Shown: positions 1 to 64,000 of the stretch, one piece after another
Numbering within the stretch: position 1 is the stretch's first letter
How the letters are laid out: each line of letters opens with the position of its first letter
Assembly (NCBI RefSeq): GCF_000426605.1
Contig: NZ_AUFR01000012.1
Coordinates: forward strand, 1 to 64,000
DNA length: 64,000 nucleotides
Source: Propionibacterium acidifaciens DSM 21887
GTDB lineage: Bacteria; Actinomycetota; Actinomycetes; Propionibacteriales; Propionibacteriaceae
Direction: 5' to 3'
The notes under the pieces: model-generated
The model's database searches: none
What the model was told of the DNA's origin: nothing
Seen by the model: the letters and a program-made list of their open reading frames with translations, nothing else
Translations under genes and position numbers: made by a program

Positions 1-100
1 TCGCCACTCGTGTACGCCCGAAAGCGCCTTACCGTTCGACTTGCATGTGTTAAGCACGCCGCCAGCGTTCGTCCTGAGCCAGGATCAAACTCTCCGTAAA
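1..100 (-). rRNA. 16S ribosomal RNA, 5' end only (partial)
   Basis: The complement carries the universal 16S start AGAGTTTGATCCTGGCTCAG followed by GACGAACGCTGGCGGCG and the CTTAACACATGCAAGTCGAAC block. The mature 5' end should lie near base 100; the rest of the gene runs off the left edge. The first variable stretch (GGTAAGGCGC, TTTCGGGCG, TACACGAGTGGCGA) resembles Propionibacteriaceae 16S as I remember it; that assignment is an inference. Confidence 0.97.
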
Positions 101-395
101 AACCACCGGACCAGACCCACGAAGAACCCGGCCCGACAAAAACAACAAGAGAACAACCCCGACCCCATCCAGAAAAACCAGACAGGACAGAAAAGTCCAC
201 TCAAAGAAAAACCATGCCAGCCCACAACAGGCCAACACAGAAAACACTGACTGAAAAACACGCTGTTGAGTTATCAAGAAACAACCGCACAACACAACCA
301 GAACCACACAAGCCCCAGCCACGCACACGACCCGAACAACCCACCAAAAAGCAGGCCACCCGAATCCCCACTTCACACCACCGCCCTGCGGCAGC
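101..395 (-). other. Pre-16S leader with conserved antitermination/processing box
   Basis: This is transcribed, non-coding leader between the rrn promoters and 16S, visibly lower in GC than the coding DNA. The complement of 254-285 contains TTCTTGATAACTCAACAGCG, close to the conserved actinobacterial rrn leader block (TTGAGAACTCAA-type) tied to antitermination and RNase III processing. No gene is seen; the overlapping reading frames have no recognisable protein. Confidence 0.7.
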
Positions 396-402
396 TCGAT
401 CA

Positions 403-431
403 ATTCTAGGGAACCGACCGGTGGAAGTCAA
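403..431 (-). promoter_or_regulatory. rrn promoter, proximal
   Basis: On the minus strand: -35 TTGACT (426-431), exactly 17 bases, then -10 TAGAAT (403-408). Transcription should start near 396, about 300 bases before mature 16S. It is the best sigma-70-type match seen in the window. Confidence 0.8.
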
Positions 432-598
432 GTCGACTCCTGCCCCGGGGACCGACACCGTCGGCCGCACGGAGTTCGGATGTCGTTGTCGACCTCCCAC
501 CCCACCGGAACCGATGACTCATGGCCGTCGGTCATCCGGTCGGACGGCCCCTGCTCGGCGGGTCTCGGGAAAGACCGCCTCGCGAGGGGCGAGAGAGA

Positions 599-627
599 AC
601 GATACCCTCGAGCGTGGCACCGTGCAA
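599..627 (-). promoter_or_regulatory. rrn promoter, distal
   Basis: On the minus strand: -35 TTGCAC (622-627), 17-base spacer, -10 TATCGT (599-604). It lies 196 bases upstream of the proximal promoter and just past the tyrS stop, so the rrn operon appears to have tandem promoters. Confidence 0.55.
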
Positions 628-669
628 GTCCATGGGTCATGGACCTCGGAAGGGATCCGTCGTGCCTTG

Positions 670-1935
670 TCAGGGCACGATGAGGCCCCCAACGGTGCGC
701 TTGCCGCGGCGCACCAGGACGTACCTGCCGACGAGCAGGTCGTCCTCGTCCAGGCGCGCGTCGACGTCGGTGATCCGCCGGTTGTTCAGATAGGCGCCGC
801 CCTCGGCGACGGCCCGGCGGGCGGCGGACCTCGAGGGCACCACTCCGCTGGCGGCGAGCGCCTCGGTGACGAGCGGCAGCCGGCCGTCGACCGGGCCGAG
901 CTCGACGGCCCCGAGCTCGGCCATGACCATGGCGAGGGTCCCCTCGTCGAGGGCCCGCAGCTCGCCGCGGCCGAAGAGCGCCGCGGCGGCGGCCTCGGCG
1001 GCCTCGCGGGCCCGGACGCCGTGGACCAGGTCGGTGACGTCGTCGGCCAGGGCGTGCTGGGCCGCCCTCTTGAAGGGCGCCTCCCGGGTGAGCGCCTCGA
1101 GCTCGCCGATCTCGTCGCGGCTGCGCGAGGAGAAGATCTTGAGGTAGTCGACCACCTTGGCGTCCTCGGCGTTCAGCCAGAACTGGTGGAAGGCGTACGG
1201 GGAGGTTCGCTCGGGGTCGAGCCAGACGGCTCCACTCTCGGTCTTGCCGAACTTGGTGCCGTCGGCCTTCGTGAGAAGGGGCGTCACGAGGCCGTGGACG
1301 ACGTCCCCGGTGGTGCGGCGGATGTAGTCGATGCCGGCGGTGATGTTGCCCCACTGGTCCTGGGCTCCGGTCTGGAGGGTGCACCCGTAGCGCTCGTGCA
1401 GGGCGGCGTAGTCGAGGGACTGGAGCAGGACGTAGCTGAACTCCGTGTAGCTGATGCCCTCGTCGAGCCGGCGGGCCACGACGTCGCGGGCCAGCATCCT
1501 GTTGACGCTGAAGTGCTTGCCGACGTCGCGCAGGAAGTCGAGGGCCGACATCTCAGCCGTCCAGTCGAGGTTGTTGACGATCTGGGCGGCGTTGGCCCCC
1601 TCGAAGCTCACGTAGCGGCTCACCTGGTCGCGCAGCGACTCGACCCAGCCCGCCACCGTCTCCTTGGTGTTCATGACGCGCTCGCCGGTCATCTTGGGAT
1701 CGCCGATGAGGCCGGTGGCGCCGCCCACGAGCAGGAGCGGGCGGTGGCCGGCCTCCTGGAGCCGGCGGGCGAGGATGAGCTGCATGAGATGGCCGATGTG
1801 CAGGCTCGGCGCGGTGGGGTCGAAGCCCACATAACTCGTGACCATCCCCTCGTCGAGGTGGGCGGCGAGTGCCGCTTCGTCCGTGGTCGTCGAGATGAGG
1901 CCACGCCATGCCAGGTCGTCGAGGAGCGCATTCAC
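670..1935 (-). CDS. tyrS: Tyrosine--tRNA ligase
   Basis: Cytoplasmic class I aminoacyl-tRNA synthetase that charges tRNA-Tyr. The 421-residue protein has the HIGH signature at residues 46-49 (PSLHIGHL), a KFGKTE version of the KMSKS loop near residue 235, and a C-terminal S4-like RNA-binding domain ending in RRGKRTVGGL. Length is normal for the family. The start is GTG with no Shine-Dalgarno; a TAGGCT -10 box ends 6 bases before it, so the message is probably leaderless. The argH-tyrS-rrn order places it after the arginine genes, separated from argH by a large palindrome. Confidence 0.97.
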   Translation of the reverse strand: MNALLDDLAWRGLISTTTDEAALAAHLDEGMVTSYVGFDPTAPSLHIGHLMQLILARRLQEAGHRPLLLVGGATGLIGDPKMTGERVMNTKETVAGWVESLRDQVSRYVSFEGANAAQIVNNLDWTAEMSALDFLRDVGKHFSVNRMLARDVVARRLDEGISYTEFSYVLLQSLDYAALHERYGCTLQTGAQDQWGNITAGIDYIRRTTGDVVHGLVTPLLTKADGTKFGKTESGAVWLDPERTSPYAFHQFWLNAEDAKVVDYLKIFSSRSRDEIGELEALTREAPFKRAAQHALADDVTDLVHGVRAREAAEAAAAALFGRGELRALDEGTLAMVMAELGAVELGPVDGRLPLVTEALAASGVVPSRSAARRAVAEGGAYLNNRRITDVDARLDEDDLLVGRYVLVRRGKRTVGGLIVP

Positions 1936-1941
1936 CCGGTC

Positions 1942-1947
1942 AGCCTA
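1942..1947 (-). promoter_or_regulatory. tyrS -10 box (leaderless)
   Basis: TAGGCT on the minus strand, then GACCGG, then the GTG start. Transcription would begin at the start codon. No clear -35 is visible. Confidence 0.55.
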
Positions 1948-1972
1948 TGCCAGGGCGTCGGGCCGGGCGGAC

Positions 1973-3486
<1,514 letters not shown>

Positions 3487-3719
3487 CGGGGCCGGCGCCC
3501 CGGCCCCGCACGCGCTCGCCCGGAGGCGGGTCCGGCGGAGCGGACGTCCGAGGACGCCGCCCGGGCCCGCACCGCCCGTCCGCAGGCACGCGCTCCTCCA
3601 AGAGGCGGCGCCATCGACCGGGCGCCGTGGGAACGCCGTGCCCGGACGGGCCGCAGCCCCTTCGGGCACGGGTGCGCGCCGCCCGTCGTCGGCCCGGCGG
3701 CCCGCCCCGGCGCGCGGGC

Positions 3720-3737
3720 GTCGTCGGTGCCGACGAC
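3720..3737 (-). terminator. Hairpin directly after the argR stop
   Basis: GTCGTCGG and CCGACGAC pair perfectly and abut the argR TGA. The tight loop and absence of a T tract make termination only possible. The rest of the 308-base argR-argH gap (3430-3737) is very GC-rich and shows only the -10-like box noted for argH; no gene is seen. Confidence 0.35.
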
Positions 3738-4259
3738 TCACCCCCGGTACGCGGGCGGACGGCCGGTCCGGGCCATCGCGAGGAAGTACTGGGCGACCGC
3801 CTGGCCGCCGTCCGGGCTCCGGGTGACGACCACGACGGTGTCGTCCCCGGCGATGGTGCCGAGGATCGCAGGCCGGCTCACGCGGTCGATGGCCGAGGCG
3901 ACGTACTGGGCGGCGCCCGGCGGCGTCTTGATGACGAGCAGATTGGCCGAGGCCTCCGCCGAGACGAGCACCTCGGCGCAGATCCGGGCCAGCCGCTGCT
4001 CGCGCAGCGTCCGGTCCGAGGCGACGTCGAGGCCCGGCGGGGCGTACACGAGGACGCCCGCCGACGAGCGGACGCGCACCGCGCCGATGTCGAGCAGGTC
4101 CTTGCTGAGGGTGCCCTGGCTGACCCTGATCCCGTGCTCGGCCAGCATGTCGGCCAGCTCGTTCTGGGAGCCGATCTCATGGGCCTGGATCAGCTCCAGG
4201 ATGAGGCCCTGGCGCGCGACCCTGCTGGATCCCGCCCGTTCCGAGGCGCTCGCGCTCAC
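3738..4259 (-). CDS. argR: Arginine repressor ArgR
   Basis: Hexameric DNA-binding repressor that senses arginine and controls arginine genes through ARG boxes. The 173-residue protein has an N-terminal winged helix-turn-helix (SQNELADMLAEHG then VSQGTLSKDL) and a C-terminal oligomerisation and arginine-binding domain with GTIAGDDTVVV. I chose GTG at 4259 because AGGGGG sits six bases before it and it follows the argD stop by 10 bases; the frame stays open further upstream but only inside argD. Its likely target, a double ARG box, lies before argC at the operon head, implying autoregulation. Confidence 0.95.
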   Translation of the reverse strand: MSASASERAGSSRVARQGLILELIQAHEIGSQNELADMLAEHGIRVSQGTLSKDLLDIGAVRVRSSAGVLVYAPPGLDVASDRTLREQRLARICAEVLVSAEASANLLVIKTPPGAAQYVASAIDRVSRPAILGTIAGDDTVVVVTRSPDGGQAVAQYFLAMARTGRPPAYRG

Positions 4260-4269
4260 GGTCGCCCCC

Positions 4270-5508
4270 TCATGAGCGCTCCTGGGCCGTGTCGAGCAGA
4301 CCCGGCAGAGCGGCGACGAAGGCGTCCAGCTGCCCGGCGGTGACGATGAGCGGCGGGGCGAGGCGCAGCACCGAGGGGCGCGGCGCGTTGATGATCCAGC
4401 CGGCGTCGAGGGCGGCATCGGCCGCCCCGGCGGCGATCGGCCGGTTGAGGACGATGCCGCGCAGCAGCCCCTGTCCGCGCACCAGGTCGATGCGGGGATC
4501 GCCGAGGGCCATGACCGCCCCGGCGAAGTGGGCGCCCAGCTCCTCGGACCGGTCGGCGAGCCGCTCATCCGCCATGACCCCGAGGACGGCGCACCCGACC
4601 GCGCAGGCGATCGGGTTGCCTCCGAAGGTCGTGCCGTGCTGGCCCGGGCCGAACAGGCCCGCCGCGTCGCCGAGAGCGATGCAGGCGCCGATCGGGTAGC
4701 CGTTGGCGAGGCCCTTGGCGACGGTGATGACGTCGGGCGCGATGCCGGCGCGCTGGTGGGCGAACCACCGGCCGCATCGGCACAGCCCCGTCTGGACCTC
4801 GTCGATCCACAGCAGGGCGCCGTGGGCGGCCGTGATGCGCCGGGCCGCGGGCAGGAAGTCCGGGCCCGGCTCGACGACGCCGTTCTCGCCCTGGACGGGC
4901 TCGAGGACGACGGCGGCGACCGTCTCGTCGACGGCCCGTTCGAGAGCGGGGACGTCGCCGTAGGGGACCCAGACGATCTCGCCCGGCAGTGGCTCGAAGG
5001 GCTCGCGGTAGTGCTCGTTGTGGGTGATCGCCAGGGCGCCCATCGTGCGCCCGTGGAAGGAGCCCTCCATCGCGACGATCCTGCCGCGGCCGGTGCGGCG
5101 GCTCAGCTTGAAGGCCGCCTCGTTGGCCTCGGTGCCGGAGTTCGCGAAGAAGACGCGGGCGGGCGTCCCGGGCGCATCGAGGGTCGCCAGCCCGACGAGC
5201 CGCTCCCCCAGCTCGATCTGGGGCGGGGAGGCGAAGAGGTTCGAGATGTGCCCGAGCGTGGCGGCCTGCCCGGAGATCGCCTCGAGGACGGCCGGGTGGG
5301 CGTGGCCGAGCGCGTGCACGGCGAGCCCGGCGAGCAGGTCGGTGTAGTGCCTGCCGTCGGCGTCCCACACGTCGGCGCCCCGCCCGCGCACGAAGACGCG
5401 CCGGGGATGGCCGAAGGTGTTCATGAGGGTCCTGTCGTAGCGCTCGCCCCAGGCCCGCTGGCTGGTGGCCGGGGCGTCGGAGTCCCTCCCGGTGACCTCA
5501 TCGTTCAC
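4270..5508 (-). CDS. argD: Acetylornithine aminotransferase
   Basis: PLP enzyme transferring an amino group from glutamate to N-acetylglutamate semialdehyde, giving N-acetylornithine. The 412-residue protein has the class III aminotransferase pattern: a GTEANEAA block, WIDEVQTG (the PLP-ring aspartate) and [12 protein letters not shown] with the Schiff-base lysine. The GTG start overlaps the argB stop by four bases (GTGA), so translation is probably coupled. It may also serve lysine synthesis as a succinyl-diaminopimelate aminotransferase, as ArgD does in some bacteria; the sequence cannot settle that. Confidence 0.95.
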
Positions 5509-6413
5509 AGTTCCTCGTCCTCCTCGGCCCGGACCATCGTGCCGATGCCGTCGTTCGTGAAGATCTCCAGCAGCAGCGAGTGCTCGACGCGCCCGTCGAT
5601 GACCGTGGCGCGTCTCACCCCGCCCTGCACGGCCCGCAGGCAGGCCTCCATCTTGGGGCGCATCCCCGAGACCAGGCCGGGCAGCAGCTCCTGCAGCTCG
5701 CCCGCGCTGATCTGGGTGATGACGTCCTCGCTGGCGGGCCAGTCCGAGTAGAGGCCGGCCACGTCGGTGAGCATGACGAGGCGCTCGGCGCCCAGCGCGA
5801 CGGCCAGGGCGGCCGCCGCGGTGTCCGCGTTGACGTTGAAGACCTCCTCGTGCTCGCCGGGAGCGACGGTCGCGACGACCGGGATGCGGCCCGCGGCCAT
5901 GAGGTCCTGGACGGCCTGGGGGTGCACGGTGGTGACCTCACCGACCTGGCCGAGCTCCATCGGCACGCCGTCGACCCTGACCTTCTTCGGTACGGCGGTG
6001 AACAGCCTGGCGTCCTCGCCGGACAGCCCGACCGCGTAGGGGCCGTGGTCGTTGATGAGGTTGACGAGCTCGCGTCCCACCTTGCCGACGAGCACCATGC
6101 GGACGATGTCCATCGCCTCGGGCGTGGTGACGCGCAGCCCGGCGCGGAACTCGCTGCGAATGTCGAGGCGCTTGAGCATCCGGCTGATCTGGGGGCCACC
6201 GCCGTGGACGACGACCGGCTTGACCCCGCAGCGACGCATGAAGACGATGTCCTCGGCGAAGGCTCGCTTGAGGTCGTCGTCGACCATGGCGTTGCCGCCG
6301 TACTTGATGACGATCGTCCGCCCCGCGTAGCGCTCGAGCCACGGCAGGGCCTCGATGAGCGTGCCCGCCTTGCCGATGGCCGCCTCCCGGTCGATGCTGC
6401 GCACCCTGCTCAT
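5505..6413 (-). CDS. argB: Acetylglutamate kinase
   Basis: Phosphorylates N-acetylglutamate, the step usually inhibited by arginine in the linear/cyclic pathway. The 302-residue amino-acid-kinase fold protein has the ATP-site [18 protein letters not shown] and the distal [13 protein letters not shown] segment. An N-terminal helix precedes the kinase core (residues about 10-25), a feature linked to hexameric, arginine-sensitive enzymes. ATG at 6413 overlaps the argJ stop (ATGA), deciding the start; the open frame continues upstream only inside argJ. Confidence 0.96.
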
Positions 6414-7561
6414 GAGGAGTACTCCGCGTTCTCCTTGACGTAGCCGTACGTCAGGTCGTTGGTCCAGACCAGGGCCTGCTCGCCGCCGGCGTGCAGGTCG
6501 ATGACGACCTCGACCCGGCGCGGGCGCAGGTCGACGAGCGAGCGGTCCTCGCCGATCGCGCCGCCACGGCAGACCATGACGCCGTTGAAGGAGACGTCGA
6601 GCTCGTCCGGCTCGAAGGCTGCGCTCGTCGTACCGACCGTGGAGAGCACGCGGCCCCAGTTCGGGTCGTTGCCGAAGACGGCGCACTTGAACAGGTTCGA
6701 GCGGGCGACGGCGCGCCCCACCTCGAGGGCGTCCGCCTCGCTCGCGGCGCCGCGCACGAGGATCTCGATGTCGTGCCCGCTGCCCTCGGCGTCGCCCAGG
6801 AGCTGGGCGCCGAGGTCGAGGCAGACGGTCGTGAGGGCGGCGGCGAACTCCCTCGTGTCGAGCGACACCCCGGAGGCGCCGGAGCTCAGGAGCAGCACGG
6901 TGTCGTTCGTCGACTGGCAGCCGTCGGAGTCGAGGCGGTTGAACGAGACCTCGGTGGCGGCGCGCAGCGCGGTGCGCGCCTGCTCGGCGTCGAGGACGGC
7001 ATCGGTCGTGATGACGACGAGCATCGTGGCCAGGGCCGGGGCGAGCATGCCGGCGCCCTTGGCCATGGCGCCGATCGACCAGCCGTCGCCGGAGAGGACG
7101 GCCGTCTTCGGCCGGGTGTCGGTGGTCATGATGGCGCGGGCCGCATCGGCGCCGCCGTCGGCGGACAGCGCGGCGACGGCCGTCCCGACTCCCGGCAGCA
7201 GTCGGTCCATGGGCAGGCGCTCGCCGATGAGCCCCGTCGAGCAGACGGCGACGTCGTGGCTCGCCGTGCCGAGCAGGCCGGCCAGCGCGTCGGCCGTGGC
7301 CGCCGAGTCGGCCAGCCCCTCCTCTCCGGTGCAGGCGTTGGCGCCTCCGGAGTTGAGGACGACGGCCCGCAGCGCGCCGTCGGCGAGGACCTGTCGCGAC
7401 CAGATGACCGGCGCGGCGCAGACCCGGTTCGAGGTGAAGACGCCAGCGGCGACGTCGTGGGGGCCGTCGTTGATGACGACCGCCAAGTCTGGCCGGTCGC
7501 CCGCCTTGAGGCCGGCGGCGACGCCGGCGGCGCGGAAGCCCTTGGGTGCGGTGACGGTCAC
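6410..7561 (-). CDS. argJ: Bifunctional glutamate N-acetyltransferase / ornithine acetyltransferase
   Basis: Recycles the acetyl group between N-acetylornithine and glutamate, and in bifunctional forms also uses acetyl-CoA. The 383-residue precursor has the self-cleavage region KGAGMLAP followed by ATML, whose threonine becomes the nucleophile of the beta chain. An argJ with no argE nearby indicates the cyclic pathway. The GTG start overlaps the argC stop (GTGA). Confidence 0.96.
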
Positions 7562-8595
7562 GGTGCGACTCCCATCGTGGACAGGCCGGTCGTCTCGGTC
7601 AGTCCCAGCGCGAGGTTCATGGACTGCACGGCGCTGCCCGCCGTGCCCTTGGTGAGGTTGTCGAGGGCGGACACGGCGACCAGCCGGCCGGCCGCCTCGT
7701 CGACGGTCGCGTTGACGACGACCGAGTTCGAGCCGAGCACCGAGCCGCTGGCGGGCCAGACGCCCGGCGGCAGCACCCGGACGAAGGGCTCGTCGGCGTA
7801 GGCGCTCCGATAGCTCTCGTGCACCTGCTCCGCCGTGATCGACGGGTCGACCGGCGCGGTGATGACGGCGAGGATGCCGCGCTGCATCGGAGCGAGCAGC
7901 GGGGTGAAGCTGATCGAGGGCGATCGCGCCCCCAGGAGCTCGAGGTTCTGGAGGATCTCGGGGATGTGGCGGTGCGTGCCGCCCACCCCGTAGGCGCTCA
8001 CCGAGCCGGCCGTCTCGGAGCCGAGCAGGTTCGGCCGGGGGTTGCGCCCGGCCCCGCTCGTGCCGGAGGCCGCGGCGATCGTGATGTCACGGCCGGCGAT
8101 GAGGCCGCCGGTGAGGGCCGGCAGCAGGCCGAGCGTGCTCGTGGCGACGTAGCAGCCGCACACGGCGATCCGCCGGGCGCCCCTCAGCCGTTCGCGCTGG
8201 CCGGGCAGCTCGGGCAGGCCGTAGGGCCAGGCGCCGGCGTAGGGCGTGCCGTAGAAGGCCCTCCAGCGCTCGGCGCTCGTGAGGCGGTGGTCGGCGCCGC
8301 AGTCGATGACGAGGGTCTCGGCGGGCAGCAGGTCGGCGACGGCGGCCGAGGCGCCGTGCGGCAGGGCGAGGAAGACGACGTCGTGGCCGGCGAGGTTCTC
8401 GGCGGTGGTCTCCACGACGGGCCGGTCGTACAGGTCGAGGAGGTTGGGGTGGTGCTCGCCCAGGAGGGTCCCCGCGCTGGCCCCGGCGGTGAGCGCGCCG
8501 ATCTCGATCATCGGGTGCCCGGCGAGGAGCCGGAGGACCTCTCCCCCGGCGTAGCCGGTGCACCCGGCGACTGCTGCTGTGTACGACATGAGCAT
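7558..8595 (-). CDS. argC: N-acetyl-gamma-glutamyl-phosphate reductase
   Basis: NADPH-dependent reduction of N-acetylglutamyl phosphate to the semialdehyde. The 345-residue protein starts with an NADP-binding GCTGYAGGE motif and has the catalytic cysteine in [11 protein letters not shown], then HRHIPEI typical of the family. It is the first gene of argCJBDR. Two ATGs (8595 and 8589) are possible; neither has a Shine-Dalgarno. A CATACT hexamer seven bases before the second ATG lies inside an ARG box, so a leaderless, directly repressed transcript is possible. Confidence 0.96.
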
Positions 8596-8625
8596 AAGTA
8601 TGCCACGGTGAAAATAACTATGCGA
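8588..8625 (-). promoter_or_regulatory. Tandem ARG boxes (ArgR operator)
   Basis: Two 18-bp imperfect palindromes, 8588-8605 and 8608-8625, have centres 20 bp apart. In the argC direction they read TGGCATACTTATGCTCAT and TCGCATAGTTATTTTCAC, resembling the ARG-box core ATAATTAT flanked by GC and CA. The proximal box covers the argC start. The AT-rich patch stands out from its surroundings. Helically phased pairs are the known ArgR hexamer target. Confidence 0.8.
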
Positions 8626-8689
8626 TCTCGTCCGTGGCGGGACGGATTAGGGTGGAGCGCAGTCCGTTCCGACTGACGAGGATGCTCCG

Positions 8690-9904
8690 ATGACCACATA
8701 CAACCAGGCCTCCAGACTGCGCGGCGTGCGCTACGACGTGCGGGGCAGGAACATGATCGAGGCGCAGCGCATGGAGGCCGCCGGGCAGCGCATCCTCAAG
8801 CTCAACATCGGCAACCTCGCCCCCTTCGGCTTCGAGACGCCCGGCTCGGTGGTGCGCTCGATGGTCGCCCACCTGCCCGAGTCGGAGGGCTACTCGGACT
8901 CGCGCGGGATCTACTCGGCCCGCACCGCCGTGGCGAACTACTACCAGTCCAAGGGCCTCGACGTCGACGTCGACCAGGTCATGCTCGGCAACGGCGTGAG
9001 CGAGCTCATCTCGATCGTCCTGCAGGCCCTGCTGGACGTCGATGACGAGGTGCTCATCCCCGCCCCCGACTACCCGCTGTGGACCGCCCAGGTGACCCTG
9101 TGCGGGGGCCGGGCGGTGCACTACCTGTCGGACGAGTCGAACGGCTGGAACCCGGATCCGGCGGACATCGCCGCGAGGATCACTCCGCGCACGAAGGCGA
9201 TCGTGCTCATCAACCCGAACAATCCGACCGGCGCCGTCTACAGCGGGCAGACGGTGCGGGGCATCGTCGAGCTGGCCCGCGAGCACGGGCTCATCGTCCT
9301 CTCCGACGAGGTCTACGAGAAGATCATCTACCACGGCGAGCACGTCCACGCGGCGGGCCCGGCCGGCGACGACGTCCTGTGCCTCACCTTCTCGGGCCTG
9401 TCGAAGGCCTACCGCGCCTGCGGCTTCCGCGCCGGCTGGCTGGCGGTCACCGGTCCGCTGGCCGCGGCCGAGGACCTGCTCGAGGGCCTGCACCTGCTGG
9501 CCAACATGCGCATGTGCGCGAACGTGCCCGCCCAGCACGCCATCCAGACCTGCCTGGGCGGCTACCAGTCGATCGACGCCCTCGTGGCCCCCGGCGGACG
9601 CTTCCACGACCAGATCATGCTGTCGCAGCGGCTGCTCGACGGGATCGAGGGCGTCAGCTGCGTACCGGCCGACGGCGCGCTGTACCTGTTCCCCCGCCTC
9701 GACCCCGAGCGCTTCCCCATCGAGGACGACGAGGAGTGGGCACTGGGCCTGCTGCGCCGCAAGAAGATCCTCATCAGCCACGGGCGCGGCTTCAACTGGC
9801 CCGACCCGGACCATTTCCGCCTCGTGGCGCTGCCCGAGGAGAAGGTGCTGCGCGAGGCCCTCGCCCGCCTCGCCGAATACTGCGAGGAGACCCGCCGCGA
9901 CTGA
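8690..9904 (+). CDS. alaA: Glutamate-pyruvate aminotransferase, AlaA type
   Basis: PLP-dependent class I aminotransferase making alanine from pyruvate and glutamate. The 404-residue protein follows E. coli AlaA almost throughout: LKLNIGN near residue 40, APDYPLWTA, INPNNPTGAVYS, SGLSKAYRACGFRAGW with the PLP lysine, and CANVPAQHAIQT. The ATG has a GAGG stretch nine bases upstream. It diverges from argC, so the ARG boxes may also touch its control region. It ends 25 bases from the converging MATE gene. Confidence 0.93.
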   Translation: MTTYNQASRLRGVRYDVRGRNMIEAQRMEAAGQRILKLNIGNLAPFGFETPGSVVRSMVAHLPESEGYSDSRGIYSARTAVANYYQSKGLDVDVDQVMLGNGVSELISIVLQALLDVDDEVLIPAPDYPLWTAQVTLCGGRAVHYLSDESNGWNPDPADIAARITPRTKAIVLINPNNPTGAVYSGQTVRGIVELAREHGLIVLSDEVYEKIIYHGEHVHAAGPAGDDVLCLTFSGLSKAYRACGFRAGWLAVTGPLAAAEDLLEGLHLLANMRMCANVPAQHAIQTCLGGYQSIDALVAPGGRFHDQIMLSQRLLDGIEGVSCVPADGALYLFPRLDPERFPIEDDEEWALGLLRRKKILISHGRGFNWPDPDHFRLVALPEEKVLREALARLAEYCEETRRD

Positions 9905-9929
9905 GCGCCCGGCCCCGCCCCGACCGTCC

Positions 9930-11312
9930 TCACCTCGCGGCGGGCGCATCGCCCCACAGCAGCCGGCGGCGCGCCAGCAGGTAGACCAGCAGCGCCGTGT
10001 CGGTGACGACCCAGGACAGCGGGTAGAGCAGGGCCACGCGCCCGACCGTGCCGAAGACCCGCGGCAGCGCCATGAGCAGCACCACCCGCAGGCCGCACAG
10101 GGCGCTGACGACGATGATCATCGGGGGCAGGGCGCGCCCGGCGCCGCGGATCGACGAGGAGACGACCTCCATGAGGGCGAAGAGCACGTAGCAGGGCGCG
10201 ACGATGCGGGCGATCGTCGTGCCGCGCGCGATCACCTCGGGGTCGGCGGTGAACAGGCCGAGGACCGGGCGCACGCCGACGAGCAGAGCCCCGGCCAGGA
10301 CGACCGTCACGACCGCCCCGATGAGGCAGCAGGCCCGCACCGCGCGCCGGGTGCGCGGCCGGTCCTCGGCGCCGAGGTTCTGGGCCACGCAGGTCGAGGC
10401 GGCCTGGCCGAGGGCCATGATGGGCATGTACATGAAGTTCTCGACGCGGAACCAGACGGTGAAGGCCGCGATGTCCCAGATGCCCAGCGCATTGATCCGG
10501 TACTGGACGGCGACATTGCTCAGCGTGATGACGAGGGCCTGCGCACCCGCCGGCAGGCCGATCGCGAGGATCTCGCGCAGCGTGACCGGGTGCAGGTGGA
10601 AGCGCGACAGGCGCAGCCGGTAGCGCTCGTCGAGGCGGCGCAGCGCGAGGAGGACGAGCCCGGCCGCCAGCGTCTGCGACAGGAGCGTCGCCACGGCGGC
10701 ACCGCCGATCCCCCAGCGCAGGACGACGATGAACAGGGCGTCGACGAGGACGTTCACCACGCCGCCCACGAGCTGGCAGCGCATCGGGGTGAGCGAGTCG
10801 CCCAGGGCGCGCAGGACCCCCGATCCCATGTTGAACAGGACGACGCTCACCAGGCCGAGCAGGTAGATGCGCAGGTAGACCACGGCCGACGGCACGATCT
10901 CCGGCGGCGTGCCGAGCCGGGCCATGAGGGCGGGGGCGAGGGCGATCATCACGGGGATGAGGACGAGGCCGCCGGCGAGGCCGAAGGTGAGCGCGGTGTG
11001 CATGACGCGCTCGACCTCGTTGTGCCGGCCGGCGCCGAAGTGCCCCGCGATGAGCACGCCGGTGCCCGTGCCGAGCCCCGTGAAGATGCCGACGAGGCAG
11101 GTGACGACCAGGCCGCTGGCGCCGACCGCGGCGGCCGCCCCGGTGCCCAGGACGTGGCCGACGAACATGAGGTCGACGGTGCTGTAGAGCAGCTGGATGA
11201 GCGCGGCGCCGAGCAGCGGCAGGGCGAAGAGGACGATCCCCGGCGCCAGCGGACCGGCCGTCAGGTCGACGACCCGGGCCCGGCGCCCGCCGAGTCCCGG
11301 CGCCGCCGTCAT
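9930..11312 (-). CDS. MATE family efflux protein (last gene of the B12-riboswitch operon)
   Basis: Predicted inner-membrane, cation-driven exporter of about 460 residues with twelve hydrophobic segments. The start of the first repeat (FALPLLGAALIQLLYSTVDL, then FVGHVLGTGAAAAVGASG) is the classic MATE opening; the second half repeats the pattern from about residue 235. ATG at 11312 overlaps the stop of the upstream ATPase (ATGA), tying it to the importer operon. Its substrate is unknown; membership suggests export of a metal chelate, corrinoid or related compound, but that is only inference from position. Confidence 0.85.
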   Translation of the reverse strand: MTAAPGLGGRRARVVDLTAGPLAPGIVLFALPLLGAALIQLLYSTVDLMFVGHVLGTGAAAAVGASGLVVTCLVGIFTGLGTGTGVLIAGHFGAGRHNEVERVMHTALTFGLAGGLVLIPVMIALAPALMARLGTPPEIVPSAVVYLRIYLLGLVSVVLFNMGSGVLRALGDSLTPMRCQLVGGVVNVLVDALFIVVLRWGIGGAAVATLLSQTLAAGLVLLALRRLDERYRLRLSRFHLHPVTLREILAIGLPAGAQALVITLSNVAVQYRINALGIWDIAAFTVWFRVENFMYMPIMALGQAASTCVAQNLGAEDRPRTRRAVRACCLIGAVVTVVLAGALLVGVRPVLGLFTADPEVIARGTTIARIVAPCYVLFALMEVVSSSIRGAGRALPPMIIVVSALCGLRVVLLMALPRVFGTVGRVALLYPLSWVVTDTALLVYLLARRRLLWGDAPAAR

Positions 11313-12223
11313 CGACCGTCCCCGGCGCCGGACGCGGGACGGGCCACGAGGTGCCCGGGGGCGATCTCGACGAGCGGGCCGTCGGCGGCCTCGTCCTGCG
11401 GCCGGGGGCGGGATCCGCCCCCGGGCTCCCGGCCGAGGTGGCCGTCGCGGTCGCGCAGGTCGAGCACGGACGCCAGGAGCCTGCGCGTGTAGGGGTGCCG
11501 GGCCCGTTCGACGAGGCCCTCGGCGGGCAGCTGCTCGACGACGCGGCCGCGGTGCATGACGAGGATCGTCGTGGCGAAGTGGGCGACGAGCGCCAGGTCG
11601 TGGCAGACGAAGCCGATGGCGATGCCGCGCTCGTCCTGCAGCCGGGCCAGCAGGGCCATGATCTCGGCCTGGGCGCTCACGTCGAGCGCGCTGGTGGCCT
11701 CGTCGCACAGGAGCACCTGCGGGTCGAGGGTGAGCGCCCGGGCGATGGCGCAGCGCTGGAGCTGGCCGCCGGACAGCTGGTGGGGGCGGCGCGTCACGAG
11801 GTGCTCGGACAGGCCGACGAGGCGGAGCATCTCACGGGCCCGCGGGACGACCTCGCGGCGCCCGATCGCGTCGTAGTTGATGAGCGGGGCGCAGACCGCC
11901 TCAGCGATGCGCATGCGCGGGGCGAAGGAGCCCAGCGGGTCCTGGAAGACCATCTGCACGTGGCGGCGCACCTCGCGCAGGAGCGAGCCGCGCACGTCCT
12001 GGATCTCCTGCTCGCCGAGGAGCACCCGGCCGCTCGTGGGCCTCTCGAGGCCGGTGAGCATGCGCAGCAGGGTGCTCTTGCCCGAGCCGGACTCCCCCAC
12101 GATCGCGACCGTCCGGCCCTGCGTCAGCTCGACGGAGACGTCCTCGCAGGCGGTGAGGCTCCCGCCGCCCGGGGTGCGGAAGGTCTTGGTGAGCCCCTCG
12201 GCGCTCATCGCAGGCGTGGACAC
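11309..12223 (-). CDS. ABC transporter ATPase, oligopeptide/nickel type (second ATPase)
   Basis: Cytoplasmic ATPase of a peptide/nickel/metallophore (PepT) importer, NikE/DppF-like. Walker A is GESGSGKST near residue 50, the signature is LSGGQLQRCAIARAL, and Walker B is VLLCDEATSALD; the tail has the oligopeptide-type segment RHPYTRRLLASV. I start it at GTG 12223, preceded by GAGGAG at good spacing just after the upstream stop. It should pair with the neighbouring ATPase as a heterodimer. The C-terminal extension after about residue 260 is short. Confidence 0.9.
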   Translation of the reverse strand: MSTPAMSAEGLTKTFRTPGGGSLTACEDVSVELTQGRTVAIVGESGSGKSTLLRMLTGLERPTSGRVLLGEQEIQDVRGSLLREVRRHVQMVFQDPLGSFAPRMRIAEAVCAPLINYDAIGRREVVPRAREMLRLVGLSEHLVTRRPHQLSGGQLQRCAIARALTLDPQVLLCDEATSALDVSAQAEIMALLARLQDERGIAIGFVCHDLALVAHFATTILVMHRGRVVEQLPAEGLVERARHPYTRRLLASVLDLRDRDGHLGREPGGGSRPRPQDEAADGPLVEIAPGHLVARPASGAGDGR

Positions 12224-12233
12224 GTTCGTCTCC

Positions 12234-13091
12234 TCACAGCGACGGCATGCTGGCCAGCAGCGATGCCGTGTACTCATGGGTGGGGTGGTCGATGACCCGC
12301 TCGGTCGGCCCGAGCTCGAGGACGCGCCCGGCGCGCATGACCATGATCCGGTCGGCCATGTGGGCGGCCACGCCGAGGTTGTGGGTGACGATCATGATCG
12401 CCGTGCCCTCCTCGCGGCGCAGGGCGAGCATCTGGCGGACGATCTCGGCCTGCATCGTCACGTCGAGGGCGCTCGTCGGCTCGTCGGCCAGGAGCAGGGC
12501 CGGGCTGAAGGTCATCGCCATGGCGATGCCGACCCGCTGGCGCATGCCGCCGGACAGCTCGAAGGCGTAGGAGCCCATGACGCGGTGCGGGTCCGGCAGC
12601 GCCATGCGCCCGAGCATGGTCTCGGCGCGCTGCCGGGCCCGCGCCGCCGAGCAGCCCGGCTCGGCCGTGCGGATGTACTCGACGAACTGGCCGCCGATGC
12701 GCCGCACGGGGTTGAGCATCGCCCCGGTGTCCTGGAAGACCATCGCCATGCGGTGCCGGCGCAGGTCGAGCCACTGCGCCCGGCCCAGGCCGACCAGCGA
12801 ACGCCCCTCGAAGACGACGTCGCCGGCGCTGATCCTGCCGCTGGCCGGCAGCAGGCCGAGGACGGAGCGGATCACCGTGGTCTTGCCCGAGCCGGACTCC
12901 CCCACGACGGCCACGATCTCCCCGGGCGCCACGTCGACGCTCACGTCGACGACGGCGAGCGCCCCGTCGTAGCTGACGGTCATCCCGCAGACGCGGAGCA
13001 GCTCGTCGCGCGCCGCGCCGCCGCGCGACGCCGCATCGTCCGCCGCGCCCCTCCCCGAGGGCCCCTCCGGCCCAGGCCCGCTGCCCGTCAT
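12234..13091 (-). CDS. ABC transporter ATPase, oligopeptide/nickel type (first ATPase)
   Basis: NikD/DppD-like partner ATPase of about 285 residues. It has Walker A GESGSGKTT, signature ELSGGMRQRVGIAMA, and Walker B LLLADEPTSALDV, then the family tail HPTHEYTASLLASMPSL. ATG at 13091 lies 10 bases after the binding-protein stop; about 30 low-complexity Gly/Ala/Asp residues precede the domain, so a later start is possible. It sits third from the end of the operon, as in nik and dpp clusters. Confidence 0.9.
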   Translation of the reverse strand: MTGSGPGPEGPSGRGAADDAASRGGAARDELLRVCGMTVSYDGALAVVDVSVDVAPGEIVAVVGESGSGKTTVIRSVLGLLPASGRISAGDVVFEGRSLVGLGRAQWLDLRRHRMAMVFQDTGAMLNPVRRIGGQFVEYIRTAEPGCSAARARQRAETMLGRMALPDPHRVMGSYAFELSGGMRQRVGIAMAMTFSPALLLADEPTSALDVTMQAEIVRQMLALRREEGTAIMIVTHNLGVAAHMADRIMVMRAGRVLELGPTERVIDHPTHEYTASLLASMPSL

Positions 13092-13101
13092 CGCCGCCGA
13101 C

Positions 13102-14706
13102 TCACTTCGCCGGCTTGAAGGCGCTCGTGATCCAGTAGTAGTCCGCGGTCGAGACGCTCGCATCGCTCACGGCCTTCGTGTTCGAGCACATGTTGCTGTT
13201 GTAGTAGCCGTGCACGAGGACCGCCGCGTCGTCGATGAGGATCTGCTGGAGGCGCACATAGATCTTCTTGCGCTCGGCCGTGTCGAGCTGGGTGGCCAGC
13301 TGCTCGTACAGCGAGTCGTACTCGTCGTTGTGGTAGGCGCAGTAGTTGGCCCCGCTCCTGGAGTACCAGTTGGCCAGGTAGCTGTAGGGCTCGCCCTCCT
13401 GGGCCGTCATCCAGTTGCTGGAGTTGAGGTCGTACTCGCCGGCGACGAGCTTGTTCCACTCGGTGTCGGCGTCGAGCTTGGTGACCGTCGCCTGGATGCC
13501 GATCGAGGCGAGCTGGCTGGCCACGGCCTCGGCCATGACCGACAGGTTCCGGGACTCGTAGGTGAGGTAGTCCAGGTTGATCTTCGTGCCGTCGAGCTCG
13601 CGGAAGCCGTCGCCGTCGGAGTCGACGATGCCCGCGGCGTCGAGGATCTGCTTGGCCCTCTCGGGGTCGTGGGGCGTGGCGTCGGTGAGCTGGTCGTAGC
13701 CGAAGTCGAGCGAGGAGGGGACGACCGAGCAGCCCGCGGTGTACAGGCCGCCGACCGTCGTCCCGGTGATCGTCGCGTCGTCGACCGCCATGAGGACGGC
13801 CCTGCGCAGGTCCTTGTTGGCGAGCGGGCGGCCCTCGGCGGCGTTGAGGTACGAGAAGCCCGTGCGCATGCCGATCGTCTGCGAGACCGAGTAGGTGGAG
13901 TCGTTCCGCAGCGTCTCGAGGTCGGACATGGCCGTGATGTTCTCGGTGACGTCGACGTCGCCGGACTGCAGGGCCATGAACTTGGTGAGGCTCGAGGAGT
14001 CGTCGATGAAGATGACGTGGACGCTCTCGTAGGGCACCTCGCCGTTCCAGTAGTTGGTGTTGCGGACGAGCTTGACGTCCTGGCCCGAGTTGAACTCGGT
14101 GACGGCGTAGGGGCCGGTGCCGATCGGCTTCTCGCCGAGGTTCTCGCTGCCGGCGATGTCGAGGATCTCGAACAGCGGATTGGCCAGGGCCGCCGAGAGG
14201 TCGGCCGACGGGCTCCCGGTCACGATGGTCACGGTGCGGGCGCCGTCGTCGGGCGTGATCGAGACCGGCTTCATGAAGGTCGACGGCGCGGACGAGCCCT
14301 CGGAGCCCTCCTTGTCGAACATGTGCTGGAGGGACTCGGCGACCTTCGTGGCGGTCACCTCGGTGCCGGTGGAGAACTTGAGCCCCTCGCGCAGCGCGAT
14401 CGTCCACGTGAGGTGCTCGTCGTCGGGCGTGCAGGACTCGGCCAGGTACGGCTGGGGCACCATCTTCTCGTCGAACTTGAACAACGACTCGCCGATGCCG
14501 TAGCGCATGCACGCCCAGGCGGCGTTGGGCTGGTTCGACGGGTCGAGGGACTCCTTGGAGAAGTTGGTGCAGCCGAACTTCAGCTCGGTGCCGCTCGAAC
14601 CGCCGGAGTCGGACGACGAGCAGCCGGTCAGTCCGAGGCCGGCGACGACGGTTCCGGCCGCCGAGGCGGCCAGCAGGCCGCGGCGGGTGACGATGATTCC
14701 CTGCAT
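13102..14706 (-). CDS. Substrate-binding lipoprotein of a nickel/peptide-type ABC importer
   Basis: Extracytoplasmic family 5 solute-binding protein of 534 residues. The N-terminus has a twin arginine (TRRGLLAAS), a hydrophobic stretch and a lipobox LTGC at about residues 23-26, so it is probably lipid-anchored after Sec or Tat export. The segment MRYGIGESLFKFDE resembles NikA/CntA-type nickel or metallophore binders more than peptide binders. ATG 14706 is chosen because AAGGAG stands nine bases before it. With a B12 riboswitch upstream, cobalt, nickel or a chelated form is a reasonable ligand guess; peptides cannot be excluded. Confidence 0.88.
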   Translation of the reverse strand: MQGIIVTRRGLLAASAAGTVVAGLGLTGCSSSDSGGSSGTELKFGCTNFSKESLDPSNQPNAAWACMRYGIGESLFKFDEKMVPQPYLAESCTPDDEHLTWTIALREGLKFSTGTEVTATKVAESLQHMFDKEGSEGSSAPSTFMKPVSITPDDGARTVTIVTGSPSADLSAALANPLFEILDIAGSENLGEKPIGTGPYAVTEFNSGQDVKLVRNTNYWNGEVPYESVHVIFIDDSSSLTKFMALQSGDVDVTENITAMSDLETLRNDSTYSVSQTIGMRTGFSYLNAAEGRPLANKDLRRAVLMAVDDATITGTTVGGLYTAGCSVVPSSLDFGYDQLTDATPHDPERAKQILDAAGIVDSDGDGFRELDGTKINLDYLTYESRNLSVMAEAVASQLASIGIQATVTKLDADTEWNKLVAGEYDLNSSNWMTAQEGEPYSYLANWYSRSGANYCAYHNDEYDSLYEQLATQLDTAERKKIYVRLQQILIDDAAVLVHGYYNSNMCSNTKAVSDASVSTADYYWITSAFKPAK

Positions 14707-14740
14707 CTCAATGCGCTCCTTCACGGTGGTGGGTGGTGGG

Positions 14741-15622
14741 TCAGGCCAGTGGGGCCGTGGTGAGTTCCACGACGGCCTCGTCGGGGCCGGCATGGCGGGG
14801 ATCGAGGACGTCGCGCAGCGCGTCGCCCAACAGGTTGAAGACGATGACGGTGACGCAGATCGCCGCGCCGGGGAAGATCATGAGCCAGGGCGAGTCGAGC
14901 AGGTAGGCGCGGCCCTCGTTGAGCATGAGGCCCCACTCGGCCTGCGGCGGCTGGGCGCCGAAGCCGAGGAAGGACAGGCCGGCCAGCTCGAGCATCATCG
15001 TGCCGATGTCGGTCGCGGCGGTGATGACGAGCGTCGGCAGGGCGTTCGGCAGCAGGTACCGGCGGATGAGGCGGCCCGGACGGGCACCGGTGAGCTCGGC
15101 GGCCGTCACGAAGTCGCTGTGGCGGATCTTCAGCACGAGGCTGCGCGCCAGCCGGGCGTACTTGGTCCAGCTGACGACGGCCAGGGCGATGATCGCATTG
15201 CGGATGCTGGCCCCCATGAGGCCGGCCACTGCGATGGCCAGGACGATCCCGGGGAAGGAGATCATCATGTCGGAGACCCGCATGATGACCGCGTCGACGA
15301 GGCCGCCCGCGTAGCCGGCGATGACGCCGAGCAGCGAGCCGACGACGGAGATGACGAGGACGAGGACGATCGAGGCGGCCAGCGAGACGCGGGTGCCGTA
15401 GATGACGCGCGAGGCCATGTCGCGGCCGAGCTTGTCCGTGCCGAACCAGTGCTGCGCGCTCGGCCCCTGGAAGGCCTCCGCCAGGTTGGCCTCGTAGGGG
15501 CTCATGGGGGCGATGACGCCGGCGAGCAGGGCGACCAGGACGATGACCAGGGCCAGCGCCGCGTGGACGCAGAACGCCCGGTGCGCGCCGAGGAAGCGAC
15601 GGATGCGGTGCGATGGGCTCAT
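14741..15622 (-). CDS. ABC transporter permease, NikC/DppC type
   Basis: Inner-membrane permease, 293 residues, six or so hydrophobic helices. The start fits the family: a first helix, a periplasmic loop with HWFGTDKLGRDMASRVIYG, then the transport domain with the coupling motif ELTGARPGRLIRRYLLPN. ATG 15622 overlaps the stop of the other permease (ATGA). The binding protein follows after 34 bases. Confidence 0.92.
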   Translation of the reverse strand: MSPSHRIRRFLGAHRAFCVHAALALVIVLVALLAGVIAPMSPYEANLAEAFQGPSAQHWFGTDKLGRDMASRVIYGTRVSLAASIVLVLVISVVGSLLGVIAGYAGGLVDAVIMRVSDMMISFPGIVLAIAVAGLMGASIRNAIIALAVVSWTKYARLARSLVLKIRHSDFVTAAELTGARPGRLIRRYLLPNALPTLVITAATDIGTMMLELAGLSFLGFGAQPPQAEWGLMLNEGRAYLLDSPWLMIFPGAAICVTVIVFNLLGDALRDVLDPRHAGPDEAVVELTTAPLA

Positions 15623-16563
15623 GACCGGGCTCCTCGGCGGACGCGGGGATCGAGTCGGGCGTAGGAGACGTCGACCACCAGGTTGATGACCATGTAGATC
15701 AGCGCGATCCACAGCACATAGGTCTGCACGAGCGGGTAGTCGTACGAGGTGACGGCGGTGACCGCCATGTTGCCCAGACCGGGATAGGAGAAGACGACCT
15801 CGACGACCGCCGTGCCGCCCAGCAGCGAGCCGAGCGACAGGCCCAGCAGGGTGATGAGGGGCAGCTGGGCGTTGGGCAGGACGTGCCGGGTGAGGATGGC
15901 GCGCTCGGAGAGGCCGCGCGCCCGGGCGCCGACGACGTAGTCCTGGCCGAGCTCCTCGAGGACGGCCGTGCGCACCTGCCGGGTGTACTTGCCGATCATC
16001 GCGAAGGCCAGGGTCGCGGCCGGCAGGATGAGCCTGTCGAGGCCCTGCCCCGTCGAAACGACCGGCAGCCAGCCGAGTTTGAGGGCGACCGCCCAGATGA
16101 GGAGCAGGCCGAACCAGAAGTTCGGCATCGAGATGCCCAGGAAGCTGAAGCCGCGGACGAGGCGGTCGGCGATGCCGCCCCGGCGCACCGCGGCGAGCAT
16201 GCCCAGCGGGACGGCGACGACGAGCATGAGCAGCAGGGAGGCCAGCGAGAGCTTGATGGTCGGCCACAGGCGGACGAGCATGAGATCGGCGACGGGCTTG
16301 TTCAGCGAGTACGAGGTGCCGAAGTCGCCGTGCAGGCAGTTGCCGAGCCAGGTGACGTACTGCACGAGGAAGGGCTTGTCGAGGCCGAGGCGCACCCGCA
16401 TCTGATCGACCATCTCGGGGGTGGGCGTGATCCCCTGACTGGTGTACACGGCCTGAGCGGGATCGCCGGGCGCCAGCCAGACGAGCGTGAAGGTGATGAA
16501 GCTGATGCCCACCAGCACGATGAGGATCTGGCCCAGCCGTCGGGCCAGCCATCTGGGGTCCAC
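15619..16563 (-). CDS. ABC transporter permease, NikB/DppB type
   Basis: First gene of the operon, 314 residues. It shows the NikB/DppB arrangement: helix one (LGQILIVLVGISFITFTLVW), then APGDPA, a periplasmic segment with LGLDKPFLVQY, and the transport domain with the EAA-like loop VGARARGLSERAILTRHVLP. GTG is the start, with GAGGTG ten bases before it. About 100 bases separate it from the cobalamin aptamer, enough for an expression platform acting on this ribosome-binding site. Confidence 0.92.
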   Translation of the reverse strand: MDPRWLARRLGQILIVLVGISFITFTLVWLAPGDPAQAVYTSQGITPTPEMVDQMRVRLGLDKPFLVQYVTWLGNCLHGDFGTSYSLNKPVADLMLVRLWPTIKLSLASLLLMLVVAVPLGMLAAVRRGGIADRLVRGFSFLGISMPNFWFGLLLIWAVALKLGWLPVVSTGQGLDRLILPAATLAFAMIGKYTRQVRTAVLEELGQDYVVGARARGLSERAILTRHVLPNAQLPLITLLGLSLGSLLGGTAVVEVVFSYPGLGNMAVTAVTSYDYPLVQTYVLWIALIYMVINLVVDVSYARLDPRVRRGARS

Positions 16564-16671
16564 GGGTCGAAGTCACCTCACGATCATGACGAGTGCCGTT
16601 CGTCACAACCGGATTCTCGTGACCCCGCGAGGGGCGCCCGGTCGCCAAGTGCCGCGGCGACGCGGAACGGT

Positions 16672-16858
16672 TCCCAGGCAGGTCTTCTGACTCGCGCCCC
16701 GGGGCGGTTGCCCCGACGGGCCCTCGACCTTCCCGACGGACGGTGGCCGGCTCACGCCGATGAGGACCCGGGACGCTCACAGCGGCGGTCCCGTCCGCGA
16801 TTCCCACGCGGTTCCCTATTCTCCCGGACGACCCGTCGGGCCGGCCGGGCACCTGGGG
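16672..16858 (-). promoter_or_regulatory. Cobalamin (B12) riboswitch aptamer
   Basis: Read on the minus strand. The 3' B12 box is GCGAGTCAGAAGACCTGCC (about 16676-16695). Upstream are the conserved AATAGGGAACCGCGTGGGAA and GACGGGACCGCCGCTGT cores (16774-16820), then GCCACCG and GGGAAGG elements. The ends CCCAGG (16852-16857) and CCTGGG (16673-16678) pair as the closing stem. It precedes the importer operon, so B12 should switch the importer off. The downstream platform probably hides the GAGGTG ribosome-binding site; no T-rich terminator is seen, favouring translational control. Confidence 0.92.
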
Positions 16859-16860
16859 GC

Positions 16861-16882
16861 GCTGCGCACGGGGGTGCGCAGC
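16861..16882 (-). repeat. 9-bp perfect hairpin between pheT and the riboswitch
   Basis: GCTGCGCAC and GTGCGCAGC flank a 4-base loop, immediately 5' of the aptamer closing stem. It could end pheT transcripts or be an extra stem of the riboswitch transcript. No T tract follows. The rest of 16883-17033 holds only a promoter candidate. Confidence 0.5.
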
Positions 16883-16902
16883 AACCCTTGCTTCGCGACA
16901 GC

Positions 16903-16908
16903 AGAGTA
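16903..16908 (-). promoter_or_regulatory. Candidate promoter of the B12-regulated operon
   Basis: Minus-strand TACTCT preceded by TGG, an extended -10 form. Transcription would start near 16896, just before the hairpin and aptamer. No good -35 is visible. Confidence 0.4.
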
Positions 16909-17033
16909 CCAGCTGCCGCCGCCCCCGCACGCCGGACGCCCGCGATCGGGCACTCACCCGGGGCGAGCGCTGGACGGGGGCGCCGGACGGCGCCCGTGAG
17001 GCTCACGCCTCCCGGAACCCTCGACCGCGGGGC

Positions 17034-19559
17034 TCACGCCTCGCGGGGCACCGCGCCGAGGCGCTCGACGGCGAGCCGCACGGCGCCGTCGCGGGCCGCC
17101 GCCGCCTCGGCCTGGGTGAGCGTCCGGTCGGGCCCGCGCAGGCGCAGGCCGTAGGCGAGCGACTTGCGGCCCTCGCCGATCTGCGGGCCCCGGAAGACGT
17201 CGAAGAGCGCGATCGACTCGAGCAGCTCGCCTGCGCCCTCGACGAGGGTGGCCTCGACCTCGGACGCGGGGACCCGCTCGTCGACGATGAGGGCGACGTC
17301 CTCCTTGGCCAGCGGGAAGCCGCTCAGCGCGGTGACCTCGCCGCCGCCGGGCGCGCAGGCCACGAGCAGGTCGAGGTCGAGCTCGACGGCGCAGGTCCGT
17401 TCCGGCAGCCCGTGGGCCCTGATGACCTCGGGGTGCAGCTCGCCAGCGGCGCCGAGGACGACCCGCTCGCCGCCCGCGCCGCGCACCGACAGTTCGGCGC
17501 ACCGGCCGGGGTGCCAGGGGGCGATCGACGCGGCCCTGCGCTCCAGCGTCAGGCCGAGCGTCGCGGCCGCGGTCTGGGCGAAGTGCACCGCATGGGTCCA
17601 GTCCGCCGGGACGGCGGCGTGGTCCCAGCCGCCGGGCAGCCACTGGCCGGTGAGCACCGCGGCGATCATGCGGGGCTGGTCGGGCAGTGCCGCGCGGATC
17701 GCGGCGATCTCGGCGTCGGAGGGACGATGGTCGACCTCGGGCATCGGGGCCGCCGGGGCGGGCCCGCCCCGGAAGACCGAGCCGGCCTCGAAGAGGGCCA
17801 GGTCGTCCTGGCTGCGCGAGATGTTGCGCCGGGCGGCGGCGAACAGCCCCGGCAGGAGGGTCGTGCGCAGGTACGGGGCGGTGTCGGCGAGCGGATTGGC
17901 CAGCCGCACGAGGCGGCGCCGCTCGTCGTCGTCGGGCAGCCCGAGGCCGTCGAGCTCGGAGTCGGAGAGGAAGGGCAGCGTGATGACCTCGACGAAACCG
18001 GCCCCGGCCACCGCGGCGCTGACCGCGCGGCGGGCGCGCTGGGCGGGGCTGAGGCCCCGGCCGGCGACGGCGCGGGGCACCCTCGGCTCGATGACGTCCA
18101 GGCCGAGCTTGCGGCCGACCTCCTCGACGTAGTCGTAGGGATCGCGCAGGTCGGTGCGCCAGGTGGGCGGGGTCAGGGCGAGTGAGGAGCCCCGCCTGCG
18201 GACCTCGACGCCGGCGGCGCGGAGCACCTCGACGACGCGGTCGGCGTCGATGCGGGCGCCCAGGATGTGCGCGGGCAGACCGGCGTCGATCGTCAGGGAC
18301 GGCGGCTGGGGCACTCGGCCGACGACGGTGACGCCCTCGGCGATCGTGCCGCCGGCGTACTCGGCGAACAGTCGGGCGGCCATCCGTGCCGCGGCGCAGG
18401 CCACGCCCGGGTCGACCATGCGCTCGAAGCGACGGGAGGCCTCCGAGGGCAGCTTGTGGCGCCGGTAGGTGCGCCCGATCGTGCCGGGCGAGAAGTGGGC
18501 CGCCTCGATGACGACGTTCGTCGTCCCGTCGTTCAGCTCGGTGGTCCGGCCGCCCATGACGCCCGCCAGGCCGATGGGGCCCGAGTCGTCGGTGATGAGC
18601 AGGTCCTCGGCGCTCAGGGTGCGCTCGACGTCGTCGAGCGTGGTGAGCCGCTCGCCGGCGGCGGCCCTGCGCACGACGATCGGGCCCAGCAGCGCGTCGG
18701 CGTCGTAGCCGTGCAGCGGCTGGCCCGACTCGAGCATGACGTAGTTGGTGATGTCGACGGGCAGGCTGATCGCGCGCATGCCGGCGGCCTCGAGCCGGTG
18801 GCGCATCCACGTCGGGGTGGGCGCGTGCGGATCGATGCCGTTGACGCACAGGGCGACGAACAGCTGGCAGTCGTCCGACTCGACGCGCACCGGGTAGGCG
18901 TCCTGGGCCGGGTCGGGCACGCGACGCGAGTAGAGGTCGTTGTAGGGCACATCGAAGGCCTGCGCGGCCTCGCGGGCCAGGCCCCGCATCGACAGTGCAT
19001 GGCCCAGGTCGGGGGTCACGTCGATGTCGAGGACCTCGTCGGGAACGCCGAGCAGCGCCATCGCGTCGGAGCCGAGACCGGCCCGGGCCGCCTCCGCCGG
19101 CGGGAGCACGATGATGCCGGTGCGGTCCTCGCCGATGCCCAGCTCGTCGGCGGCGCAGATCATGCCGTCGCTCATGTGCCCGTAGGTCCGGCGGGCGCTG
19201 ATCCCGAAACCGCCGGCCAGCATCGCGCCGGGCAGCGAGACGACGACGTGGTCGCCCTTGGCGAAGTTGCTGGCGCCGCAGACGATGCCGCGGGCGTTCT
19301 CGATCTCGGGGTTGACCTCGGAGTCGTTGAACGGGCCCACGTCGACGCGGCACCAGCGGATGGTTTTCCCGTTGCGCTGGGGTTCCTCGACGAAGTCCAG
19401 GACGCGGCCGACGACGACCCGGCCGCTCACGTCGGCGCCGACGGTCTCGACGTGCTCGACCTGCAGACCCATCCGGGTGAAGGCGTCCGCCACCTGGGCG
19501 CAGGTCACGCCGTGCGGGAGCTCCACCAGATCGCGGAGCCAACTCATCGGCGCCCTCAT
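17034..19559 (-). CDS. pheT: Phenylalanine--tRNA ligase beta subunit
   Basis: Large subunit of the alpha2-beta2 enzyme, 841 residues, carrying editing and tRNA-binding functions. Visible in order: an N-terminal B1 start (MSWLRDLVEL), the EMAP/OB-type tRNA-binding domain with CGASNFAKGD, the B3/B4 editing region around DITNYVMLESGQPLH, the B5 domain, the catalytic-like core, and the C-terminal FDX-ACB domain (LSGFPLAKEDVALIVDE). ATG 19559 overlaps the pheS stop (ATGA); a second ATG 12 bases on is less likely. Confidence 0.97.
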   Translation of the reverse strand: MRAPMSWLRDLVELPHGVTCAQVADAFTRMGLQVEHVETVGADVSGRVVVGRVLDFVEEPQRNGKTIRWCRVDVGPFNDSEVNPEIENARGIVCGASNFAKGDHVVVSLPGAMLAGGFGISARRTYGHMSDGMICAADELGIGEDRTGIIVLPPAEAARAGLGSDAMALLGVPDEVLDIDVTPDLGHALSMRGLAREAAQAFDVPYNDLYSRRVPDPAQDAYPVRVESDDCQLFVALCVNGIDPHAPTPTWMRHRLEAAGMRAISLPVDITNYVMLESGQPLHGYDADALLGPIVVRRAAAGERLTTLDDVERTLSAEDLLITDDSGPIGLAGVMGGRTTELNDGTTNVVIEAAHFSPGTIGRTYRRHKLPSEASRRFERMVDPGVACAAARMAARLFAEYAGGTIAEGVTVVGRVPQPPSLTIDAGLPAHILGARIDADRVVEVLRAAGVEVRRRGSSLALTPPTWRTDLRDPYDYVEEVGRKLGLDVIEPRVPRAVAGRGLSPAQRARRAVSAAVAGAGFVEVITLPFLSDSELDGLGLPDDDERRRLVRLANPLADTAPYLRTTLLPGLFAAARRNISRSQDDLALFEAGSVFRGGPAPAAPMPEVDHRPSDAEIAAIRAALPDQPRMIAAVLTGQWLPGGWDHAAVPADWTHAVHFAQTAAATLGLTLERRAASIAPWHPGRCAELSVRGAGGERVVLGAAGELHPEVIRAHGLPERTCAVELDLDLLVACAPGGGEVTALSGFPLAKEDVALIVDERVPASEVEATLVEGAGELLESIALFDVFRGPQIGEGRKSLAYGLRLRGPDRTLTQAEAAAARDGAVRLAVERLGAVPREA

Positions 19560-20650
19560 CGCGCACCCCCCACCAGCGAACGACTGAATCTCACGTCGCC
19601 CTCGACGAAGTCGCGCAGGTCGGGGGCGTTGTTGCGGAACATGACGGTGCGGTCGACGCCCATGCCGAAGGCGAAGCCGGAGTAGACGTTCGGGTCGATG
19701 CCGGCGGCGACGAGCACGCGCGGGTTGACGACGCCGCAGCCGCCCCACTCGATCCACCCCTCGGAGCGGCAGGCGCGGCAGGGGCGCTCGGGGTCCCCGA
19801 CCGAGGAGCCGTGGCAGACGAAGCACTCGAGGTCGACCTCGGCGCTCGGCTCGGTGAACGGGAAGTAGTGCGGGCGCAGGCGCGTGCGGATGTCGCCGAA
19901 CATGGCCTTGGCCAGGTGGTCGAGGGTGCCCTTGAGGTCCCCCATCGTGATGCCCCGGTCGACGGCCAGGCCCTCGAGCTGGTGGAAGACGGGCAGATGG
20001 GTGGCGTCGTACTCGTCGGCGCGGAACACCTTGCCGGGGCTCACGACATAGACCGGGAGCGCGCGGTCGAGCAGGGTGCGCACCTGCACCGGCGAGGTCT
20101 GGGTGCGCATGATCGTGTGACCGCTCGGCGGATCGACGAAGAGCGTGTCGCTCATGAAGCGCGCCGGGTGATCGGGGGTGAAGTTCAGGGCGTCGAAGTT
20201 GAGCCACTCGGCCTCGAGCTCGGGCCCCTCGACGACCTCCCAGCCCATGGCGACGAAGACGTCGCACATGCGGTTGATGAGGGCGGTCAGCGGATGCTCG
20301 GCGCCCACCGGGTGCTCGACCACCGGGAGGGTCACGTCGACGCGCTCGGCCTCCAGCCTGGCCGCCAGCTCGGCGGCCTCGAGCTCGGCGGCGCGGGCCG
20401 CCAGGGCCTCGTTGACGCGGCCGCGGGCCCTGCCGATGAGCCGGCCGGCGTCCTTGCGCCGCTCCTTGGGCATGGAGCCGATGCTGTGGTTGGCGAGCGC
20501 CAGCGGCGACCTGTCCGCGGCGTGCGTCTGGCGCACCGCCTTGAGCTGCGCCGAGTCGGCCGCGGCGGCGATGGCCCCGAGGGCGTCGTCCACCATCCGC
20601 TCGATCTGCTCCGGGTCCAGCGACTCGCTGGTGCTGTCTGGCCCTGCCAT
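19556..20650 (-). CDS. pheS: Phenylalanine--tRNA ligase alpha subunit
   Basis: Catalytic class II subunit, 364 residues. It has an N-terminal coiled coil, motif 2 around GKVFRADEYDATHLPVFHQ and motif 3 FGMGVDRTVMF. A four-cysteine pattern, CFVCHG then CRACRS, precedes the conserved GWIEWGGCG turn and could bind zinc; similar inserts occur in some PheS proteins. ATG 20650 is chosen because AGGGGA sits four bases before it, downstream of a TAGACT box at 20704-20709. Confidence 0.97.
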   Translation of the reverse strand: MAGPDSTSESLDPEQIERMVDDALGAIAAAADSAQLKAVRQTHAADRSPLALANHSIGSMPKERRKDAGRLIGRARGRVNEALAARAAELEAAELAARLEAERVDVTLPVVEHPVGAEHPLTALINRMCDVFVAMGWEVVEGPELEAEWLNFDALNFTPDHPARFMSDTLFVDPPSGHTIMRTQTSPVQVRTLLDRALPVYVVSPGKVFRADEYDATHLPVFHQLEGLAVDRGITMGDLKGTLDHLAKAMFGDIRTRLRPHYFPFTEPSAEVDLECFVCHGSSVGDPERPCRACRSEGWIEWGGCGVVNPRVLVAAGIDPNVYSGFAFGMGVDRTVMFRNNAPDLRDFVEGDVRFSRSLVGGAR

Positions 20651-20703
20651 GGGCTCCCCTCTTTCGTTCCGAACGGGCCGGCGCGGGCCGGCCGCACCCG
20701 ACA

Positions 20704-20709
20704 AGTCTA
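20704..20709 (-). promoter_or_regulatory. pheS -10 box
   Basis: TAGACT on the minus strand, about 54 bases before the pheS start, giving a leader of about 47 bases that contains a GC-rich CGGCC/GGCCG inverted repeat. No -35 is recognised. Confidence 0.45.
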
Positions 20710-20758
20710 GGGGCCGGCCCGGCAGGCCACCGCCCCGACTCGGGGAGCGGGACCGTCC

Positions 20759-20899
20759 TCAGTCCCCGGCGGGTCCGCCGCGGCCCGGATCCCCCGGCCG
20801 GCGCGTCGACTGCCTGCGCCCGAGCCAGAACAGCCAGCCCGCGGCGACGGCCGAGGCGACGAGCAGGACCGCCACGAGGACGTTGACGAACGCGCTCAT
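20759..20899 (-). CDS. Small single-span membrane protein (46 aa), unknown function
   Basis: The 46-residue frame opens with MSAFVNVLVAVLLVASAVAA and continues as one clear transmembrane helix (about residues 4-27), then a basic Arg/Gly/Pro cytoplasmic tail. Its ATG overlaps the stop of the upstream methyltransferase (ATGA), which supports real translation by coupling. It resembles no family I recognise. It lies between the rRNA methyltransferase and pheS. Confidence 0.5.
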   Translation of the reverse strand: MSAFVNVLVAVLLVASAVAAGWLFWLGRRQSTRRPGDPGRGGPAGD

Positions 20900-21723
20900 C
20901 GCCGCGCCGCCCGCCGCTGCGCGCCGGCTGAAGCGTACAGGCAGATCGCCGCCGCCGTCGACAGGTTGAGGCTCTCGGCGCGGCCCCACATCGGCACGGC
21001 GACCGTCCGGTCGGCCGCGTCGAGCAGCGCGTCGGGCAGGCCCCACGCCTCGTTGCCCAGCAGCCAGGCGGTCGGGCGGGCCAGCTCGCCGCGGGCGTCG
21101 AGTTCGTCGAGGGGCTCCCCCGCCGCGTCGGCGGCCAGGACCCTCATGCCGTGGGCGTGCGCCCACGCGATCGCCTCGTCCTCCTCGACGTCGGTGACGA
21201 CCGGCAGGTGGAGGAGGCTGCCGACCGAGGCGCGCACGGTCTTGGGATTGGTGACGTCGACCGAGCCCCGGGTGAGGACGACGGCGTCCGCGTCGAAGGC
21301 GTCGGCGCAGCGCACGACGGTGCCGGCGTTGCCGGGGTCTCGGACCTGCGCGCAGAGGACGACGAGACGCGGCCGGACCAGCTCGGACAGCACGGCCCGC
21401 GGCCAGCGGCAGACGGCCACGACGCCCTGCGGCGTGACCGTGCCGCACAGCGAGCGCAGCTCCTCGGGACCGGCCCGCACGACCTCGACCCCGCGGGCCA
21501 GAGCCATGAGCTCGCCGTGGTGCCCGGGGTCGTCGACGATGAGCCGGACGACCGTGCCCGGGCGGCGCAGCGCCTCGCGCACCGGCTGGGCGCCCTCGGC
21601 GAGGAACAGGCCCGTCTCGGCGCGGGCCCGCCGCTGCAGGAGACGACGAGTCGAGCGCAGCGCCCCCTTCGAGAGAGGAGGGGCATCGGCGCCCGGCCCG
21701 TCGTCCACGGCCTCCGTCGGCAC
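20896..21723 (-). CDS. TrmH/SpoU family RNA 2'-O-methyltransferase
   Basis: SAM-dependent ribose methyltransferase of the SPOUT class, 275 residues, probably acting on rRNA (commonly 23S). An N-terminal substrate-binding domain (residues about 20-105) precedes the knotted catalytic domain: motif 1 is VRDPGNAGTVVRCADA, motif 2 is LLGNEAWGL, and motif 3 is ESLNLSTAAAICLY. It follows rplT within the infC operon, as often in Actinobacteria. The GTG start has no good ribosome-binding site; a second GTG 15 bases later follows GGAGG but too closely. Confidence 0.9.
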   Translation of the reverse strand: MPTEAVDDGPGADAPPLSKGALRSTRRLLQRRARAETGLFLAEGAQPVREALRRPGTVVRLIVDDPGHHGELMALARGVEVVRAGPEELRSLCGTVTPQGVVAVCRWPRAVLSELVRPRLVVLCAQVRDPGNAGTVVRCADAFDADAVVLTRGSVDVTNPKTVRASVGSLLHLPVVTDVEEDEAIAWAHAHGMRVLAADAAGEPLDELDARGELARPTAWLLGNEAWGLPDALLDAADRTVAVPMWGRAESLNLSTAAAICLYASAGAQRRAARR

Positions 21724-21730
21724 GGCCGGA

Positions 21731-22102
21731 TCAGGCCGCGCTGGCGGCGGGCTGGTTCTCCTTGGCGACCTTCACCAGGGCCGAGAAGGCGGCGGGGTCG
21801 CTGACGGCGAGGTCGGCGAGGATCTTGCGGTCGACCTCGATGCCAGCGGTCCTCAGACCGCTGATGAAGCGGTTGTAGGTCATGCCCTCGGCGCGGGTCG
21901 CAGCATTGATGCGCTGGATCCACAGCGAGCGGAAGTCGCCCTTGCGGGCCTTGCGGTCGCGGAACGAGTAGGTGCCCGAGTGCAGCACCTGCTCCTTCGC
22001 CTTGCGGTAGAGGCGCGACCGCTGGCCGCGGTAGCCAGAGGCCTGCTCGAGGATCTCGCGGCGCTTCTTCTTCGCGTTCACTGCGCGCTTGACGCGTGCC
22101 AT
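21731..22102 (-). CDS. rplT: 50S ribosomal protein L20
   Basis: Primary 23S-binding assembly protein, 123 residues, with the basic N-terminus [15 protein letters not shown] and the family block [20 protein letters not shown]. The start is fixed by the conserved MARVKR. It is the third gene of infC-rpmI-rplT. The Ala-rich C-terminal tail is slightly longer than in E. coli. Confidence 0.98.
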
Positions 22103-22142
22103 GGTTCTACTCCTTGCTTGGGATCAGATGGGGGCCGCGGCC

Positions 22143-22337
22143 TCAGATGCCGAGCATCCTGCGGGCCTTCTTGGCGTCGCCCTTGGCGAGCGTCGCGTCG
22201 ACCGAGAGGCGACGGGTGCGCCTGGTGGGCTTGTGCTCGTTGAGGTGGGCCTTGCCCGCGCGAGCGTGCACGAGCCTGCCGCTGCCGGTCACCTTGAAAC
22301 GCTTCTTCGCACCGGTGTGCGTCTTCATCTTGGGCAT
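22143..22337 (-). CDS. rpmI: 50S ribosomal protein L35
   Basis: Small basic ribosomal protein of 64 residues. It begins [15 protein letters not shown], the invariant L35 start, which places initiation at 22337; an in-frame ATG four codons earlier would add MERQ and is unlikely. GGAG precedes the chosen start. It lies between infC and rplT. Confidence 0.98.
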
Positions 22338-22410
22338 CTGTCGCTCCATTCACTTCGTCCGGCGTCCACCGACGCCGGCTGCTCCTCGGATCGGCCTGCG
22401 GGCCGGCGGC

Positions 22411-23097
22411 TCACAGGTCGATGTCCGGATCCATGTTGTCGGCGGGGCCCCGCTTCTTCTTCCGGGGCTGCTTCTTGGCGGCCTCGCGCAGGCGGGCCTC
22501 CTCGGCCTTCTCGGCGGCGGCCTCGTCGGCGCGCCGGGCCTGCCGGCGCGCCTTCTCGGCCTCCTGCTCGGTGCGGGCCTCGCTCTTCTTGCGGGTGGGC
22601 GCCAGCACCATGTGCATGTTGCGGCCCTCCTGCTTCGGGTTCTGCTCGATGACACCGTCGGCGACGACGTCGTCGGCCAGCCGCTTGAGCAGGTTGAACC
22701 CGAGCTCCGGGCGGGACTGCTCCCGGCCCCGGAACATGATGGTGATCTTCACCTTGTCACCGCCGCGGAGGAAGCGGACGACGTGACCCTTCTTGGTCTC
22801 GTAGTCGTGCTCGTCGATCTTGGGACGGAGCTTCATCTCCTTGATGACGGTGTTGGACTGGTTGCGTCGGGACTCGCGGGCCTTCTGGGCGTTCTCGTAC
22901 TTGAACTTGCCGTAGTCCATGAGCTTGCAGACGGGCGGGCGCGCGGTCGCCGCGACCTCGACGAGGTCGAGATCGTGCTCGCGGGCGAGCTGCATCGCCT
23001 GCTCGACGCGGACGATGCCGATCTGCTCGCCGTTGGGCCCGACCAGGCGGACCTCGGGGACGCGGATGCGCTCGTTGATGCGCAGTTCGTTGCTGAT
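22411..23097 (-). CDS. infC: Translation initiation factor IF-3
   Basis: Binds the 30S subunit and polices start-codon choice. The 228-residue protein has the N domain ([29 protein letters not shown]), a lysine-rich linker, and the C domain ([30 protein letters not shown]), then a charged Ala/Lys/Arg tail. I set the start at ATC because GGAGG lies five bases before it; the alternative TTG 12 bases upstream has no ribosome-binding site. ATT/ATC/ATA starts are known for infC and underlie IF-3 autoregulation. Confidence 0.93.
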
Positions 23098-23331
23098 TGT
23101 GTCCTCCAATGTGTGACCGTCGGGACCGGCGCACGAGAAAGGCCTCCGCCCGCGGGCGGAGGCCTGGTCATGACCCGACCGGACGCCGACGGGGACGATG
23201 TCCCGCCCGGCCGCACGGCCAGGCGTCCTGCACTGGAACTGACCCGCCGCGCTGCCGCGGCAGGGTGGGAGATCGGGCCTCCACTTGCGTGCTGAGGGCG
23301 CCCTCGGACGCCGGTCAACTCGGCCAGTCTA
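23098..23331 (-). promoter_or_regulatory. infC leader and promoter
   Basis: A TAGACT -10 box at 23326-23331 would start transcription near 23319, leaving a leader of about 220 bases before infC. It is rich in inverted repeats, including the attenuator-like hairpin, and contains no convincing peptide. Autoregulated infC or rplT leaders are known in other phyla; this one matches none that I recognise. Confidence 0.5.
23140..23165 (-). terminator. Attenuator-like hairpin in the infC leader
   Basis: A perfect 26-bp palindrome (AGGCCTCCGCCCG and its complement) is followed in the infC direction by TTTCTCG. It is the most terminator-like structure around here and stands 43 bases before the infC start. 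Confidence 0.6.
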
Positions 23332-23437
23332 GACCAGCGGGCCGCGCGGGTGAAATCCGGCCGGTGCGCGACGCCGGGCGCGGCGACGCGGGACGCATCC
23401 ATGCGGCGGAAGGGGGTTCGTGTGAGAGTCTGGGGGC

Positions 23438-23926
23438 ATGAACGCCCAGACCCTCGCTCTCGTCGTCTCCGCCGCACTGGCCGTCCTCGGCCTGCTGTAC
23501 GCCGTCCTCGGGTGGCGCCGGCGCCGCAGTCCCCGCGCCCTCCTCCACGGCATCGCCGTCGCCGTCTTCTTCGTCGGGGCATGGCTGACCGGCGTGATGG
23601 AGCTCCTCGCGAACGCGGCGCACGGCCTCGTCGACTGGACCCGCGGGCAGAGACTGGACGCGATGATGTGGGCCGGCATCGTCTGCGCCGGCCTCGGCGT
23701 CGTCCTCTACGTCATCGCCTCGTTCCTGTCCGGCGTCAGCCGCGCCGAGGGCAGGCAGCGCCGTGAGGCCGCCATGCAGAAGCGCCTGGGCGTCACCGGT
23801 GCGCCCGCCCCCCGGGAGCCCGCCGGGCCCGACGGGGCGCCGGCCGCGGAGGCGGCGGACAAGGCACCGGACGACTTCGACGAGGACGAGGTCACGGCGA
23901 TCCTGGAGCGCCGCGGCATCCGGTGA
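23438..23926 (+). CDS. Small membrane protein, unknown function
   Basis: A 162-residue protein with three predicted membrane helices (about residues 5-26, 36-58 and 75-98) and a cytoplasmic Ala/Pro-rich acidic tail ending DEDEVTAILERRGIR. I recognise no family. It has no Shine-Dalgarno; GAGTCT ends six bases before the ATG, possibly a leaderless promoter. It diverges from infC and converges with hisG. Confidence 0.75.
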   Translation: MNAQTLALVVSAALAVLGLLYAVLGWRRRRSPRALLHGIAVAVFFVGAWLTGVMELLANAAHGLVDWTRGQRLDAMMWAGIVCAGLGVVLYVIASFLSGVSRAEGRQRREAAMQKRLGVTGAPAPREPAGPDGAPAAEAADKAPDDFDEDEVTAILERRGIR

Positions 23927-23965
23927 GCCGCCGCCCCGACCCGCCCGGGGGCGCGCCGGCCGGCC

Positions 23966-24811
23966 TCACAGGCGGCAGGCCCCGAGTTCGGTCACGAGGA
24001 TCGCGCGGGCGCCGAGGTCCCACAGCTCGTCCATGAGGCGCTGGGCGTCGTCGCGGCGCACCATGGCGCGCACGGCGACCCAGCCGGGGCGGGCGAGCTC
24101 GGTGATCGTGGGGGCCGCATAGCCCGGCGTGAGCCGGGTGGCCTCCTCGAGGACCCGGCTCGGACAGTCGTAGTCCATGAGGACGTGGTCGCGGGCCACG
24201 AGGACGCTCGACAGGCGGCGGGTGACGTGGTCGAGGATGACGGGGTCGATCCCGCCCGAGGAGCGGCGGATGAGGATGCCCTCGCTGCGCAGGATCGGCT
24301 CGCCGAAGAGCTCGAGCCCGACCTTGCGCAGGGTCGTGCCCGTCTCGACGACGTCGGCGATCGCATCGGCGACGCCGAGGGAGATGCTCGACTCGACCGC
24401 GCCGTCCAGGTGGACGAGTCGGGCGCTGATGCCGTGCTCGGACAGGTAGCGACCGAGCAGGCCGGGATAGCTGGTGGCGATGCGCTTGCCCTCGAGGTCG
24501 GCCAGGCGGTAGCCGGAGCCCTTCGGGGCGGCGAAGCGGAAGCGGCTCACGCCGAAGCCGAGCGCGAGGATCTCGTCGGCGGCCGCGCCGGAGTCGATGA
24601 GCATGTCCCTGCCGGTGATGCCCAGCTCGAGGGTGCCCTCCCCCACGTAGACGGCGATGTCGCGCGGACGCAGGTAGTAGAACTCGACGCCGTTCTCCTC
24701 GTCGACGAGGACGAGCTCCTTGGAGTCGCTGCGCTGCGCGTACCCGGCCTCGGTCAGCATCTGCGCCGCGGCAGCCGACAGGGCGCCCTTGTTGGGCACG
24801 GCGATGCGCAT
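23966..24811 (-). CDS. hisG: ATP phosphoribosyltransferase
   Basis: First step of histidine synthesis, joining ATP and PRPP, feedback-inhibited by histidine. The 281-residue protein is the long (HisG-L) form: MRIAVPNKGALS at the start, the catalytic half with YLRPRDIAVYVG, GITGRDML and DGAVESSISLGVADAIADVV, and a C-terminal ACT-like regulatory domain (residues about 205-281). ATG 24811 matches homologues; a GTG six codons upstream is an alternative. It follows hisE by 79 bases. Confidence 0.96.
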   Translation of the reverse strand: MRIAVPNKGALSAAAAQMLTEAGYAQRSDSKELVLVDEENGVEFYYLRPRDIAVYVGEGTLELGITGRDMLIDSGAAADEILALGFGVSRFRFAAPKGSGYRLADLEGKRIATSYPGLLGRYLSEHGISARLVHLDGAVESSISLGVADAIADVVETGTTLRKVGLELFGEPILRSEGILIRRSSGGIDPVILDHVTRRLSSVLVARDHVLMDYDCPSRVLEEATRLTPGYAAPTITELARPGWVAVRAMVRRDDAQRLMDELWDLGARAILVTELGACRL

Positions 24812-24890
24812 CAGTTTCTCTTCACTCACAACGGGATCCTTCGACGGTGGACGCGGCCGGACGGGCCGCGGTGCAGGGCGGTGGGACGAC

Positions 24891-25157
24891 TCACAGGTAG
24901 CGGTAGACGTCCTCCAGGTCGAGCCCCCGGTCGAGCATGATGACCTGCGTCCAGTAGAGGAGCTGGCTGATCTCCTCGGCGAGCTCCTGCCGGGACTGGT
25001 GCTCGGCGGCCATCCACACCTCGGAGGCCTCCTCGACGACCTTCTTGCCGATGGCGTGGGTCCCCTCGTCCAGCTTGGCGACGGTTCCGGAGCCGTCCGG
25101 GCGCTCGGCCGCCGTCCGGGCCAGCTCGGCGAACAGCTGCTCAAAACTCTTGCTCAC
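24891..25157 (-). CDS. hisE: Phosphoribosyl-ATP pyrophosphatase
   Basis: Second step of histidine synthesis, cleaving phosphoribosyl-ATP to the AMP form. The 88-residue all-helical MazG-like protein has [13 protein letters not shown] and EEISQLLYW, with the acidic residues expected to hold magnesium. Its GTG start follows a TAGGCT box by six bases and has no Shine-Dalgarno, so the hisE-hisG transcript is probably leaderless. Confidence 0.96.
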
Positions 25158-25163
25158 CGCACA

Positions 25164-25169
25164 AGCCTA
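25164..25169 (-). promoter_or_regulatory. hisE -10 box (leaderless)
   Basis: TAGGCT on the minus strand, then TGTGCG, then GTG. The spacing is identical to that at tyrS. Confidence 0.55.
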
Positions 25170-25356
25170 ACCCAGCCCGGCCGGGCGGCCGGGCGACGGC
25201 CCGGACGCCGCGGCCGCGGGGGCGATCCCGCCTTCAACGGCCTCCGTGAATCGGAACGAGCGGGCCCGGGCGCCCCTCGGGGGCGATGTCAGGGGCGCGC
25301 GACAGGAATTCGTCGGCGGGCGCACCTACTATCTATTGCAGCAACAGGAGGTGTTC

Positions 25357-27507
25357 ATGGCACGAGAGTCGTCGCCCTCAGCCGAGCGCGCCGGGGGTCC
25401 GGGGCAGGATGGCCTGTCCGCTCAGGATCCCCCGCGTGACCCCGACACGCCCAAGAAGTGGCGCAGCGAGGCCCCCTCCGGGCCCCCGCCACTCGACTCC
25501 CCCAAGCCCTGGCACACCGAGGGTCTGCCCAACGGCGGGCCCGAGAAGCCCAAGCGCCCGCTGTGGGTGCGCATCGTGCCGTGGGTGGTCCTGCTCGTCG
25601 TCATGATGGCCGCTGTCAGCTGGTACAACGACTCGCGCCAGCCCCCGAAGATCAGCTACAACGAGTTCATCACCCAGGTCCGGGCCGGCAACGTCGACGT
25701 CGTCCACGCCACCGGCGACACGATCGACGGCAAGCTGAGGAGTGCCGCGACCGTCCCCGACGACTCCGACTCCAAGGCCGGCCAGCAGTACACGCAGTTC
25801 ACCACCGAGCGCCCCACCTGGGCCCAGGACGACCTGCTCACGATGCTCAACGACCAGGGCGTCACCGTCTCGGCGAACTCCACGGTCCAGACCACCAGCC
25901 CGCTCATGAGCCTCATCATGGCCTTCGGGCCCTGGCTGCTGCTCTTCGGCATCTACCTGTGGTTCATGAACCGCATGTCCAAGGGCGGCGGCCTGGGCGC
26001 CTTCGGGGGCATGGGTCGTGACGTGAAACCGGTCCAGAAGGACACCGTCCGGGTGAACTTCTCCGACGTCGCAGGCATCGACGAGGTGCAGGAGGAGGTC
26101 GGCCAGATCGTCGACTTCCTGCGCAACCCCGACAAGTACCGCCGGGTCGGGGCCCGCGCCCCCAAGGGGGTCCTCCTCGAGGGCGAGCCCGGCACCGGCA
26201 AGACGCTGCTGGCCCGGGCCACCGCCGGCGAGGCCGACGTGCCCTTCTACTCCGCCTCTGCCGCCGAGTTCATCGAGATGATCGTCGGCGTGGGCGCCCA
26301 GCGCGTGCGCCAGCTGTTCGACGAGGCCCGCAAGACGGCCCCCTCGATCATCTTCATCGACGAGATCGACGCCATCGGCCGTTCGCGGGCCTCGAACCGC
26401 GCCATGGGGGGCAACGACGAGCGCGAGCAGACGCTCAACCAGATCCTCACCGAGATGGACGGCTTCGACGGCACCGAGGGAGTCATCGTCATGGCGGCCA
26501 CCAACCGCGCCGACGTGCTCGACCCCGCGCTCACCCGGCCGGGCCGCTTCGACCGCGTCATCACGGTGAGCGCCCCCGACCAGAAGGGCCGCGAGTCGAT
26601 CCTACGGGTGCACACCCGGAAGATCCCCATGGCGTCCGACGTCGACCTGGCGCAGATCGCGGCCTCCACACCGGGCATGACCGGCGCCGACCTGGCCAAC
26701 CTGGCCAACGAGGCGGCGCTCCAGGCGGCGCGGCGCGCCGATCAGATCGTCCACCAGCGCGACTTCACGAATGCGCTCGAGCAGATCCAGCTCGGCGTGG
26801 CCCGCTCCGTCGTCATCCCCGACGACGAGAGGCGCCGCACGGCCTACCACGAAGGCGGGCACGCCCTGCTCGGCATGCTCCAGAAGGGCGCCGACCCGGT
26901 GCGCAAGGTCTCGATCATCCCGCGCGGTCAGGCCCTCGGCATCACGCTGTCGACGCCCGACACCGACAAGTACGGCTACGACGAGGCCTATCTGCGCGGG
27001 CGCATCGTCGGCGCCCTCGGCGGCATGGCGGCCGAGGACGCGATCTTCGGGGTCGTCACCACCGGCGCCGAGTCCGACCTCAACCAGGCCACCGCCATCG
27101 CCCGCCAGATGGTCGGGCGCTGGGGCATGAGCGAGAAGGTCGGCCCGGTGACGGTGCTCCCCCACGACGCCGACCCGCACCAGCTCGGCATCTCCGACGC
27201 GACGCTCGCCACCGTCGACGACGAGGTCCGCCGCATCATCGAGGAGTGCCACGCCCAGGCCGTGACGATGCTGCGCGAGCACCGGGCCCAGCTCGACGCG
27301 ATCGCCCGCCGTCTGCTCGAGAAGGAGACCCTCGACGAGGCGGAGGTCTACGAGGCCGCCGGCATCGAGCGTCCGACCAAGGACGTCCCCGGCCCTGAGT
27401 CGGCCGGGCCGAGCGATGACGACCTCGCCACGCTTCCTCCCCCGGCCGATCCGTCCGCGCCCGGTGGGCCCGACGAGACGCGCCACCAGCTGCCGCCGAT
27501 CGGTTGA
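25357..27507 (+). CDS. ftsH: ATP-dependent zinc metalloprotease FtsH
   Basis: Membrane-anchored AAA+ hexameric protease that degrades membrane and short-lived proteins. In order: a Pro/Ser-rich cytosolic extension of about 70 residues, helix one ([20 protein letters not shown]), a small extracytoplasmic domain, helix two (about 190-210), the AAA module with Walker A GEPGTGKT and Walker [12 protein letters not shown], the arginine-finger region, and the protease domain with HEGGH. ATG 25357 is preceded by AGGAGGT at ideal spacing. The 716-residue length and the N-terminal extension are larger than in E. coli. A Pro-rich tail ends the protein. Confidence 0.95.
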
Positions 27508-27728
27508 CGCGCCGGCCCCTCGCCGCGGGGCCCGGGAGAGGACCCGGACGGCTCACCGCCGACGGTGCACCGGATCATGGCGCGGGGCCGGGCACTGCGG
27601 GCAACGGGCGCGATCCGTCATCGCTCCTGCTCGTCCGACTGCGGCTCCTGGCCGGACTGGCAGGAGCCTCCGCGGGGGCGCGCAGACGACGGCGCCCGGA
27701 GCAGGGCGGGCGCCCGGGGCGGTTCGGC

Positions 27729-28991
27729 TCAGCCCAGCTCGATGCCGAGCAGGCCGTCGACGGCGGCGGCCACCTGGCCCGGGGCCTCCTCGTCCTGGCC
27801 GTCCCCGGCCAGCACCGCCGAGCTCCACTCGTCGACGACGGCCAGGGCGGTGGGGGCGTCGAGGTCGGTGCGCAGCGCGCGGCGCAGGTCGGCGATGACG
27901 GGCACGGCGCTCGTACCGCGGTCGGCCCGGACGGCCGCCCGCCAGGCGTCGAGGCGGCGCTGGGCCCGGCCGAGCTGCCCGGCGGTCCACTCCCAGTCGG
28001 CGCGGTAGTGATGGTCCAGGAGGGCCAGCCGGATGGCCATCGGGTCGGCCCCGCCGGCGACCAGCCGGCTCACGAGCTCGAGGTTGCCGAGCGACTTGCT
28101 CATCTTCTCCCCGTCCAGGCCGACCATGCCGACATGGGCGTAGGCCCTGGCGAAGGGCTCGCCGCCGGTGGCGACGACGGCCTCGGCGGCGCACATCTCG
28201 TGGTGCGGGAAGGCCAGGTCGCGGCCGCCGCCCTGGACGGCGAAGGCGGCCCCGAGGCGGTTGAGCGCGGTGGCCGTGCACTCGATGTGCCAGCCGGGGC
28301 GCCCCCGCCCCAGGGGGGACTCCCAGGCGGGCTCGCCCGGGCGCTCCAGACGCCAGACCAGGCAGTCGAGGGCGTCCTCCTTGCCGGGGCGGTCGGGGTC
28401 GCCGCCGTGCTCGACGAACTCGGCGAGCATGGCCTCGCGGTCGAGGTGGCTCTCGGCGCCGAAACCGGGGGCCTGTGCGCTGCGGAAGTACCAGTCGGGG
28501 TGCTCGGGGTCGTCCACCTGGTAGACGAAACCGCGGGAGACCAGCTCGTTCACCAGGTCGGCGACCTCGCCGGTGACCGAGGTGGCGGGCACGTACCAGT
28601 CCGGGGGCAGGACGCGCAGGCCGGTCATGTCGGAGCGGAACAGGTCGATCTGGCCGTCGGCCAGTTCGCGCCAGTCCACCCCGGTGTCCATCGCCCGTTC
28701 GAGCAGGGGATCGTCGACGTCGGTGACGTTCTGCGCGTAGCGGACCTCGAGACCGGCGTCGCGCCAGGCGCGGTTCAGCAGGTCGAAGGACAGATAGGTG
28801 AACGCGTGCCCCAGATGGGTCGCGTCGTAGGGGGTGATGCCGCACACGTACAGGCCGGCCGCCCCCCGCTCCGGGCCGACCGCCGTCAGCGCCCTGTCAT
28901 TGGTGGTGACCAGACTCACCCGCTCGGGGACCTGGTAGCTGCCCGGGGTGGCGGGGATCGTGGGGACCTCGACGGTTGGCCATGCTCGCAT
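27729..28991 (-). CDS. mshC: L-cysteine:1D-myo-inositol 2-amino-2-deoxy-glucopyranoside ligase
   Basis: Mycothiol ligase joining cysteine to GlcN-inositol, a marker of Actinobacteria. The 420-residue protein derives from cysteinyl-tRNA synthetase: YVCGITPYDATHLGHA holds the zinc cysteine and HIGH-like motif, WHIECTATA the second zinc site, and KMSKS is intact. MshC-specific features are ITPYDATH and the short C-terminus without an anticodon-binding domain. The ATG start follows a TAGTTT box by six bases. It overlaps nothing and converges with ftsH across a 221-base gap in which I see no gene. Confidence 0.96.
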   Translation of the reverse strand: MRAWPTVEVPTIPATPGSYQVPERVSLVTTNDRALTAVGPERGAAGLYVCGITPYDATHLGHAFTYLSFDLLNRAWRDAGLEVRYAQNVTDVDDPLLERAMDTGVDWRELADGQIDLFRSDMTGLRVLPPDWYVPATSVTGEVADLVNELVSRGFVYQVDDPEHPDWYFRSAQAPGFGAESHLDREAMLAEFVEHGGDPDRPGKEDALDCLVWRLERPGEPAWESPLGRGRPGWHIECTATALNRLGAAFAVQGGGRDLAFPHHEMCAAEAVVATGGEPFARAYAHVGMVGLDGEKMSKSLGNLELVSRLVAGGADPMAIRLALLDHHYRADWEWTAGQLGRAQRRLDAWRAAVRADRGTSAVPVIADLRRALRTDLDAPTALAVVDEWSSAVLAGDGQDEEAPGQVAAAVDGLLGIELG

Positions 28992-28997
28992 GCCCCA

Positions 28998-29003
28998 AAA
29001 CTA
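28998..29003 (-). promoter_or_regulatory. mshC -10 box (leaderless)
   Basis: TAGTTT on the minus strand, then TGGGGC, then ATG. No ribosome-binding site is possible within six bases. Confidence 0.5.
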
Positions 29004-29076
29004 CCCGCGCCCACTAGGCTGGCGCCCGGAAGCACACATGGCGGGCGCGCTGGCCCGTGGGGCGGAGGACGTCGGG

Positions 29077-30069
29077 GTGAGGACGCACAGGGTTGGCGCC
29101 TCCGGGCTGGAGGTCAGCGGACTGGGTCTGGGCACCATGACCTGGGGCGGCGACACCGATCTGCACGGCGCCGAGCGGCTCGTCGCCCGCTTCGTCGAGG
29201 CCGGCGGCACGCTCATCGACACGGCCCCGGCGTACGGCGGCGGAGCGGCCGAGAAGATGATCGGCCGCATCACCCGGACCCACGTGCGCCGGGACGAGCT
29301 CGTCATCGCCACGAAGGCGGGCTTCGGCCTGCGCAACGGCCGCCGGACGGTCGACACCTCCCGCAAGGCGATGCTCGACGACCTGACCGGTTCCCTGCGT
29401 CGGCTCCACACCGACCACGTCGACCTGTGGCAGGTGCACGCCTGGGGGCGCGCCCCGTACGAGGAGACGCTGGCCGCCCTCGACACGGCCGTCAGCTCCG
29501 GCATGGCGCGCTACGTCGGCGTCTGCAACTACATCGGCTGGCAGATCGGCACCGCGGCCGCCTGGCAGCGGGCCGTCCCAGGGCGCTCCGGTCTGGTGAG
29601 CGGCCAGGTCGAGTACTCCCTCCTGGCCCGGCGGGCCGAGGTGGAGGTGGTCCCGGCGCTCGCCGCGCACAGCATGGGGCTCTTCGCCTGGTCCCCCATC
29701 GGGCGGGGCGTGCTCACCGGCAAGTACCGACGGGGCGTGCCGCGCGACTCGCGGGGCGCCAGGGAGCACTTCAGCTGGTTCGTCGAGCCCTATCTCGAGT
29801 CGCGCAGCCGCGCCGTCGTCGACGCTGTGACGCGCGCCGCGGACGGGCTGGGGCTCGCCCCGGCGCAGGTCGCGATGCTGTGGGTGCGCGACGCCCCCGG
29901 CGTCACGGCGCCCCTGCTCGGCGCACGCACTGTCCAGCAGCTTGAGCCCTACCTCGACCTCGATGACACGACGCTGCCCGAACCGATCGTCTCCGCGCTC
30001 GACGACGTGACGGGCGGCCCGAACCAGGCGCGGAGCGACCGCAGGACGACCGCCGGGACGACGGACTGA
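29077..30069 (+). CDS. Aldo/keto reductase family oxidoreductase
   Basis: NADPH-dependent (beta/alpha)8-barrel reductase of about 330 residues, substrate unknown. It shows LGLGTMTWGGDT, the catalytic aspartate in IDTAPAYGGG, the lysine in IATKAGFG, HVDLWQVHAW, and the cofactor region SPIGRGVLTGKY. I start it at GTG 29077, eight bases after GGAGG, because the protein then opens with the usual VRTHRVGASGLEVS; ATG 29038 would add 13 residues. A TAGGCT box at 29015-29020 may be its promoter. It diverges from mshC. Confidence 0.88.
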   Translation: MRTHRVGASGLEVSGLGLGTMTWGGDTDLHGAERLVARFVEAGGTLIDTAPAYGGGAAEKMIGRITRTHVRRDELVIATKAGFGLRNGRRTVDTSRKAMLDDLTGSLRRLHTDHVDLWQVHAWGRAPYEETLAALDTAVSSGMARYVGVCNYIGWQIGTAAAWQRAVPGRSGLVSGQVEYSLLARRAEVEVVPALAAHSMGLFAWSPIGRGVLTGKYRRGVPRDSRGAREHFSWFVEPYLESRSRAVVDAVTRAADGLGLAPAQVAMLWVRDAPGVTAPLLGARTVQQLEPYLDLDDTTLPEPIVSALDDVTGGPNQARSDRRTTAGTTD

Positions 30070-30134
30070 ATCCGTGCCGACCCGGGCCGGGGAGCGCCGC
30101 CCGCGCGGGACCCCTCACCGCTCAGGAACGGCCC

Positions 30135-30383
30135 TCACACGAACACGGTGAGGCGGGCGCGGATGATCCTGCGGCGCAGCCAGGCCTCGCGCGAACCGTC
30201 CCGGTAGCGGCGAAGCCTCCACAGCTCCCAGCCCTCGTGCTGCGCCCGTTCGGTGAGGATGCGGCGCGTCTGGGTGCGGGTGAACCAACGGGCGAACCCG
30301 ATCCGCTGCACCTCGTACTCGACGCCACCGAGTGTCTGGCGGGCGAGCCCCGTCGAGGTGATGCGGTCCATCGTGTCGTCCAC
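30135..30383 (-). CDS. DUF5703-like small basic protein
   Basis: An 82-residue protein with YEVQRIGFARWFTRTQTRR and a strongly basic end, WLRRRIIRARLTVFV, matching my memory of the actinobacterial DUF5703 family; function unknown. GTG 30383 is chosen because GGAGG lies four bases before it. The frame stays open upstream to 30548 but that part looks non-coding. Confidence 0.65.
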   Translation of the reverse strand: MDDTMDRITSTGLARQTLGGVEYEVQRIGFARWFTRTQTRRILTERAQHEGWELWRLRRYRDGSREAWLRRRIIRARLTVFV

Positions 30384-30572
30384 GCTGCCTCCTGCCCCGC
30401 TCGCCGGTGCCCCGTTCACGATCGTGTCACCGATGGTATGCGCCCGCCGGTGGCGGGCGGGGACGGCCGGTCGTGACGGCGGCACCCCGTCGACGGCACC
30501 CGTGGAGCACACGATTCGCGTCGAGGCCGCGGGCTCTGCTAAGATCATGTTCGATGCGGGCAGCCGCAGCGA

Positions 30573-30659
30573 GTCCGGGTGGCGGAATTGGTAGACGCGC
30601 TAGCTTGAGGTGCTAGTGGCCGCTTTCAGGCCATGGAGGTTCAAGTCCTCTCTCGGACA
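30573..30659 (+). tRNA. tRNA-Leu (anticodon GAG)
   Basis: An 87-base class II tRNA: acceptor GTCCGGG with CTCGGAC, D-loop AATTGGTAGAC, anticodon stem CTAGC/GCTAG with loop TTGAGGT (GAG), a long variable arm, and T-arm GGTTCAAGTCC. It reads CTC and CTT. CCA is not encoded. Confidence 0.97.
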
Positions 30660-30670
30660 CCCCCTCAGGA

Positions 30671-30697
30671 CCCCACCGTTGCGGCGGGGCCTCTCTT
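30671..30697 (+). terminator. Terminator after tRNA-Leu
   Basis: CCCCACCG and CGGCGGGG pair with one mismatch around TTG, followed by CCTCTCTT. Confidence 0.5.
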
Positions 30698-31220
30698 CGA
30701 CGGGCAACCGATCGGCGACGCCGGTGGTGAGGAAGCTGTGAGCGACTCACAGCTCCACACTGCGAACTGTCCACTCCCTGAGACGGACCCCCAGGAATCT
30801 CACAGGACTTGTTTCTGTACTTCCTCGCATTCGCGACAAATCTTCCTGCATCTAGCTCGCGATACCTTGAGTGACACAGACTTACCCTTACTGAACCCCC
30901 AGACCATGCTCTCCGACTGGCATTCGCCCCGCGGATCGCCTACACTGATTCCTGTGGTTTTCGTAAGAAGATCGCATCCTGAAGCTGTGAGCGGTGCTTG
31001 GCGTTGCGTCACCCACCCCCACGTCCGTCGCGCATGACCCCGGTGGGATCGTGCACCCGGCAGGACACCGAATGCGCCAGGCGTGCACCCCCACCGCCGG
31101 CGCTCCCCCTCGGTGATTCGTCGGGCGCCCCCATCGGGGCCCACCCCCAGCGCGGCGGGCGAGGCGCCACCCTCGTTCGCCGAGCACTGTTCACAGCATG
31201 ACCACGAATCCTCGTAGGTC
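30698..31220. other. Geneless, lower-GC stretch downstream of tRNA-Leu
   Basis: About 520 bases without a credible gene. Between 30720 and 31000 the GC content drops visibly, with short runs such as CTTGTTTCTGTAC and TGTGGTTTTCGTAAG unlike the surrounding DNA. GCTGTGAG and CTCACAGC form a hairpin at 30735-30753, and the 13-mer GAAGCTGTGAGCG occurs at 30732 and again at 30981. It could be a decayed insertion next to a tRNA or an unrecognised small RNA. No integrase or copy of the tRNA 3' end is seen. Confidence 0.45.
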
Positions 31221-31222
31221 GA

Positions 31223-31298
31223 GATCGGCCCGGGCCGCGCAGTCGATGCGCAGGACCCGGGCCGACCGCCGTCCGGGGACTCCGAGGATCGGCCCGGG
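31223..31298. repeat. Three copies of GATCGGCCCGGG-type repeat
   Basis: GATCGGCCCGGG occurs at 31223-31234 and 31287-31298 in direct orientation, and its core is inverted at 31256-31265. The first and inverted copies can form a long hairpin whose loop holds a second small stem (GCGCA/TGCGC). It lies 45-120 bases before the presumed uppP promoter. Confidence 0.5.
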
Positions 31299-31394
31299 AG
31301 GACCGATGTGGTCGCCCGCTCCGACACATGAACGGTCGGGCTAGGCTTTGGAAGGCCCGGCCGTCGAACGGCACCCCGATCCGCGAAAGCAGTC

Positions 31395-32249
31395 ATGAAC
31401 CTTCTCCACGCCATCATCCTCGGCATCGTCGAGGGCATCACGGAGTTCCTGCCCATATCCAGCACCGGTCATCTGCGCATCGTCGAGAAGTTGCTCGGCT
31501 ACGACATCCAGGGCGTCGGGATCACCGCCTTCACCGCCATCATCCAAGTGGGCGCCATCCTCGCGGCGATCATCTACTTCTGGAAGGACATCGTCCGGAT
31601 CATCGCCGCGTGGTGCCGCGGCCTCGCCCACAAGGACGAGCGCAGCGATCCCGACTACACGCTCGGCTGGGGCATCATCATCGGTTCCATCCCCGTCGCG
31701 GTCGTCGGCCTCGTGTTCAAGGACCTCATCGAAGGCGCGCTGAGTTCGCTGTGGATCATCGTGGCGGCCCTGCTGGGCTGGAGCATCGCCATGGCCGTGG
31801 CCGATCGGCGCCGGAACCTGACGCGCGAGATGGGCGACGTCAGCATCAAGGACGCCCTCGTCATCGGCCTGTTCCAGGCCCTCGCCCCACTGTTCCCCGG
31901 CATCTCCCGCTCGGGCGCGACGATCTCCGCGGGACTCTTCCGGGGCTACACGCGCGAGACCGCCACGCGGCTGTCGTTCTACATGGGCATCCCGGCGCTC
32001 GTGGCCGCTGGCATCTACGAGGCCGTCACCGCGGCGTCCGACATCACGGCCGCGCCGAGCGGCGGCGTCGCGATCGGCTGGCTGCCCACCATCGTCGCGA
32101 CGCTCGTCTCGCTCGTCGTGGCCTACTTCTCGATCGCCTGGCTGCTGAAGTTCGTCTCGAGCAACAAGTTCACCGGCTTCATCGTCTACCGCGTCGTCCT
32201 CGCCGCGGTGATCATCGTCCTGCTCATGCTCGACGCGGTCACCGCCTGA
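31395..32249 (+). CDS. uppP: Undecaprenyl-diphosphatase
   Basis: Membrane enzyme that recycles the lipid carrier for peptidoglycan by dephosphorylating undecaprenyl diphosphate, and can give bacitracin resistance. The 284-residue, eight-helix protein has the acidic signature IVEGITEFLPISSTGHLRI (residues 10-28) and the phosphate-binding GISRSGATIS near residue 174. The ATG is conserved; GAAAG is its weak ribosome-binding site. A TAGGCT box at 31342-31347 would give a leader of about 45 bases. Confidence 0.96.
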   Translation: MNLLHAIILGIVEGITEFLPISSTGHLRIVEKLLGYDIQGVGITAFTAIIQVGAILAAIIYFWKDIVRIIAAWCRGLAHKDERSDPDYTLGWGIIIGSIPVAVVGLVFKDLIEGALSSLWIIVAALLGWSIAMAVADRRRNLTREMGDVSIKDALVIGLFQALAPLFPGISRSGATISAGLFRGYTRETATRLSFYMGIPALVAAGIYEAVTAASDITAAPSGGVAIGWLPTIVATLVSLVVAYFSIAWLLKFVSSNKFTGFIVYRVVLAAVIIVLLMLDAVTA

Positions 32250-32299
32250 GCCCGGCGCGCACCCGTGTCTCCGGCCCGACGGCGTCTCGCCGGGGCCTC

Positions 32300-32677
32300 T
32301 CAGCCCTCGACGAGACGCTCGACGACCGCCAGGACGGCCTGCTCGGCGTCCATGTCGGACGGCACACCGGTCACGACGGCGAGCCCGAGCTTGTCGAGCG
32401 TGTTGACCATGGGCGGGCCCATGTGACCGGCGGCAGCGACGTCGACGCCGTTCTCACGCATGAAGCGCACGATCCGGGCGTGGTGCTGGCCGTGCCCGCC
32501 CTGGTCGTGGAGGACGTCCCAGTCGGTCTCCGCGACACGCCAGTCGGCGATCCTGCCGTCCTCGACGGCGGCGACGGCCATCCGCGGGGCCCGGCCGAGA
32601 CCGCAGGGCGCGCCGTCGACGGTCAGGGCCAGCGCGACGACGCGGCGCCCGGCAGTGGTGCTCGTGTTCTCGGTCAT
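32300..32677 (-). CDS. NifX/NifB-C-terminal family protein (dinitrogenase FeMo-cofactor domain)
   Basis: A 125-residue single-domain protein of the NifX/NafY/YiiB-like family (Pfam PF02579 type). It shows the small beta strands with VALALTVDG, a central TDWDVLHDQGGHGQHHARIVRFM histidine-rich stretch in pieces, and the C-terminal GHMGPPMVNTLDKLG loop. No nitrogenase genes are present. Its ATG is one base past the trpB2-like stop region, with TAGGTT seven bases upstream. Relatives often bind metal clusters; a role here is unknown. Confidence 0.8.
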   Translation of the reverse strand: MTENTSTTAGRRVVALALTVDGAPCGLGRAPRMAVAAVEDGRIADWRVAETDWDVLHDQGGHGQHHARIVRFMRENGVDVAAAGHMGPPMVNTLDKLGLAVVTGVPSDMDAEQAVLAVVERLVEG

Positions 32678-32680
32678 GTC

Positions 32681-34009
32681 TCAGAACCTACCGTCATAGG
32701 CCGCCAGGTCCAGCACCCCGTTGCCCGAGACGCCGATGACGATGACCTCGCCGTCCCCGACCCCGGCGCTGGTGGCGTGGTCGAGGGCGCCGGCGATGGC
32801 GTGCGTGGACTCCGGGGCCGGGACGATGCCCTCAGTGCGGGCGAAGAGGACGCCCGCCTCGAAGGAGCGGTCCTGCTCGACGGCGATCGGCTCGATGAGT
32901 CCGAGGTGGACGGCATGGCTGACCATCGGGCTCATGCCGTGGTAGCGCAGACCGCCCGCGTGGATGGCCGGGGGCACGAAGTCGGTGCCGAGCGTGTACA
33001 TCTTGAGCTTGGGAGTCATGCCGGCGACATCGCCGAAGTCGTAGCGGTACTCGCCCCTGGTCATCGACGGGCAGGCCGCGGGCTCGACGGCGACGAACCG
33101 GGTGGTCGAGCCCTCGCGCAGGTTCCGGCCGAGCAGCGGAAAGATGATGCCCGCCGCGTTCGAACCGCCGCCGGCGCAGGCGAAGACGACATCGGCCTGC
33201 TCCTCCCCCGCCTCGGCGAGCTGGTCGAGCAGTTCGAGCCCGATGACGCTCTGATGGATCATGACGTGGTTGAGCACGCTGCCCAGCGCGTAGTGGGTGC
33301 CGGGGTCCTTCGCCGCGACCTCGACGGCCTCCGAGATGGCCATGCCGAGTGAGCCGGTGGTGTCGGGGAAGCGCTCGCGCATCCGGCGCCCGGATTCGGT
33401 CAGCTCGGACGGCGAGGCGTGGCACTGCGAGCCGTAGACGCCCATCTGCAGGCGCCGGTAGGGCTTCTGCTCGTAGGAGGAGCGGACCTGCCAGACCTCG
33501 CAGCTCATGCCGAACAGGGCGCAGGCGAAGGCGAGCGAGGCGCCCCACTGGCCGGCCCCGGTCTCGGTGGTCAGTCTCCTGATGCCTTCGACCAGGTTGA
33601 AGTAGGCCTGCGGCACCGAGCTGTTGGGCTTGTGGGAGCCGCAGGGGCTGACGCCCTCGTACTTGTAGTAGATCCGGGCCCGGGTGCCCAGGGCCCGCTC
33701 CAGCCGGACCGCGCGTCGCAGCGGGCTGGGACGCCACAGGGAGTAGACCTCCCGGACGGGCCGCGGGATCTCGAGACGGCGCTCGGTGCTGAGCTCCTGG
33801 GCGATGAGGGCCTTCGCGAACAGGGGTTCGAGATCGGCCGGACGGATCGGCTCGTCGGTGGCCGGGTCGAGCGGCGGCGGCGCGGGCTCGGGGAGGTCGG
33901 CGTTCAGGTTGTACCAGTGCGTGGGCACCCGTGAGGGCACCTCGATGCCGAGCTCGAGGCCGGGGCCGCCGGGGCGGGCCCCGGCCTCCTGCCGGGTGGT
34001 CTGGTTCAC
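32681..34009 (-). CDS. TrpB2-type tryptophan synthase beta-like protein
   Basis: PLP enzyme of the fold II family, 442 residues. YYKYEGVSPCGSHKPNSS holds the PLP lysine, and CAGGGSNAAGI is the phosphate-binding loop; both are of TrpB2 rather than TrpB1 type, and the protein has the longer N-terminus typical of TrpB2. No trpA or other trp genes are near. TrpB2 may salvage indole or use O-phosphoserine. GTG 34009 follows GGAAGGAG by seven bases. The NifX-like gene follows directly, suggesting a two-gene unit. Confidence 0.88.
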   Translation of the reverse strand: MNQTTRQEAGARPGGPGLELGIEVPSRVPTHWYNLNADLPEPAPPPLDPATDEPIRPADLEPLFAKALIAQELSTERRLEIPRPVREVYSLWRPSPLRRAVRLERALGTRARIYYKYEGVSPCGSHKPNSSVPQAYFNLVEGIRRLTTETGAGQWGASLAFACALFGMSCEVWQVRSSYEQKPYRRLQMGVYGSQCHASPSELTESGRRMRERFPDTTGSLGMAISEAVEVAAKDPGTHYALGSVLNHVMIHQSVIGLELLDQLAEAGEEQADVVFACAGGGSNAAGIIFPLLGRNLREGSTTRFVAVEPAACPSMTRGEYRYDFGDVAGMTPKLKMYTLGTDFVPPAIHAGGLRYHGMSPMVSHAVHLGLIEPIAVEQDRSFEAGVLFARTEGIVPAPESTHAIAGALDHATSAGVGDGEVIVIGVSGNGVLDLAAYDGRF

Positions 34010-34126
34010 CGTGATGCTCCTTCCGGTCCCCGGACTCGTCGCTGGGCACGGGCACGTCGTCGTCCTGGCGCGCTGGGCGCGCACCGCCATCTTCGGATGC
34101 GCGCCGGAGTGCGCCGCCGGCAGCTC

Positions 34127-34132
34127 ATCCTA
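34127..34132 (-). promoter_or_regulatory. Possible trpB2 -10 box
   Basis: TAGGAT on the minus strand about 120 bases upstream of the GTG. No -35 is evident. Confidence 0.3.
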
Positions 34133-34238
34133 ACCGGCGGGCGCTCCGCCGCCCACCCCGCCTGTCCGACGCGCCCGGGCCCCGCACGGGGACATCGGAG
34201 TCACAACGGCCCGTTCGCGCTGCTCGCGTCCCGCGGAA

Positions 34239-34390
34239 CCCGGGGCCCGGACCCGCAGAGGGACGCTGCGCGTCGCGGTCGCGGCCCTTGCCCCCGCGCT
34301 GCGGGCCCCGGGGCCCGCAGGGGGAACGGCTTCAACAGGAACGGCTCGAAGCCGGCTATCGAGCCGGGTCCCGGGCCCGCAGGAGGACGC
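34239..34390. repeat. Three-copy repeat with 62-bp period, in a geneless gap
   Basis: CCCGCAG occurs at 34252, 34314 and 34376, exactly 62 bases apart. Each copy is preceded by a CCGGGnCCCGGG-like block and followed by a G/A-rich GGnACG block. The middle copy is part of a perfect 22-bp palindrome (34299-34320). The sequence between copies is not conserved. The whole gap 34010-34446 between trpB2 and dprA holds no gene that I can support. Confidence 0.5.
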
Positions 34391-34446
34391 TCCCGGGGAA
34401 CGGGGGCGACTGCCGGGACGGCCGAGAGTCGGCCACGGACCGTCGC

Positions 34447-35589
34447 TCAACGGGGCCTACGGAGCCGCCAGCGCCCCGACTCGTCCTGCTCGACCAGGCC
34501 GAGCAGCTCCAGTTCGACGAGGGCGCCGTCGCAGGCGGCGCTGGTGCAGCGGGCTCGGGAGGCCAGCTGGTCAACGGTGAGGCTCCCCCGCCCGGGCAGG
34601 GCCTCGCGGACGGCGAGCAGCCGCGGGTCGAGCCCGTCGAGGGGTCTGGTCGGTGTCATCCACGGCCCCTCGAGCTGCTCGCCGGGCGCGCAGAGCAGGG
34701 CCCGCACATCGGCCGGCCCCGCGACGAGCTCGGCCTCGTGGTCGCGGATGAGCCGGTGCGGTGTCTCACTCATGCCCGACGTGACGGGCCCGGGGACGGC
34801 CATGACGATCCGGCCCAGCGCACCCGCCCAGTGCGCCGTGTTGACCGCGCCGGAGCGCATCGCGGCCTCGACGACGAGCACCCCCGCGGAGAGGGCGGCG
34901 ATGAGCCTGTTCCGGGCGAGGAAGCCGGGCCGGGTGGGGCGCATGCCCGGCGGCAGCTCGGAGACGACCGCCCATTCGTCGAGGATCTGCTCGAAGACCC
35001 GGGTGTTGCCCTTCGGGTACCACTCGTCGAGGCCGCCGGCCATGACGGCGACGGTCGGGGCCCCGGCGGCGAGGGCCCCCCTGTGGGCCGCGATGTCGAT
35101 GCCGTAGGCGCCCCCGCTGATGACGGGGAACTGGCCCGCCAGGCGCGAGGCCAGGTCGGTGGCCAGCGCCTGACCGTAGCGCGTGCAGGCCCGGGCCCCG
35201 ACGATCGCCAGCGCCCCGTACCCCGGTCGCAGGATCTCGTCGAGCCGCCGGCGGCCCGCGACCCACAGGGCCAGTGGCGCCCCGCACATGCCGCCGACCG
35301 GTTCGATGCGGTCGAGCTCGGCCAGCGGGGCAGGCCACTCGTCGTCGCCGGGGACGACCAGACGCGCGCCGAGAGCCTCCGCGCGCGCGATGAGGGCGTC
35401 GAGGTCGAGACAGCGCGCCCGCCGCGACCATGCCGCGGTGCCGCTCGAAGCGAGGAGCGCCTCGACGACGTCCGGCGCCCCCTGCTCGGCGACGAACCGG
35501 GACAGATCGGGCCTGCCCGGCTCGCAGATGAAGGTGAGCGCCGCCCGGGCGCGGCGTTCGGGGGTCCAGGCCGTTCCCGTCGTGCTCAT
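34447..35589 (-). CDS. dprA: DNA-processing protein DprA (Smf)
   Basis: Binds incoming single-stranded DNA and loads RecA during transformation. The 380-residue protein has the Rossmann-like core with AIVGARACTRYG, ISGGAYGIDIAAHRGAL, GGLDEWYPKGN and FLARNRLIAALS, then a C-terminal winged-helix domain (residues about 320-380). ATG 35589 overlaps the comM stop (ATGA). It closes the yraN-comM-dprA run. Confidence 0.95.
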   Translation of the reverse strand: MSTTGTAWTPERRARAALTFICEPGRPDLSRFVAEQGAPDVVEALLASSGTAAWSRRARCLDLDALIARAEALGARLVVPGDDEWPAPLAELDRIEPVGGMCGAPLALWVAGRRRLDEILRPGYGALAIVGARACTRYGQALATDLASRLAGQFPVISGGAYGIDIAAHRGALAAGAPTVAVMAGGLDEWYPKGNTRVFEQILDEWAVVSELPPGMRPTRPGFLARNRLIAALSAGVLVVEAAMRSGAVNTAHWAGALGRIVMAVPGPVTSGMSETPHRLIRDHEAELVAGPADVRALLCAPGEQLEGPWMTPTRPLDGLDPRLLAVREALPGRGSLTVDQLASRARCTSAACDGALVELELLGLVEQDESGRWRLRRPR

Positions 35590-37133
35590 GCCGCCGCCCC
35601 CGTCCAGAGCTCGCCCCGCCGCAGCCCCACGGCCGCGGCGAGGTCGGCCCGCGTGACCTCGTCGTGACCGGCGAGGTCGGCGACGGTCCACGCGACGCGC
35701 AGGATCTTGTCGATGCCCCGGGCCGAGACGAGACCCCGAGCCAGCGCATGGTCGATGAGCTCGACGCCCTGGACCGGCGGCAGCCCGCGGCGCAGGTGGG
35801 AGCCGGGGACGTGGGCGTTGAGCGTCCACGGCGTCCCGGACAGGCGCGCTCGCTGGCGTTGCCGGGCCTCGATGACGCGGCCTCCGACCGACGCGGAGTC
35901 CTCGCCCCGCTGCGCATCGGGACCGGCGGTGAGCCCGGCGGTCCCCTCGCCCGTGACCCGGACGTGGATGTCGATGCGGTCGAGCACCGGGCCGCTGATC
36001 CGCTGGGCGTACCGGCGCACCGCCATGGGAGTGCATCGGCACTGCACCCCCGGGACGCCGTGGTTCCCGCAGGGGCACGGGTTGGCGGCCAGGACGAGCT
36101 GGAAGCGCGCCGGATAGGTGACCGACGCCGCCGAGCGCGCGATGGTGATGCGACCGGACTCCAGCGGGGTGCGCAGGGCGTCGAGCACCCGGGGGGAGAA
36201 CTCCGGCGCCTCGTCGAGGAGGAGCACCCCGCGGTGGGCCAGCGAGACGGCCCCGGGCCGTGCGACGCGGGCGCCGCCGCCGACCATCGCCGCGACGGTC
36301 GCGTTGTGGTGCGGATCGGCGAACGGGGCGCGCCGGATGAGGCCGCCGCCGAGGTCCTCGCCGGCCAGCGAGTGCACGGCCGAGACCTCGAGAGCCTGCT
36401 CGTCGTCGAGAAGGGGCAGGAGCCCCGGCAGACGCTGGGCGAGCATCGTCTTGCCGGTGCCGGGCGGCCCGTGGAAGAAGATGTGGTGGCCGCCGGCCGC
36501 GGCGACCTCGAGGGCCCAGCGGGCCTGCTCCTGACCGAGGACGTCGGCCAGGTCGGGCACAGCCAGGGGCGCCGGCACGGATCGGGGCCCCGCCCCGGTG
36601 AGCACCGGCCGACCGTGGAGCACTTCGACGAGATCGGCGAGGTCGCGCACACCCCACACGGTGAGCCCCGTGACGAGCTGCGCCTCACCGGTCTGACCGG
36701 CGGGCACGACGGCGCGCCCGAGGCCGGCCGCCCGCGCCGCGAGGAGGGCCGGCAGGATGCCCCGCACGGGTCTGACCCTGCCGTCGAGCCCCAGCTCGCC
36801 GAGCAGCACCGAGGACGAGGCGATGCCTCGCGGGACCAGCTCGGAGCACGCGAGGACGGCGGCGACGATCGCCAGGTCGTAGTGGCTGCCCGCCTTGGGC
36901 AGGCTGGCCGGGGTGAGGTTGATCGTGAGGAGCCTGTCGGGCCAGGCCAGGCCGGCTCCCGCAACGGCGGCGCGGCACCGGTCGCGGGCCTCGTACAGGG
37001 CGGCGTCGGGCAGCCCCACCAGGACGGTGCGGGGCAGACCCGGGCCGAGTGCGGCCTCGACCTCGACCGGGGTGCCCTGCACGCCGATGAGCGCGACCGA
37101 CCACGCCGACGCCGTGCTCGGCGCGGCGCTCAT
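35586..37133 (-). CDS. comM: ComM/YifB family Mg-chelatase-like AAA+ ATPase
   Basis: Hexameric helicase that promotes branch migration during natural transformation in Gram-negatives. The 515-residue protein has an N-terminal Lon-like domain (VGLPDAALYEARDRCRAAV, LTPASLPKAGSHYDLAI), Walker A GPPGTGKT, Walker B LLLDEAPEFSP, and the C-terminal Mg-chelatase domain with YAQRISGPVLDRIDI. A cysteine pair motif CPCGNHGVPGVQCRC may bind zinc. ATG 37133 overlaps the yraN stop (ATGA). Confidence 0.95.
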   Translation of the reverse strand: MSAAPSTASAWSVALIGVQGTPVEVEAALGPGLPRTVLVGLPDAALYEARDRCRAAVAGAGLAWPDRLLTINLTPASLPKAGSHYDLAIVAAVLACSELVPRGIASSSVLLGELGLDGRVRPVRGILPALLAARAAGLGRAVVPAGQTGEAQLVTGLTVWGVRDLADLVEVLHGRPVLTGAGPRSVPAPLAVPDLADVLGQEQARWALEVAAAGGHHIFFHGPPGTGKTMLAQRLPGLLPLLDDEQALEVSAVHSLAGEDLGGGLIRRAPFADPHHNATVAAMVGGGARVARPGAVSLAHRGVLLLDEAPEFSPRVLDALRTPLESGRITIARSAASVTYPARFQLVLAANPCPCGNHGVPGVQCRCTPMAVRRYAQRISGPVLDRIDIHVRVTGEGTAGLTAGPDAQRGEDSASVGGRVIEARQRQRARLSGTPWTLNAHVPGSHLRRGLPPVQGVELIDHALARGLVSARGIDKILRVAWTVADLAGHDEVTRADLAAAVGLRRGELWTGAAA

Positions 37134-37717
37134 GACAGCCCCCGCACATGGGTGAACTCGGCGCGGCGGCCGGGCAGCTTGACGATGCCGAGCCCGTCGA
37201 TGCGCACCCGCGTCCCGACGGGCAGCGACATGCCGTGCTCGCGCAGCCAGACGGCGGCCACGGCGCGCAGGTGCATCCTCTTGGCGTGCGTGATCGCCTC
37301 GAGCGGCGCCCCGTAGCCGGTGCCGGTGCGGTACTTCACCTCGACGAAGACGAGGGCGTCCTCGAGAGGATCGTGGACGACGAGGTCGATCTCGCCGGCA
37401 CTGCACCGCCAGTTCCGGTCGAGGACGCGCCAGCCCAGCCGCTCCAGGTGCTCGGCGGCCAAGGCCTCGCCCCGCCGACCCGATGCCGCGGTGCCGCCGG
37501 TGCCCAGCGGCCGCCCCTCGTCGCGGCCCGATGCCGCAGCGCCGCGCTCCGAGGGGCCGTTCGAGGCCGGGCATCGCCTCGCCGCGCCGTTCGGCGCCGC
37601 CGCCCAGTGACCCGCCGGGCCCCCGTCGGTGCGCCCATCGCCCGTGCGCCGGGCGCCCACCGGCACGGCTCCCCGCGATGCCCCCGTCGTTCCTCTGCCC
37701 GTCGATCTGGTGCTCAT
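37130..37717 (-). CDS. UPF0102 (YraN) family nuclease-like protein
   Basis: Small endonuclease-fold protein of unknown role. The core (residues about 82-195) begins GRRGEALAAEHLERLGW and has the PD-(D/E)XK-like residues in GEIDLVV and VFVEVKYRTG. About 80 Gly/Ala/Arg-rich residues precede it, unusual for this normally 120-residue family. ATG 37717 follows GGAGG by eight bases, so the extension may be real; no closer start with a ribosome-binding site was found. Confidence 0.85.
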   Translation of the reverse strand: MSTRSTGRGTTGASRGAVPVGARRTGDGRTDGGPAGHWAAAPNGAARRCPASNGPSERGAAASGRDEGRPLGTGGTAASGRRGEALAAEHLERLGWRVLDRNWRCSAGEIDLVVHDPLEDALVFVEVKYRTGTGYGAPLEAITHAKRMHLRAVAAVWLREHGMSLPVGTRVRIDGLGIVKLPGRRAEFTHVRGLS

Positions 37718-37794
37718 CACCACCACCTCCGTTGGGAGTGTGGTCGGCGCGGGCCGTTCCGATCAGTTGTCCACAGGTCCGTCCGGGGCCGGAC

Positions 37795-38109
37795 TCACTT
37801 CGTCTCCGGCACCTCGAGGTCGGTGTGCTGGATCTCCTCGATGGAGACGTCGCGGAAGGTGAGGACCTTGGCCGACTTCACGAAGCGGCTGGGCCGGTAC
37901 ATGTCCCAGACCCAGGCGTCGCCGAGGGAGACCTCGTAGTAGACGTCGCCGCCCTCGGTGCGCACCTTGAGGTCGACCGCGTTGCACAGGTAGAAGCGCC
38001 GTTCGGTCTCGACGGCGTAGGCGAAGATGTTCACCACGTCCTTGTACTCGCGGTACAGATCGAGCTCGAGTCTGCTCTCGTAGGCATCCAGATCATCGGC
38101 GCTGCTCAT
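37795..38109 (-). CDS. DUF2469 family protein
   Basis: A 104-residue acidic protein conserved across Actinobacteria next to rnhB, function unknown. It begins MSSADDLDAYESRLELDLYR in homologue fashion, with ERRFYLCNAVDLKVR and VWDMYRPSRFVKSAKVLTF. The ATG overlaps the rnhB stop (ATGA); a TAGGCT hexamer lies nine bases upstream and might give an extra near-leaderless transcript. Confidence 0.92.
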   Translation of the reverse strand: MSSADDLDAYESRLELDLYREYKDVVNIFAYAVETERRFYLCNAVDLKVRTEGGDVYYEVSLGDAWVWDMYRPSRFVKSAKVLTFRDVSIEEIQHTDLEVPETK

Positions 38110-38744
38110 GATTGGACCAGCCTAGCCGCTGCCCGGACGTTCGCGTAGCCGAGCCGGTGGATGGCGCACGGCCCGAGCCGCTCGAGGCGCTCGCGGTGCA
38201 GCGCCGTGACGTAGCCCTTGTGGGTGGCGAAGCCGTAAGCCGGGTACTGCTCGTCGTAGCCGACCATGATGCGGTCCCTGGTGACCTTGGCGATGATCGA
38301 GGCCGCGCTCACGCAGGCGCACACCCGGTCGCCCTTCCACATGCCCAGGCCGGGGACGGGGAGCCCGGGCACCTCGAAGCCGTCGATGAGGGCGAATCGG
38401 GGCCCGGGGTCCAGGCGCAGCAGGGCGCGGCGCAGCCCCTGGAGGTCCGCCTCGGCCATGCCCAAGCGGTCGCACTCATCGGCCTCGACGCGGACGCACG
38501 ACCAGGCCAGGGCGCGGGCGGTGATCTCCTCGTAGAGGCGCTCGCGGGCCCGCGCGGTGAGCCGTTTGGAGTCGTCGAGACCCTCGATGAGACCGGCCGG
38601 GGAGTCGTCGAGGATGACGGCTGCTGCGACGAGGGGGCCCGCGCAGGCGCCCCGCCCCGCCTCGTCGGCACCGGCGACGGGGCCGAGACCGGCCTCGGTC
38701 AGGGCGCGCTCGTAGCCGTACGGGCGCTCGGCCCGCACACTCAC
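38106..38744 (-). CDS. rnhB: Ribonuclease HII
   Basis: Cleaves the RNA strand of RNA-DNA hybrids and removes misincorporated ribonucleotides. The 212-residue protein has the metal-binding start VAGADEAGRGACAGPLVAAA with the DE pair, and further on the region SIIAKVTRDRIM and GYVTALHRERL. The GTG start overlaps the lepB stop (GTGA). Order rplS-lepB-rnhB-DUF2469-yraN-comM-dprA is the usual actinobacterial one. Confidence 0.96.
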   Translation of the reverse strand: MSVRAERPYGYERALTEAGLGPVAGADEAGRGACAGPLVAAAVILDDSPAGLIEGLDDSKRLTARARERLYEEITARALAWSCVRVEADECDRLGMAEADLQGLRRALLRLDPGPRFALIDGFEVPGLPVPGLGMWKGDRVCACVSAASIIAKVTRDRIMVGYDEQYPAYGFATHKGYVTALHRERLERLGPCAIHRLGYANVRAAARLVQS

Positions 38745-39547
38745 GAGGGTTTGCAGGGACTGAGGTTGATGACGGGCTGGGCCGGCGCCGCGCCGGCGTC
38801 CGGGACCGAGGCGAAGGTGCCGGGGATGTGCAGCCTCGTCGCCCTGGAGAACGGCAGCGCGATCGCCACGACGGGGCCCGTCACGTCGGCGACGGGGACG
38901 AAGGCCCCCGTGCCCTCGGCCTCACCGGGGGCGCTGTCGCACAGGTGGTAGCGGGAGTCGCGAGAGTCGTTGCGGTGGTCGCCCATGACGAAGACGCGGT
39001 CGGCCGGCACGACGAGGTCGAAGGGGATGTCGCTCGGCGAGACCATCGAGCCGTTCGCCTCGTAGAGATAGGGGTCCTCGTCCAAGGGCGTGCCGTTGAC
39101 CTCGATGCGGCCGTTGTCGGTGCAGCAGACGACGTGATCGCCCGGCATGCCGATGACGCGCTTGACCAAGTGGTCGGCCGACGAGGCGGGCATGACCCCG
39201 AGGAACTCGAAGACCCTGCGCACCGGGCTCGTCGTGGTGATCGAGTTCTCGGAGAGCCAGTCGCCGGGGTCCCGGAAGACGACGACGTCGCCGCGGTGGA
39301 AGTCCACGGTCTTGACGACCACCGCCCGGTCACCGATGTCGAGCGTGTGCTCCATCGAGGAGGAGGGAATGACGAACAGCTGCACCAGGAAGGTGCGCAG
39401 GAGCGCCGACAGGATCAGCGCCACGAGAACGATGATCCCGAACTCGCCGAGGAAGCCCAGAAAACCCGACCGGGTGGACCGTCCGCCGCGGTCCTTCGTC
39501 TTCCCAGTCCTGCCGGAGGCGTCCGGGTCCTTGTCTGCCCCGCTCAC
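38741..39547 (-). CDS. lepB: Signal peptidase I
   Basis: Membrane serine protease that removes signal peptides. The 268-residue protein has a short cytosolic N-terminus, one helix (about residues 29-56), the catalytic serine at about residue 64 (PSSSMEHTL), the catalytic lysine at about 129 ([12 protein letters not shown]), and the [13 protein letters not shown] box. GTG start overlaps the rplS stop (GTGA). One helix suggests a Gram-positive-style enzyme with an extracellular catalytic domain. Confidence 0.96.
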
Positions 39548-39900
39548 GCGTGATCGCGCTTTTCCTTGATCTTGGCGGCCTTGCCGCGCAGACCGCGCAG
39601 GTAGTAGAGCTTGGCGCGGCGCACGTCGCCGCGGCGCTCGACCTCGATGTGGTCGATGATCGGGCTGTGCAGGGGGAAGGTGCGCTCGACGCCACAGCCG
39701 TAGGAGACCTTGCGGACGGTGAAGGACTCCTGGACGCCGGCGCCGGTGCGGGAGATGACGGCGCCGGTGAACATCTGGACGCGGGACTTGTTGCCCTCGA
39801 CGACCTTCACATGGACGCGGAGCGTGTCGCCCACGCGGAACTCGGGGACGTCATCGCGCAGCGACGCCCGATCGATGCTGCTGATGAGACTGTTGGTCAT
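39544..39900 (-). CDS. rplS: 50S ribosomal protein L19
   Basis: Large-subunit protein at the 30S-50S interface, 118 residues. Family blocks visible: [38 protein letters not shown] and the basic end [20 protein letters not shown] follows GAGGA by eight bases. It is separated from trmD by 192 bases in which a separate promoter may lie; I see no gene there. Confidence 0.98.
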
Positions 39901-40092
39901 GCTCTCGTCCTCGCCGGCGCCACGGGTCGCCTCGTCATGAAAGATCGGTGGGAGCCCCCGGCCGGACGATCCCCCCGTGGCAGGAGCCGGACCGGACGCA
40001 ACAGCAAATCATTCTGGCACACTCACCGCCCCGGGCCAAACGCCGCGACGGGGAGCGGCCCGGCCCCCGGCGGCGGGTCGTCCTGCCCCTCA

Positions 40093-40848
40093 TCACTCGG
40101 CGGCGGGCCGCCCGAGCAGGTCGGGACGGCGGGCGCGGGTGATCTCGAGGGAGCGCTCGGCGCGCCAGGCCCCGACCCTGCCGTGGTCGCCGGACAGCAG
40201 GACCGGCGGCACCTCGAGGCCCCGCCAGCTGGCCGGCTTCGTGTAGACCGGGTACTCGAGCAGGGGGTCGTCGGCGTCGGAGTACGACTCCTCCACGAGC
40301 GAGTCGGGGTTGCCGATGACACCGGGGACGAGCCGGACGACGGCCTCGATCATGGCCAACGCCGCGACCTCGCCGCCGTTGAGCACGTAATCGCCCAGGC
40401 TGAGCTCGCGCACGTCGAAGAGCCCGCCGGCCCAGTCGAGAACGCGGCGGTCGATGCCCTCGTACCGTCCACAGGCGAAGGCCATCGACGGGTGGGAGGC
40501 GAGGTCGGCGGCCTCGGCCTGCGTGAACGGCCGCCCGGACGGGGTGGGCACGACGAGGACCGGCCGGTCCTCGCGCGACCCGAGATCGGCCAGCAGTGCA
40601 TCGAGGGCCTCGCCCCAGGGCTCCGGCTTCATGACCATGCCCGCTCCCCCACCGTACGGGGTGTCGTCGACGGTGCGGTGGCGGTCGTGGGTGTACTCGC
40701 GCAGGTCGTGGACGTGCAGCTCGAGCAGCCCGCTCTCGACGGCCCGCCCGATGAGGCTGAGGCGGAGCGGTTCGAAGTACTCGGGGAGGATCGTCACGGC
40801 GTCGAGACGCATGGCCGGCCCGTCCGCCGCCCCCGGGCCGGCGCTCAC
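40093..40848 (-). CDS. trmD: tRNA (guanine-N1-)-methyltransferase
   Basis: SPOUT enzyme that methylates G37 of tRNAs and prevents frameshifting. The 251-residue protein has [38 protein letters not shown] and the SAM-knot [11 protein letters not shown]. The GTG at 40848 overlaps the rimM stop (GTGA) but adds 12 residues before the family's usual MRLDAVTIL start at 40812; either is possible. Confidence 0.96.
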
Positions 40849-41408
40849 GAACCGTCCTCCCCGGCGCCGTCCGCGGCCTCGGCGGGCTCGTCGAGGAGAC
40901 CGGGCACATCGGCCAGGCGGACGCGTCCGGCGTCGAGGTCGACCTCGGGCACGAGCGCGGCGACGAAGGGCACGAGGCGCTCCCCGTCGGCGGTGCGCAC
41001 GACGAGCAGGTCCTGCGCCGGGTTGTGGAGGACGTCGACGAGCTCTCCGGCGTCACGGCCCGCGGCGTCGTGGACGCGCAGCCCGACGAGCTGGCGGTCG
41101 TAGTACTCGTCCCCGTCGGCGGGCCTTTCGTCGGCGGGCGCGTCGACGACGAGCTCGGCGCCCCGCAGCCGCTCGGCGCCGTCGCGGTCGCCCACCTCGT
41201 CGAAGGAGGCGACGAAGCGGCCCCCGACCCACCGGGCGGTGCGCACGGTGAGCCGGTGCCCGCCGGGGCGCGCCCGGCAGCACGAGCCGGGCGCCAGCCG
41301 GCGCCCGGGCTCGTCGGTGCGCAGCCGCAGAGTGACCTCGCCGCGCACGCCGCGGGGCCTGCCCGCGGTGGCGACGACGATCTCGACGGTCGCCGCTGCC
41401 CCGTCCAT
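40845..41408 (-). CDS. rimM: Ribosome maturation factor RimM
   Basis: Assists 16S 3'-domain maturation by binding S19. The 187-residue protein starts [18 protein letters not shown], the RimM N-terminal barrel, and continues to a PRC-barrel domain with [13 protein letters not shown] and [13 protein letters not shown]. The ATG shares one base with the khpA stop (TGATG). Open frame upstream lies inside khpA and rpsP and is not coding. Confidence 0.94.
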
Positions 41409-41662
41409 CAGCGGCGACGGGGCCCGCGGCGGTCGACGTCGATGAAGTCGATGCGCACCTGCTCGGGCCCGGCGAGGGCCGACACGACGGTGCGGAGCGC
41501 CGTCGCGGTGCGGCCCTGACGGCCGATCACCTTGCCGATGTCCTCGGGGTTGACCCGGACCTCGAGCATGCGGCCACGACGGAGCTCCTTGTCGCGGATG
41601 CGCACATCCTCGGGATGGGTGACGATGCCCCGAACCAGGTGCTCCAGAGCGTCGGCGAGCAC
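41408..41662 (-). CDS. khpA: KH-domain RNA-binding protein KhpA
   Basis: Small RNA-binding protein of 84 residues, between rpsP and rimM as in most Gram-positives. The KH core contains the GxxG loop in IGKVIGRQGRTATALR. KhpA with KhpB affects cell division and elongation in firmicutes; here its role is inferred. GTG start lies two bases after the rpsP stop. Confidence 0.93.
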   Translation of the reverse strand: MLADALEHLVRGIVTHPEDVRIRDKELRRGRMLEVRVNPEDIGKVIGRQGRTATALRTVVSALAGPEQVRIDFIDVDRRGPRRR

Positions 41663-41664
41663 GA

Positions 41665-42078
41665 TCAGGCCTCGGCCTTCTCGCCGTCGGCCTCCTTGCC
41701 CCTCTTGGCGGTGACGGCGCTCGTGACGGGCTCGCCATCGGCCTCGGCGAGGGCGGCGTTGAAGAGCTCGAGCCTGTCGGCCTTCGGGGCCCTCACGTCG
41801 AGGCCCGCCGGGACGGAGTCGTCGCCGGTGAACCTCTGCCAGTCGCCGGTGCGCTTGAGCAGGGCGACGACGGCCTCGGTGGGCTGGGCGCCCACGGACA
41901 GCCAGTACTGAACGCGCTCGGAGTCGATGGCGATGACCGACGGGTCGTCCTTGGGGTGGTACTGGCCGATCTCCTCGATGGAGCGGCCGTCGCGCTTCTT
42001 GCGCGAGTCCATGACGACGACGCGGTAGTGCGGCTCGCGGATCTTGCCGAGCTTCTTCAGACGAATCTTGGTGGCCAC
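41665..42078 (-). CDS. rpsP: 30S ribosomal protein S16
   Basis: Small-subunit assembly protein of 137 residues. It opens [19 protein letters not shown] and has [14 protein letters not shown] and [13 protein letters not shown] 50-residue charged Ala/Lys/Glu tail is longer than in E. coli but common in Actinobacteria. GTG 42078 has AGGAGA about 12 bases upstream. The leader of about 140 bases before it has a promoter candidate. Confidence 0.97.
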
Positions 42079-42225
42079 GGTATGTGGTTCTCTCCTGTAC
42101 GAATGCCCGGGACGCGCCCGGGGCTGGTGGATGGGCGGGCCTCGCGCGCGTGGGGACACGGCGATGCCGCTCGACGGGGTCGGCGGGGCGGCGTGAGAGG
42201 GCACCGCGACGCAGACGCGGCGTCC

Positions 42226-42231
42226 ATTGTG
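42226..42231 (-). promoter_or_regulatory. Candidate rpsP promoter
   Basis: CACAAT on the minus strand in the context TGGCACAATGG, with TTTTCAC 18 bases upstream as a weak -35. No gene is seen between here and rpsP. Confidence 0.35.
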
Positions 42232-42276
42232 CCAGATGGCGGGATCATCGTGAAAACGCCCGATGCGGGACGGGGC

Positions 42277-43296
42277 TCAGCCGCGCGCCCGGGCGGCGAT
42301 CATCTGGGCGTACTGCACCTGCTGGGCCCAGACGCCGACCTGAGCCCGGCTGGTCACCGGAACCGTCATGGTGAAGGCCCCCTCGCCGCCCACCACCGAG
42401 ATGACGACCTGGCCGGTGGTCCGCTCCTCCTGGACGATGAGCAGCAGCAGCGAGAGCAGCAGCAACCAAACCAGGACGATCGCCAGGACGATCGCCCACG
42501 TCGGCGTGCTCTTGACGGTCTGCGACATGTCCTGGAACGAGAACTGGGCCTGCGACAGCGGGATCGTGCCGTTCGGCGTGATGACCCTGTCACCTCGGAT
42601 GAGGATGGGGCCGAGTTCGTAGCAGGGGCCCGGGGCCGCCGGGGATGGGACGACCGGCACGGGGGCCTGCCCGGCGTAGCCGCCCTGGGGCCACCCCGCG
42701 TAGCCCCCCGCCGCCGGATCGGCGCCCTGCGCGTGGCCGGTGGCGCGTCCGGCCGACGGCGGAGGCGGGTTCGTCGCCGGGGCGCCGTACCAACCCGGGG
42801 CGCCGGTCTGGAACCGGTTCGAGGAGGCCTGCCGGGGCTGCCAGTGGTTCCCCGGCGGCGCGACCGGCGCACCCGACGCGCCCGGATCGACGAACGACGG
42901 GGCCTCCCGGGCAGCCGGGTCGCGGCGGTAGTTGCTCGCATTCGGGAAGGGTTGGGCGGTCCACGGCGGCATGATCCTGGAGGCCCGGGCAGTCGGCTCG
43001 TCGGGGACGTCCCGGGCGCCGCCGGCCGGGGTCTCCGGAGCCGCCGGGGCGGCCGAGGGCCCCTGTGCGGCAGGCCCGTCCGCCCCGGCAGGGGCCTCCT
43101 GCGACCCCGGAGCCGCCGGAGCATCGGGGCCGTCCGGCCCGGCGGGGGGATTCTGCCGGGAGGCCAGCACGGTCTCGGGCAGGTCGCCCTCGTCGGGCGG
43201 GGGCGGGTCCTGCGGCACCGACGCATCCTGCCCGCCGCGGGAGAAGACGGACTCCTCGGAGTCGGCGGGTCCAACGAACTCAGGGCGCTCACTCAT
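42277..43296 (-). CDS. Pro/Ala/Gly-rich membrane-anchored protein, unknown function
   Basis: A 339-residue protein. Residues 1-225 are low-complexity, rich in Pro, Ala, Gly and Gln with repeats of PAG/APxx type and some tyrosine-glycine pieces (GGYAGWPQGGYAGQ). A folded segment (PILIRGDRVITPNGTIPLS) precedes one strong transmembrane helix at about 264-289, then a C-terminal beta-like domain of about 50 residues (TGQVVISVVGGEGAFTMTV). The disordered half would be cytosolic if the helix is a signal anchor. No family recognised. AAGAAT ends six bases before its ATG. Confidence 0.8.
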   Translation of the reverse strand: MSERPEFVGPADSEESVFSRGGQDASVPQDPPPPDEGDLPETVLASRQNPPAGPDGPDAPAAPGSQEAPAGADGPAAQGPSAAPAAPETPAGGARDVPDEPTARASRIMPPWTAQPFPNASNYRRDPAAREAPSFVDPGASGAPVAPPGNHWQPRQASSNRFQTGAPGWYGAPATNPPPPSAGRATGHAQGADPAAGGYAGWPQGGYAGQAPVPVVPSPAAPGPCYELGPILIRGDRVITPNGTIPLSQAQFSFQDMSQTVKSTPTWAIVLAIVLVWLLLLSLLLLIVQEERTTGQVVISVVGGEGAFTMTVPVTSRAQVGVWAQQVQYAQMIAARARG

Positions 43297-43383
43297 GAAC
43301 CGATTCTTTCACGGGCCGCCACGGCCTCCGCCGGGGCCGGATCATGGACGGGCGCCGTCGGCCGGCGGCGGGGCGCGGCGGGT

Positions 43384-44475
43384 TCATGGGCGCCGGGGCG
43401 TCCCGCACAGCACGATGAGCTCCGGATGGGCGCAGACGCCCACGTCACGGCGCGGATCGGCGCCCAGGACGACGAGATCGGCGCTGGCGCCGTACTGGAG
43501 CCCGGAGCGGCCGAGCCAGGAGCGGGCCCGCCAGCTCGCCGCGCCGAGCGCGAACTCGGCCGGGCCGATGGTCGCCAGGGCGGCGATCTCGTCGCTGATG
43601 CGCCCGTGGACGATGGTGCCCCCGGCATCGGTGCCCGCGTAGATCGGCACCCCGGCCTCTCGGGCGCAGGCGAGCACCCGCCGGTGACGGGCGCCAAGCA
43701 CGCGCATGTGGGCGGCGTATCGGGGGTACTTCGCCTGGCCGGCGTCCGCGATGCGCCCGAAGGTGGCCAGGTTGATCATGGTGGGCACGAGGGCGACGCC
43801 GCGGGCCGCCATCGCGCCGATGACGTCCTCGCTCATACCGGTGCCGTGCTCGATGCCGTCGATGCCGGCGTCGACGAGCTGGGCGACGGACTCCTCGGCG
43901 AAGCAGTGCGCGGTGACGCGGGCACCGAGCCTGTGGGCGCGGGCGATCGCCTCGGCGGCCTCCGCGGGGTCCCACAGCGGCGCGAGGTCGCCGAGCGAGC
44001 GGTCGATCCAGTCGCCGACGATCTTCACCCAGCCGTCCCCGGCGCGGGCCTGGCGCTCGACCTCGGCGACGAGCTCGCCGGGCTCGATCTCGGCGGCGTA
44101 CCCGGCGATGTAGCGCCTGGGGCGGGCGATGTGGCGTCCTGCGCGGATGATGCGCGGCAGTTCCGGGTCGTCGTCGAAAGCACGGGTGTCGGTCGGCGAG
44201 CCGGCGTCGCGCAGGAGGAGGGCGCCGCCGTCGCGGTCGGCGAGGGCCTGCTCGCGGGCCGTGTCCATGCTCACGGCGCCGCCACGGCCCAGCCCGACGT
44301 GGCAGTGGGCGTCGACGAGACCGGGCATGATCCAGCCGCCGTCGCACAGGGTCGTGGCCCCGTCGACGGGGCCGGGCACGAGCACGCCGTCGGCGACCCA
44401 CAGCTCCGCCGTCTCGCCGGCCGGCAGCAGCACGCCGCGCAGGCGCCAGACGCCCCGATCGTCGCGGCCACTCAT
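43384..44475 (-). CDS. Amidohydrolase family protein
   Basis: Metal-dependent hydrolase of 363 residues with the TIM-barrel pattern: HxH in LVDAHCHVGLG, a lysine in GWVKIVGDW that may be carboxylated, histidines in VTAHCF and IEHGTG, and aspartate in YAGTDAGGT; flanking N- and C-terminal strands form the usual small barrel (ASADLVVLGADPRRD). It resembles imidazolonepropionase/prolidase-like members; substrate unknown. It follows ffh by seven bases and may share its transcript. Confidence 0.9.
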   Translation of the reverse strand: MSGRDDRGVWRLRGVLLPAGETAELWVADGVLVPGPVDGATTLCDGGWIMPGLVDAHCHVGLGRGGAVSMDTAREQALADRDGGALLLRDAGSPTDTRAFDDDPELPRIIRAGRHIARPRRYIAGYAAEIEPGELVAEVERQARAGDGWVKIVGDWIDRSLGDLAPLWDPAEAAEAIARAHRLGARVTAHCFAEESVAQLVDAGIDGIEHGTGMSEDVIGAMAARGVALVPTMINLATFGRIADAGQAKYPRYAAHMRVLGARHRRVLACAREAGVPIYAGTDAGGTIVHGRISDEIAALATIGPAEFALGAASWRARSWLGRSGLQYGASADLVVLGADPRRDVGVCAHPELIVLCGTPRRP

Positions 44476-44482
44476 CGTCGGC

Positions 44483-46045
44483 TCACCCGTCGAACATGCC
44501 GCGCAGCTCGCCGGGCAGCTCGAAGTCGCCCGCCTGGGCGCCGGGCCGGGCCGGACCCGCCTGGGCGAAGGGGTTCTGCACCCCCCCGGCCAGCTGCGCG
44601 GGAACCTGCTGGCCGGTGCCCTTCTTCTTCCTGCCCTTCTTGCCCCTGCCCTTCTTCGCGGAGCGGTCCATGGCCAGGGATGAGCGCTCCGTCTTGGGCG
44701 GGCGGGGCCTGCGGGCGCCGCCCCCCATGCCCATCATCGGCCCCATCGACTGCATCATCCTGCGGGCGTCGACGAAGCGGTTGACGAGGGAGTTGACGTC
44801 GTGCACCGTGACGCCGGCGCCCCTGGCGATGCGGGCGCGCCGCGAGCCGTTGAGGATGCCCACGTCGGCGCGTTCGGCCGGGGTCATCGAGAGGATGATG
44901 GCCTCGAGATGGTCGACCTCGCGCTCGTCGAGGTTGTCGAGGGCCTCCTTCATCTGGCCGCCCGCGCCCGGCAGCATCCCGAAGATCTTCGTGAGCGGGC
45001 CCATCGTGCGCAGCTGCTTGAGCTGGTCGAGGAAGTCCTGGAGGCCGAACTCCCCGTTGCCGGCGAGCAGCTTCTCGGCGCTGGCGCGGGCCTGCTCCTC
45101 GTCGAAGGCCTTCTCGGCCTGCTCGATGAGGGTGAGCATGTCGCCCATGCCGAGGATGCGGCTGGCCATCCGGTCGGGGTGGAAGAGGTCGAAGTCGGTC
45201 AGCTGCTCGCCGTTGGAGGCGAACATGATCGGCTTGCCGAGCACTCGCGCGATGGACAGGGCCGCGCCGCCGCGGGCGTCGCCGTCGAGCTTGGACAGGG
45301 CGACGGCGTCGATGCCGACGCCCTCCTCGAAAGCGCGCGCCGTGTTGACGGCGTCCTGGCCGATCATCGCGTCGACGACGAAGAGGGTCTCGTCGGGCGC
45401 GATGGCGGCCTTGATGTCGCGGGCCTGGGCCATCATCTCCTCGTCGACGCCCAGCCGGCCGGCGGTGTCGACGACGACGACGTCGTGGAGGCCGCGGCGG
45501 GCCTCCTCGAGGGAGCCCCGGGCCACCTCCACCGGATCGCCGACCCCGTTGCCGGGCTGGGGGGCGTGGACCGGCACGCCGGCGCGCTCGCCGACGATCC
45601 GCAACTGCTCGACGGCATTGGGCCGCTGGAGGTCGGCGGCGACGAGCATCGGACTGCGCCCCTGCTCGGACAGCCAGTGGCCGAGCTTGCCGGCCAGGGT
45701 CGTCTTGCCGGCGCCCTGGAGGCCGGCGAGCATGATGACCGTCGGGCCGGGCGCGGGGGCGAAGCGGATCTGGCGCTCCTGGCCGCCGAGGATCGCGATG
45801 AGCTCCTCGTTGACGATCTTGACGATCTGCTGGGTGGGGTTGAGGACCTTCGACAGCTCGGCGCCCTTGGCGCGGTCGCGCACGTGGGAGACGAACTCCT
45901 TGACGACCGGCAGGGCGACATCGGCCTCGAGCAGGGCGATGCGGATCTCGCGGGTCGTGGCGTCGATGTCGGCGTCCGTGAGGCGGCCCTTGCCGCGCAG
46001 CGACTTGAAGGTGGCGGCGAGACGATCTTGCAGGGTGTCGAACAC
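44483..46045 (-). CDS. ffh: Signal recognition particle protein Ffh
   Basis: SRP54 GTPase that delivers nascent membrane proteins to FtsY. In 520 residues: the N domain, the G domain with GLQGAGKTTLAGKLG, DTAGRLGVDEEMM and SKLDGDARGGAALS, then the methionine-rich M domain that binds 4.5S RNA and signal sequences (MMQSMGPMMGMGGG). A Lys/Arg/Gly-rich linker follows and about 40 extra C-terminal residues end the protein. The GTG start follows a GAGGAAGAG stretch. Transcribed after ftsY, though 69 bases separate the two. Confidence 0.98.
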   Translation of the reverse strand: MFDTLQDRLAATFKSLRGKGRLTDADIDATTREIRIALLEADVALPVVKEFVSHVRDRAKGAELSKVLNPTQQIVKIVNEELIAILGGQERQIRFAPAPGPTVIMLAGLQGAGKTTLAGKLGHWLSEQGRSPMLVAADLQRPNAVEQLRIVGERAGVPVHAPQPGNGVGDPVEVARGSLEEARRGLHDVVVVDTAGRLGVDEEMMAQARDIKAAIAPDETLFVVDAMIGQDAVNTARAFEEGVGIDAVALSKLDGDARGGAALSIARVLGKPIMFASNGEQLTDFDLFHPDRMASRILGMGDMLTLIEQAEKAFDEEQARASAEKLLAGNGEFGLQDFLDQLKQLRTMGPLTKIFGMLPGAGGQMKEALDNLDEREVDHLEAIILSMTPAERADVGILNGSRRARIARGAGVTVHDVNSLVNRFVDARRMMQSMGPMMGMGGGARRPRPPKTERSSLAMDRSAKKGRGKKGRKKKGTGQQVPAQLAGGVQNPFAQAGPARPGAQAGDFELPGELRGMFDG

Positions 46046-46114
46046 TGGCTCTTCCTCGGTTGCGGATGTGGGGTCAACAATACGTGGGGTCCCCGCCCGC
46101 CGGGGCCGGGCGGG

Positions 46115-47278
46115 CTACTCGCCCAGCAGGCCGTCCACGAAGCCCTCCGGGTCGAAGGGGGCCAGGTCGTCGGCCCCCTCGCCGAGGCCGATGAACTTGA
46201 CGGGAACGCCCAGCTCGCGCTGGACCTGGACGACGATGCCGCCCTTGGCGGAGCCGTCGAGCTTCGTGAGGACGATGCCGGTGACGTCGACGGCCTCGGC
46301 GAAGACGCGGGCCTGCGCCAGCCCGTTCTGGCCGGTCGTGGCGTCGAGGACGAGCAGGACCTCGCCGACGGGGGCCTTCTTCTCGATGACGCGCTTGACC
46401 TTGCCGAGCTCGTCCATGAGGCCGACCTTGGTGTGCAGCCGACCGGCGGTGTCGACGAGGACGACGTCGACGCCCTCGGTGATGCCCTCGTCGACGGCGT
46501 TGAAGGCGACCGACGCGGGATCGGCGCCCTCGGCGCCCCGGACGGTGCGCACGCCGACGCGTTCGCCCCAGGTCCCGAGCTGCTCGGCGGCGGCGGCGCG
46601 GAAGGTGTCGGCGGCGCCGAACAGGACGCTGCGGCCCTGGGCGACGAGCATGCGGCCGAGCTTGCCGACGGTGGTGGTCTTGCCGGTGCCGTTGACTCCG
46701 ACGAGCATGATGACGGCGGGCACGCCCTCGGCGTGCTCGAGGGCCAGGCCCCGGTCGAGGCTCGGGTCGACGAGCCCGATGAGCTCGCGGCGCAGCAGCT
46801 CGCGGGCCCGGGCGGGCTCGCTGATGCCCTCGACGGCCAGCTCGCGGCGCAGCCTCTCGACGAGCTCCGCGGTGGGGCCGACGCCCAGGTCGGAGGTGAT
46901 GAGGGTGGTCTCGAAGTCGTCCCAGACGTCCTCATCGAGGCGGTCGGCGCTCAGCAGATCGGCGAGCGCACGGGCCAGATGGTTGTTCGAACCGGCCAGT
47001 CTGCGTCGCAGCCGCACCATGCGGCCGGCGGGAGCCTCCGGGATCTCGAGCTGCGGGGCGGCCGGTTCGGACGGGGCCTCCTCGGACTCGCCGGCCCCCG
47101 GCGCCCCCTCGGCCCCGCCGAGCGCAGGCGGCGGGGCGGGCGCGGGGATCGTGGACGGCTCGGCCGAGGGGGCCAGTTCGCCCCTGGAGCGGCGCGCGCG
47201 GCGGACCCCGCCGACGACGCCGCCGATGACGAGCGCACAGGCGAGGGTGACGATGACTACCCAGATCGTTGGACTCAC
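46115..47278 (-). CDS. ftsY: SRP receptor FtsY
   Basis: Membrane-associated SRP receptor GTPase of 387 residues. It has an N-terminal membrane helix (about residues 4-24), a short Pro/Glu-rich A region, the N domain and the G domain with GVNGTGKTTTVGKLG, DTAGRLHTK and TKLDGSAKGG. The GTG start has no ribosome-binding site but follows TAGACT by six bases. The N-terminal helix is a usual feature of actinobacterial FtsY. Confidence 0.97.
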   Translation of the reverse strand: MSPTIWVVIVTLACALVIGGVVGGVRRARRSRGELAPSAEPSTIPAPAPPPALGGAEGAPGAGESEEAPSEPAAPQLEIPEAPAGRMVRLRRRLAGSNNHLARALADLLSADRLDEDVWDDFETTLITSDLGVGPTAELVERLRRELAVEGISEPARARELLRRELIGLVDPSLDRGLALEHAEGVPAVIMLVGVNGTGKTTTVGKLGRMLVAQGRSVLFGAADTFRAAAAEQLGTWGERVGVRTVRGAEGADPASVAFNAVDEGITEGVDVVLVDTAGRLHTKVGLMDELGKVKRVIEKKAPVGEVLLVLDATTGQNGLAQARVFAEAVDVTGIVLTKLDGSAKGGIVVQVQRELGVPVKFIGLGEGADDLAPFDPEGFVDGLLGE

Positions 47279-47284
47279 AGGGCG

Positions 47285-47290
47285 AGTCTA
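47285..47290 (-). promoter_or_regulatory. ftsY -10 box (leaderless)
   Basis: TAGACT on the minus strand, six bases, then GTG. Confidence 0.5.
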
Positions 47291-47417
47291 CCGACCGGCC
47301 CCGGCCGATCCGCCCTCCGGAGACGGGCCGTCCCCCGCGGGCCTCTGCGCGGAGCCCGCCACCGGGTCGGGGCGCCGGTGCCGTGACGCGCCGGACAGGC
47401 GGCGGCGCGGCCGGGGC

Positions 47418-47591
47418 TCAGGGCCGCTCGCGCGGCAGATCGCCGTTCATCCGCACGGCGATCCGGTTGAGGCGCTCGTAGAGCTTCCTGTTCTCCTCGC
47501 GGCGGTAGCCCTGCATGCCCACGACGACGACCAGCCCGATGCCGAGGGCGATGGCCAGGATCAGGATCGTGACGATGATGAACAGGAACAC
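47418..47591 (-). CDS. Small single-span membrane protein (57 aa)
   Basis: A 57-residue frame: a hydrophobic helix (FIIVTILILAIALGIG, VVVVGM) from about residue 3 to 26, then a basic amphipathic helix (YRREENRKLYERLNRIAVR) and the tail MNGDLPRERP. The GTG start has GGAGG six bases upstream. It lies between smc and ftsY on the same strand. No family recognised, but the combination of signal, topology and ribosome-binding site supports a real gene. Confidence 0.65.
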   Translation of the reverse strand: MFLFIIVTILILAIALGIGLVVVVGMQGYRREENRKLYERLNRIAVRMNGDLPRERP

Positions 47592-47766
47592 GGTGGGCCT
47601 CCAGCGCCGGTCGTCAGAGCGGACGCGTCCACCCTAGTGCCCACCTGCCGCTGAACCGCGCACCGCGCCGCACCGGTGACCCCCGCGCACCGCGCCGGCG
47701 TGGACTCACTCATGCGCACCACATCGACGAGCGGGCCTTCGACCCGCGTGCCGCACCGGCTCGGAC

Positions 47767-50700
47767 TCACTCGGCCAGCCGCTGCGAGATGACGGTGGTG
47801 ACGCCGTCGCCGCGCATGGTCACGCCGTAGAGCGCGTCGGCCTTCTCCATCGTGCGCTTCTGGTGGGTGATGACGAGCAGCTGGGAGTCCTTGCGCAGTT
47901 CCTCGTAGATGCCGAGCAGGCGCGAGAGGTTCATGTCGTCCAGCGCCGCCTCGACCTCGTCGAGGATGTAGAAGGGGCTGGGCCTGGCGATGAAGAGGCT
48001 GAACAGGAAGGCCACCGCGACGAGGGAGCGCTCGCCGCCGGACAGCAGCGACATGCGCTTGACCTTCTTGCCGGCCGGGCGCGCCTCGATGTCGACACCC
48101 GTCGCGAGCATGTCGTCGGGCTCGGTGAGGACCAGATGGCCCTCGCCACCGGGGAACAGGCGGGGGAAGACCTCGTCGAAGGCCCGCGCCACGTCGGCGT
48201 GGGCCCGGGTGAAGACCTCCTGGACGCGGTCGTCGATCTCGGTGATGATGTCCTGGAGGTCCTTGCGGGTCTTCCTGAGGTCCTCGAGCTGGGTGGCGAG
48301 GAACTGGTGGCGCTCGTTGAGGGCGTCGAACTCCTCGAGGGCCAGCGGGTTGATGCGCCCCAGCTGGTCGAGGGTGCGCCGGGCGCGGCGGGCGCGACGG
48401 GTCTGCTCCTCGCGGTCGAAAGGCACCGGTTCGGGCACCTCGTCGTCGGCGGTGAGGGCGGAGCCGTCCGGCCTGGTGAGGACGGGGACGAGCTTGTCGG
48501 GGCCGTACTCGGCGAGGAGGGTCCCGGCCTCCATGCCGAGCTCCGACATGGCCTTCTCGGTGAGCTGCTCCAGGCGCATCCGCTGCTCGATGCGGGCCAT
48601 CTCATCCCGGTGGGAGCCCTCGACGAGCTCGTCGAGCTCGGCCGCGCGGTCGCGCGCCTCGTGGCGGGCGGTGACGAGCGCCGTCTCGGCCTCGACGCGC
48701 TCCGCGTCGGCGCGGCGCCGCTCGGCGTCGGCGGCCTCGCGGGCGGCGGCGACCCGCGCGGCGAGCCAGACGGCGGCCTCGTGGACGCAGGCCGCCACGG
48801 CGGCCTCGCGGCGGGCCCGTTCGGCGCGGGCGGCGGCCTCGGCCCGGCTGCGCCGCTCACGGGCGGCGGAGCGGGCCAGGGAGTCGGCCCTGCCGGCCAG
48901 GGCGCGGGCGCGCTCCTCACCGGTGCGCAGCGCCAGACGGGCCTCCATCTCGTTCTGCCGGGCCAGGCGGGCGGCGGCGGCCAGCTCGTCGCGGACGGAC
49001 GGGTCGGGCTCGGTCAGCTCGGCCTCGTCGCCGGCGCGGGCCAGCCGCTCGGTGAGGACCTCCAGCTCCTGCTCTGCCGCCTCGCGGCCCGCCGCAGTCC
49101 GGTCGATCGTCGCGGCGAGCCGCTCGGCCTCGGCGCGGGAGCTCTCGGCGTCCTGGCCGGCCTGGGAGATCTGCTCGGCGAGGGCCGACATCGCCGCGTC
49201 CGACTCGTTGAGCCGGGCCAGCGCCTCGTCGGCGGCCCGTTCGGCCTCCGCCAGGGCCTCGTCGGCGCGCGCCGCGGAGAAGCGGACCCGTTCAGCCTCG
49301 CGGCGGGCCTCCTCGAGCTCCTCGCGGGCCGCGGCGACGGCGGCCCGCAGCTCGATGGCGCTCTTGCCGGGGCCCGAGCCGCCCGCGGCGAACCAGCTGC
49401 TCAGCAGCTCGCCGGAGCGGGTGACGGCCACCAGATCGGGGTGCTCCTCGACGACGGCGCGCGCCCCGGCGAGGTCCTCGACGGCGACGACGCCGGCCAG
49501 CAGCCTGCGCAGGGAGGCGCCCACCTCCGGGCCGGCGGTGACGAGCTCGTCGAGGCGGCGCGCCCCGGCGACCGGCCCGTGCGGGCCCCGGCCCCCGTCG
49601 GGGGCGTCGGCGACGAGGAGCGAGGCGGTCCCGAGCTCCTCGTCGCCCAGCAGGGCCAGGGCCCGTTGGGCGCCGTCGAGGTCCGCGACGGCCAGTGCCT
49701 CGGACGCCGGGCCGAGGGCCGCGGCCAGGGCCGCCTCCCAGCCGGGCTCGATGGCGACCAGCCCGTCGAGCGGGCCGAGGACGCCCAGCCCGTCGCGCCC
49801 GGCGAGGGCCGCGGCGCCGTCCCCGCGCTCCAGGCCCAGCTCCAGGGCGTCGATGCGGGCGCTCAGCGTGGCGACCCGCTGGTCGAGCCCGACGCGCTCG
49901 GCCTCGCAGCGCTCGACCCGCTCCCGGGCCTGCGCGACCCGGGAGTCGGCGTCCTCGTAGGCGGCGTCCAGATCGGACTCGCCCTCGCCGAGGCCGGTGA
50001 TCCGGGTCTCGAGGGCCAGGTACCGGCGGTCGGCCTCGGCGGCGCGTTCGAGCGCCTCGTCGCGGCGGGCGCTCAGCCTCTCGGTCTCCTCGGCCCCGGC
50101 CTCGAGGCGGGAGCGCAGCGCCGAGACCTGACCCCCGAGCCGGGCCAGGCCCTCGCGGCGGTCGGCGACGGCGCGCAGCCGGGCCGCGTACTCCTTCTCG
50201 GCCTCGGCGTGCTCGTCCTCGAGGCGGGAGCGCTCGTCCCCGGCGTCGGCGAGCCGCGAGCGGGCGGCCTCGATCTCGGCGCGCAGGTCGGCCTCGGCCT
50301 CGCGGACCCGCGCGGCCTCGGCGTCGAGCTCGTCGGGATCGCGACCGTTCGTGCCGGGCCGGTCGTCGACGCGGTGGCGCATGCGCTCGGCGCTGATCGA
50401 GACGACGGTGGCGACGCGTTCGCGCAGCGTCGAGGCCGCGTACCACCGCTCCTGGGCGCTCGCGAGCGCCGGCTGGGCGGCGGCGGCCTCCGTCTCGGCC
50501 CGGGCCTGGACGCGGCGGGCGGCCTCCAGCCGCTCCTCGGCCCGCCTCCTCTGCTCCTCGCGGGTGGCGGCCGAGGCGGTCCCGGACTCGAGGGCCAGCG
50601 TGGCGGCCGTCAGGTCGTCGGCCATGAGACGGGCCCGCGCGTCGCGCAGCTCGGCCTGGACGACGGCCGCCCGGCGGGCCACGGCGGCCTGGCGGCCGAG

Positions 50701-51312
50701 CGGTTTGAGCTGGCGGCGAATCTCGGAGATGAGGTCGTTCAACCGGTCGAGGTTCGCGGCGGTGGAGTCGAGCTTGCGGACCGCCTTCTCCCGGCGGCGG
50801 CGGTGCTTGAGGACGCCGGCGGCCTCCTCGATGAAGCCCCGGCGCATCTCGGGCGTGGCCTGGAGGATCTGGTCGAGCTGGCCCTGACCGACGATGACGT
50901 GCATCTCACGGCCCATGCCGGTGTCGGACAGCAGCTCCTGCACGTCGAGCAGACGGGCGGTCTGGCCGTTGATCGCGTACTCCGAGCCGCCGGCGCGGAA
51001 CAGGGTGCGCGAGATCGTCACCTCGGTGTAGTCGATGGGCAGCACGCCGTCGGTGTTGTCGATCGTCAGGGTGACCTCGGCGCGGCCGAGGGGGGCGCGG
51101 CCGGCGGTGCCCGCGAAGATGACGTCGTCCATCTTGCCGCCGCGCAGGTGCTTGGCGCCCTGCTCGCCCATGACCCAGGCGAGCGCGTCGACGATGTTGG
51201 ACTTGCCCGAGCCGTTCGGGCCGACGATGGCCGTGATGCCCGGCTCGAAGGTGAGGGTGGTGGCCGAGGCGAAGGACTTGAAGCCCTTGAGCGTGAGCGA
51301 CTTCAGGTACAT
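47767..51312 (-). CDS. smc: Chromosome segregation protein SMC
   Basis: Condensin ATPase, 1181 residues, forming a V-shaped dimer that organises the chromosome. Walker A is GPNGSGKSNIVDA near residue 35; two long coiled coils (about 165-500 and 660-1000) flank the hinge at about 510-650; the ABC signature LLSGGERSLVAVA and Walker B FYILDEVEAALDD are near the end. The coiled coils are very rich in Ala, Glu and Arg. ATG is the conserved MYLKSLTLKGFKSF start. It follows the GtrA-like gene by 40 bases. Confidence 0.98.
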   Translation of the reverse strand: MYLKSLTLKGFKSFASATTLTFEPGITAIVGPNGSGKSNIVDALAWVMGEQGAKHLRGGKMDDVIFAGTAGRAPLGRAEVTLTIDNTDGVLPIDYTEVTISRTLFRAGGSEYAINGQTARLLDVQELLSDTGMGREMHVIVGQGQLDQILQATPEMRRGFIEEAAGVLKHRRRREKAVRKLDSTAANLDRLNDLISEIRRQLKPLGRQAAVARRAAVVQAELRDARARLMADDLTAATLALESGTASAATREEQRRRAEERLEAARRVQARAETEAAAAQPALASAQERWYAASTLRERVATVVSISAERMRHRVDDRPGTNGRDPDELDAEAARVREAEADLRAEIEAARSRLADAGDERSRLEDEHAEAEKEYAARLRAVADRREGLARLGGQVSALRSRLEAGAEETERLSARRDEALERAAEADRRYLALETRITGLGEGESDLDAAYEDADSRVAQARERVERCEAERVGLDQRVATLSARIDALELGLERGDGAAALAGRDGLGVLGPLDGLVAIEPGWEAALAAALGPASEALAVADLDGAQRALALLGDEELGTASLLVADAPDGGRGPHGPVAGARRLDELVTAGPEVGASLRRLLAGVVAVEDLAGARAVVEEHPDLVAVTRSGELLSSWFAAGGSGPGKSAIELRAAVAAAREELEEARREAERVRFSAARADEALAEAERAADEALARLNESDAAMSALAEQISQAGQDAESSRAEAERLAATIDRTAAGREAAEQELEVLTERLARAGDEAELTEPDPSVRDELAAAARLARQNEMEARLALRTGEERARALAGRADSLARSAARERRSRAEAAARAERARREAAVAACVHEAAVWLAARVAAAREAADAERRRADAERVEAETALVTARHEARDRAAELDELVEGSHRDEMARIEQRMRLEQLTEKAMSELGMEAGTLLAEYGPDKLVPVLTRPDGSALTADDEVPEPVPFDREEQTRRARRARRTLDQLGRINPLALEEFDALNERHQFLATQLEDLRKTRKDLQDIITEIDDRVQEVFTRAHADVARAFDEVFPRLFPGGEGHLVLTEPDDMLATGVDIEARPAGKKVKRMSLLSGGERSLVAVAFLFSLFIARPSPFYILDEVEAALDDMNLSRLLGIYEELRKDSQLLVITHQKRTMEKADALYGVTMRGDGVTTVISQRLAE

Positions 51313-51352
51313 GCCGCCCCGATCCCCGGGCCCGGCGCGCCGACGGCGGCCC

Positions 51353-52003
51353 TCACACGCGCTCCTGCGGCGCCTCGTCGACGGCGCCGGCCGGGCCGTC
51401 CGCCGGCTCGGGGGCCACGACGTCCGCAGCGGCCGCCCCCCTGCCCCGGAAGGTCCACACCTTGTTGACGATGAAGTTGATCGGCATCGTGATGAGGATC
51501 GAGGCGGCGTGGGCGACGTACTCGGGCGAGTGGCAGGCGTCCTCGAGCTGGGCGAGGAGGCTGCCGCCGTGACGCCAGGTCCAGGCGTCGAACCAGGGGC
51601 CGCGCAAGCTGAGGGGATTGCCGGGGCTCATCATGAGGGCCTTGAGGACCATGCCGATGAGGGCGGCGACGGCGCCGATGGCCAGGAACTGCCAGAAGCC
51701 CTTCCACCAGCCGCGGCCGGTGCCTCGGAAGGTCCAGCTGCGGTTGAGCTGGTAGTTGTAGGTGTTCGCGATGAGGAAGGACACGATCCACACCAGCGAG
51801 CTGAAGCGGAAGTTGAGGTCGGTGCCCGGAATGGGGAACATGACCCGTGTGGCGTTCGCGGAACCGCCGTGCATCTTGTTCATGACGACGGCGACGGCCA
51901 TGTTGACGACCACGCCCGAGCCACCGACGACGGCGAATCGGACGAACTGGCCCAGCAGGCGGCCGATCCGGCTCCCGCGAGCGCTGACGGTCTGGACGCT
52001 CAT
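51353..52003 (-). CDS. GtrA-like membrane protein
   Basis: Four-helix membrane protein of the GtrA/DPMS family, 216 residues, thought to move or bind polyprenyl-linked sugars. It shows FVRFAVVGGSGVVVN, ANTYNYQLNRSWTFRG and a final NFIVNKVWTFRG, the repeated WTFR motifs typical of the family. A Pro/Ala-rich tail follows. ATG lies 11 bases beyond the mutM stop; AGGTT and TAGGTT precede it by eight bases. Confidence 0.9.
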   Translation of the reverse strand: MSVQTVSARGSRIGRLLGQFVRFAVVGGSGVVVNMAVAVVMNKMHGGSANATRVMFPIPGTDLNFRFSSLVWIVSFLIANTYNYQLNRSWTFRGTGRGWWKGFWQFLAIGAVAALIGMVLKALMMSPGNPLSLRGPWFDAWTWRHGGSLLAQLEDACHSPEYVAHAASILITMPINFIVNKVWTFRGRGAAAADVVAPEPADGPAGAVDEAPQERV

Positions 52004-52014
52004 GGTTGCTCAAC

Positions 52015-52911
52015 CTACTCCCCGCGGCCCCGGCCCGGCGTCGACGACGCTTTTCCGGGACGGATCGCCGCCGTGCCCGGCCCGCGCTGGCAGCGGGGGC
52101 AGAGGTGACTCGACCGGTTCATGAAGGCCTCGCGGACGATCGTCGCCCCGCAGCGGGGGCAGGGCTCCCCGAGGCGCCCGTGGACGGCCAGCTCTCGGTC
52201 GAAGTAGCCGCGCTCCCCGTCGACGTGGACGTACAGCGCGTCGAAGCTCGTGCCGCCGGCGGCCAAGGCCTCGGCCATCACCGCCCGCGCGGCGCGCAGC
52301 ACGGCGCGGGCCCTGCGGGCGCCGAGCAGCCGGGTCGGCGTCCCGGGGTGGGTGCGGGCGCGCCACAGGGCCTCGTCGGCGTAGATGTTGCCGATGCCCG
52401 AGACGAGCCGCTGGTCGAGCAGGGCGCGCTTGACGGTGGAGCGGCGGGCCGTCATGGCCGCCGCGACGGCGGGCAGGTCGAAGCGCTCGTCGAAGGGGTC
52501 GCGGGCGATGCGGGCGATCTCCGGCGGCAGCTGCGCCCCGCCCGGGCTGAACGAGAGCCCGCCGAAGAGGCGCTGGTCGACGAACCGCACCTGGGTGCCG
52601 TCGTCGAGGTCGACCAGGACGCGGGTGTTGCGCGCCAGCGGGGCGTCGGGCGCGTCGACGCGGAACTGCCCGCTCATGCCCAGATGGGCCAGGACAGCGT
52701 CGCCGCCGACGGCGGGCAGCCACAGGTACTTGCCGCGACGGGCGGGTCGGCCCAGCTCGAGTCCGGTCAGACGCCGGACGAAGTCGGCCGCACCAGCCTC
52801 GTGGCGGCGCACCGCGCGCTCGTCGAGGACGTCGACGCCGGCGATGCGCCGGCCGGTCAGGAAGGGCTCGAGCCCGGCCCGGACGACCTCCACCTCGGGC
52901 AGTTCGGGCAT
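52015..52911 (-). CDS. mutM: Formamidopyrimidine-DNA glycosylase
   Basis: Base-excision repair enzyme removing 8-oxoguanine. The 298-residue protein has the catalytic N-terminus [11 protein letters not shown] (Pro2 and Glu3), the helix-two-turn-helix with [13 protein letters not shown], and the C-terminal zinc finger CPRCGATIV ... HLCPRCQ. ATG shares one base with the rnc stop. About 20 residues follow the zinc finger. Confidence 0.97.
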
Positions 52912-53633
52912 CAGCCCTCGTCCGCCTCGGCCCGCCGACAGCCGCGCTCGAGCGCCTTGAAGGCGTACTCGGCAGCGCGCTGCTCGGCCTGCTTCTTGTT
53001 GTGGCCCTTGCCGGCGTTGAACCGCTGGCCGGCCGCCAGGGCGGTGGCGACGAAGTGCTTGTTGTGGTCGGGGCCGAACTCCTCGATCTCGTACTCCGGC
53101 GGCTCGGCGCCCAGACAGGCGCAGATCTCCTGGAGGGAGGTCTTCCAGTCGAGCCCGGCGCCGGTGCGGACCGCCCGGTCGACCAATGGGTCGAAGATGT
53201 GGTGAACGAACAGGGCCGCGCCCGCCGGGTCGGTGAGGTACACGGCGCCGATGAGGGCCTCGGTCGTGTCGGCGAGGATGCTCGTCTTGTCGCGCCCGCC
53301 GGTCGTCAGCTCGCCGTGGCCGAGCCTGACGAGCCCGCCGATCCCCAGGAGCCGCGCCACCTCGCCGAGGCTCACGGCACTCACGACGGAGGCGCGGACC
53401 TTGGCCAGGCGGCCCTCGGGGAAATCGGGGAAGGCGTTGTACAGGTAGTCGGTGACGTTGACGCCGAGCACCGCGTCGCCGAGGAACTCCAGCCGCTCGT
53501 TGTGGGGGATCTGCCCGTTCTCGTAGGCGTAGGAGCGGTGCGTCAGCGCAAGCTCAAGGAGCTCGGCGTCCACGTGGATGCCGAGCTCCTTGATCAGTGC
53601 GATGAATCGACTCGGGGACTCACTCGAACTCAC
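52911..53633 (-). CDS. rnc: Ribonuclease III
   Basis: Cuts double-stranded RNA, including rRNA precursors. The 240-residue protein has the nuclease signature [14 protein letters not shown], the second acidic site [11 protein letters not shown], and a C-terminal double-stranded RNA-binding domain (residues about 165-232, [18 protein letters not shown]). The GTG start lies inside the rpmF gene, overlapping by 14 bases; no closer start fits the family better. Order rpmF-rnc-mutM-smc-ftsY-ffh is conserved in Actinobacteria. Confidence 0.97.
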
Positions 53634-53832
53634 GGATGTTCAGGCTCCCCGTCACCGTGCGGGCGTTGCGGCCGGTGCCGTACTGGTGGCACTTCGGGCA
53701 CGCGGTGTGGGGAAGGTGTTGGGCACGGCACGCCGGATTGGGGCAGGTCACCAGTGTCACCGGCGCAGCCTTCCACTGCGAGCGGCGCGACCGCGTGTTG
53801 CTGCGGGACATCTTCCGCTTCGGGACAGCCAC
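53620..53832 (-). CDS. rpmF: 50S ribosomal protein L32
   Basis: A 70-residue protein starting [20 protein letters not shown]. Four cysteines (CPNPAC and CPKC) form the zinc-ribbon version of L32. GAGGAG precedes the GTG by seven bases. It follows the DUF177 gene, as in most bacteria. Confidence 0.98.
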
Positions 53833-53917
53833 GTTAGTTCTCCTCGGTCAATGGTCGTTTGGGCACGCCTGGCACGGGCACGCGACGCGTCATCATACCC
53901 CGGCCCGGCGCAACGGC

Positions 53918-54487
53918 CTAATCCCCCGCGGCGGGGCCCTCGTCGGCGGCCCGGTCCCCGCCGAGGTCGAGTCCGGAGAGCCCGCTCCAGCGAGGATCGG
54001 GGTCGTCGGCGTGCTCGTGCTCGGGGTGCTCGTTGAGGTTGAGGCCGCACCGCGGGCACAGGCCCCGGCAGTCGGGCCGGCACAGGGGGCTGAACGGGAG
54101 GTCGAGGACGATGGCGGCTCGGACGGCGGGCTCGAGGTCGAGGAGCTCGTCGTCGAGGAAGAGCTCGTCCTCGTCGGCCTCGCGGCCAGGGTAGTTGTAG
54201 AGCTCGGTGATCCGGTGGACGCCCTCGTCGGAGACGGGCTCCAGACAGCGGGAGCACTCCCCGACCAGCGGCGCCCGGACGGTGCCGACGACGAGGACGC
54301 CCTCCACGACGGACTCGAGGTCGAGGTCGAGCCTCAGCGGGGCGCCCTCGGGCACGCCGATGACCTCGATGCCCAGGTCCGCGGGGGCCGGGGCGGTGCC
54401 GTGGAAGGGCCTCGTCGCCCCGGCCCGGCGGACCAGTTCGTGGGTGTTGACGACGAGCGGGTCGCGGGCGTCCAGATGAGTGCTCAC
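53918..54487 (-). CDS. DUF177 (YceD-like) family protein
   Basis: A 189-residue protein next to rpmF as in most bacteria, implicated in 23S rRNA or ribosome metabolism by analogy with YceD. It has the core VVGTVRAPLVGECSRCLEPV and the conserved CRPDCRGLCPRCGLNLN, four cysteines that may bind zinc. The GTG start follows TAGGCT by six bases, with no ribosome-binding site. Confidence 0.92.
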   Translation of the reverse strand: MSTHLDARDPLVVNTHELVRRAGATRPFHGTAPAPADLGIEVIGVPEGAPLRLDLDLESVVEGVLVVGTVRAPLVGECSRCLEPVSDEGVHRITELYNYPGREADEDELFLDDELLDLEPAVRAAIVLDLPFSPLCRPDCRGLCPRCGLNLNEHPEHEHADDPDPRWSGLSGLDLGGDRAADEGPAAGD

Positions 54488-54493
54488 CCCGCC

Positions 54494-54499
54494 AGCCTA
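54494..54499 (-). promoter_or_regulatory. DUF177 gene -10 box (leaderless)
   Basis: TAGGCT on the minus strand, then GGCGGG, then GTG. It should drive DUF177-rpmF and perhaps rnc. Confidence 0.5.
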
Positions 54500-54532
54500 G
54501 GGCCCTGCGCCAATCCGGACGGCGGGCGCCCG

Positions 54533-55015
54533 TCAGTAGCCGATCCTGGCCCGCACGGCCGCATCGACGGCGGGCGTCACGAAGGGGCCGATGTCGCCGT
54601 GGTTGGCGGCCACCTCGCGCAGCATCGAGCTCGAGACGGTGCCGTACTCGTGGCCGGCCGGCAGGAGCACGGTCTCGAGGCCCGAGAGCATGCGGTTGAG
54701 CTGGCTCATCTGCAGCTCGTAGTCGAAGTCCGAGCCGAAGCGCACGCCCTTGACGACGACGGAGATGCCGCGGTCGCGGCAGAAGTCGACGAGCAGCCCG
54801 TCGATCGGCTCGACGCTCACCCCGGCCAGCTCCGCGACGGCGTCGCGCACGAGGCCCAGGCGCTCGTCCGGGTCGAAGAGGTAGTTCTTCGTCGTGTTGC
54901 GGCCCACGGCGACGACGACCCCGCCGAAGACGGCGCGGGCGCGCGTGATGATGTCGAGATGTCCCCGGGTGATGGGGTCGAACGAGCCGGGGACGACGGC
55001 GCGCACCAGTGTCAT
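54533..55015 (-). CDS. coaD: Pantetheine-phosphate adenylyltransferase
   Basis: Penultimate step of coenzyme A synthesis. The 160-residue nucleotidyltransferase has VVPGSFDPITRGHLDII with the HxGH-type site, YELQMSQLNR, and TVSSSMLREVA. ATG 55015 lies five bases beyond the rsmD stop with GAGGTGA upstream. The rsmD-coaD pair is a common arrangement. Confidence 0.97.
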   Translation of the reverse strand: MTLVRAVVPGSFDPITRGHLDIITRARAVFGGVVVAVGRNTTKNYLFDPDERLGLVRDAVAELAGVSVEPIDGLLVDFCRDRGISVVVKGVRFGSDFDYELQMSQLNRMLSGLETVLLPAGHEYGTVSSSMLREVAANHGDIGPFVTPAVDAAVRARIGY

Positions 55016-55019
55016 CGGT

Positions 55020-55607
55020 TCACCTCTTCGCTGGTCGGCAGAGGAACAGGGCGGTCTCACCGTAGTCCCGGCGGGCACCGGGCCCGAAGCCGTCCGGCCA
55101 GCGGGGCTCGGGATCGCGGCTCGAGCGCTCGACGACGAGCAGGCCGTCGTCGGCGAGGAAGCCGCCGGAGACGGCCGCCCCGAGCAGCTCCGAGAGCTCG
55201 TCGCCGGGCAGCGCGTAGGGCGGGTCGGCGACGATGACGTCGAAGACGACCGGTGCCGGGGCGGCCAGGAAGGCCGCGACGTCGCGCACGTGCAGCCGGG
55301 CGCCCAGGCCGGTGGCCGCGAGATTGCGGCAGATGACGCCGGCGGCCCGACGGTCGCGTTCGACGAGATGGACCGGGTCAGCGCCCCGGCTGGCGGCCTC
55401 GAGGCCGACGGCGCCTGAGCCGGAGAACAGGTCGAGCAGGGCCAGGCCCCGGCACTGGTCCTCGGCGGGCCCCCCGGCGGTGCCGTTCCAGGCGGCCAGC
55501 GCGTTGAACAGGGCCTCCCTGACCCTGTCCGTGGTGGGCCGGGTCGCCCTGCCGTCGGGGGCGACCAGACTGGTGCCGCGCGCGCCGCCCGCGATGATTC
55601 TGCCCAC
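55020..55607 (-). CDS. rsmD: 16S rRNA (guanine(966)-N2)-methyltransferase
   Basis: SAM-dependent methyltransferase of 195 residues. It shows MGRIIAGGARGTSL, the SAM site ALLDLFSGSGAVGLEA and the catalytic VADPPYALP motif. The GTG start follows TAACCT by six bases and lacks a ribosome-binding site. Neighbour of coaD. Confidence 0.95.
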   Translation of the reverse strand: MGRIIAGGARGTSLVAPDGRATRPTTDRVREALFNALAAWNGTAGGPAEDQCRGLALLDLFSGSGAVGLEAASRGADPVHLVERDRRAAGVICRNLAATGLGARLHVRDVAAFLAAPAPVVFDVIVADPPYALPGDELSELLGAAVSGGFLADDGLLVVERSSRDPEPRWPDGFGPGARRDYGETALFLCRPAKR

Positions 55608-55613
55608 AGCTCA

Positions 55614-55619
55614 AGGTTA
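55614..55619 (-). promoter_or_regulatory. rsmD -10 box (leaderless)
   Basis: TAACCT on the minus strand, six bases, then GTG. Confidence 0.5.
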
Positions 55620-55685
55620 GCGGTGTGACGCTCTCAGAGGGTCCTCCCCCGGCGCCGCGGAGCCCCTCTGGGGTTAGATGGGTCC

Positions 55686-56105
55686 ATGGTTGAGACTACG
55701 AATCCTGTGTCTGAGATCCCCGAGGAGAGCGCCTGGGGCTACCTCGCCAGCGTCGACGTGGGCCGCATCGCGGTGTTCTCGGACTCCACGCCCGAGATCT
55801 ACCCCGTGAACTTCTGCCTCGACGGCGAGAGCGTCGTCTTCCGCAGCGCCCCCGGCAGCAAGCTCGAGAAGCTCGTGCTCGACTCCCACGTCGCCTTCGA
55901 GGCGGACGGCTGGACCGACGAGGGCGGCTGGAGCGTGCTGGTGCGCGGCACCGCCGCGCTCATCGAGGACGCCGACGAGCTGGCCCGTCTGGCGAAGGCC
56001 CCGCTGCGCCCCTGGGTGCCCACCGTGAAGAGGAACTGGGTGCGCGTGACCCCCACGAGGATCACGGCCCGCCGCTTCGCCTTCGGCCCCGAGCCGCAGG
56101 ACTGA
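55686..56105 (+). CDS. Pyridoxamine 5'-phosphate oxidase-like (FMN-binding split barrel) protein
   Basis: A 139-residue split-barrel flavoprotein-like protein, substrate unknown. It shows VDVGRIAVFSDSTPEIYPVN, VVFRSAPGSKLEKL and VLVRGTAALIED, the pattern of actinobacterial PNPOx/F420-type small proteins. ATG follows TTAGAT by six bases, so it may be leaderless. It diverges from rsmD. Confidence 0.85.
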   Translation: MVETTNPVSEIPEESAWGYLASVDVGRIAVFSDSTPEIYPVNFCLDGESVVFRSAPGSKLEKLVLDSHVAFEADGWTDEGGWSVLVRGTAALIEDADELARLAKAPLRPWVPTVKRNWVRVTPTRITARRFAFGPEPQD

Positions 56106-56161
56106 CGGACCGGGCGGCGGCCGTCGGCCCGCGTCGGGGCCCGGGGCCGTTCGGGGCGCGG

Positions 56162-58426
56162 TCAGTCGCGCTCGAGCCATTCGTCGGCGCTGAGCCCGCG
56201 GCCCCTGCGGAGCATGTCGGCGGGCCCGTCGGGCAGCTCGTCGACGGGGGCGGCCGCGAAGCGCTCGGCGACGGTGCGGGCCCGGGCGATGACGTCGGCG
56301 TCGTCGAGGACGCGCAGCAGCCGCAGGGAGCTGCGCCCGCCGGACTGCTCGGCGCCCAGCACGTCGCCCTCGCGGCGCTGGGCTAGGTCGAGTTCGGCCA
56401 GGGCGAAGCCGTCGCGGGTGGCCGCCACGTCGCGCAGCCGCTGCGCCGCGGGCGTGCGCGGGTCGACGGCGCTCACGAGCAGGCAGATGCCCGGGTGGGC
56501 ACCGCGGCCGATGCGCCCGCGCAGCTGGTGGAGCTGGCTCACGCCGAAGCGATCGGCGTCGAGGACGACCATGGCGCTGGCGTTGGGCACGTCGAGGCCC
56601 ACCTCGATGATCGTCGTCGACACGAGCACGTCGAGTTCGCCGGCGGCGAAGTCCTCCATCGTCGCGGCCTTGAGCTCGGCGCTCTGACGCCCGTGGAGGA
56701 GCCCCAGTCGCAGCCCGGACAGCTCGCCGGCCGCGAGCCTGGCGTGCATCTCCTCGGCGCCGATCATCTCCTCGCCGCCCCGGCCCCCGGATCCCTGGCC
56801 GGGGCCCCCGATGCGCGGGCAGACGACGAAGGCCTGGCGGCCCGCCGAGACCTCCTCGCGCAGGCGGGCCCAGACGCGCCCCAGCCAGCCGGGGTGCTCC
56901 GCGGTGAGGACCGCCGTGGTCTGCACGTCGGCCCGCCCCCCGGGCAAGGACCTCAGGGTGGAGACCTCGAGGTCACCGAAGACCGTCATCGCGACCGAGC
57001 GCGGGATGGGCGTCGCCGTGAGCACGAGCTCGTGGGGGCGCAGCGCGGCGCCCGCGGTGAGCCGGGCCCGCTGCTCGACGCCGAAGCGGTGCTGCTCGTC
57101 GATGACGACAAGGCCGGGCCCGGCGAAGCGGATGTCGTCGCCGAGCAGGGCGTGGGTGCCGACGACGATACCGGCCTCGCCCGAGGCGATCCGGTCGAGG
57201 GCCTCGCGGCGCCGCGCACCGGGCATCGAGCCGGTGAGCAGCTCGACGCCGGTGGCGTGCTCGGCGGCCCCGAGGGTGCCGCCGGAGGCCAGGTCCCCCA
57301 AGAGCGAGACGATCGTGGCGGCGTGCTGGGCGGCGAGCACCTCGGTGGGCGCGAGCAGGATCCCCTGACGTCCGGCGTCGACGGCGGCGAGCATGGCGCG
57401 CAGGGCGACGACCGTCTTGCCGGAGCCGACCTCGCCCTGGAGGAGGCGCTGCATGGGCCGCTCGGAGGCCATGTCGGCCAGGATCTCGGCGCAGACCCGC
57501 TGCTGGCCCTCGGTGAGCTCGAAGGGCAGGCGCGCGTCGAAGACGGCGAGCAGGCCGTCGTCGCGCACGGTGACGGCGGCCGCCGCCTGCGAGGCCGCCT
57601 CGCGGCGGCGGTAGGCCATGGCGAGCTGGAGGCCGAGGGCCTCGTCGAACTTGAGGCGGCGCATGCCGGCGGCGACGTCCTGCTCGGTGCGGGGCTGGTG
57701 GACCATCGTGAAGGCCTCGAGCAGGCCGGGCAGGTCCTCGGCGGTGCGGATCGGCTCGGGCAGGGGGTCGTCGATGCCCGCGAGCATGTCGATCCCCATG
57801 GCGACGCACTCGGCGATCCGCCAGGTCGGCAGGGCGGCGCGCGCCGGGTAGATGCCGATGATCCCGCCCCGGCTGACGACCTGGGCCATCCGGACCTTCT
57901 TCTCGTCGGCGGCCCCGACGATGCGCCCGTCGTCGTCGAGCATGACGAAGTCGGGGTGGCTCATCTGGAGCTCGCCGCGGAACTCGCCGATCCTGCCGAC
58001 GAAGATGCCCCTGGATCCCATCCGGAGCTGCCGGCGCCAGTACTCGACGAGGTGCTTGCGCCCGAAGAAGATGAGGGTGAGGCCGCCGCGGCCGTCGGTG
58101 AGCGTCGCCTCGAGGCGCCAGCGGCGCGGATCGCCCCGGAACGGCTGGGCGCCGACCGCAGCGACCTCGGCCAGGACGGCCGCGCGCTCCCCCGGCAGGA
58201 GCGCGCCGAGATCGCTGCGCTGGGTGCCGCTGAGGTAGTCGCGCGGCGTGTAGTGCATAAGCTCGTCGAGCGTGCGCACGCCGACGGCGTCGAAGGCCTT
58301 GGCGGTCCTCGCCCCGAAGGCGCCCGACAGAGGCTCGGCCAGGCGCCGGTAGGCGCGCGTGCGGTACGGGCTCGCCACCCGCCCGGCGAGTGGGGCCCGA
58401 CCCGATGTTCCCTCTTCTGCGACCAC
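56162..58426 (-). CDS. recG: ATP-dependent DNA helicase RecG
   Basis: Reverses stalled replication forks and remodels Holliday junctions. The 754-residue protein has the N-terminal wedge domain (OB fold), helicase motif I GEVGSGKTVVAL, a DExx motif IDEQHRFGVEQ, motif III TATPIPRS and motif VI QLRGRIGRGAHPG. Length is typical. The GTG start lacks a ribosome-binding site and follows TAGTCT by six bases. It ends 56 bases from the converging FMN-barrel gene. Confidence 0.96.
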   Translation of the reverse strand: MVAEEGTSGRAPLAGRVASPYRTRAYRRLAEPLSGAFGARTAKAFDAVGVRTLDELMHYTPRDYLSGTQRSDLGALLPGERAAVLAEVAAVGAQPFRGDPRRWRLEATLTDGRGGLTLIFFGRKHLVEYWRRQLRMGSRGIFVGRIGEFRGELQMSHPDFVMLDDDGRIVGAADEKKVRMAQVVSRGGIIGIYPARAALPTWRIAECVAMGIDMLAGIDDPLPEPIRTAEDLPGLLEAFTMVHQPRTEQDVAAGMRRLKFDEALGLQLAMAYRRREAASQAAAAVTVRDDGLLAVFDARLPFELTEGQQRVCAEILADMASERPMQRLLQGEVGSGKTVVALRAMLAAVDAGRQGILLAPTEVLAAQHAATIVSLLGDLASGGTLGAAEHATGVELLTGSMPGARRREALDRIASGEAGIVVGTHALLGDDIRFAGPGLVVIDEQHRFGVEQRARLTAGAALRPHELVLTATPIPRSVAMTVFGDLEVSTLRSLPGGRADVQTTAVLTAEHPGWLGRVWARLREEVSAGRQAFVVCPRIGGPGQGSGGRGGEEMIGAEEMHARLAAGELSGLRLGLLHGRQSAELKAATMEDFAAGELDVLVSTTIIEVGLDVPNASAMVVLDADRFGVSQLHQLRGRIGRGAHPGICLLVSAVDPRTPAAQRLRDVAATRDGFALAELDLAQRREGDVLGAEQSGGRSSLRLLRVLDDADVIARARTVAERFAAAPVDELPDGPADMLRRGRGLSADEWLERD

Positions 58427-58432
58427 GATCCG

Positions 58433-58438
58433 AGACTA
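58433..58438 (-). promoter_or_regulatory. recG -10 box (leaderless)
   Basis: TAGTCT on the minus strand, then CGGATC, then GTG. Confidence 0.5.
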
Positions 58439-58504
58439 GTGGGGCTCGCCGACGATTCTCGGCGCCGACCGGCCCGGACGGGGCACGGGGAACGGGCCCG
58501 GACA

Positions 58505-58542
58505 GCACCGAGCCCGCCCACGACGGTGGGCGGGCTCGGTGC
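58505..58542 (-). terminator. Terminator after rpmB
   Basis: A 17-bp perfect stem (GCACCGAGCCCGCCCAC and complement) with a 4-base loop lies 13 bases past the rpmB stop. No T tract follows, as is common in GC-rich actinobacteria. Confidence 0.7.
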
Positions 58543-58555
58543 GAGGACCACGCGC

Positions 58556-58741
58556 TCAGCGGCTGACCTTGCCGGCCTTCAGGCAGGAGACGCAGACGTT
58601 CAGGCGCTTCGCCGTGCCGTCGACGACGGCGTGGACGCGCTGGATGTTCGGATTCCAGCGACGGTTCGTCTTCTTCTTCGACCACGGCACGTTGTGCCCG
58701 AAGCCGGGACCCTTGCCGCAGATCTCGCACACGGCAGCCAT
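58556..58741 (-). CDS. rpmB: 50S ribosomal protein L28
   Basis: A 61-residue protein of the zinc-binding type: CEICGKGPGFGHNVPWSKKK at the start and CVSCLKAGKV at the end give four cysteines. AAGGAG lies seven bases before the ATG. An upstream in-frame extension is not credible. It stands alone between recG and rnj. Confidence 0.97.
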   Translation of the reverse strand: MAAVCEICGKGPGFGHNVPWSKKKTNRRWNPNIQRVHAVVDGTAKRLNVCVSCLKAGKVSR

Positions 58742-58871
58742 GGCGACTCCTTGACCTCTTCGACGACTGTGAACGGCGCCCGAGGGGGCGCAGCCCCGCA
58801 AGTTTATCCTCCTGCCCGAGCGTTCCCCAAATCAGACGGGGCCGGCGCGGGGGCGGCCGGGGGACGGCGGC

Positions 58872-60557
58872 TCAGACCGCGATGACGACCGGGACGATCA
58901 TCGGGCGGCGCCGGTAGGTGCTCGACACCCACTGGCCCACCGTGCGGCGGACCACCTGCTGGAGGCGGTGCTCGTCGTCCACGCCCTCGTCGAGCGCCGT
59001 GACCAGGGCCCGCGAGATCTTCTCGGTGACGTCGTCGAAGATCGCGGGCGCCTCGAGGAAACCGCGCGCCGAGACGTCGGGGCCGGCCACGAGCTCGCCC
59101 TCGCGCAGGTCGACCGCGGCGACGATCGAGATGAAGCCCTCCTCACCGAGGATGCGCCGGTCGGTGAGGCTCGACTCCGAGACGTCGCCGACGGTCGAGC
59201 CGTCGACGAAGATGTACGAGGCGTCGACGCGTCCGACCCTCCGGGCCACCCCGTCGTGCAGGTCGATGACGTCCCCGTCGTGGGCGACGATGGCGCGCTC
59301 GCGCGGCACGCCGGTGGCGACGGCCAGCTCGGCGTTGGCGACGAGGTGGCGCTCCTCGCCGTGGACCGGCATGACGTTGCCCGGCCGGACGATGTTGTAC
59401 AGGTAGAGCAGCTCGCCCGAGGCCGAGTGGCCCGAGACGTGAACGAAGGCGTTGCCGCGGTGGACGACCCGGGCGCCCAGGCGGGTGAGGCCGTTGACGA
59501 CGCGGTAGACGGAGTTCTCGTTGCCGGGGATGAGCGAGCTGGCGAACAGCACGGTGTCGCCGGGGTTGATGCCGATGGCCGGGTGGTCGCGGTTGGCGAT
59601 GCGGCTCAGGACGGCCAGCGGTTCGCCCTGGGAGCCGGTGCAGACCACCACGACCTCGTCATCGGGGTGGTCGTTGAGCTCGGACAGCTCGATGAGGATG
59701 CCGCCGGGCACGTGGAGGTAGCCGAGCTCGCGGGCGACGGCCATGTTTCGGACCATGGAGCGTCCGACGTAGCAGACCTTGCGGCCGTGCTCGGCGGCCA
59801 GGTCGAGGATCTCCTGGACGCGGTGGACGTGCGAGGCGAAGCAGGCGACGACGAGCTTGCGCCCGGCCTCGGCGAAGACGCGCTCCAGGTTCGGCAGGAT
59901 GTCGCGCTCGAGCGGCGTGAAGCCCTTGACCTCGGCGTTCGTCGAGTCGGCCATGAGCAGGTCGATGCCCTCCTCCCCGGCCCGGGCGAAGCCGCGCAGG
60001 TCGGTGATGCGCCCGTCGAGCGGCAGCTGGTCCATCTTGAAGTCACCGGTGTGCAGGACCGAGCCGGCCGGGGTGCGGATGACGACGGCCAGGGCGTCGG
60101 GGATCGAGTGGGTGACGGCGTAGAACTCGAGGCCGAACTCGCCGAGGGCGATCCGCTCCCCCTCGGCGACGGCGTGCAGCGCGCAGTCGCGCAGGCGGTG
60201 CTCGCGCAGTTTCGCCTCGACGAAGGCGAGGGTCAGACGGCTGCCGTAGACGGGGATGTCCGGGCGCTGGCGCAGCAGATAGGGCACCCCGCCGATGTGG
60301 TCCTCGTGCCCGTGGGTGAGCACCAGCGCCACCACGTCGTCGAGGCGGTCGGCGAGCTGGTCCAGGCCCGGGAGGATCAGGTCGACGCCGGGCTGGCTCT
60401 CCTCGGGGAAGAGCACGCCGCAGTCGACGACGAGGATCTTCCCGTTGAGCTCGAAACAGGTCATGTTGCGCCCCACATCGCCGAGACCGCCGAGCGGGGT
60501 GACGCGCAGGGTGTCGGGCTTCAGCTGGGGAGGGGTCTTCAAACCGTCGTGTGCCAC
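58872..60557 (-). CDS. rnj: Ribonuclease J
   Basis: Metallo-beta-lactamase-fold exo/endoribonuclease for mRNA and rRNA processing, 561 residues. It has the metal motif THGHEDHIGG near residue 83, the beta-CASP domain with STNAEVKGFTPLE and VHRVQEILDLA, HVSGHSASGEL, and a C-terminal dimer domain. GTG 60557 fits the family length; TAGGCT ends seven bases upstream and there is no ribosome-binding site. Further in-frame sequence upstream runs into the divergent gene and is rejected. Confidence 0.95.
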   Translation of the reverse strand: MAHDGLKTPPQLKPDTLRVTPLGGLGDVGRNMTCFELNGKILVVDCGVLFPEESQPGVDLILPGLDQLADRLDDVVALVLTHGHEDHIGGVPYLLRQRPDIPVYGSRLTLAFVEAKLREHRLRDCALHAVAEGERIALGEFGLEFYAVTHSIPDALAVVIRTPAGSVLHTGDFKMDQLPLDGRITDLRGFARAGEEGIDLLMADSTNAEVKGFTPLERDILPNLERVFAEAGRKLVVACFASHVHRVQEILDLAAEHGRKVCYVGRSMVRNMAVARELGYLHVPGGILIELSELNDHPDDEVVVVCTGSQGEPLAVLSRIANRDHPAIGINPGDTVLFASSLIPGNENSVYRVVNGLTRLGARVVHRGNAFVHVSGHSASGELLYLYNIVRPGNVMPVHGEERHLVANAELAVATGVPRERAIVAHDGDVIDLHDGVARRVGRVDASYIFVDGSTVGDVSESSLTDRRILGEEGFISIVAAVDLREGELVAGPDVSARGFLEAPAIFDDVTEKISRALVTALDEGVDDEHRLQQVVRRTVGQWVSSTYRRRPMIVPVVIAV

Positions 60558-60564
60558 GGGGGAC

Positions 60565-60570
60565 AGCCTA
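60565..60570 (-). promoter_or_regulatory. rnj -10 box (leaderless)
   Basis: TAGGCT on the minus strand, seven bases, then GTG; mirror-image arrangement to the neighbouring GNAT gene. Confidence 0.5.
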
Positions 60571-60606
60571 GCGGCCCGCCGGTCACGGGCCGGCGCGCCG
60601 CGGCCA

Positions 60607-60612
60607 TAGACT
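60607..60612 (+). promoter_or_regulatory. GNAT gene -10 box (leaderless)
   Basis: TAGACT, seven bases, then GTG on the plus strand. The two -10 boxes of this divergent pair are only 36 bases apart, so the promoters must compete or share regulators. Confidence 0.5.
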
Positions 60613-60619
60613 GTGAACC

Positions 60620-61234
60620 GTGAGCGAGCATCCTCATGAGGGGGCCGCCCGGGACGGGCGCGAGGACGCGGACAGCGCCGGGCGCGCACCGGGGGGCGCC
60701 CGGCGGCGCAGTCCCCACGGCCCCGAGCCGGGATTCGTCCGGCTCGCCATGGCCGACGAGGCCGGGCGCATCGCGGACCTCCAGACGGGCGCCTGGGCGC
60801 GGGCCGGACTGGCCGGGCATTTGCCCGGGCCCGCGGCCATGACCGCCAGGTGGCTGTCGGCGATCACCGCTCCCCCGCTCGCGAGCTGCCGGGTGCTCGT
60901 CTCGACGACCCCCGACCGTCGGACGCTGACCGGTTTCGCCGCCATCGGCCCTAGCGAGGACCCTGATGCCGGGCCCGCCGACGCGGTCGTCGGCGAGTTC
61001 GTCGTCGGGCGCACCGGGCGCGGCCACGGCTCGCGCCTGCTCAACGCGGTCGTCGACACAATGCGGGCCGACGGCTTCGAGCGCGCCACGTGGTGGGTCG
61101 GCAGCACCGACGACGCGCTGCGCTCCTTCCTCGCCGGCAGCGGCTGGGCGCCCGACGGGGCGCACCGCGAGATCGGCACCGAGGACGGCTCGGCGGTCCT
61201 GCGCCAGGTGCGCCTCCACACGGGCCTGGGCTGA
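60620..61234 (+). CDS. GNAT family N-acetyltransferase
   Basis: A 204-residue protein with an acidic/Gly-rich N-terminus of about 40 residues and a GNAT domain: FVRLAMADEAGRIADLQTGAW, AVVGEFVVGRTGRGHGSRLL (acetyl-CoA binding R/Q-x-x-G-x-G/A pattern RTGRGHGSRLL) and FLAGSGWAPDGAHREI. Substrate unknown. It diverges from rnj with a presumed leaderless GTG start. Confidence 0.85.
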   Translation: MSEHPHEGAARDGREDADSAGRAPGGARRRSPHGPEPGFVRLAMADEAGRIADLQTGAWARAGLAGHLPGPAAMTARWLSAITAPPLASCRVLVSTTPDRRTLTGFAAIGPSEDPDAGPADAVVGEFVVGRTGRGHGSRLLNAVVDTMRADGFERATWWVGSTDDALRSFLAGSGWAPDGAHREIGTEDGSAVLRQVRLHTGLG

Positions 61235-61642
61235 GGCCCGGCCGAGCCCGGGGCGTGCGCCGCGCCATGGGCCCCTGGTTCCGGGGAGGGCCCGCCGGAT
61301 TCTTCGCCGAACCGTCCACCGTTGCCGGATGCGGTTGCCCGGGGCTTGCCACGACACTTACGGGCGTCCTGGCCGGCGTGTTGGCGTCCCTGCGCGTCGG
61401 CCCGGGAGCGCGCCACCGGCAACTCCGTGCACGCGTCCGCGGGCCGCATCACGGGCAGCGCACCGCCGCCGTCTGCGCGGCCACTGGCGAGTCGCCGTCC
61501 CGAGCACACCGTCGCGCGCGTCTCCCCGGGACCGCGCTCCCGCGGATGCGTCCCCATCACCCGCTCCCTGTCGGTGGCCGTGGCCGGCTCGACCGCGCTC
61601 CCGCGCGTGTGTCCCCATCACGAAGAAAGAGCTGTTCCCCGC
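61235..61642. other. Geneless gap with 31-bp imperfect direct repeat
   Basis: No credible gene. Two copies of GACCGCGCTCCCGCG plus TGnGTCCCCATCAC (61530-61560 and 61591-61621) are 61 bases apart and differ at only a few positions. The second copy ends 21 bases before the ATG of the MFS pseudogene, so they may be operators of its old promoter or a small duplication. Confidence 0.5.
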
Positions 61643-63188
61643 ATGTCCCCTCACGCACGAGCCGCAGCGCCGCCGCGGTGACCGCCGTCGTGGCCGCCCG
61701 CCACGACCTTCCTCGCCACCTTCAACGAGACCCTCCTCAACGTGGTCCTGACCCCGATGATGCACGACCCGGGCGTCGGCTCGGGCGCCATCGGCTGGGT
61801 CACCACCGCCTGCATACCCGCCGCCGCGATCATGGTGCCCGTCACCGGCCTCCTCCACCGCTCGGTGCGCACGCACCGGCTCCTCCTGTGCGCCCTGGGC
61901 CTGCTCTGCTGGCCGGCACGGTTCTCGGCGCGCTCGCCCCGAACCTCGTCGTCGTGCTCGTCCCCGCATCGTGCAGGCCCTCGGCACCGCATCGTGCAGG
62001 CCCTCGGCACCGGCATGGTCGTGCCGATCGGCATGAACCTCACACTGACGGTCTCGACGCCCGAGAGGCTCGGCACCACGATGGGCATCGTCTCGGCGAT
62101 GACGACCCTCGGCCCGTCCTCCGGCCCGATCGTCGCCGGCGCGATCCTCCGGCTCGGCGACCGGCACCTGCTCTTCGCCCTCTTCGCCGTGCTCGTCGCG
62201 GCGGCCTGGGTCGCCGCCCTCGTCTGCGTCGGCGACGAGGCCGAGATCACCCGTCCGAGGCTGGACGCGGCCTCCACCGCGCTCATCTCGCTGGCCCTCG
62301 TCGGCGTCCTCCACGGCATCTCGACGATCTTCACCGGCCCCGTGCCCGTCGCCGTCGTCCCCCTGCTCATCGCCCTGGCCCGCCCCGGCCGCCTTCGTCC
62401 TGCGCCAGGGCCGCATCGCCGAGCCGCTGATCGACCTGCGGCCCCTGCGCACCAGGAGCTTCGCCCTCGGCCTGGCCGTCATCGTCCTCACGCTCATGAT
62501 CGTCTTCTCGATGACCATCGTCCTGCCGATGTTCCTGCAGAGCGCGCTGGGCCTCTCGCCCCTCGGAGCGGCCGGCACGCTGCTGCCGGCCTGCATCCTG
62601 TCGTGCGTCCTGTCCCCGGTCGCCGGCGGGCTCTACGATCGGTTCGGTCTGCGCGTCTTTCTCCCGATCGCCCTCGCGGTCGTCGTGGTCTTTTCACCGG
62701 CGCCCTGTCGAGGGCTGGACGGGAGCGCCGACCCCTGGCTCGTCATGGCCTGCTGCGCCCCGGTCATCGCCGGCACCGCCTTCACGATGGGTCCGGCGCA
62801 GACCTTCGCGCTGGCCGGCCTGGAGCGCCCGATGCACCCGCACGGCACGACGATCGTCTCGACCTGCTTCCAGACCGCAGGCTGCATCGGCTCCTCGCTG
62901 CTCCTGGGCGTCCTCTCGGGCATCCAGGCGAGCCGCCTCGCGGCGGGCGACCCGATGAGCGCCGCCACCGCGTCCGACTTCCGCACCGCGGCCCTGGTCG
63001 CCGTCGGCGTCGCCGTCACCGCCCTGGCGCTCTCGTTCGCCCTGGCCGGCGTCGAGCGCTCGCGGCGCACCGGGCTCCGGGTCCGGGTCGAGCCCCAACC
63101 CGGCCGTGAGCGCATCCCGGCCGACGAGCGCACCGCCTCCGCCGACGGGAGCGCTGCCGTCGGCGGCGAGAGCGTCGTCCTCGACTGA
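61643..63188 (+). pseudogene. DHA2-type MFS drug/H+ antiporter, frameshifted
   Basis: Homology to EmrB/QacA-type 14-helix exporters is clear but spread over different frames: TFLATFNETLLNVVLTPMMH then WVTTACIPAAAIMVPVTGLL in one frame; LAGTVLGALAPNLVVVL in another; VQALGTGMVVPIGMNLTLTV and SAMTTLGPSSGPIVAGAI back in the first; IDLRPLRTRSFALGLAVIVL through SLLLGVLSGIQASRL in a third. At least four indels are needed, one being a 23-bp tandem duplication at 61966-62011. A sequencing error in several places is the alternative, but neighbours are intact. Confidence 0.85.
61966..62011. repeat. 23-bp perfect tandem duplication in the MFS gene
   Basis: Bases 61966-61988 and 61989-62011 are identical; the unit begins GCATCGTGCAGGCCCTCGG and encodes the conserved IVQALGT motif once per copy. 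The extra copy shifts the frame by two. Confidence 0.9.
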
Positions 63189-63251
63189 GTCTCCGCGGGC
63201 CCGTCCGCCAGGCCCGCGGATCTGCTCGGCCACGGCCTGACGGGCCGGATG

Positions 63252-63989
63252 TCAGGCGCCTGACACCGAGCCCGCCGGGTCCCCGTCCCGGGCCCCGTCG
63301 TCGAGGATCTCGTCGATCAGGGCCCGGACATGGATCTCGCCGGTGTCCAGGCAGGGCACCGGCGAATTCCCGTCGCCCAACGCCAGCGGCAGCTCCGTGC
63401 AGCCGAGCACCACGGCCTCGATGCCGGCCCGCCGCCGGAGGCCGGCGACGATCGCGCACAGCTCGTCGACCGTCTCCGGCCGGACGACGCCCAGCTCGAG
63501 CTCGTCGGAGATGCGGGCCTGGATGAGCTCCTGCTCGTCGGCGTCGGGGCGCACGACGGTGATGCCCGCCCGCTCGAAGGGCTCGGCGAAGAACTCCTCG
63601 CGCATGGTGAAGATCGTGCCGAGCAGGCCGACGCGGCCCAGCCCGCGGCGCTGCGCCTCGGCGCGGGCGGCTTCGACGATGCTGACCAGCGGCAGTGGGG
63701 AGCGCTCCTGCAGGCGGCCGAGGACGATGTGCGGCGTGTTGGCGCTCAGCGCAGCGAAGTCCGCGCCAGCGGCGGCCAGGGCGTCGAGACCGTCGCCCAG
63801 GTAGTCGACCAGCTCGTCGAAGCGGCGGCCCTCGCACAGCTCGAGCACCCGGTAGACGTCGAGGCTCTCGATCGTCATCGGCGGGAAGACGCGCTCCCCC
63901 ATGCGTTCCTGCACCCCGAAGACGATGCCGCGGTAGTAGGGGATGGTCGACTCCGGGCCGATGCCGCCGATGAGTCCGAGCTTGCGCAT
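63252..63989 (-). CDS. Aspartate/glutamate racemase family protein
   Basis: PLP-independent two-cysteine-type racemase fold, 245 residues. It starts MRKLGLIGGIGPESTIPYYR, has LSANTPHIVL where the first catalytic residue (usually cysteine or here threonine in ANTPH) lies, and VVLGCTELPLAL with the second cysteine. Replacement of the first cysteine by Thr is typical of the AspR/YgeA-like subgroup that often racemises other amino acids. GGGAGGA precedes the ATG, four bases away. It converges with the MFS pseudogene. Confidence 0.88.
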   Translation of the reverse strand: MRKLGLIGGIGPESTIPYYRGIVFGVQERMGERVFPPMTIESLDVYRVLELCEGRRFDELVDYLGDGLDALAAAGADFAALSANTPHIVLGRLQERSPLPLVSIVEAARAEAQRRGLGRVGLLGTIFTMREEFFAEPFERAGITVVRPDADEQELIQARISDELELGVVRPETVDELCAIVAGLRRRAGIEAVVLGCTELPLALGDGNSPVPCLDTGEIHVRALIDEILDDGARDGDPAGSVSGA

Positions 63990-64000
63990 GAGTTCCTCCC

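Follow-up and report, generated by a model that had tools for sequence, protein, structure and literature searches.

A cobalamin riboswitch-led NikABCDE-like importer operon of Propionibacterium acidifaciens and its recurring MATE exporter partner

The synthesis of vitamin B12 requires cobalt, and few organisms make B12 while many use it. Propionibacterium is a genus used for B12 production. In the cobalt ECF transporter CbiMNQO, cobalt for B12 synthesis is supplied under a cobalamin riboswitch, as may also be the case for the operon described here, but the transporter type is unrelated. Closer counterparts are operons of the nikA/NikABCDE family that are preceded by such riboswitches and have been read as cobalt transporters (PMC2667541, from the portions at hand), and the nikA riboswitch of Sporomusa ovata has been assayed with a reporter (PMC9600662, likewise in part). 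The operons of Clostridium tetani, Desulfitobacterium hafniense and S. ovata resemble the present one, as described, in that a NikA-family importer follows a cobalamin riboswitch; unlike it, they lie outside Propionibacterium, and the available portions of these sources mention no exporter partner. In the S. aureus Cnt system, an importer of the Opp/NikA family and an exporter, CntE, which secretes the metallophore staphylopine, share one locus, and the accessible part of the same source gives a chelate as the usual ligand of this importer family (PMC5666155). E. coli NikABCDE is a five-part importer of the same family, but is controlled by NikR and has another gene order.

The window, a stretch of 64,000 nucleotides of P. 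acidifaciens DSM 21887 (contig NZ_AUFR01000012.1, positions 1 to 64,000), contains six genes on one strand behind a cobalamin aptamer (Table 1). They encode two permeases, a lipoprotein, two ATPases and a MATE protein, in agreement with the preliminary description of a NikABCDE-like importer with a MATE exporter. The genes are as closely packed as had been claimed, with gaps of −4, 34, 10, 10 and −4 nt, so that there are two stop-start overlaps, of 4 nt each, between permease 1 and permease 2 and between ATPase 2 and the MATE gene. The permeases, near to the NikB and NikC models as in the E. coli system, pass their cut-offs; both ATPases and the binding protein fall under every equivalog cut-off shown in the NCBIfam profile search.

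Table 1. Features of the riboswitch-led operon, in window coordinates.
Feature	Position	Strand	Profile match
Cobalamin riboswitch aptamer	16660..16871	−	RF00174, 51.6 bits
Leader, aptamer to first start codon; expression platform presumed	16564..16659	−	
Permease 1, Opp2B/NikB-like, 314 aa	15619..16563	−	NF045470, 373.5 bits (cut-off 350)
Permease 2, Opp2C/NikC-like, 293 aa	14741..15622	−	NF045474, 329.4 bits (cut-off 300)
Substrate-binding lipoprotein, SBP_bac_5, 534 aa	13102..14706	−	PF00496
ATPase 1, NikD/OppD-like, 285 aa	12234..13091	−	PF00005; nikD 223 bits (below cut-off 318.7)
ATPase 2, NikE/DppF-like, 304 aa	11309..12223	−	PF00005; below PRK11308 and nikE cut-offs
MATE exporter, 460 aa	9930..11312	−	TIGR00797, 233.3 bits (cut-off 147.4)

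The aptamer that had been proposed ahead of the operon is borne out by the Rfam covariance model, as its score lies above the gathering score of 31.5 (E = 5.7e-10) with all 189 model positions covered, and it ends 96 nt before the first start codon. Control of the operon by a corrinoid is presumed from this match. The leader folds little better than its shuffles (z = −1.12), and no intrinsic terminator was found in it. Propionibacterium australiense largely keeps the hairpin-forming stretch of this leader, together with a ribosome-site-like GAGGTGA ahead of the start. It has the same operon, with a stronger riboswitch match of 83.6 bits, and the arrangement is therefore not due to chance.

The binding protein carries the reported RYGIGE segment at residues 68-73. 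Its best model is Opp5A_nikA (234.3 bits, below the cut-off of 600), and, unlike E. coli NikA, it stays below the cut-off of the NikA model (TIGR02294, 137.6 against 393 bits) and lacks the chelate-site residues: in a MAFFT alignment of low identity, it has E, L and E at Arg97, Arg137 and Tyr402, and a gap at His416. No invariant histidine is present in 31 aligned riboswitch-linked binding proteins, which, like the usual ligand of the family, favours a chelate. Its closest solved relative is 3t66. The view that this is a metal importer rather than a peptide binder is favoured by solved nickel binders ranking first, but is weakened by AppA, an oligopeptide binder, scoring close behind. An AlphaFold model built on a three-row alignment had a mean pLDDT of 38.5 and was set aside.

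Beyond P. australiense, the closest relatives found are in Bacillota, with up to 56% identity. Among loci hand-picked from a longer hit list, a same-strand upstream riboswitch was present at all 20 fetched tier 1 and tier 2 relatives, and at none of the 12 paralogue loci that make up tier 3. Further Bacillota relatives have one in 7 of 9 cases; L142 and L145 belong to the riboswitch clade by sequence, with no riboswitch seen at either locus, L142 being close to a contig end. Two weak relatives in Propionibacteriaceae (L025 and L026, 32%) had no riboswitch at the gathering score and were dropped. E. coli NikA and a second binding protein of the own genome were long-branched in the first tree and were omitted from the second.

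Cobalt or corrin genes adjoin the importer at four loci of the riboswitch clade: CbiK at L080 and L073, CobN with ChlI/ChlD-like subunits at L028/L032, and CobI at L143. These neighbours of homologous importers point to cobalt. Of the earlier suggestion of cobalt, nickel or corrinoid-linked uptake, a B12-controlled metal importer is supported, with cobalt favoured over nickel and corrinoids, and neither of the outcomes named beforehand as refuting it, failure of the Rfam model or firm grouping with peptide binders, was observed; the accompanying statement that no known cobalamin gene is present is true of the window operon but not of these relatives.

The MATE gene, merely listed by the preliminary description, proved to be the most informative part of the operon. 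Of the 30 Bacillota loci counted in the riboswitch clade, 23 have a MATE gene on the same strand; none of the 12 in tier 3 does. The count of 30 omits both Propionibacterium operons, L150 (neither riboswitch nor MATE) and L151 (a second copy from one genome, with an adjacent MATE and no riboswitch); with L150 and L151 added it becomes 24 of 32. The MATE of L064, detected by tblastn and missed by the HMM scan, matches only in part, at the edge of the locus. In tier 3, a MATE gene lies on the opposite strand at two of the 12 loci, and counting either strand for tier 3 gives p = 0.001, although p values here overstate independence because many loci belong to one bacterial family. The seven loci without a MATE are L028, L063, L070, L071, L072, L142 and L146, three of them on contigs below 8 kb. 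The gene ends the riboswitch-led unit in the window, L141 and L144. In trees, the MATE proteins at riboswitch-clade importers come from at least three separate lineages, and that of the window forms one clade with operon MATEs of Bacillota; four long-branched rows of the first MATE tree were omitted from the second.

The reading that we favour, and consider on balance probable, is a B12-repressed uptake of cobalt, probably chelated, for B12 synthesis, coupled to export by the MATE protein. It is supported by the conserved riboswitch and its linkage to the clade, the cobalt and corrin genes beside relatives, the riboswitch-led B12 synthesis frames of the own genome, and the MATE linkage. When the corrinoid cofactor is low, the riboswitch would permit expression of the operon, and the lipoprotein would capture cobalt, probably as a small chelate, which the NikBC-type permeases and NikDE-type ATPases would bring in for B12 synthesis. 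With plentiful cofactor the operon would be off. The MATE protein would most likely export a small molecule that aids uptake, either a chelator or a spent chelator. It is quite unlikely that the system instead imports nickel or peptides and is tied to B12 just indirectly by its riboswitch. The best family models, which are nickel and oligopeptide ones, and the nearest solved structures, nickel binders and AppA, are consistent with such a substrate, but the riboswitch linkage runs through the whole clade and is missing from tier 3, cobalt and corrin genes adjoin relatives, and R137, Y402 and H416 of E. coli NikA are not retained in the MAFFT alignment. Import of a corrinoid or B12 precursor, with the MATE protein as an accessory pump, would fit the riboswitch control, and the same-family heme binders 3m8u, 3tpa and 6ofq are among the matches of the binding-protein profile, so large tetrapyrroles can be carried by this family. 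This substrate nevertheless appears very unlikely, given that BtuFCD-like transporter parts follow four other riboswitches in the own genome, relatives adjoin cobalt-insertion genes, and the permeases pass nickel-transporter models.

Even for a cobalt importer, the MATE protein might be a separate pump that shares the transcript and expels, for example, toxic compounds or surplus amino acids. MATE proteins are known chiefly as multidrug exporters, the gene is missing from four of the 16 loci in or related to tier 2, as well as from both short tier 1 contigs, and it lies upstream of the riboswitch in 7 of 13 MATE-bearing tier 2 loci. We regard a separate pump as unlikely, in view of the strand-matched linkage to the riboswitch clade and not to tier 3, the presence of at least three MATE lineages at one importer clade, and the last position of the gene in three riboswitch-led units. 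Several observations count against the cobalt and MATE-export reading as well: the operon has no cobalamin gene, no chelator-making gene was found, AppA scores close, cbiM and a second nik-like operon would make it redundant, L142 and L145 show no riboswitch, and the MATE gene is upstream of the riboswitch or missing at a number of loci.

The boldest reading, export of a cobalt chelator, is unproven. It envisages a B12-riboswitch-controlled cobaltophore cycle, in which the MATE protein would secrete a small cobalt chelator and the NikA-like importer would recover the complex, while in Bacillota an AstE/AspA-like hydrolase may process the chelator and a P-type ATPase may handle surplus metal. 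We consider this cycle less likely than not; if true, Propionibacterium and Bacillota would share a metallophore system dedicated to cobalt. The operon differs from Cnt in that the exporter is a MATE protein, the binding protein scores 93.1 bits with the CntA model (cut-off 800), no CntKLM-like gene is present in the window operon, and control is by B12. PF10100, for opine metallophore synthesis, was found in 0 of 13 genomes, with all 14 control genomes silent too, and AstE/AspA in 0 of 4 Propionibacterium genomes in a search without a positive control.

The label "under-described" given to the operon holds in part: riboswitch-led nikA operons have been published (PMC2667541 and PMC9600662, in the portions available), but the MATE gene as a recurrent partner, and the members in Propionibacterium, appear to be novel. 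In open PubMed Central text, no paper among the matches listed connects a MATE exporter with both a nik-like importer and a cobalamin riboswitch, and the term "cobaltophore" and three variants of it occurred in no paper. The riboswitch-importer-MATE module is now placed in Propionibacterium, and an exporter that recurs at the importer offers a testable lead, namely that cobalt uptake is aided by a secreted ligand.

Elsewhere in the own genome, CbiB, CobBC, CobI and CobJ-type frames stand under riboswitches, as do cbiM and a second nik-like operon; because the latter two are already present, cobalt supply by the window operon would be redundant. The weakest riboswitch of the genome, at 31.5 bits and thus equal to the cut-off, precedes a XerC-like frame, which was not taken as a regulon member.

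The system encoded in the window reads as a B12-controlled importer coupled to a MATE exporter, with cobalt very probably the importer's cargo. The riboswitch ends 96 bases ahead of the first gene of a six-gene unit, in which the intergenic gaps from permease 1 through to the MATE gene are -4, 34, 10, 10 and -4 bases.

Features of the riboswitch-led importer and exporter unit
Feature	Position	Strand	Model evidence
Cobalamin riboswitch	16660-16871	minus	RF00174, 51.6 bits (gathering score 31.5), all 189 positions
Permease 1	16563-15619	minus	NCBIfam Opp2B cut-off passed
Permease 2	15622-14741	minus	NCBIfam Opp2C cut-off passed
Binding protein	14706-13102	minus	SBP_bac_5
ATPase 1	13091-12234	minus	NikD/OppD-like, below cut-offs
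ATPase 2	12223-11309	minus	NikE/DppF-like, below cut-offs
MATE exporter	11312-9930	minus	TIGR00797 cut-off passed

The binding protein, which by eye carries a twin-arginine-like start and a lipobox, has Opp5A_nikA as its top equivalog, at 234 bits and far under the 600-bit cut-off. A profile search of the PDB is headed by nickel binders (3t66 at 232 bits, SaNikA at 168), followed by the oligopeptide binder AppA (162), by a further binding protein, and by the NikA proteins of E. coli and others (141-152). The chelate-site residues of E. coli NikA, as named in a section of PMC2667541, are absent from the window's protein, and no invariant histidine is found across 31 aligned riboswitch-linked binding proteins. 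The importer is thus predicted to work in the manner of the NikA family, yet its binding protein is not a NikA by the model and residue tests. C46 does not vary within the window's clade, unlike in the more distant relatives of tiers 2 and 3. Partner binding proteins of Opp/NikA permeases take metal chelates, according to part of PMC5666155, and the substrate of E. coli NikA is given as Ni-histidine in a passage of PMC7689651; a preformed chelate is thus the usual cargo in this family.

Within the class, the operon is rare, as the only match at 1e-60 in a draw of 394 genomes was the window's own genome. Among 57 genomes searched at E <= 1e-40, four matched including itself, the others being one of three congeners, P. 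australiense (79% identity), and a more distant pair from the family at 32%. In P. australiense (NZ_RCIV01000023.1), gene order is identical from the riboswitch (83.6 bits) through the MATE gene, as are the flanking neighbors, which we take to be pheT, an aminotransferase gene and argC. A contig scan added a single locus, from a MAG of the Selenomonadaceae, at 36% identity. In that family 87 of 121 genomes have binding-protein matches at E <= 1e-50; apart from four partial matches, they are divided by identity into tier 1 (46-47%, eight genomes), tier 2 (about 37-44%) and tier 3 (about 28-36%). A 398-genome draw of the same phylum gave 14 matches at 1e-80, with identities of up to 56%. The simplest inference would be that the operon passed between Bacillota and Propionibacterium, in either direction.

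Eight tier 1, 12 tier 2 and 12 tier 3 loci were fetched. All 20 loci of tiers 1 and 2 (L067 among them) have a same-strand cobalamin riboswitch upstream, and none of the 12 of tier 3 does. Seven of nine further loci from the phylum search (L141-L149) also have one, that of L143 fitting RF01482 better (63.3 bits); none was found in L145, in L142, which starts only 2.5 kb before the binding-protein gene, or in L150 (37% identity). A second tree of binding proteins groups the window and P. australiense with tier 1 and L141-L145 (100/100); in it, the riboswitch-linked set plus L150 is separate from tier 3 (100/99).

Of 30 Bacillota loci belonging to the riboswitch clade, 23 have a MATE gene on the importer strand, against none of the 12 loci of tier 3 (Fisher p = 4.6e-6, a value too small given the kinship among the loci). 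The 23 comprise 10/14 in the window's clade (L063-L070, L141-L146) and 13/16 in tier 2 (L028, L071-L082, L147-L149); chance would give about 0.02 to 0.04 per 20 kb of one strand, as calculated for five of these genomes. One clade (99/96) unites the exporters of the window, P. australiense, five tier 1 loci, L141, L143, L144 and L145; 11 of the 13 tier 2 copies make up another (100/100), and those of L080 and L149 a third, DinF-like pair (100/100); L065 and L066 have a further pair (100/100), located after the importer. The riboswitch-led units of L141 and L144, like that of the window, end with the MATE gene. Riboswitch control of the exporter is not general, because the MATE gene lies upstream of the riboswitch in seven of 13 tier 2 loci (L074-L078, L082, L148). 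In L144 (3264-5699), permease 2 and the binding protein form a single 811-codon open frame without an intervening stop, which is either a fusion or a sequence error.

Genes for cobalt insertion or corrin-ring building adjoin the importer in four relatives. CbiK (PF06180, above cut-off) sits between riboswitch and MATE in L080, and a CbiK homologue lies downstream of the importer in L073. In L028/L032, CobN (TIGR02257, above cut-off) stands upstream of the importer together with ChlI- and ChlD-like subunits; a riboswitch precedes CobN by about 6.8 kb on the same strand, and a single transcript of these parts would be putative. In L143, the MATE gene is immediately followed by CobI (above cut-off) and a CysG N-terminal domain. 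Together, riboswitch control, the company of cobalt genes and B12 synthesis point to cobalt as the probable substrate. Other recurring members of these loci are heavy-metal P-type ATPases, found in tier 1 operons L064-L066, L068 and L069 and with very histidine-rich N-termini in L065 and L068, and an AstE/AspA-like hydrolase (PF24827; L066:11899-12936, L028:6817-7854), whose substrate could be the exported ligand. L076 carries a divergent TonB receptor and a DUF4198 protein, which would suit chelate uptake in an outer-membrane bacterium. Behind the riboswitch-led importer, CbiK and MATE of L073 (7200-19485), the same strand carries a second importer, of tier 3 type.

A portion of PMC2667541 reports NikABCDE members behind B12 riboswitches in C. 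tetani and D. hafniense and separates them from nickel-specific ones, and a reporter test of the S. ovata nikA riboswitch appears in part of PMC9600662. Literature searches of open PubMed Central text found no description of a MATE link to a riboswitch-led nik-like importer. Since riboswitch-led nikA operons were thus already known, it is the exporter coupling that seems new. At its boldest, the evidence allows for the MATE protein exporting a putative cobalt chelator.

The 3.04 Mb assembly (85 contigs, the window being the first 64 kb of contig C11) contains 12 cobalamin riboswitches. Frames around the other 11 were called by script, and 20 were scanned against models. These include CbiB, CobBC, CbiM, CobI and a frame with CbiE, CbiG and CobJ parts, as well as anaerobic ribonucleotide reductase and the methylmalonyl-CoA mutase small subunit. 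With B12 genes and CbiM among these frames, the strain very probably makes B12 and owns the common cobalt importer. BtuFCD-like transporter parts occur at four riboswitch sites, their top models being those of the related F420-0 transporter, below cut-off. A second, different nik-like operon (L015:4676-9986, contig C4), led by an 80.7-bit cobalamin riboswitch, has five genes, for a binding protein, two permeases and two ATPases, with no MATE among its frames; its type of binding protein also occurs in P. australiense, with a cobalamin riboswitch adjoining. At positions 1-100 the window, and with it contig C11, opens inside a minus-strand 16S rRNA gene. Elsewhere in the genome, a cobalamin riboswitch stands ahead of the frame for anaerobic ribonucleotide reductase (NrdD; L009:6585-8934), an enzyme without a need for B12, and another is followed by two consecutive BtuF/EitA-like binding-protein frames (L012:4988-7411).
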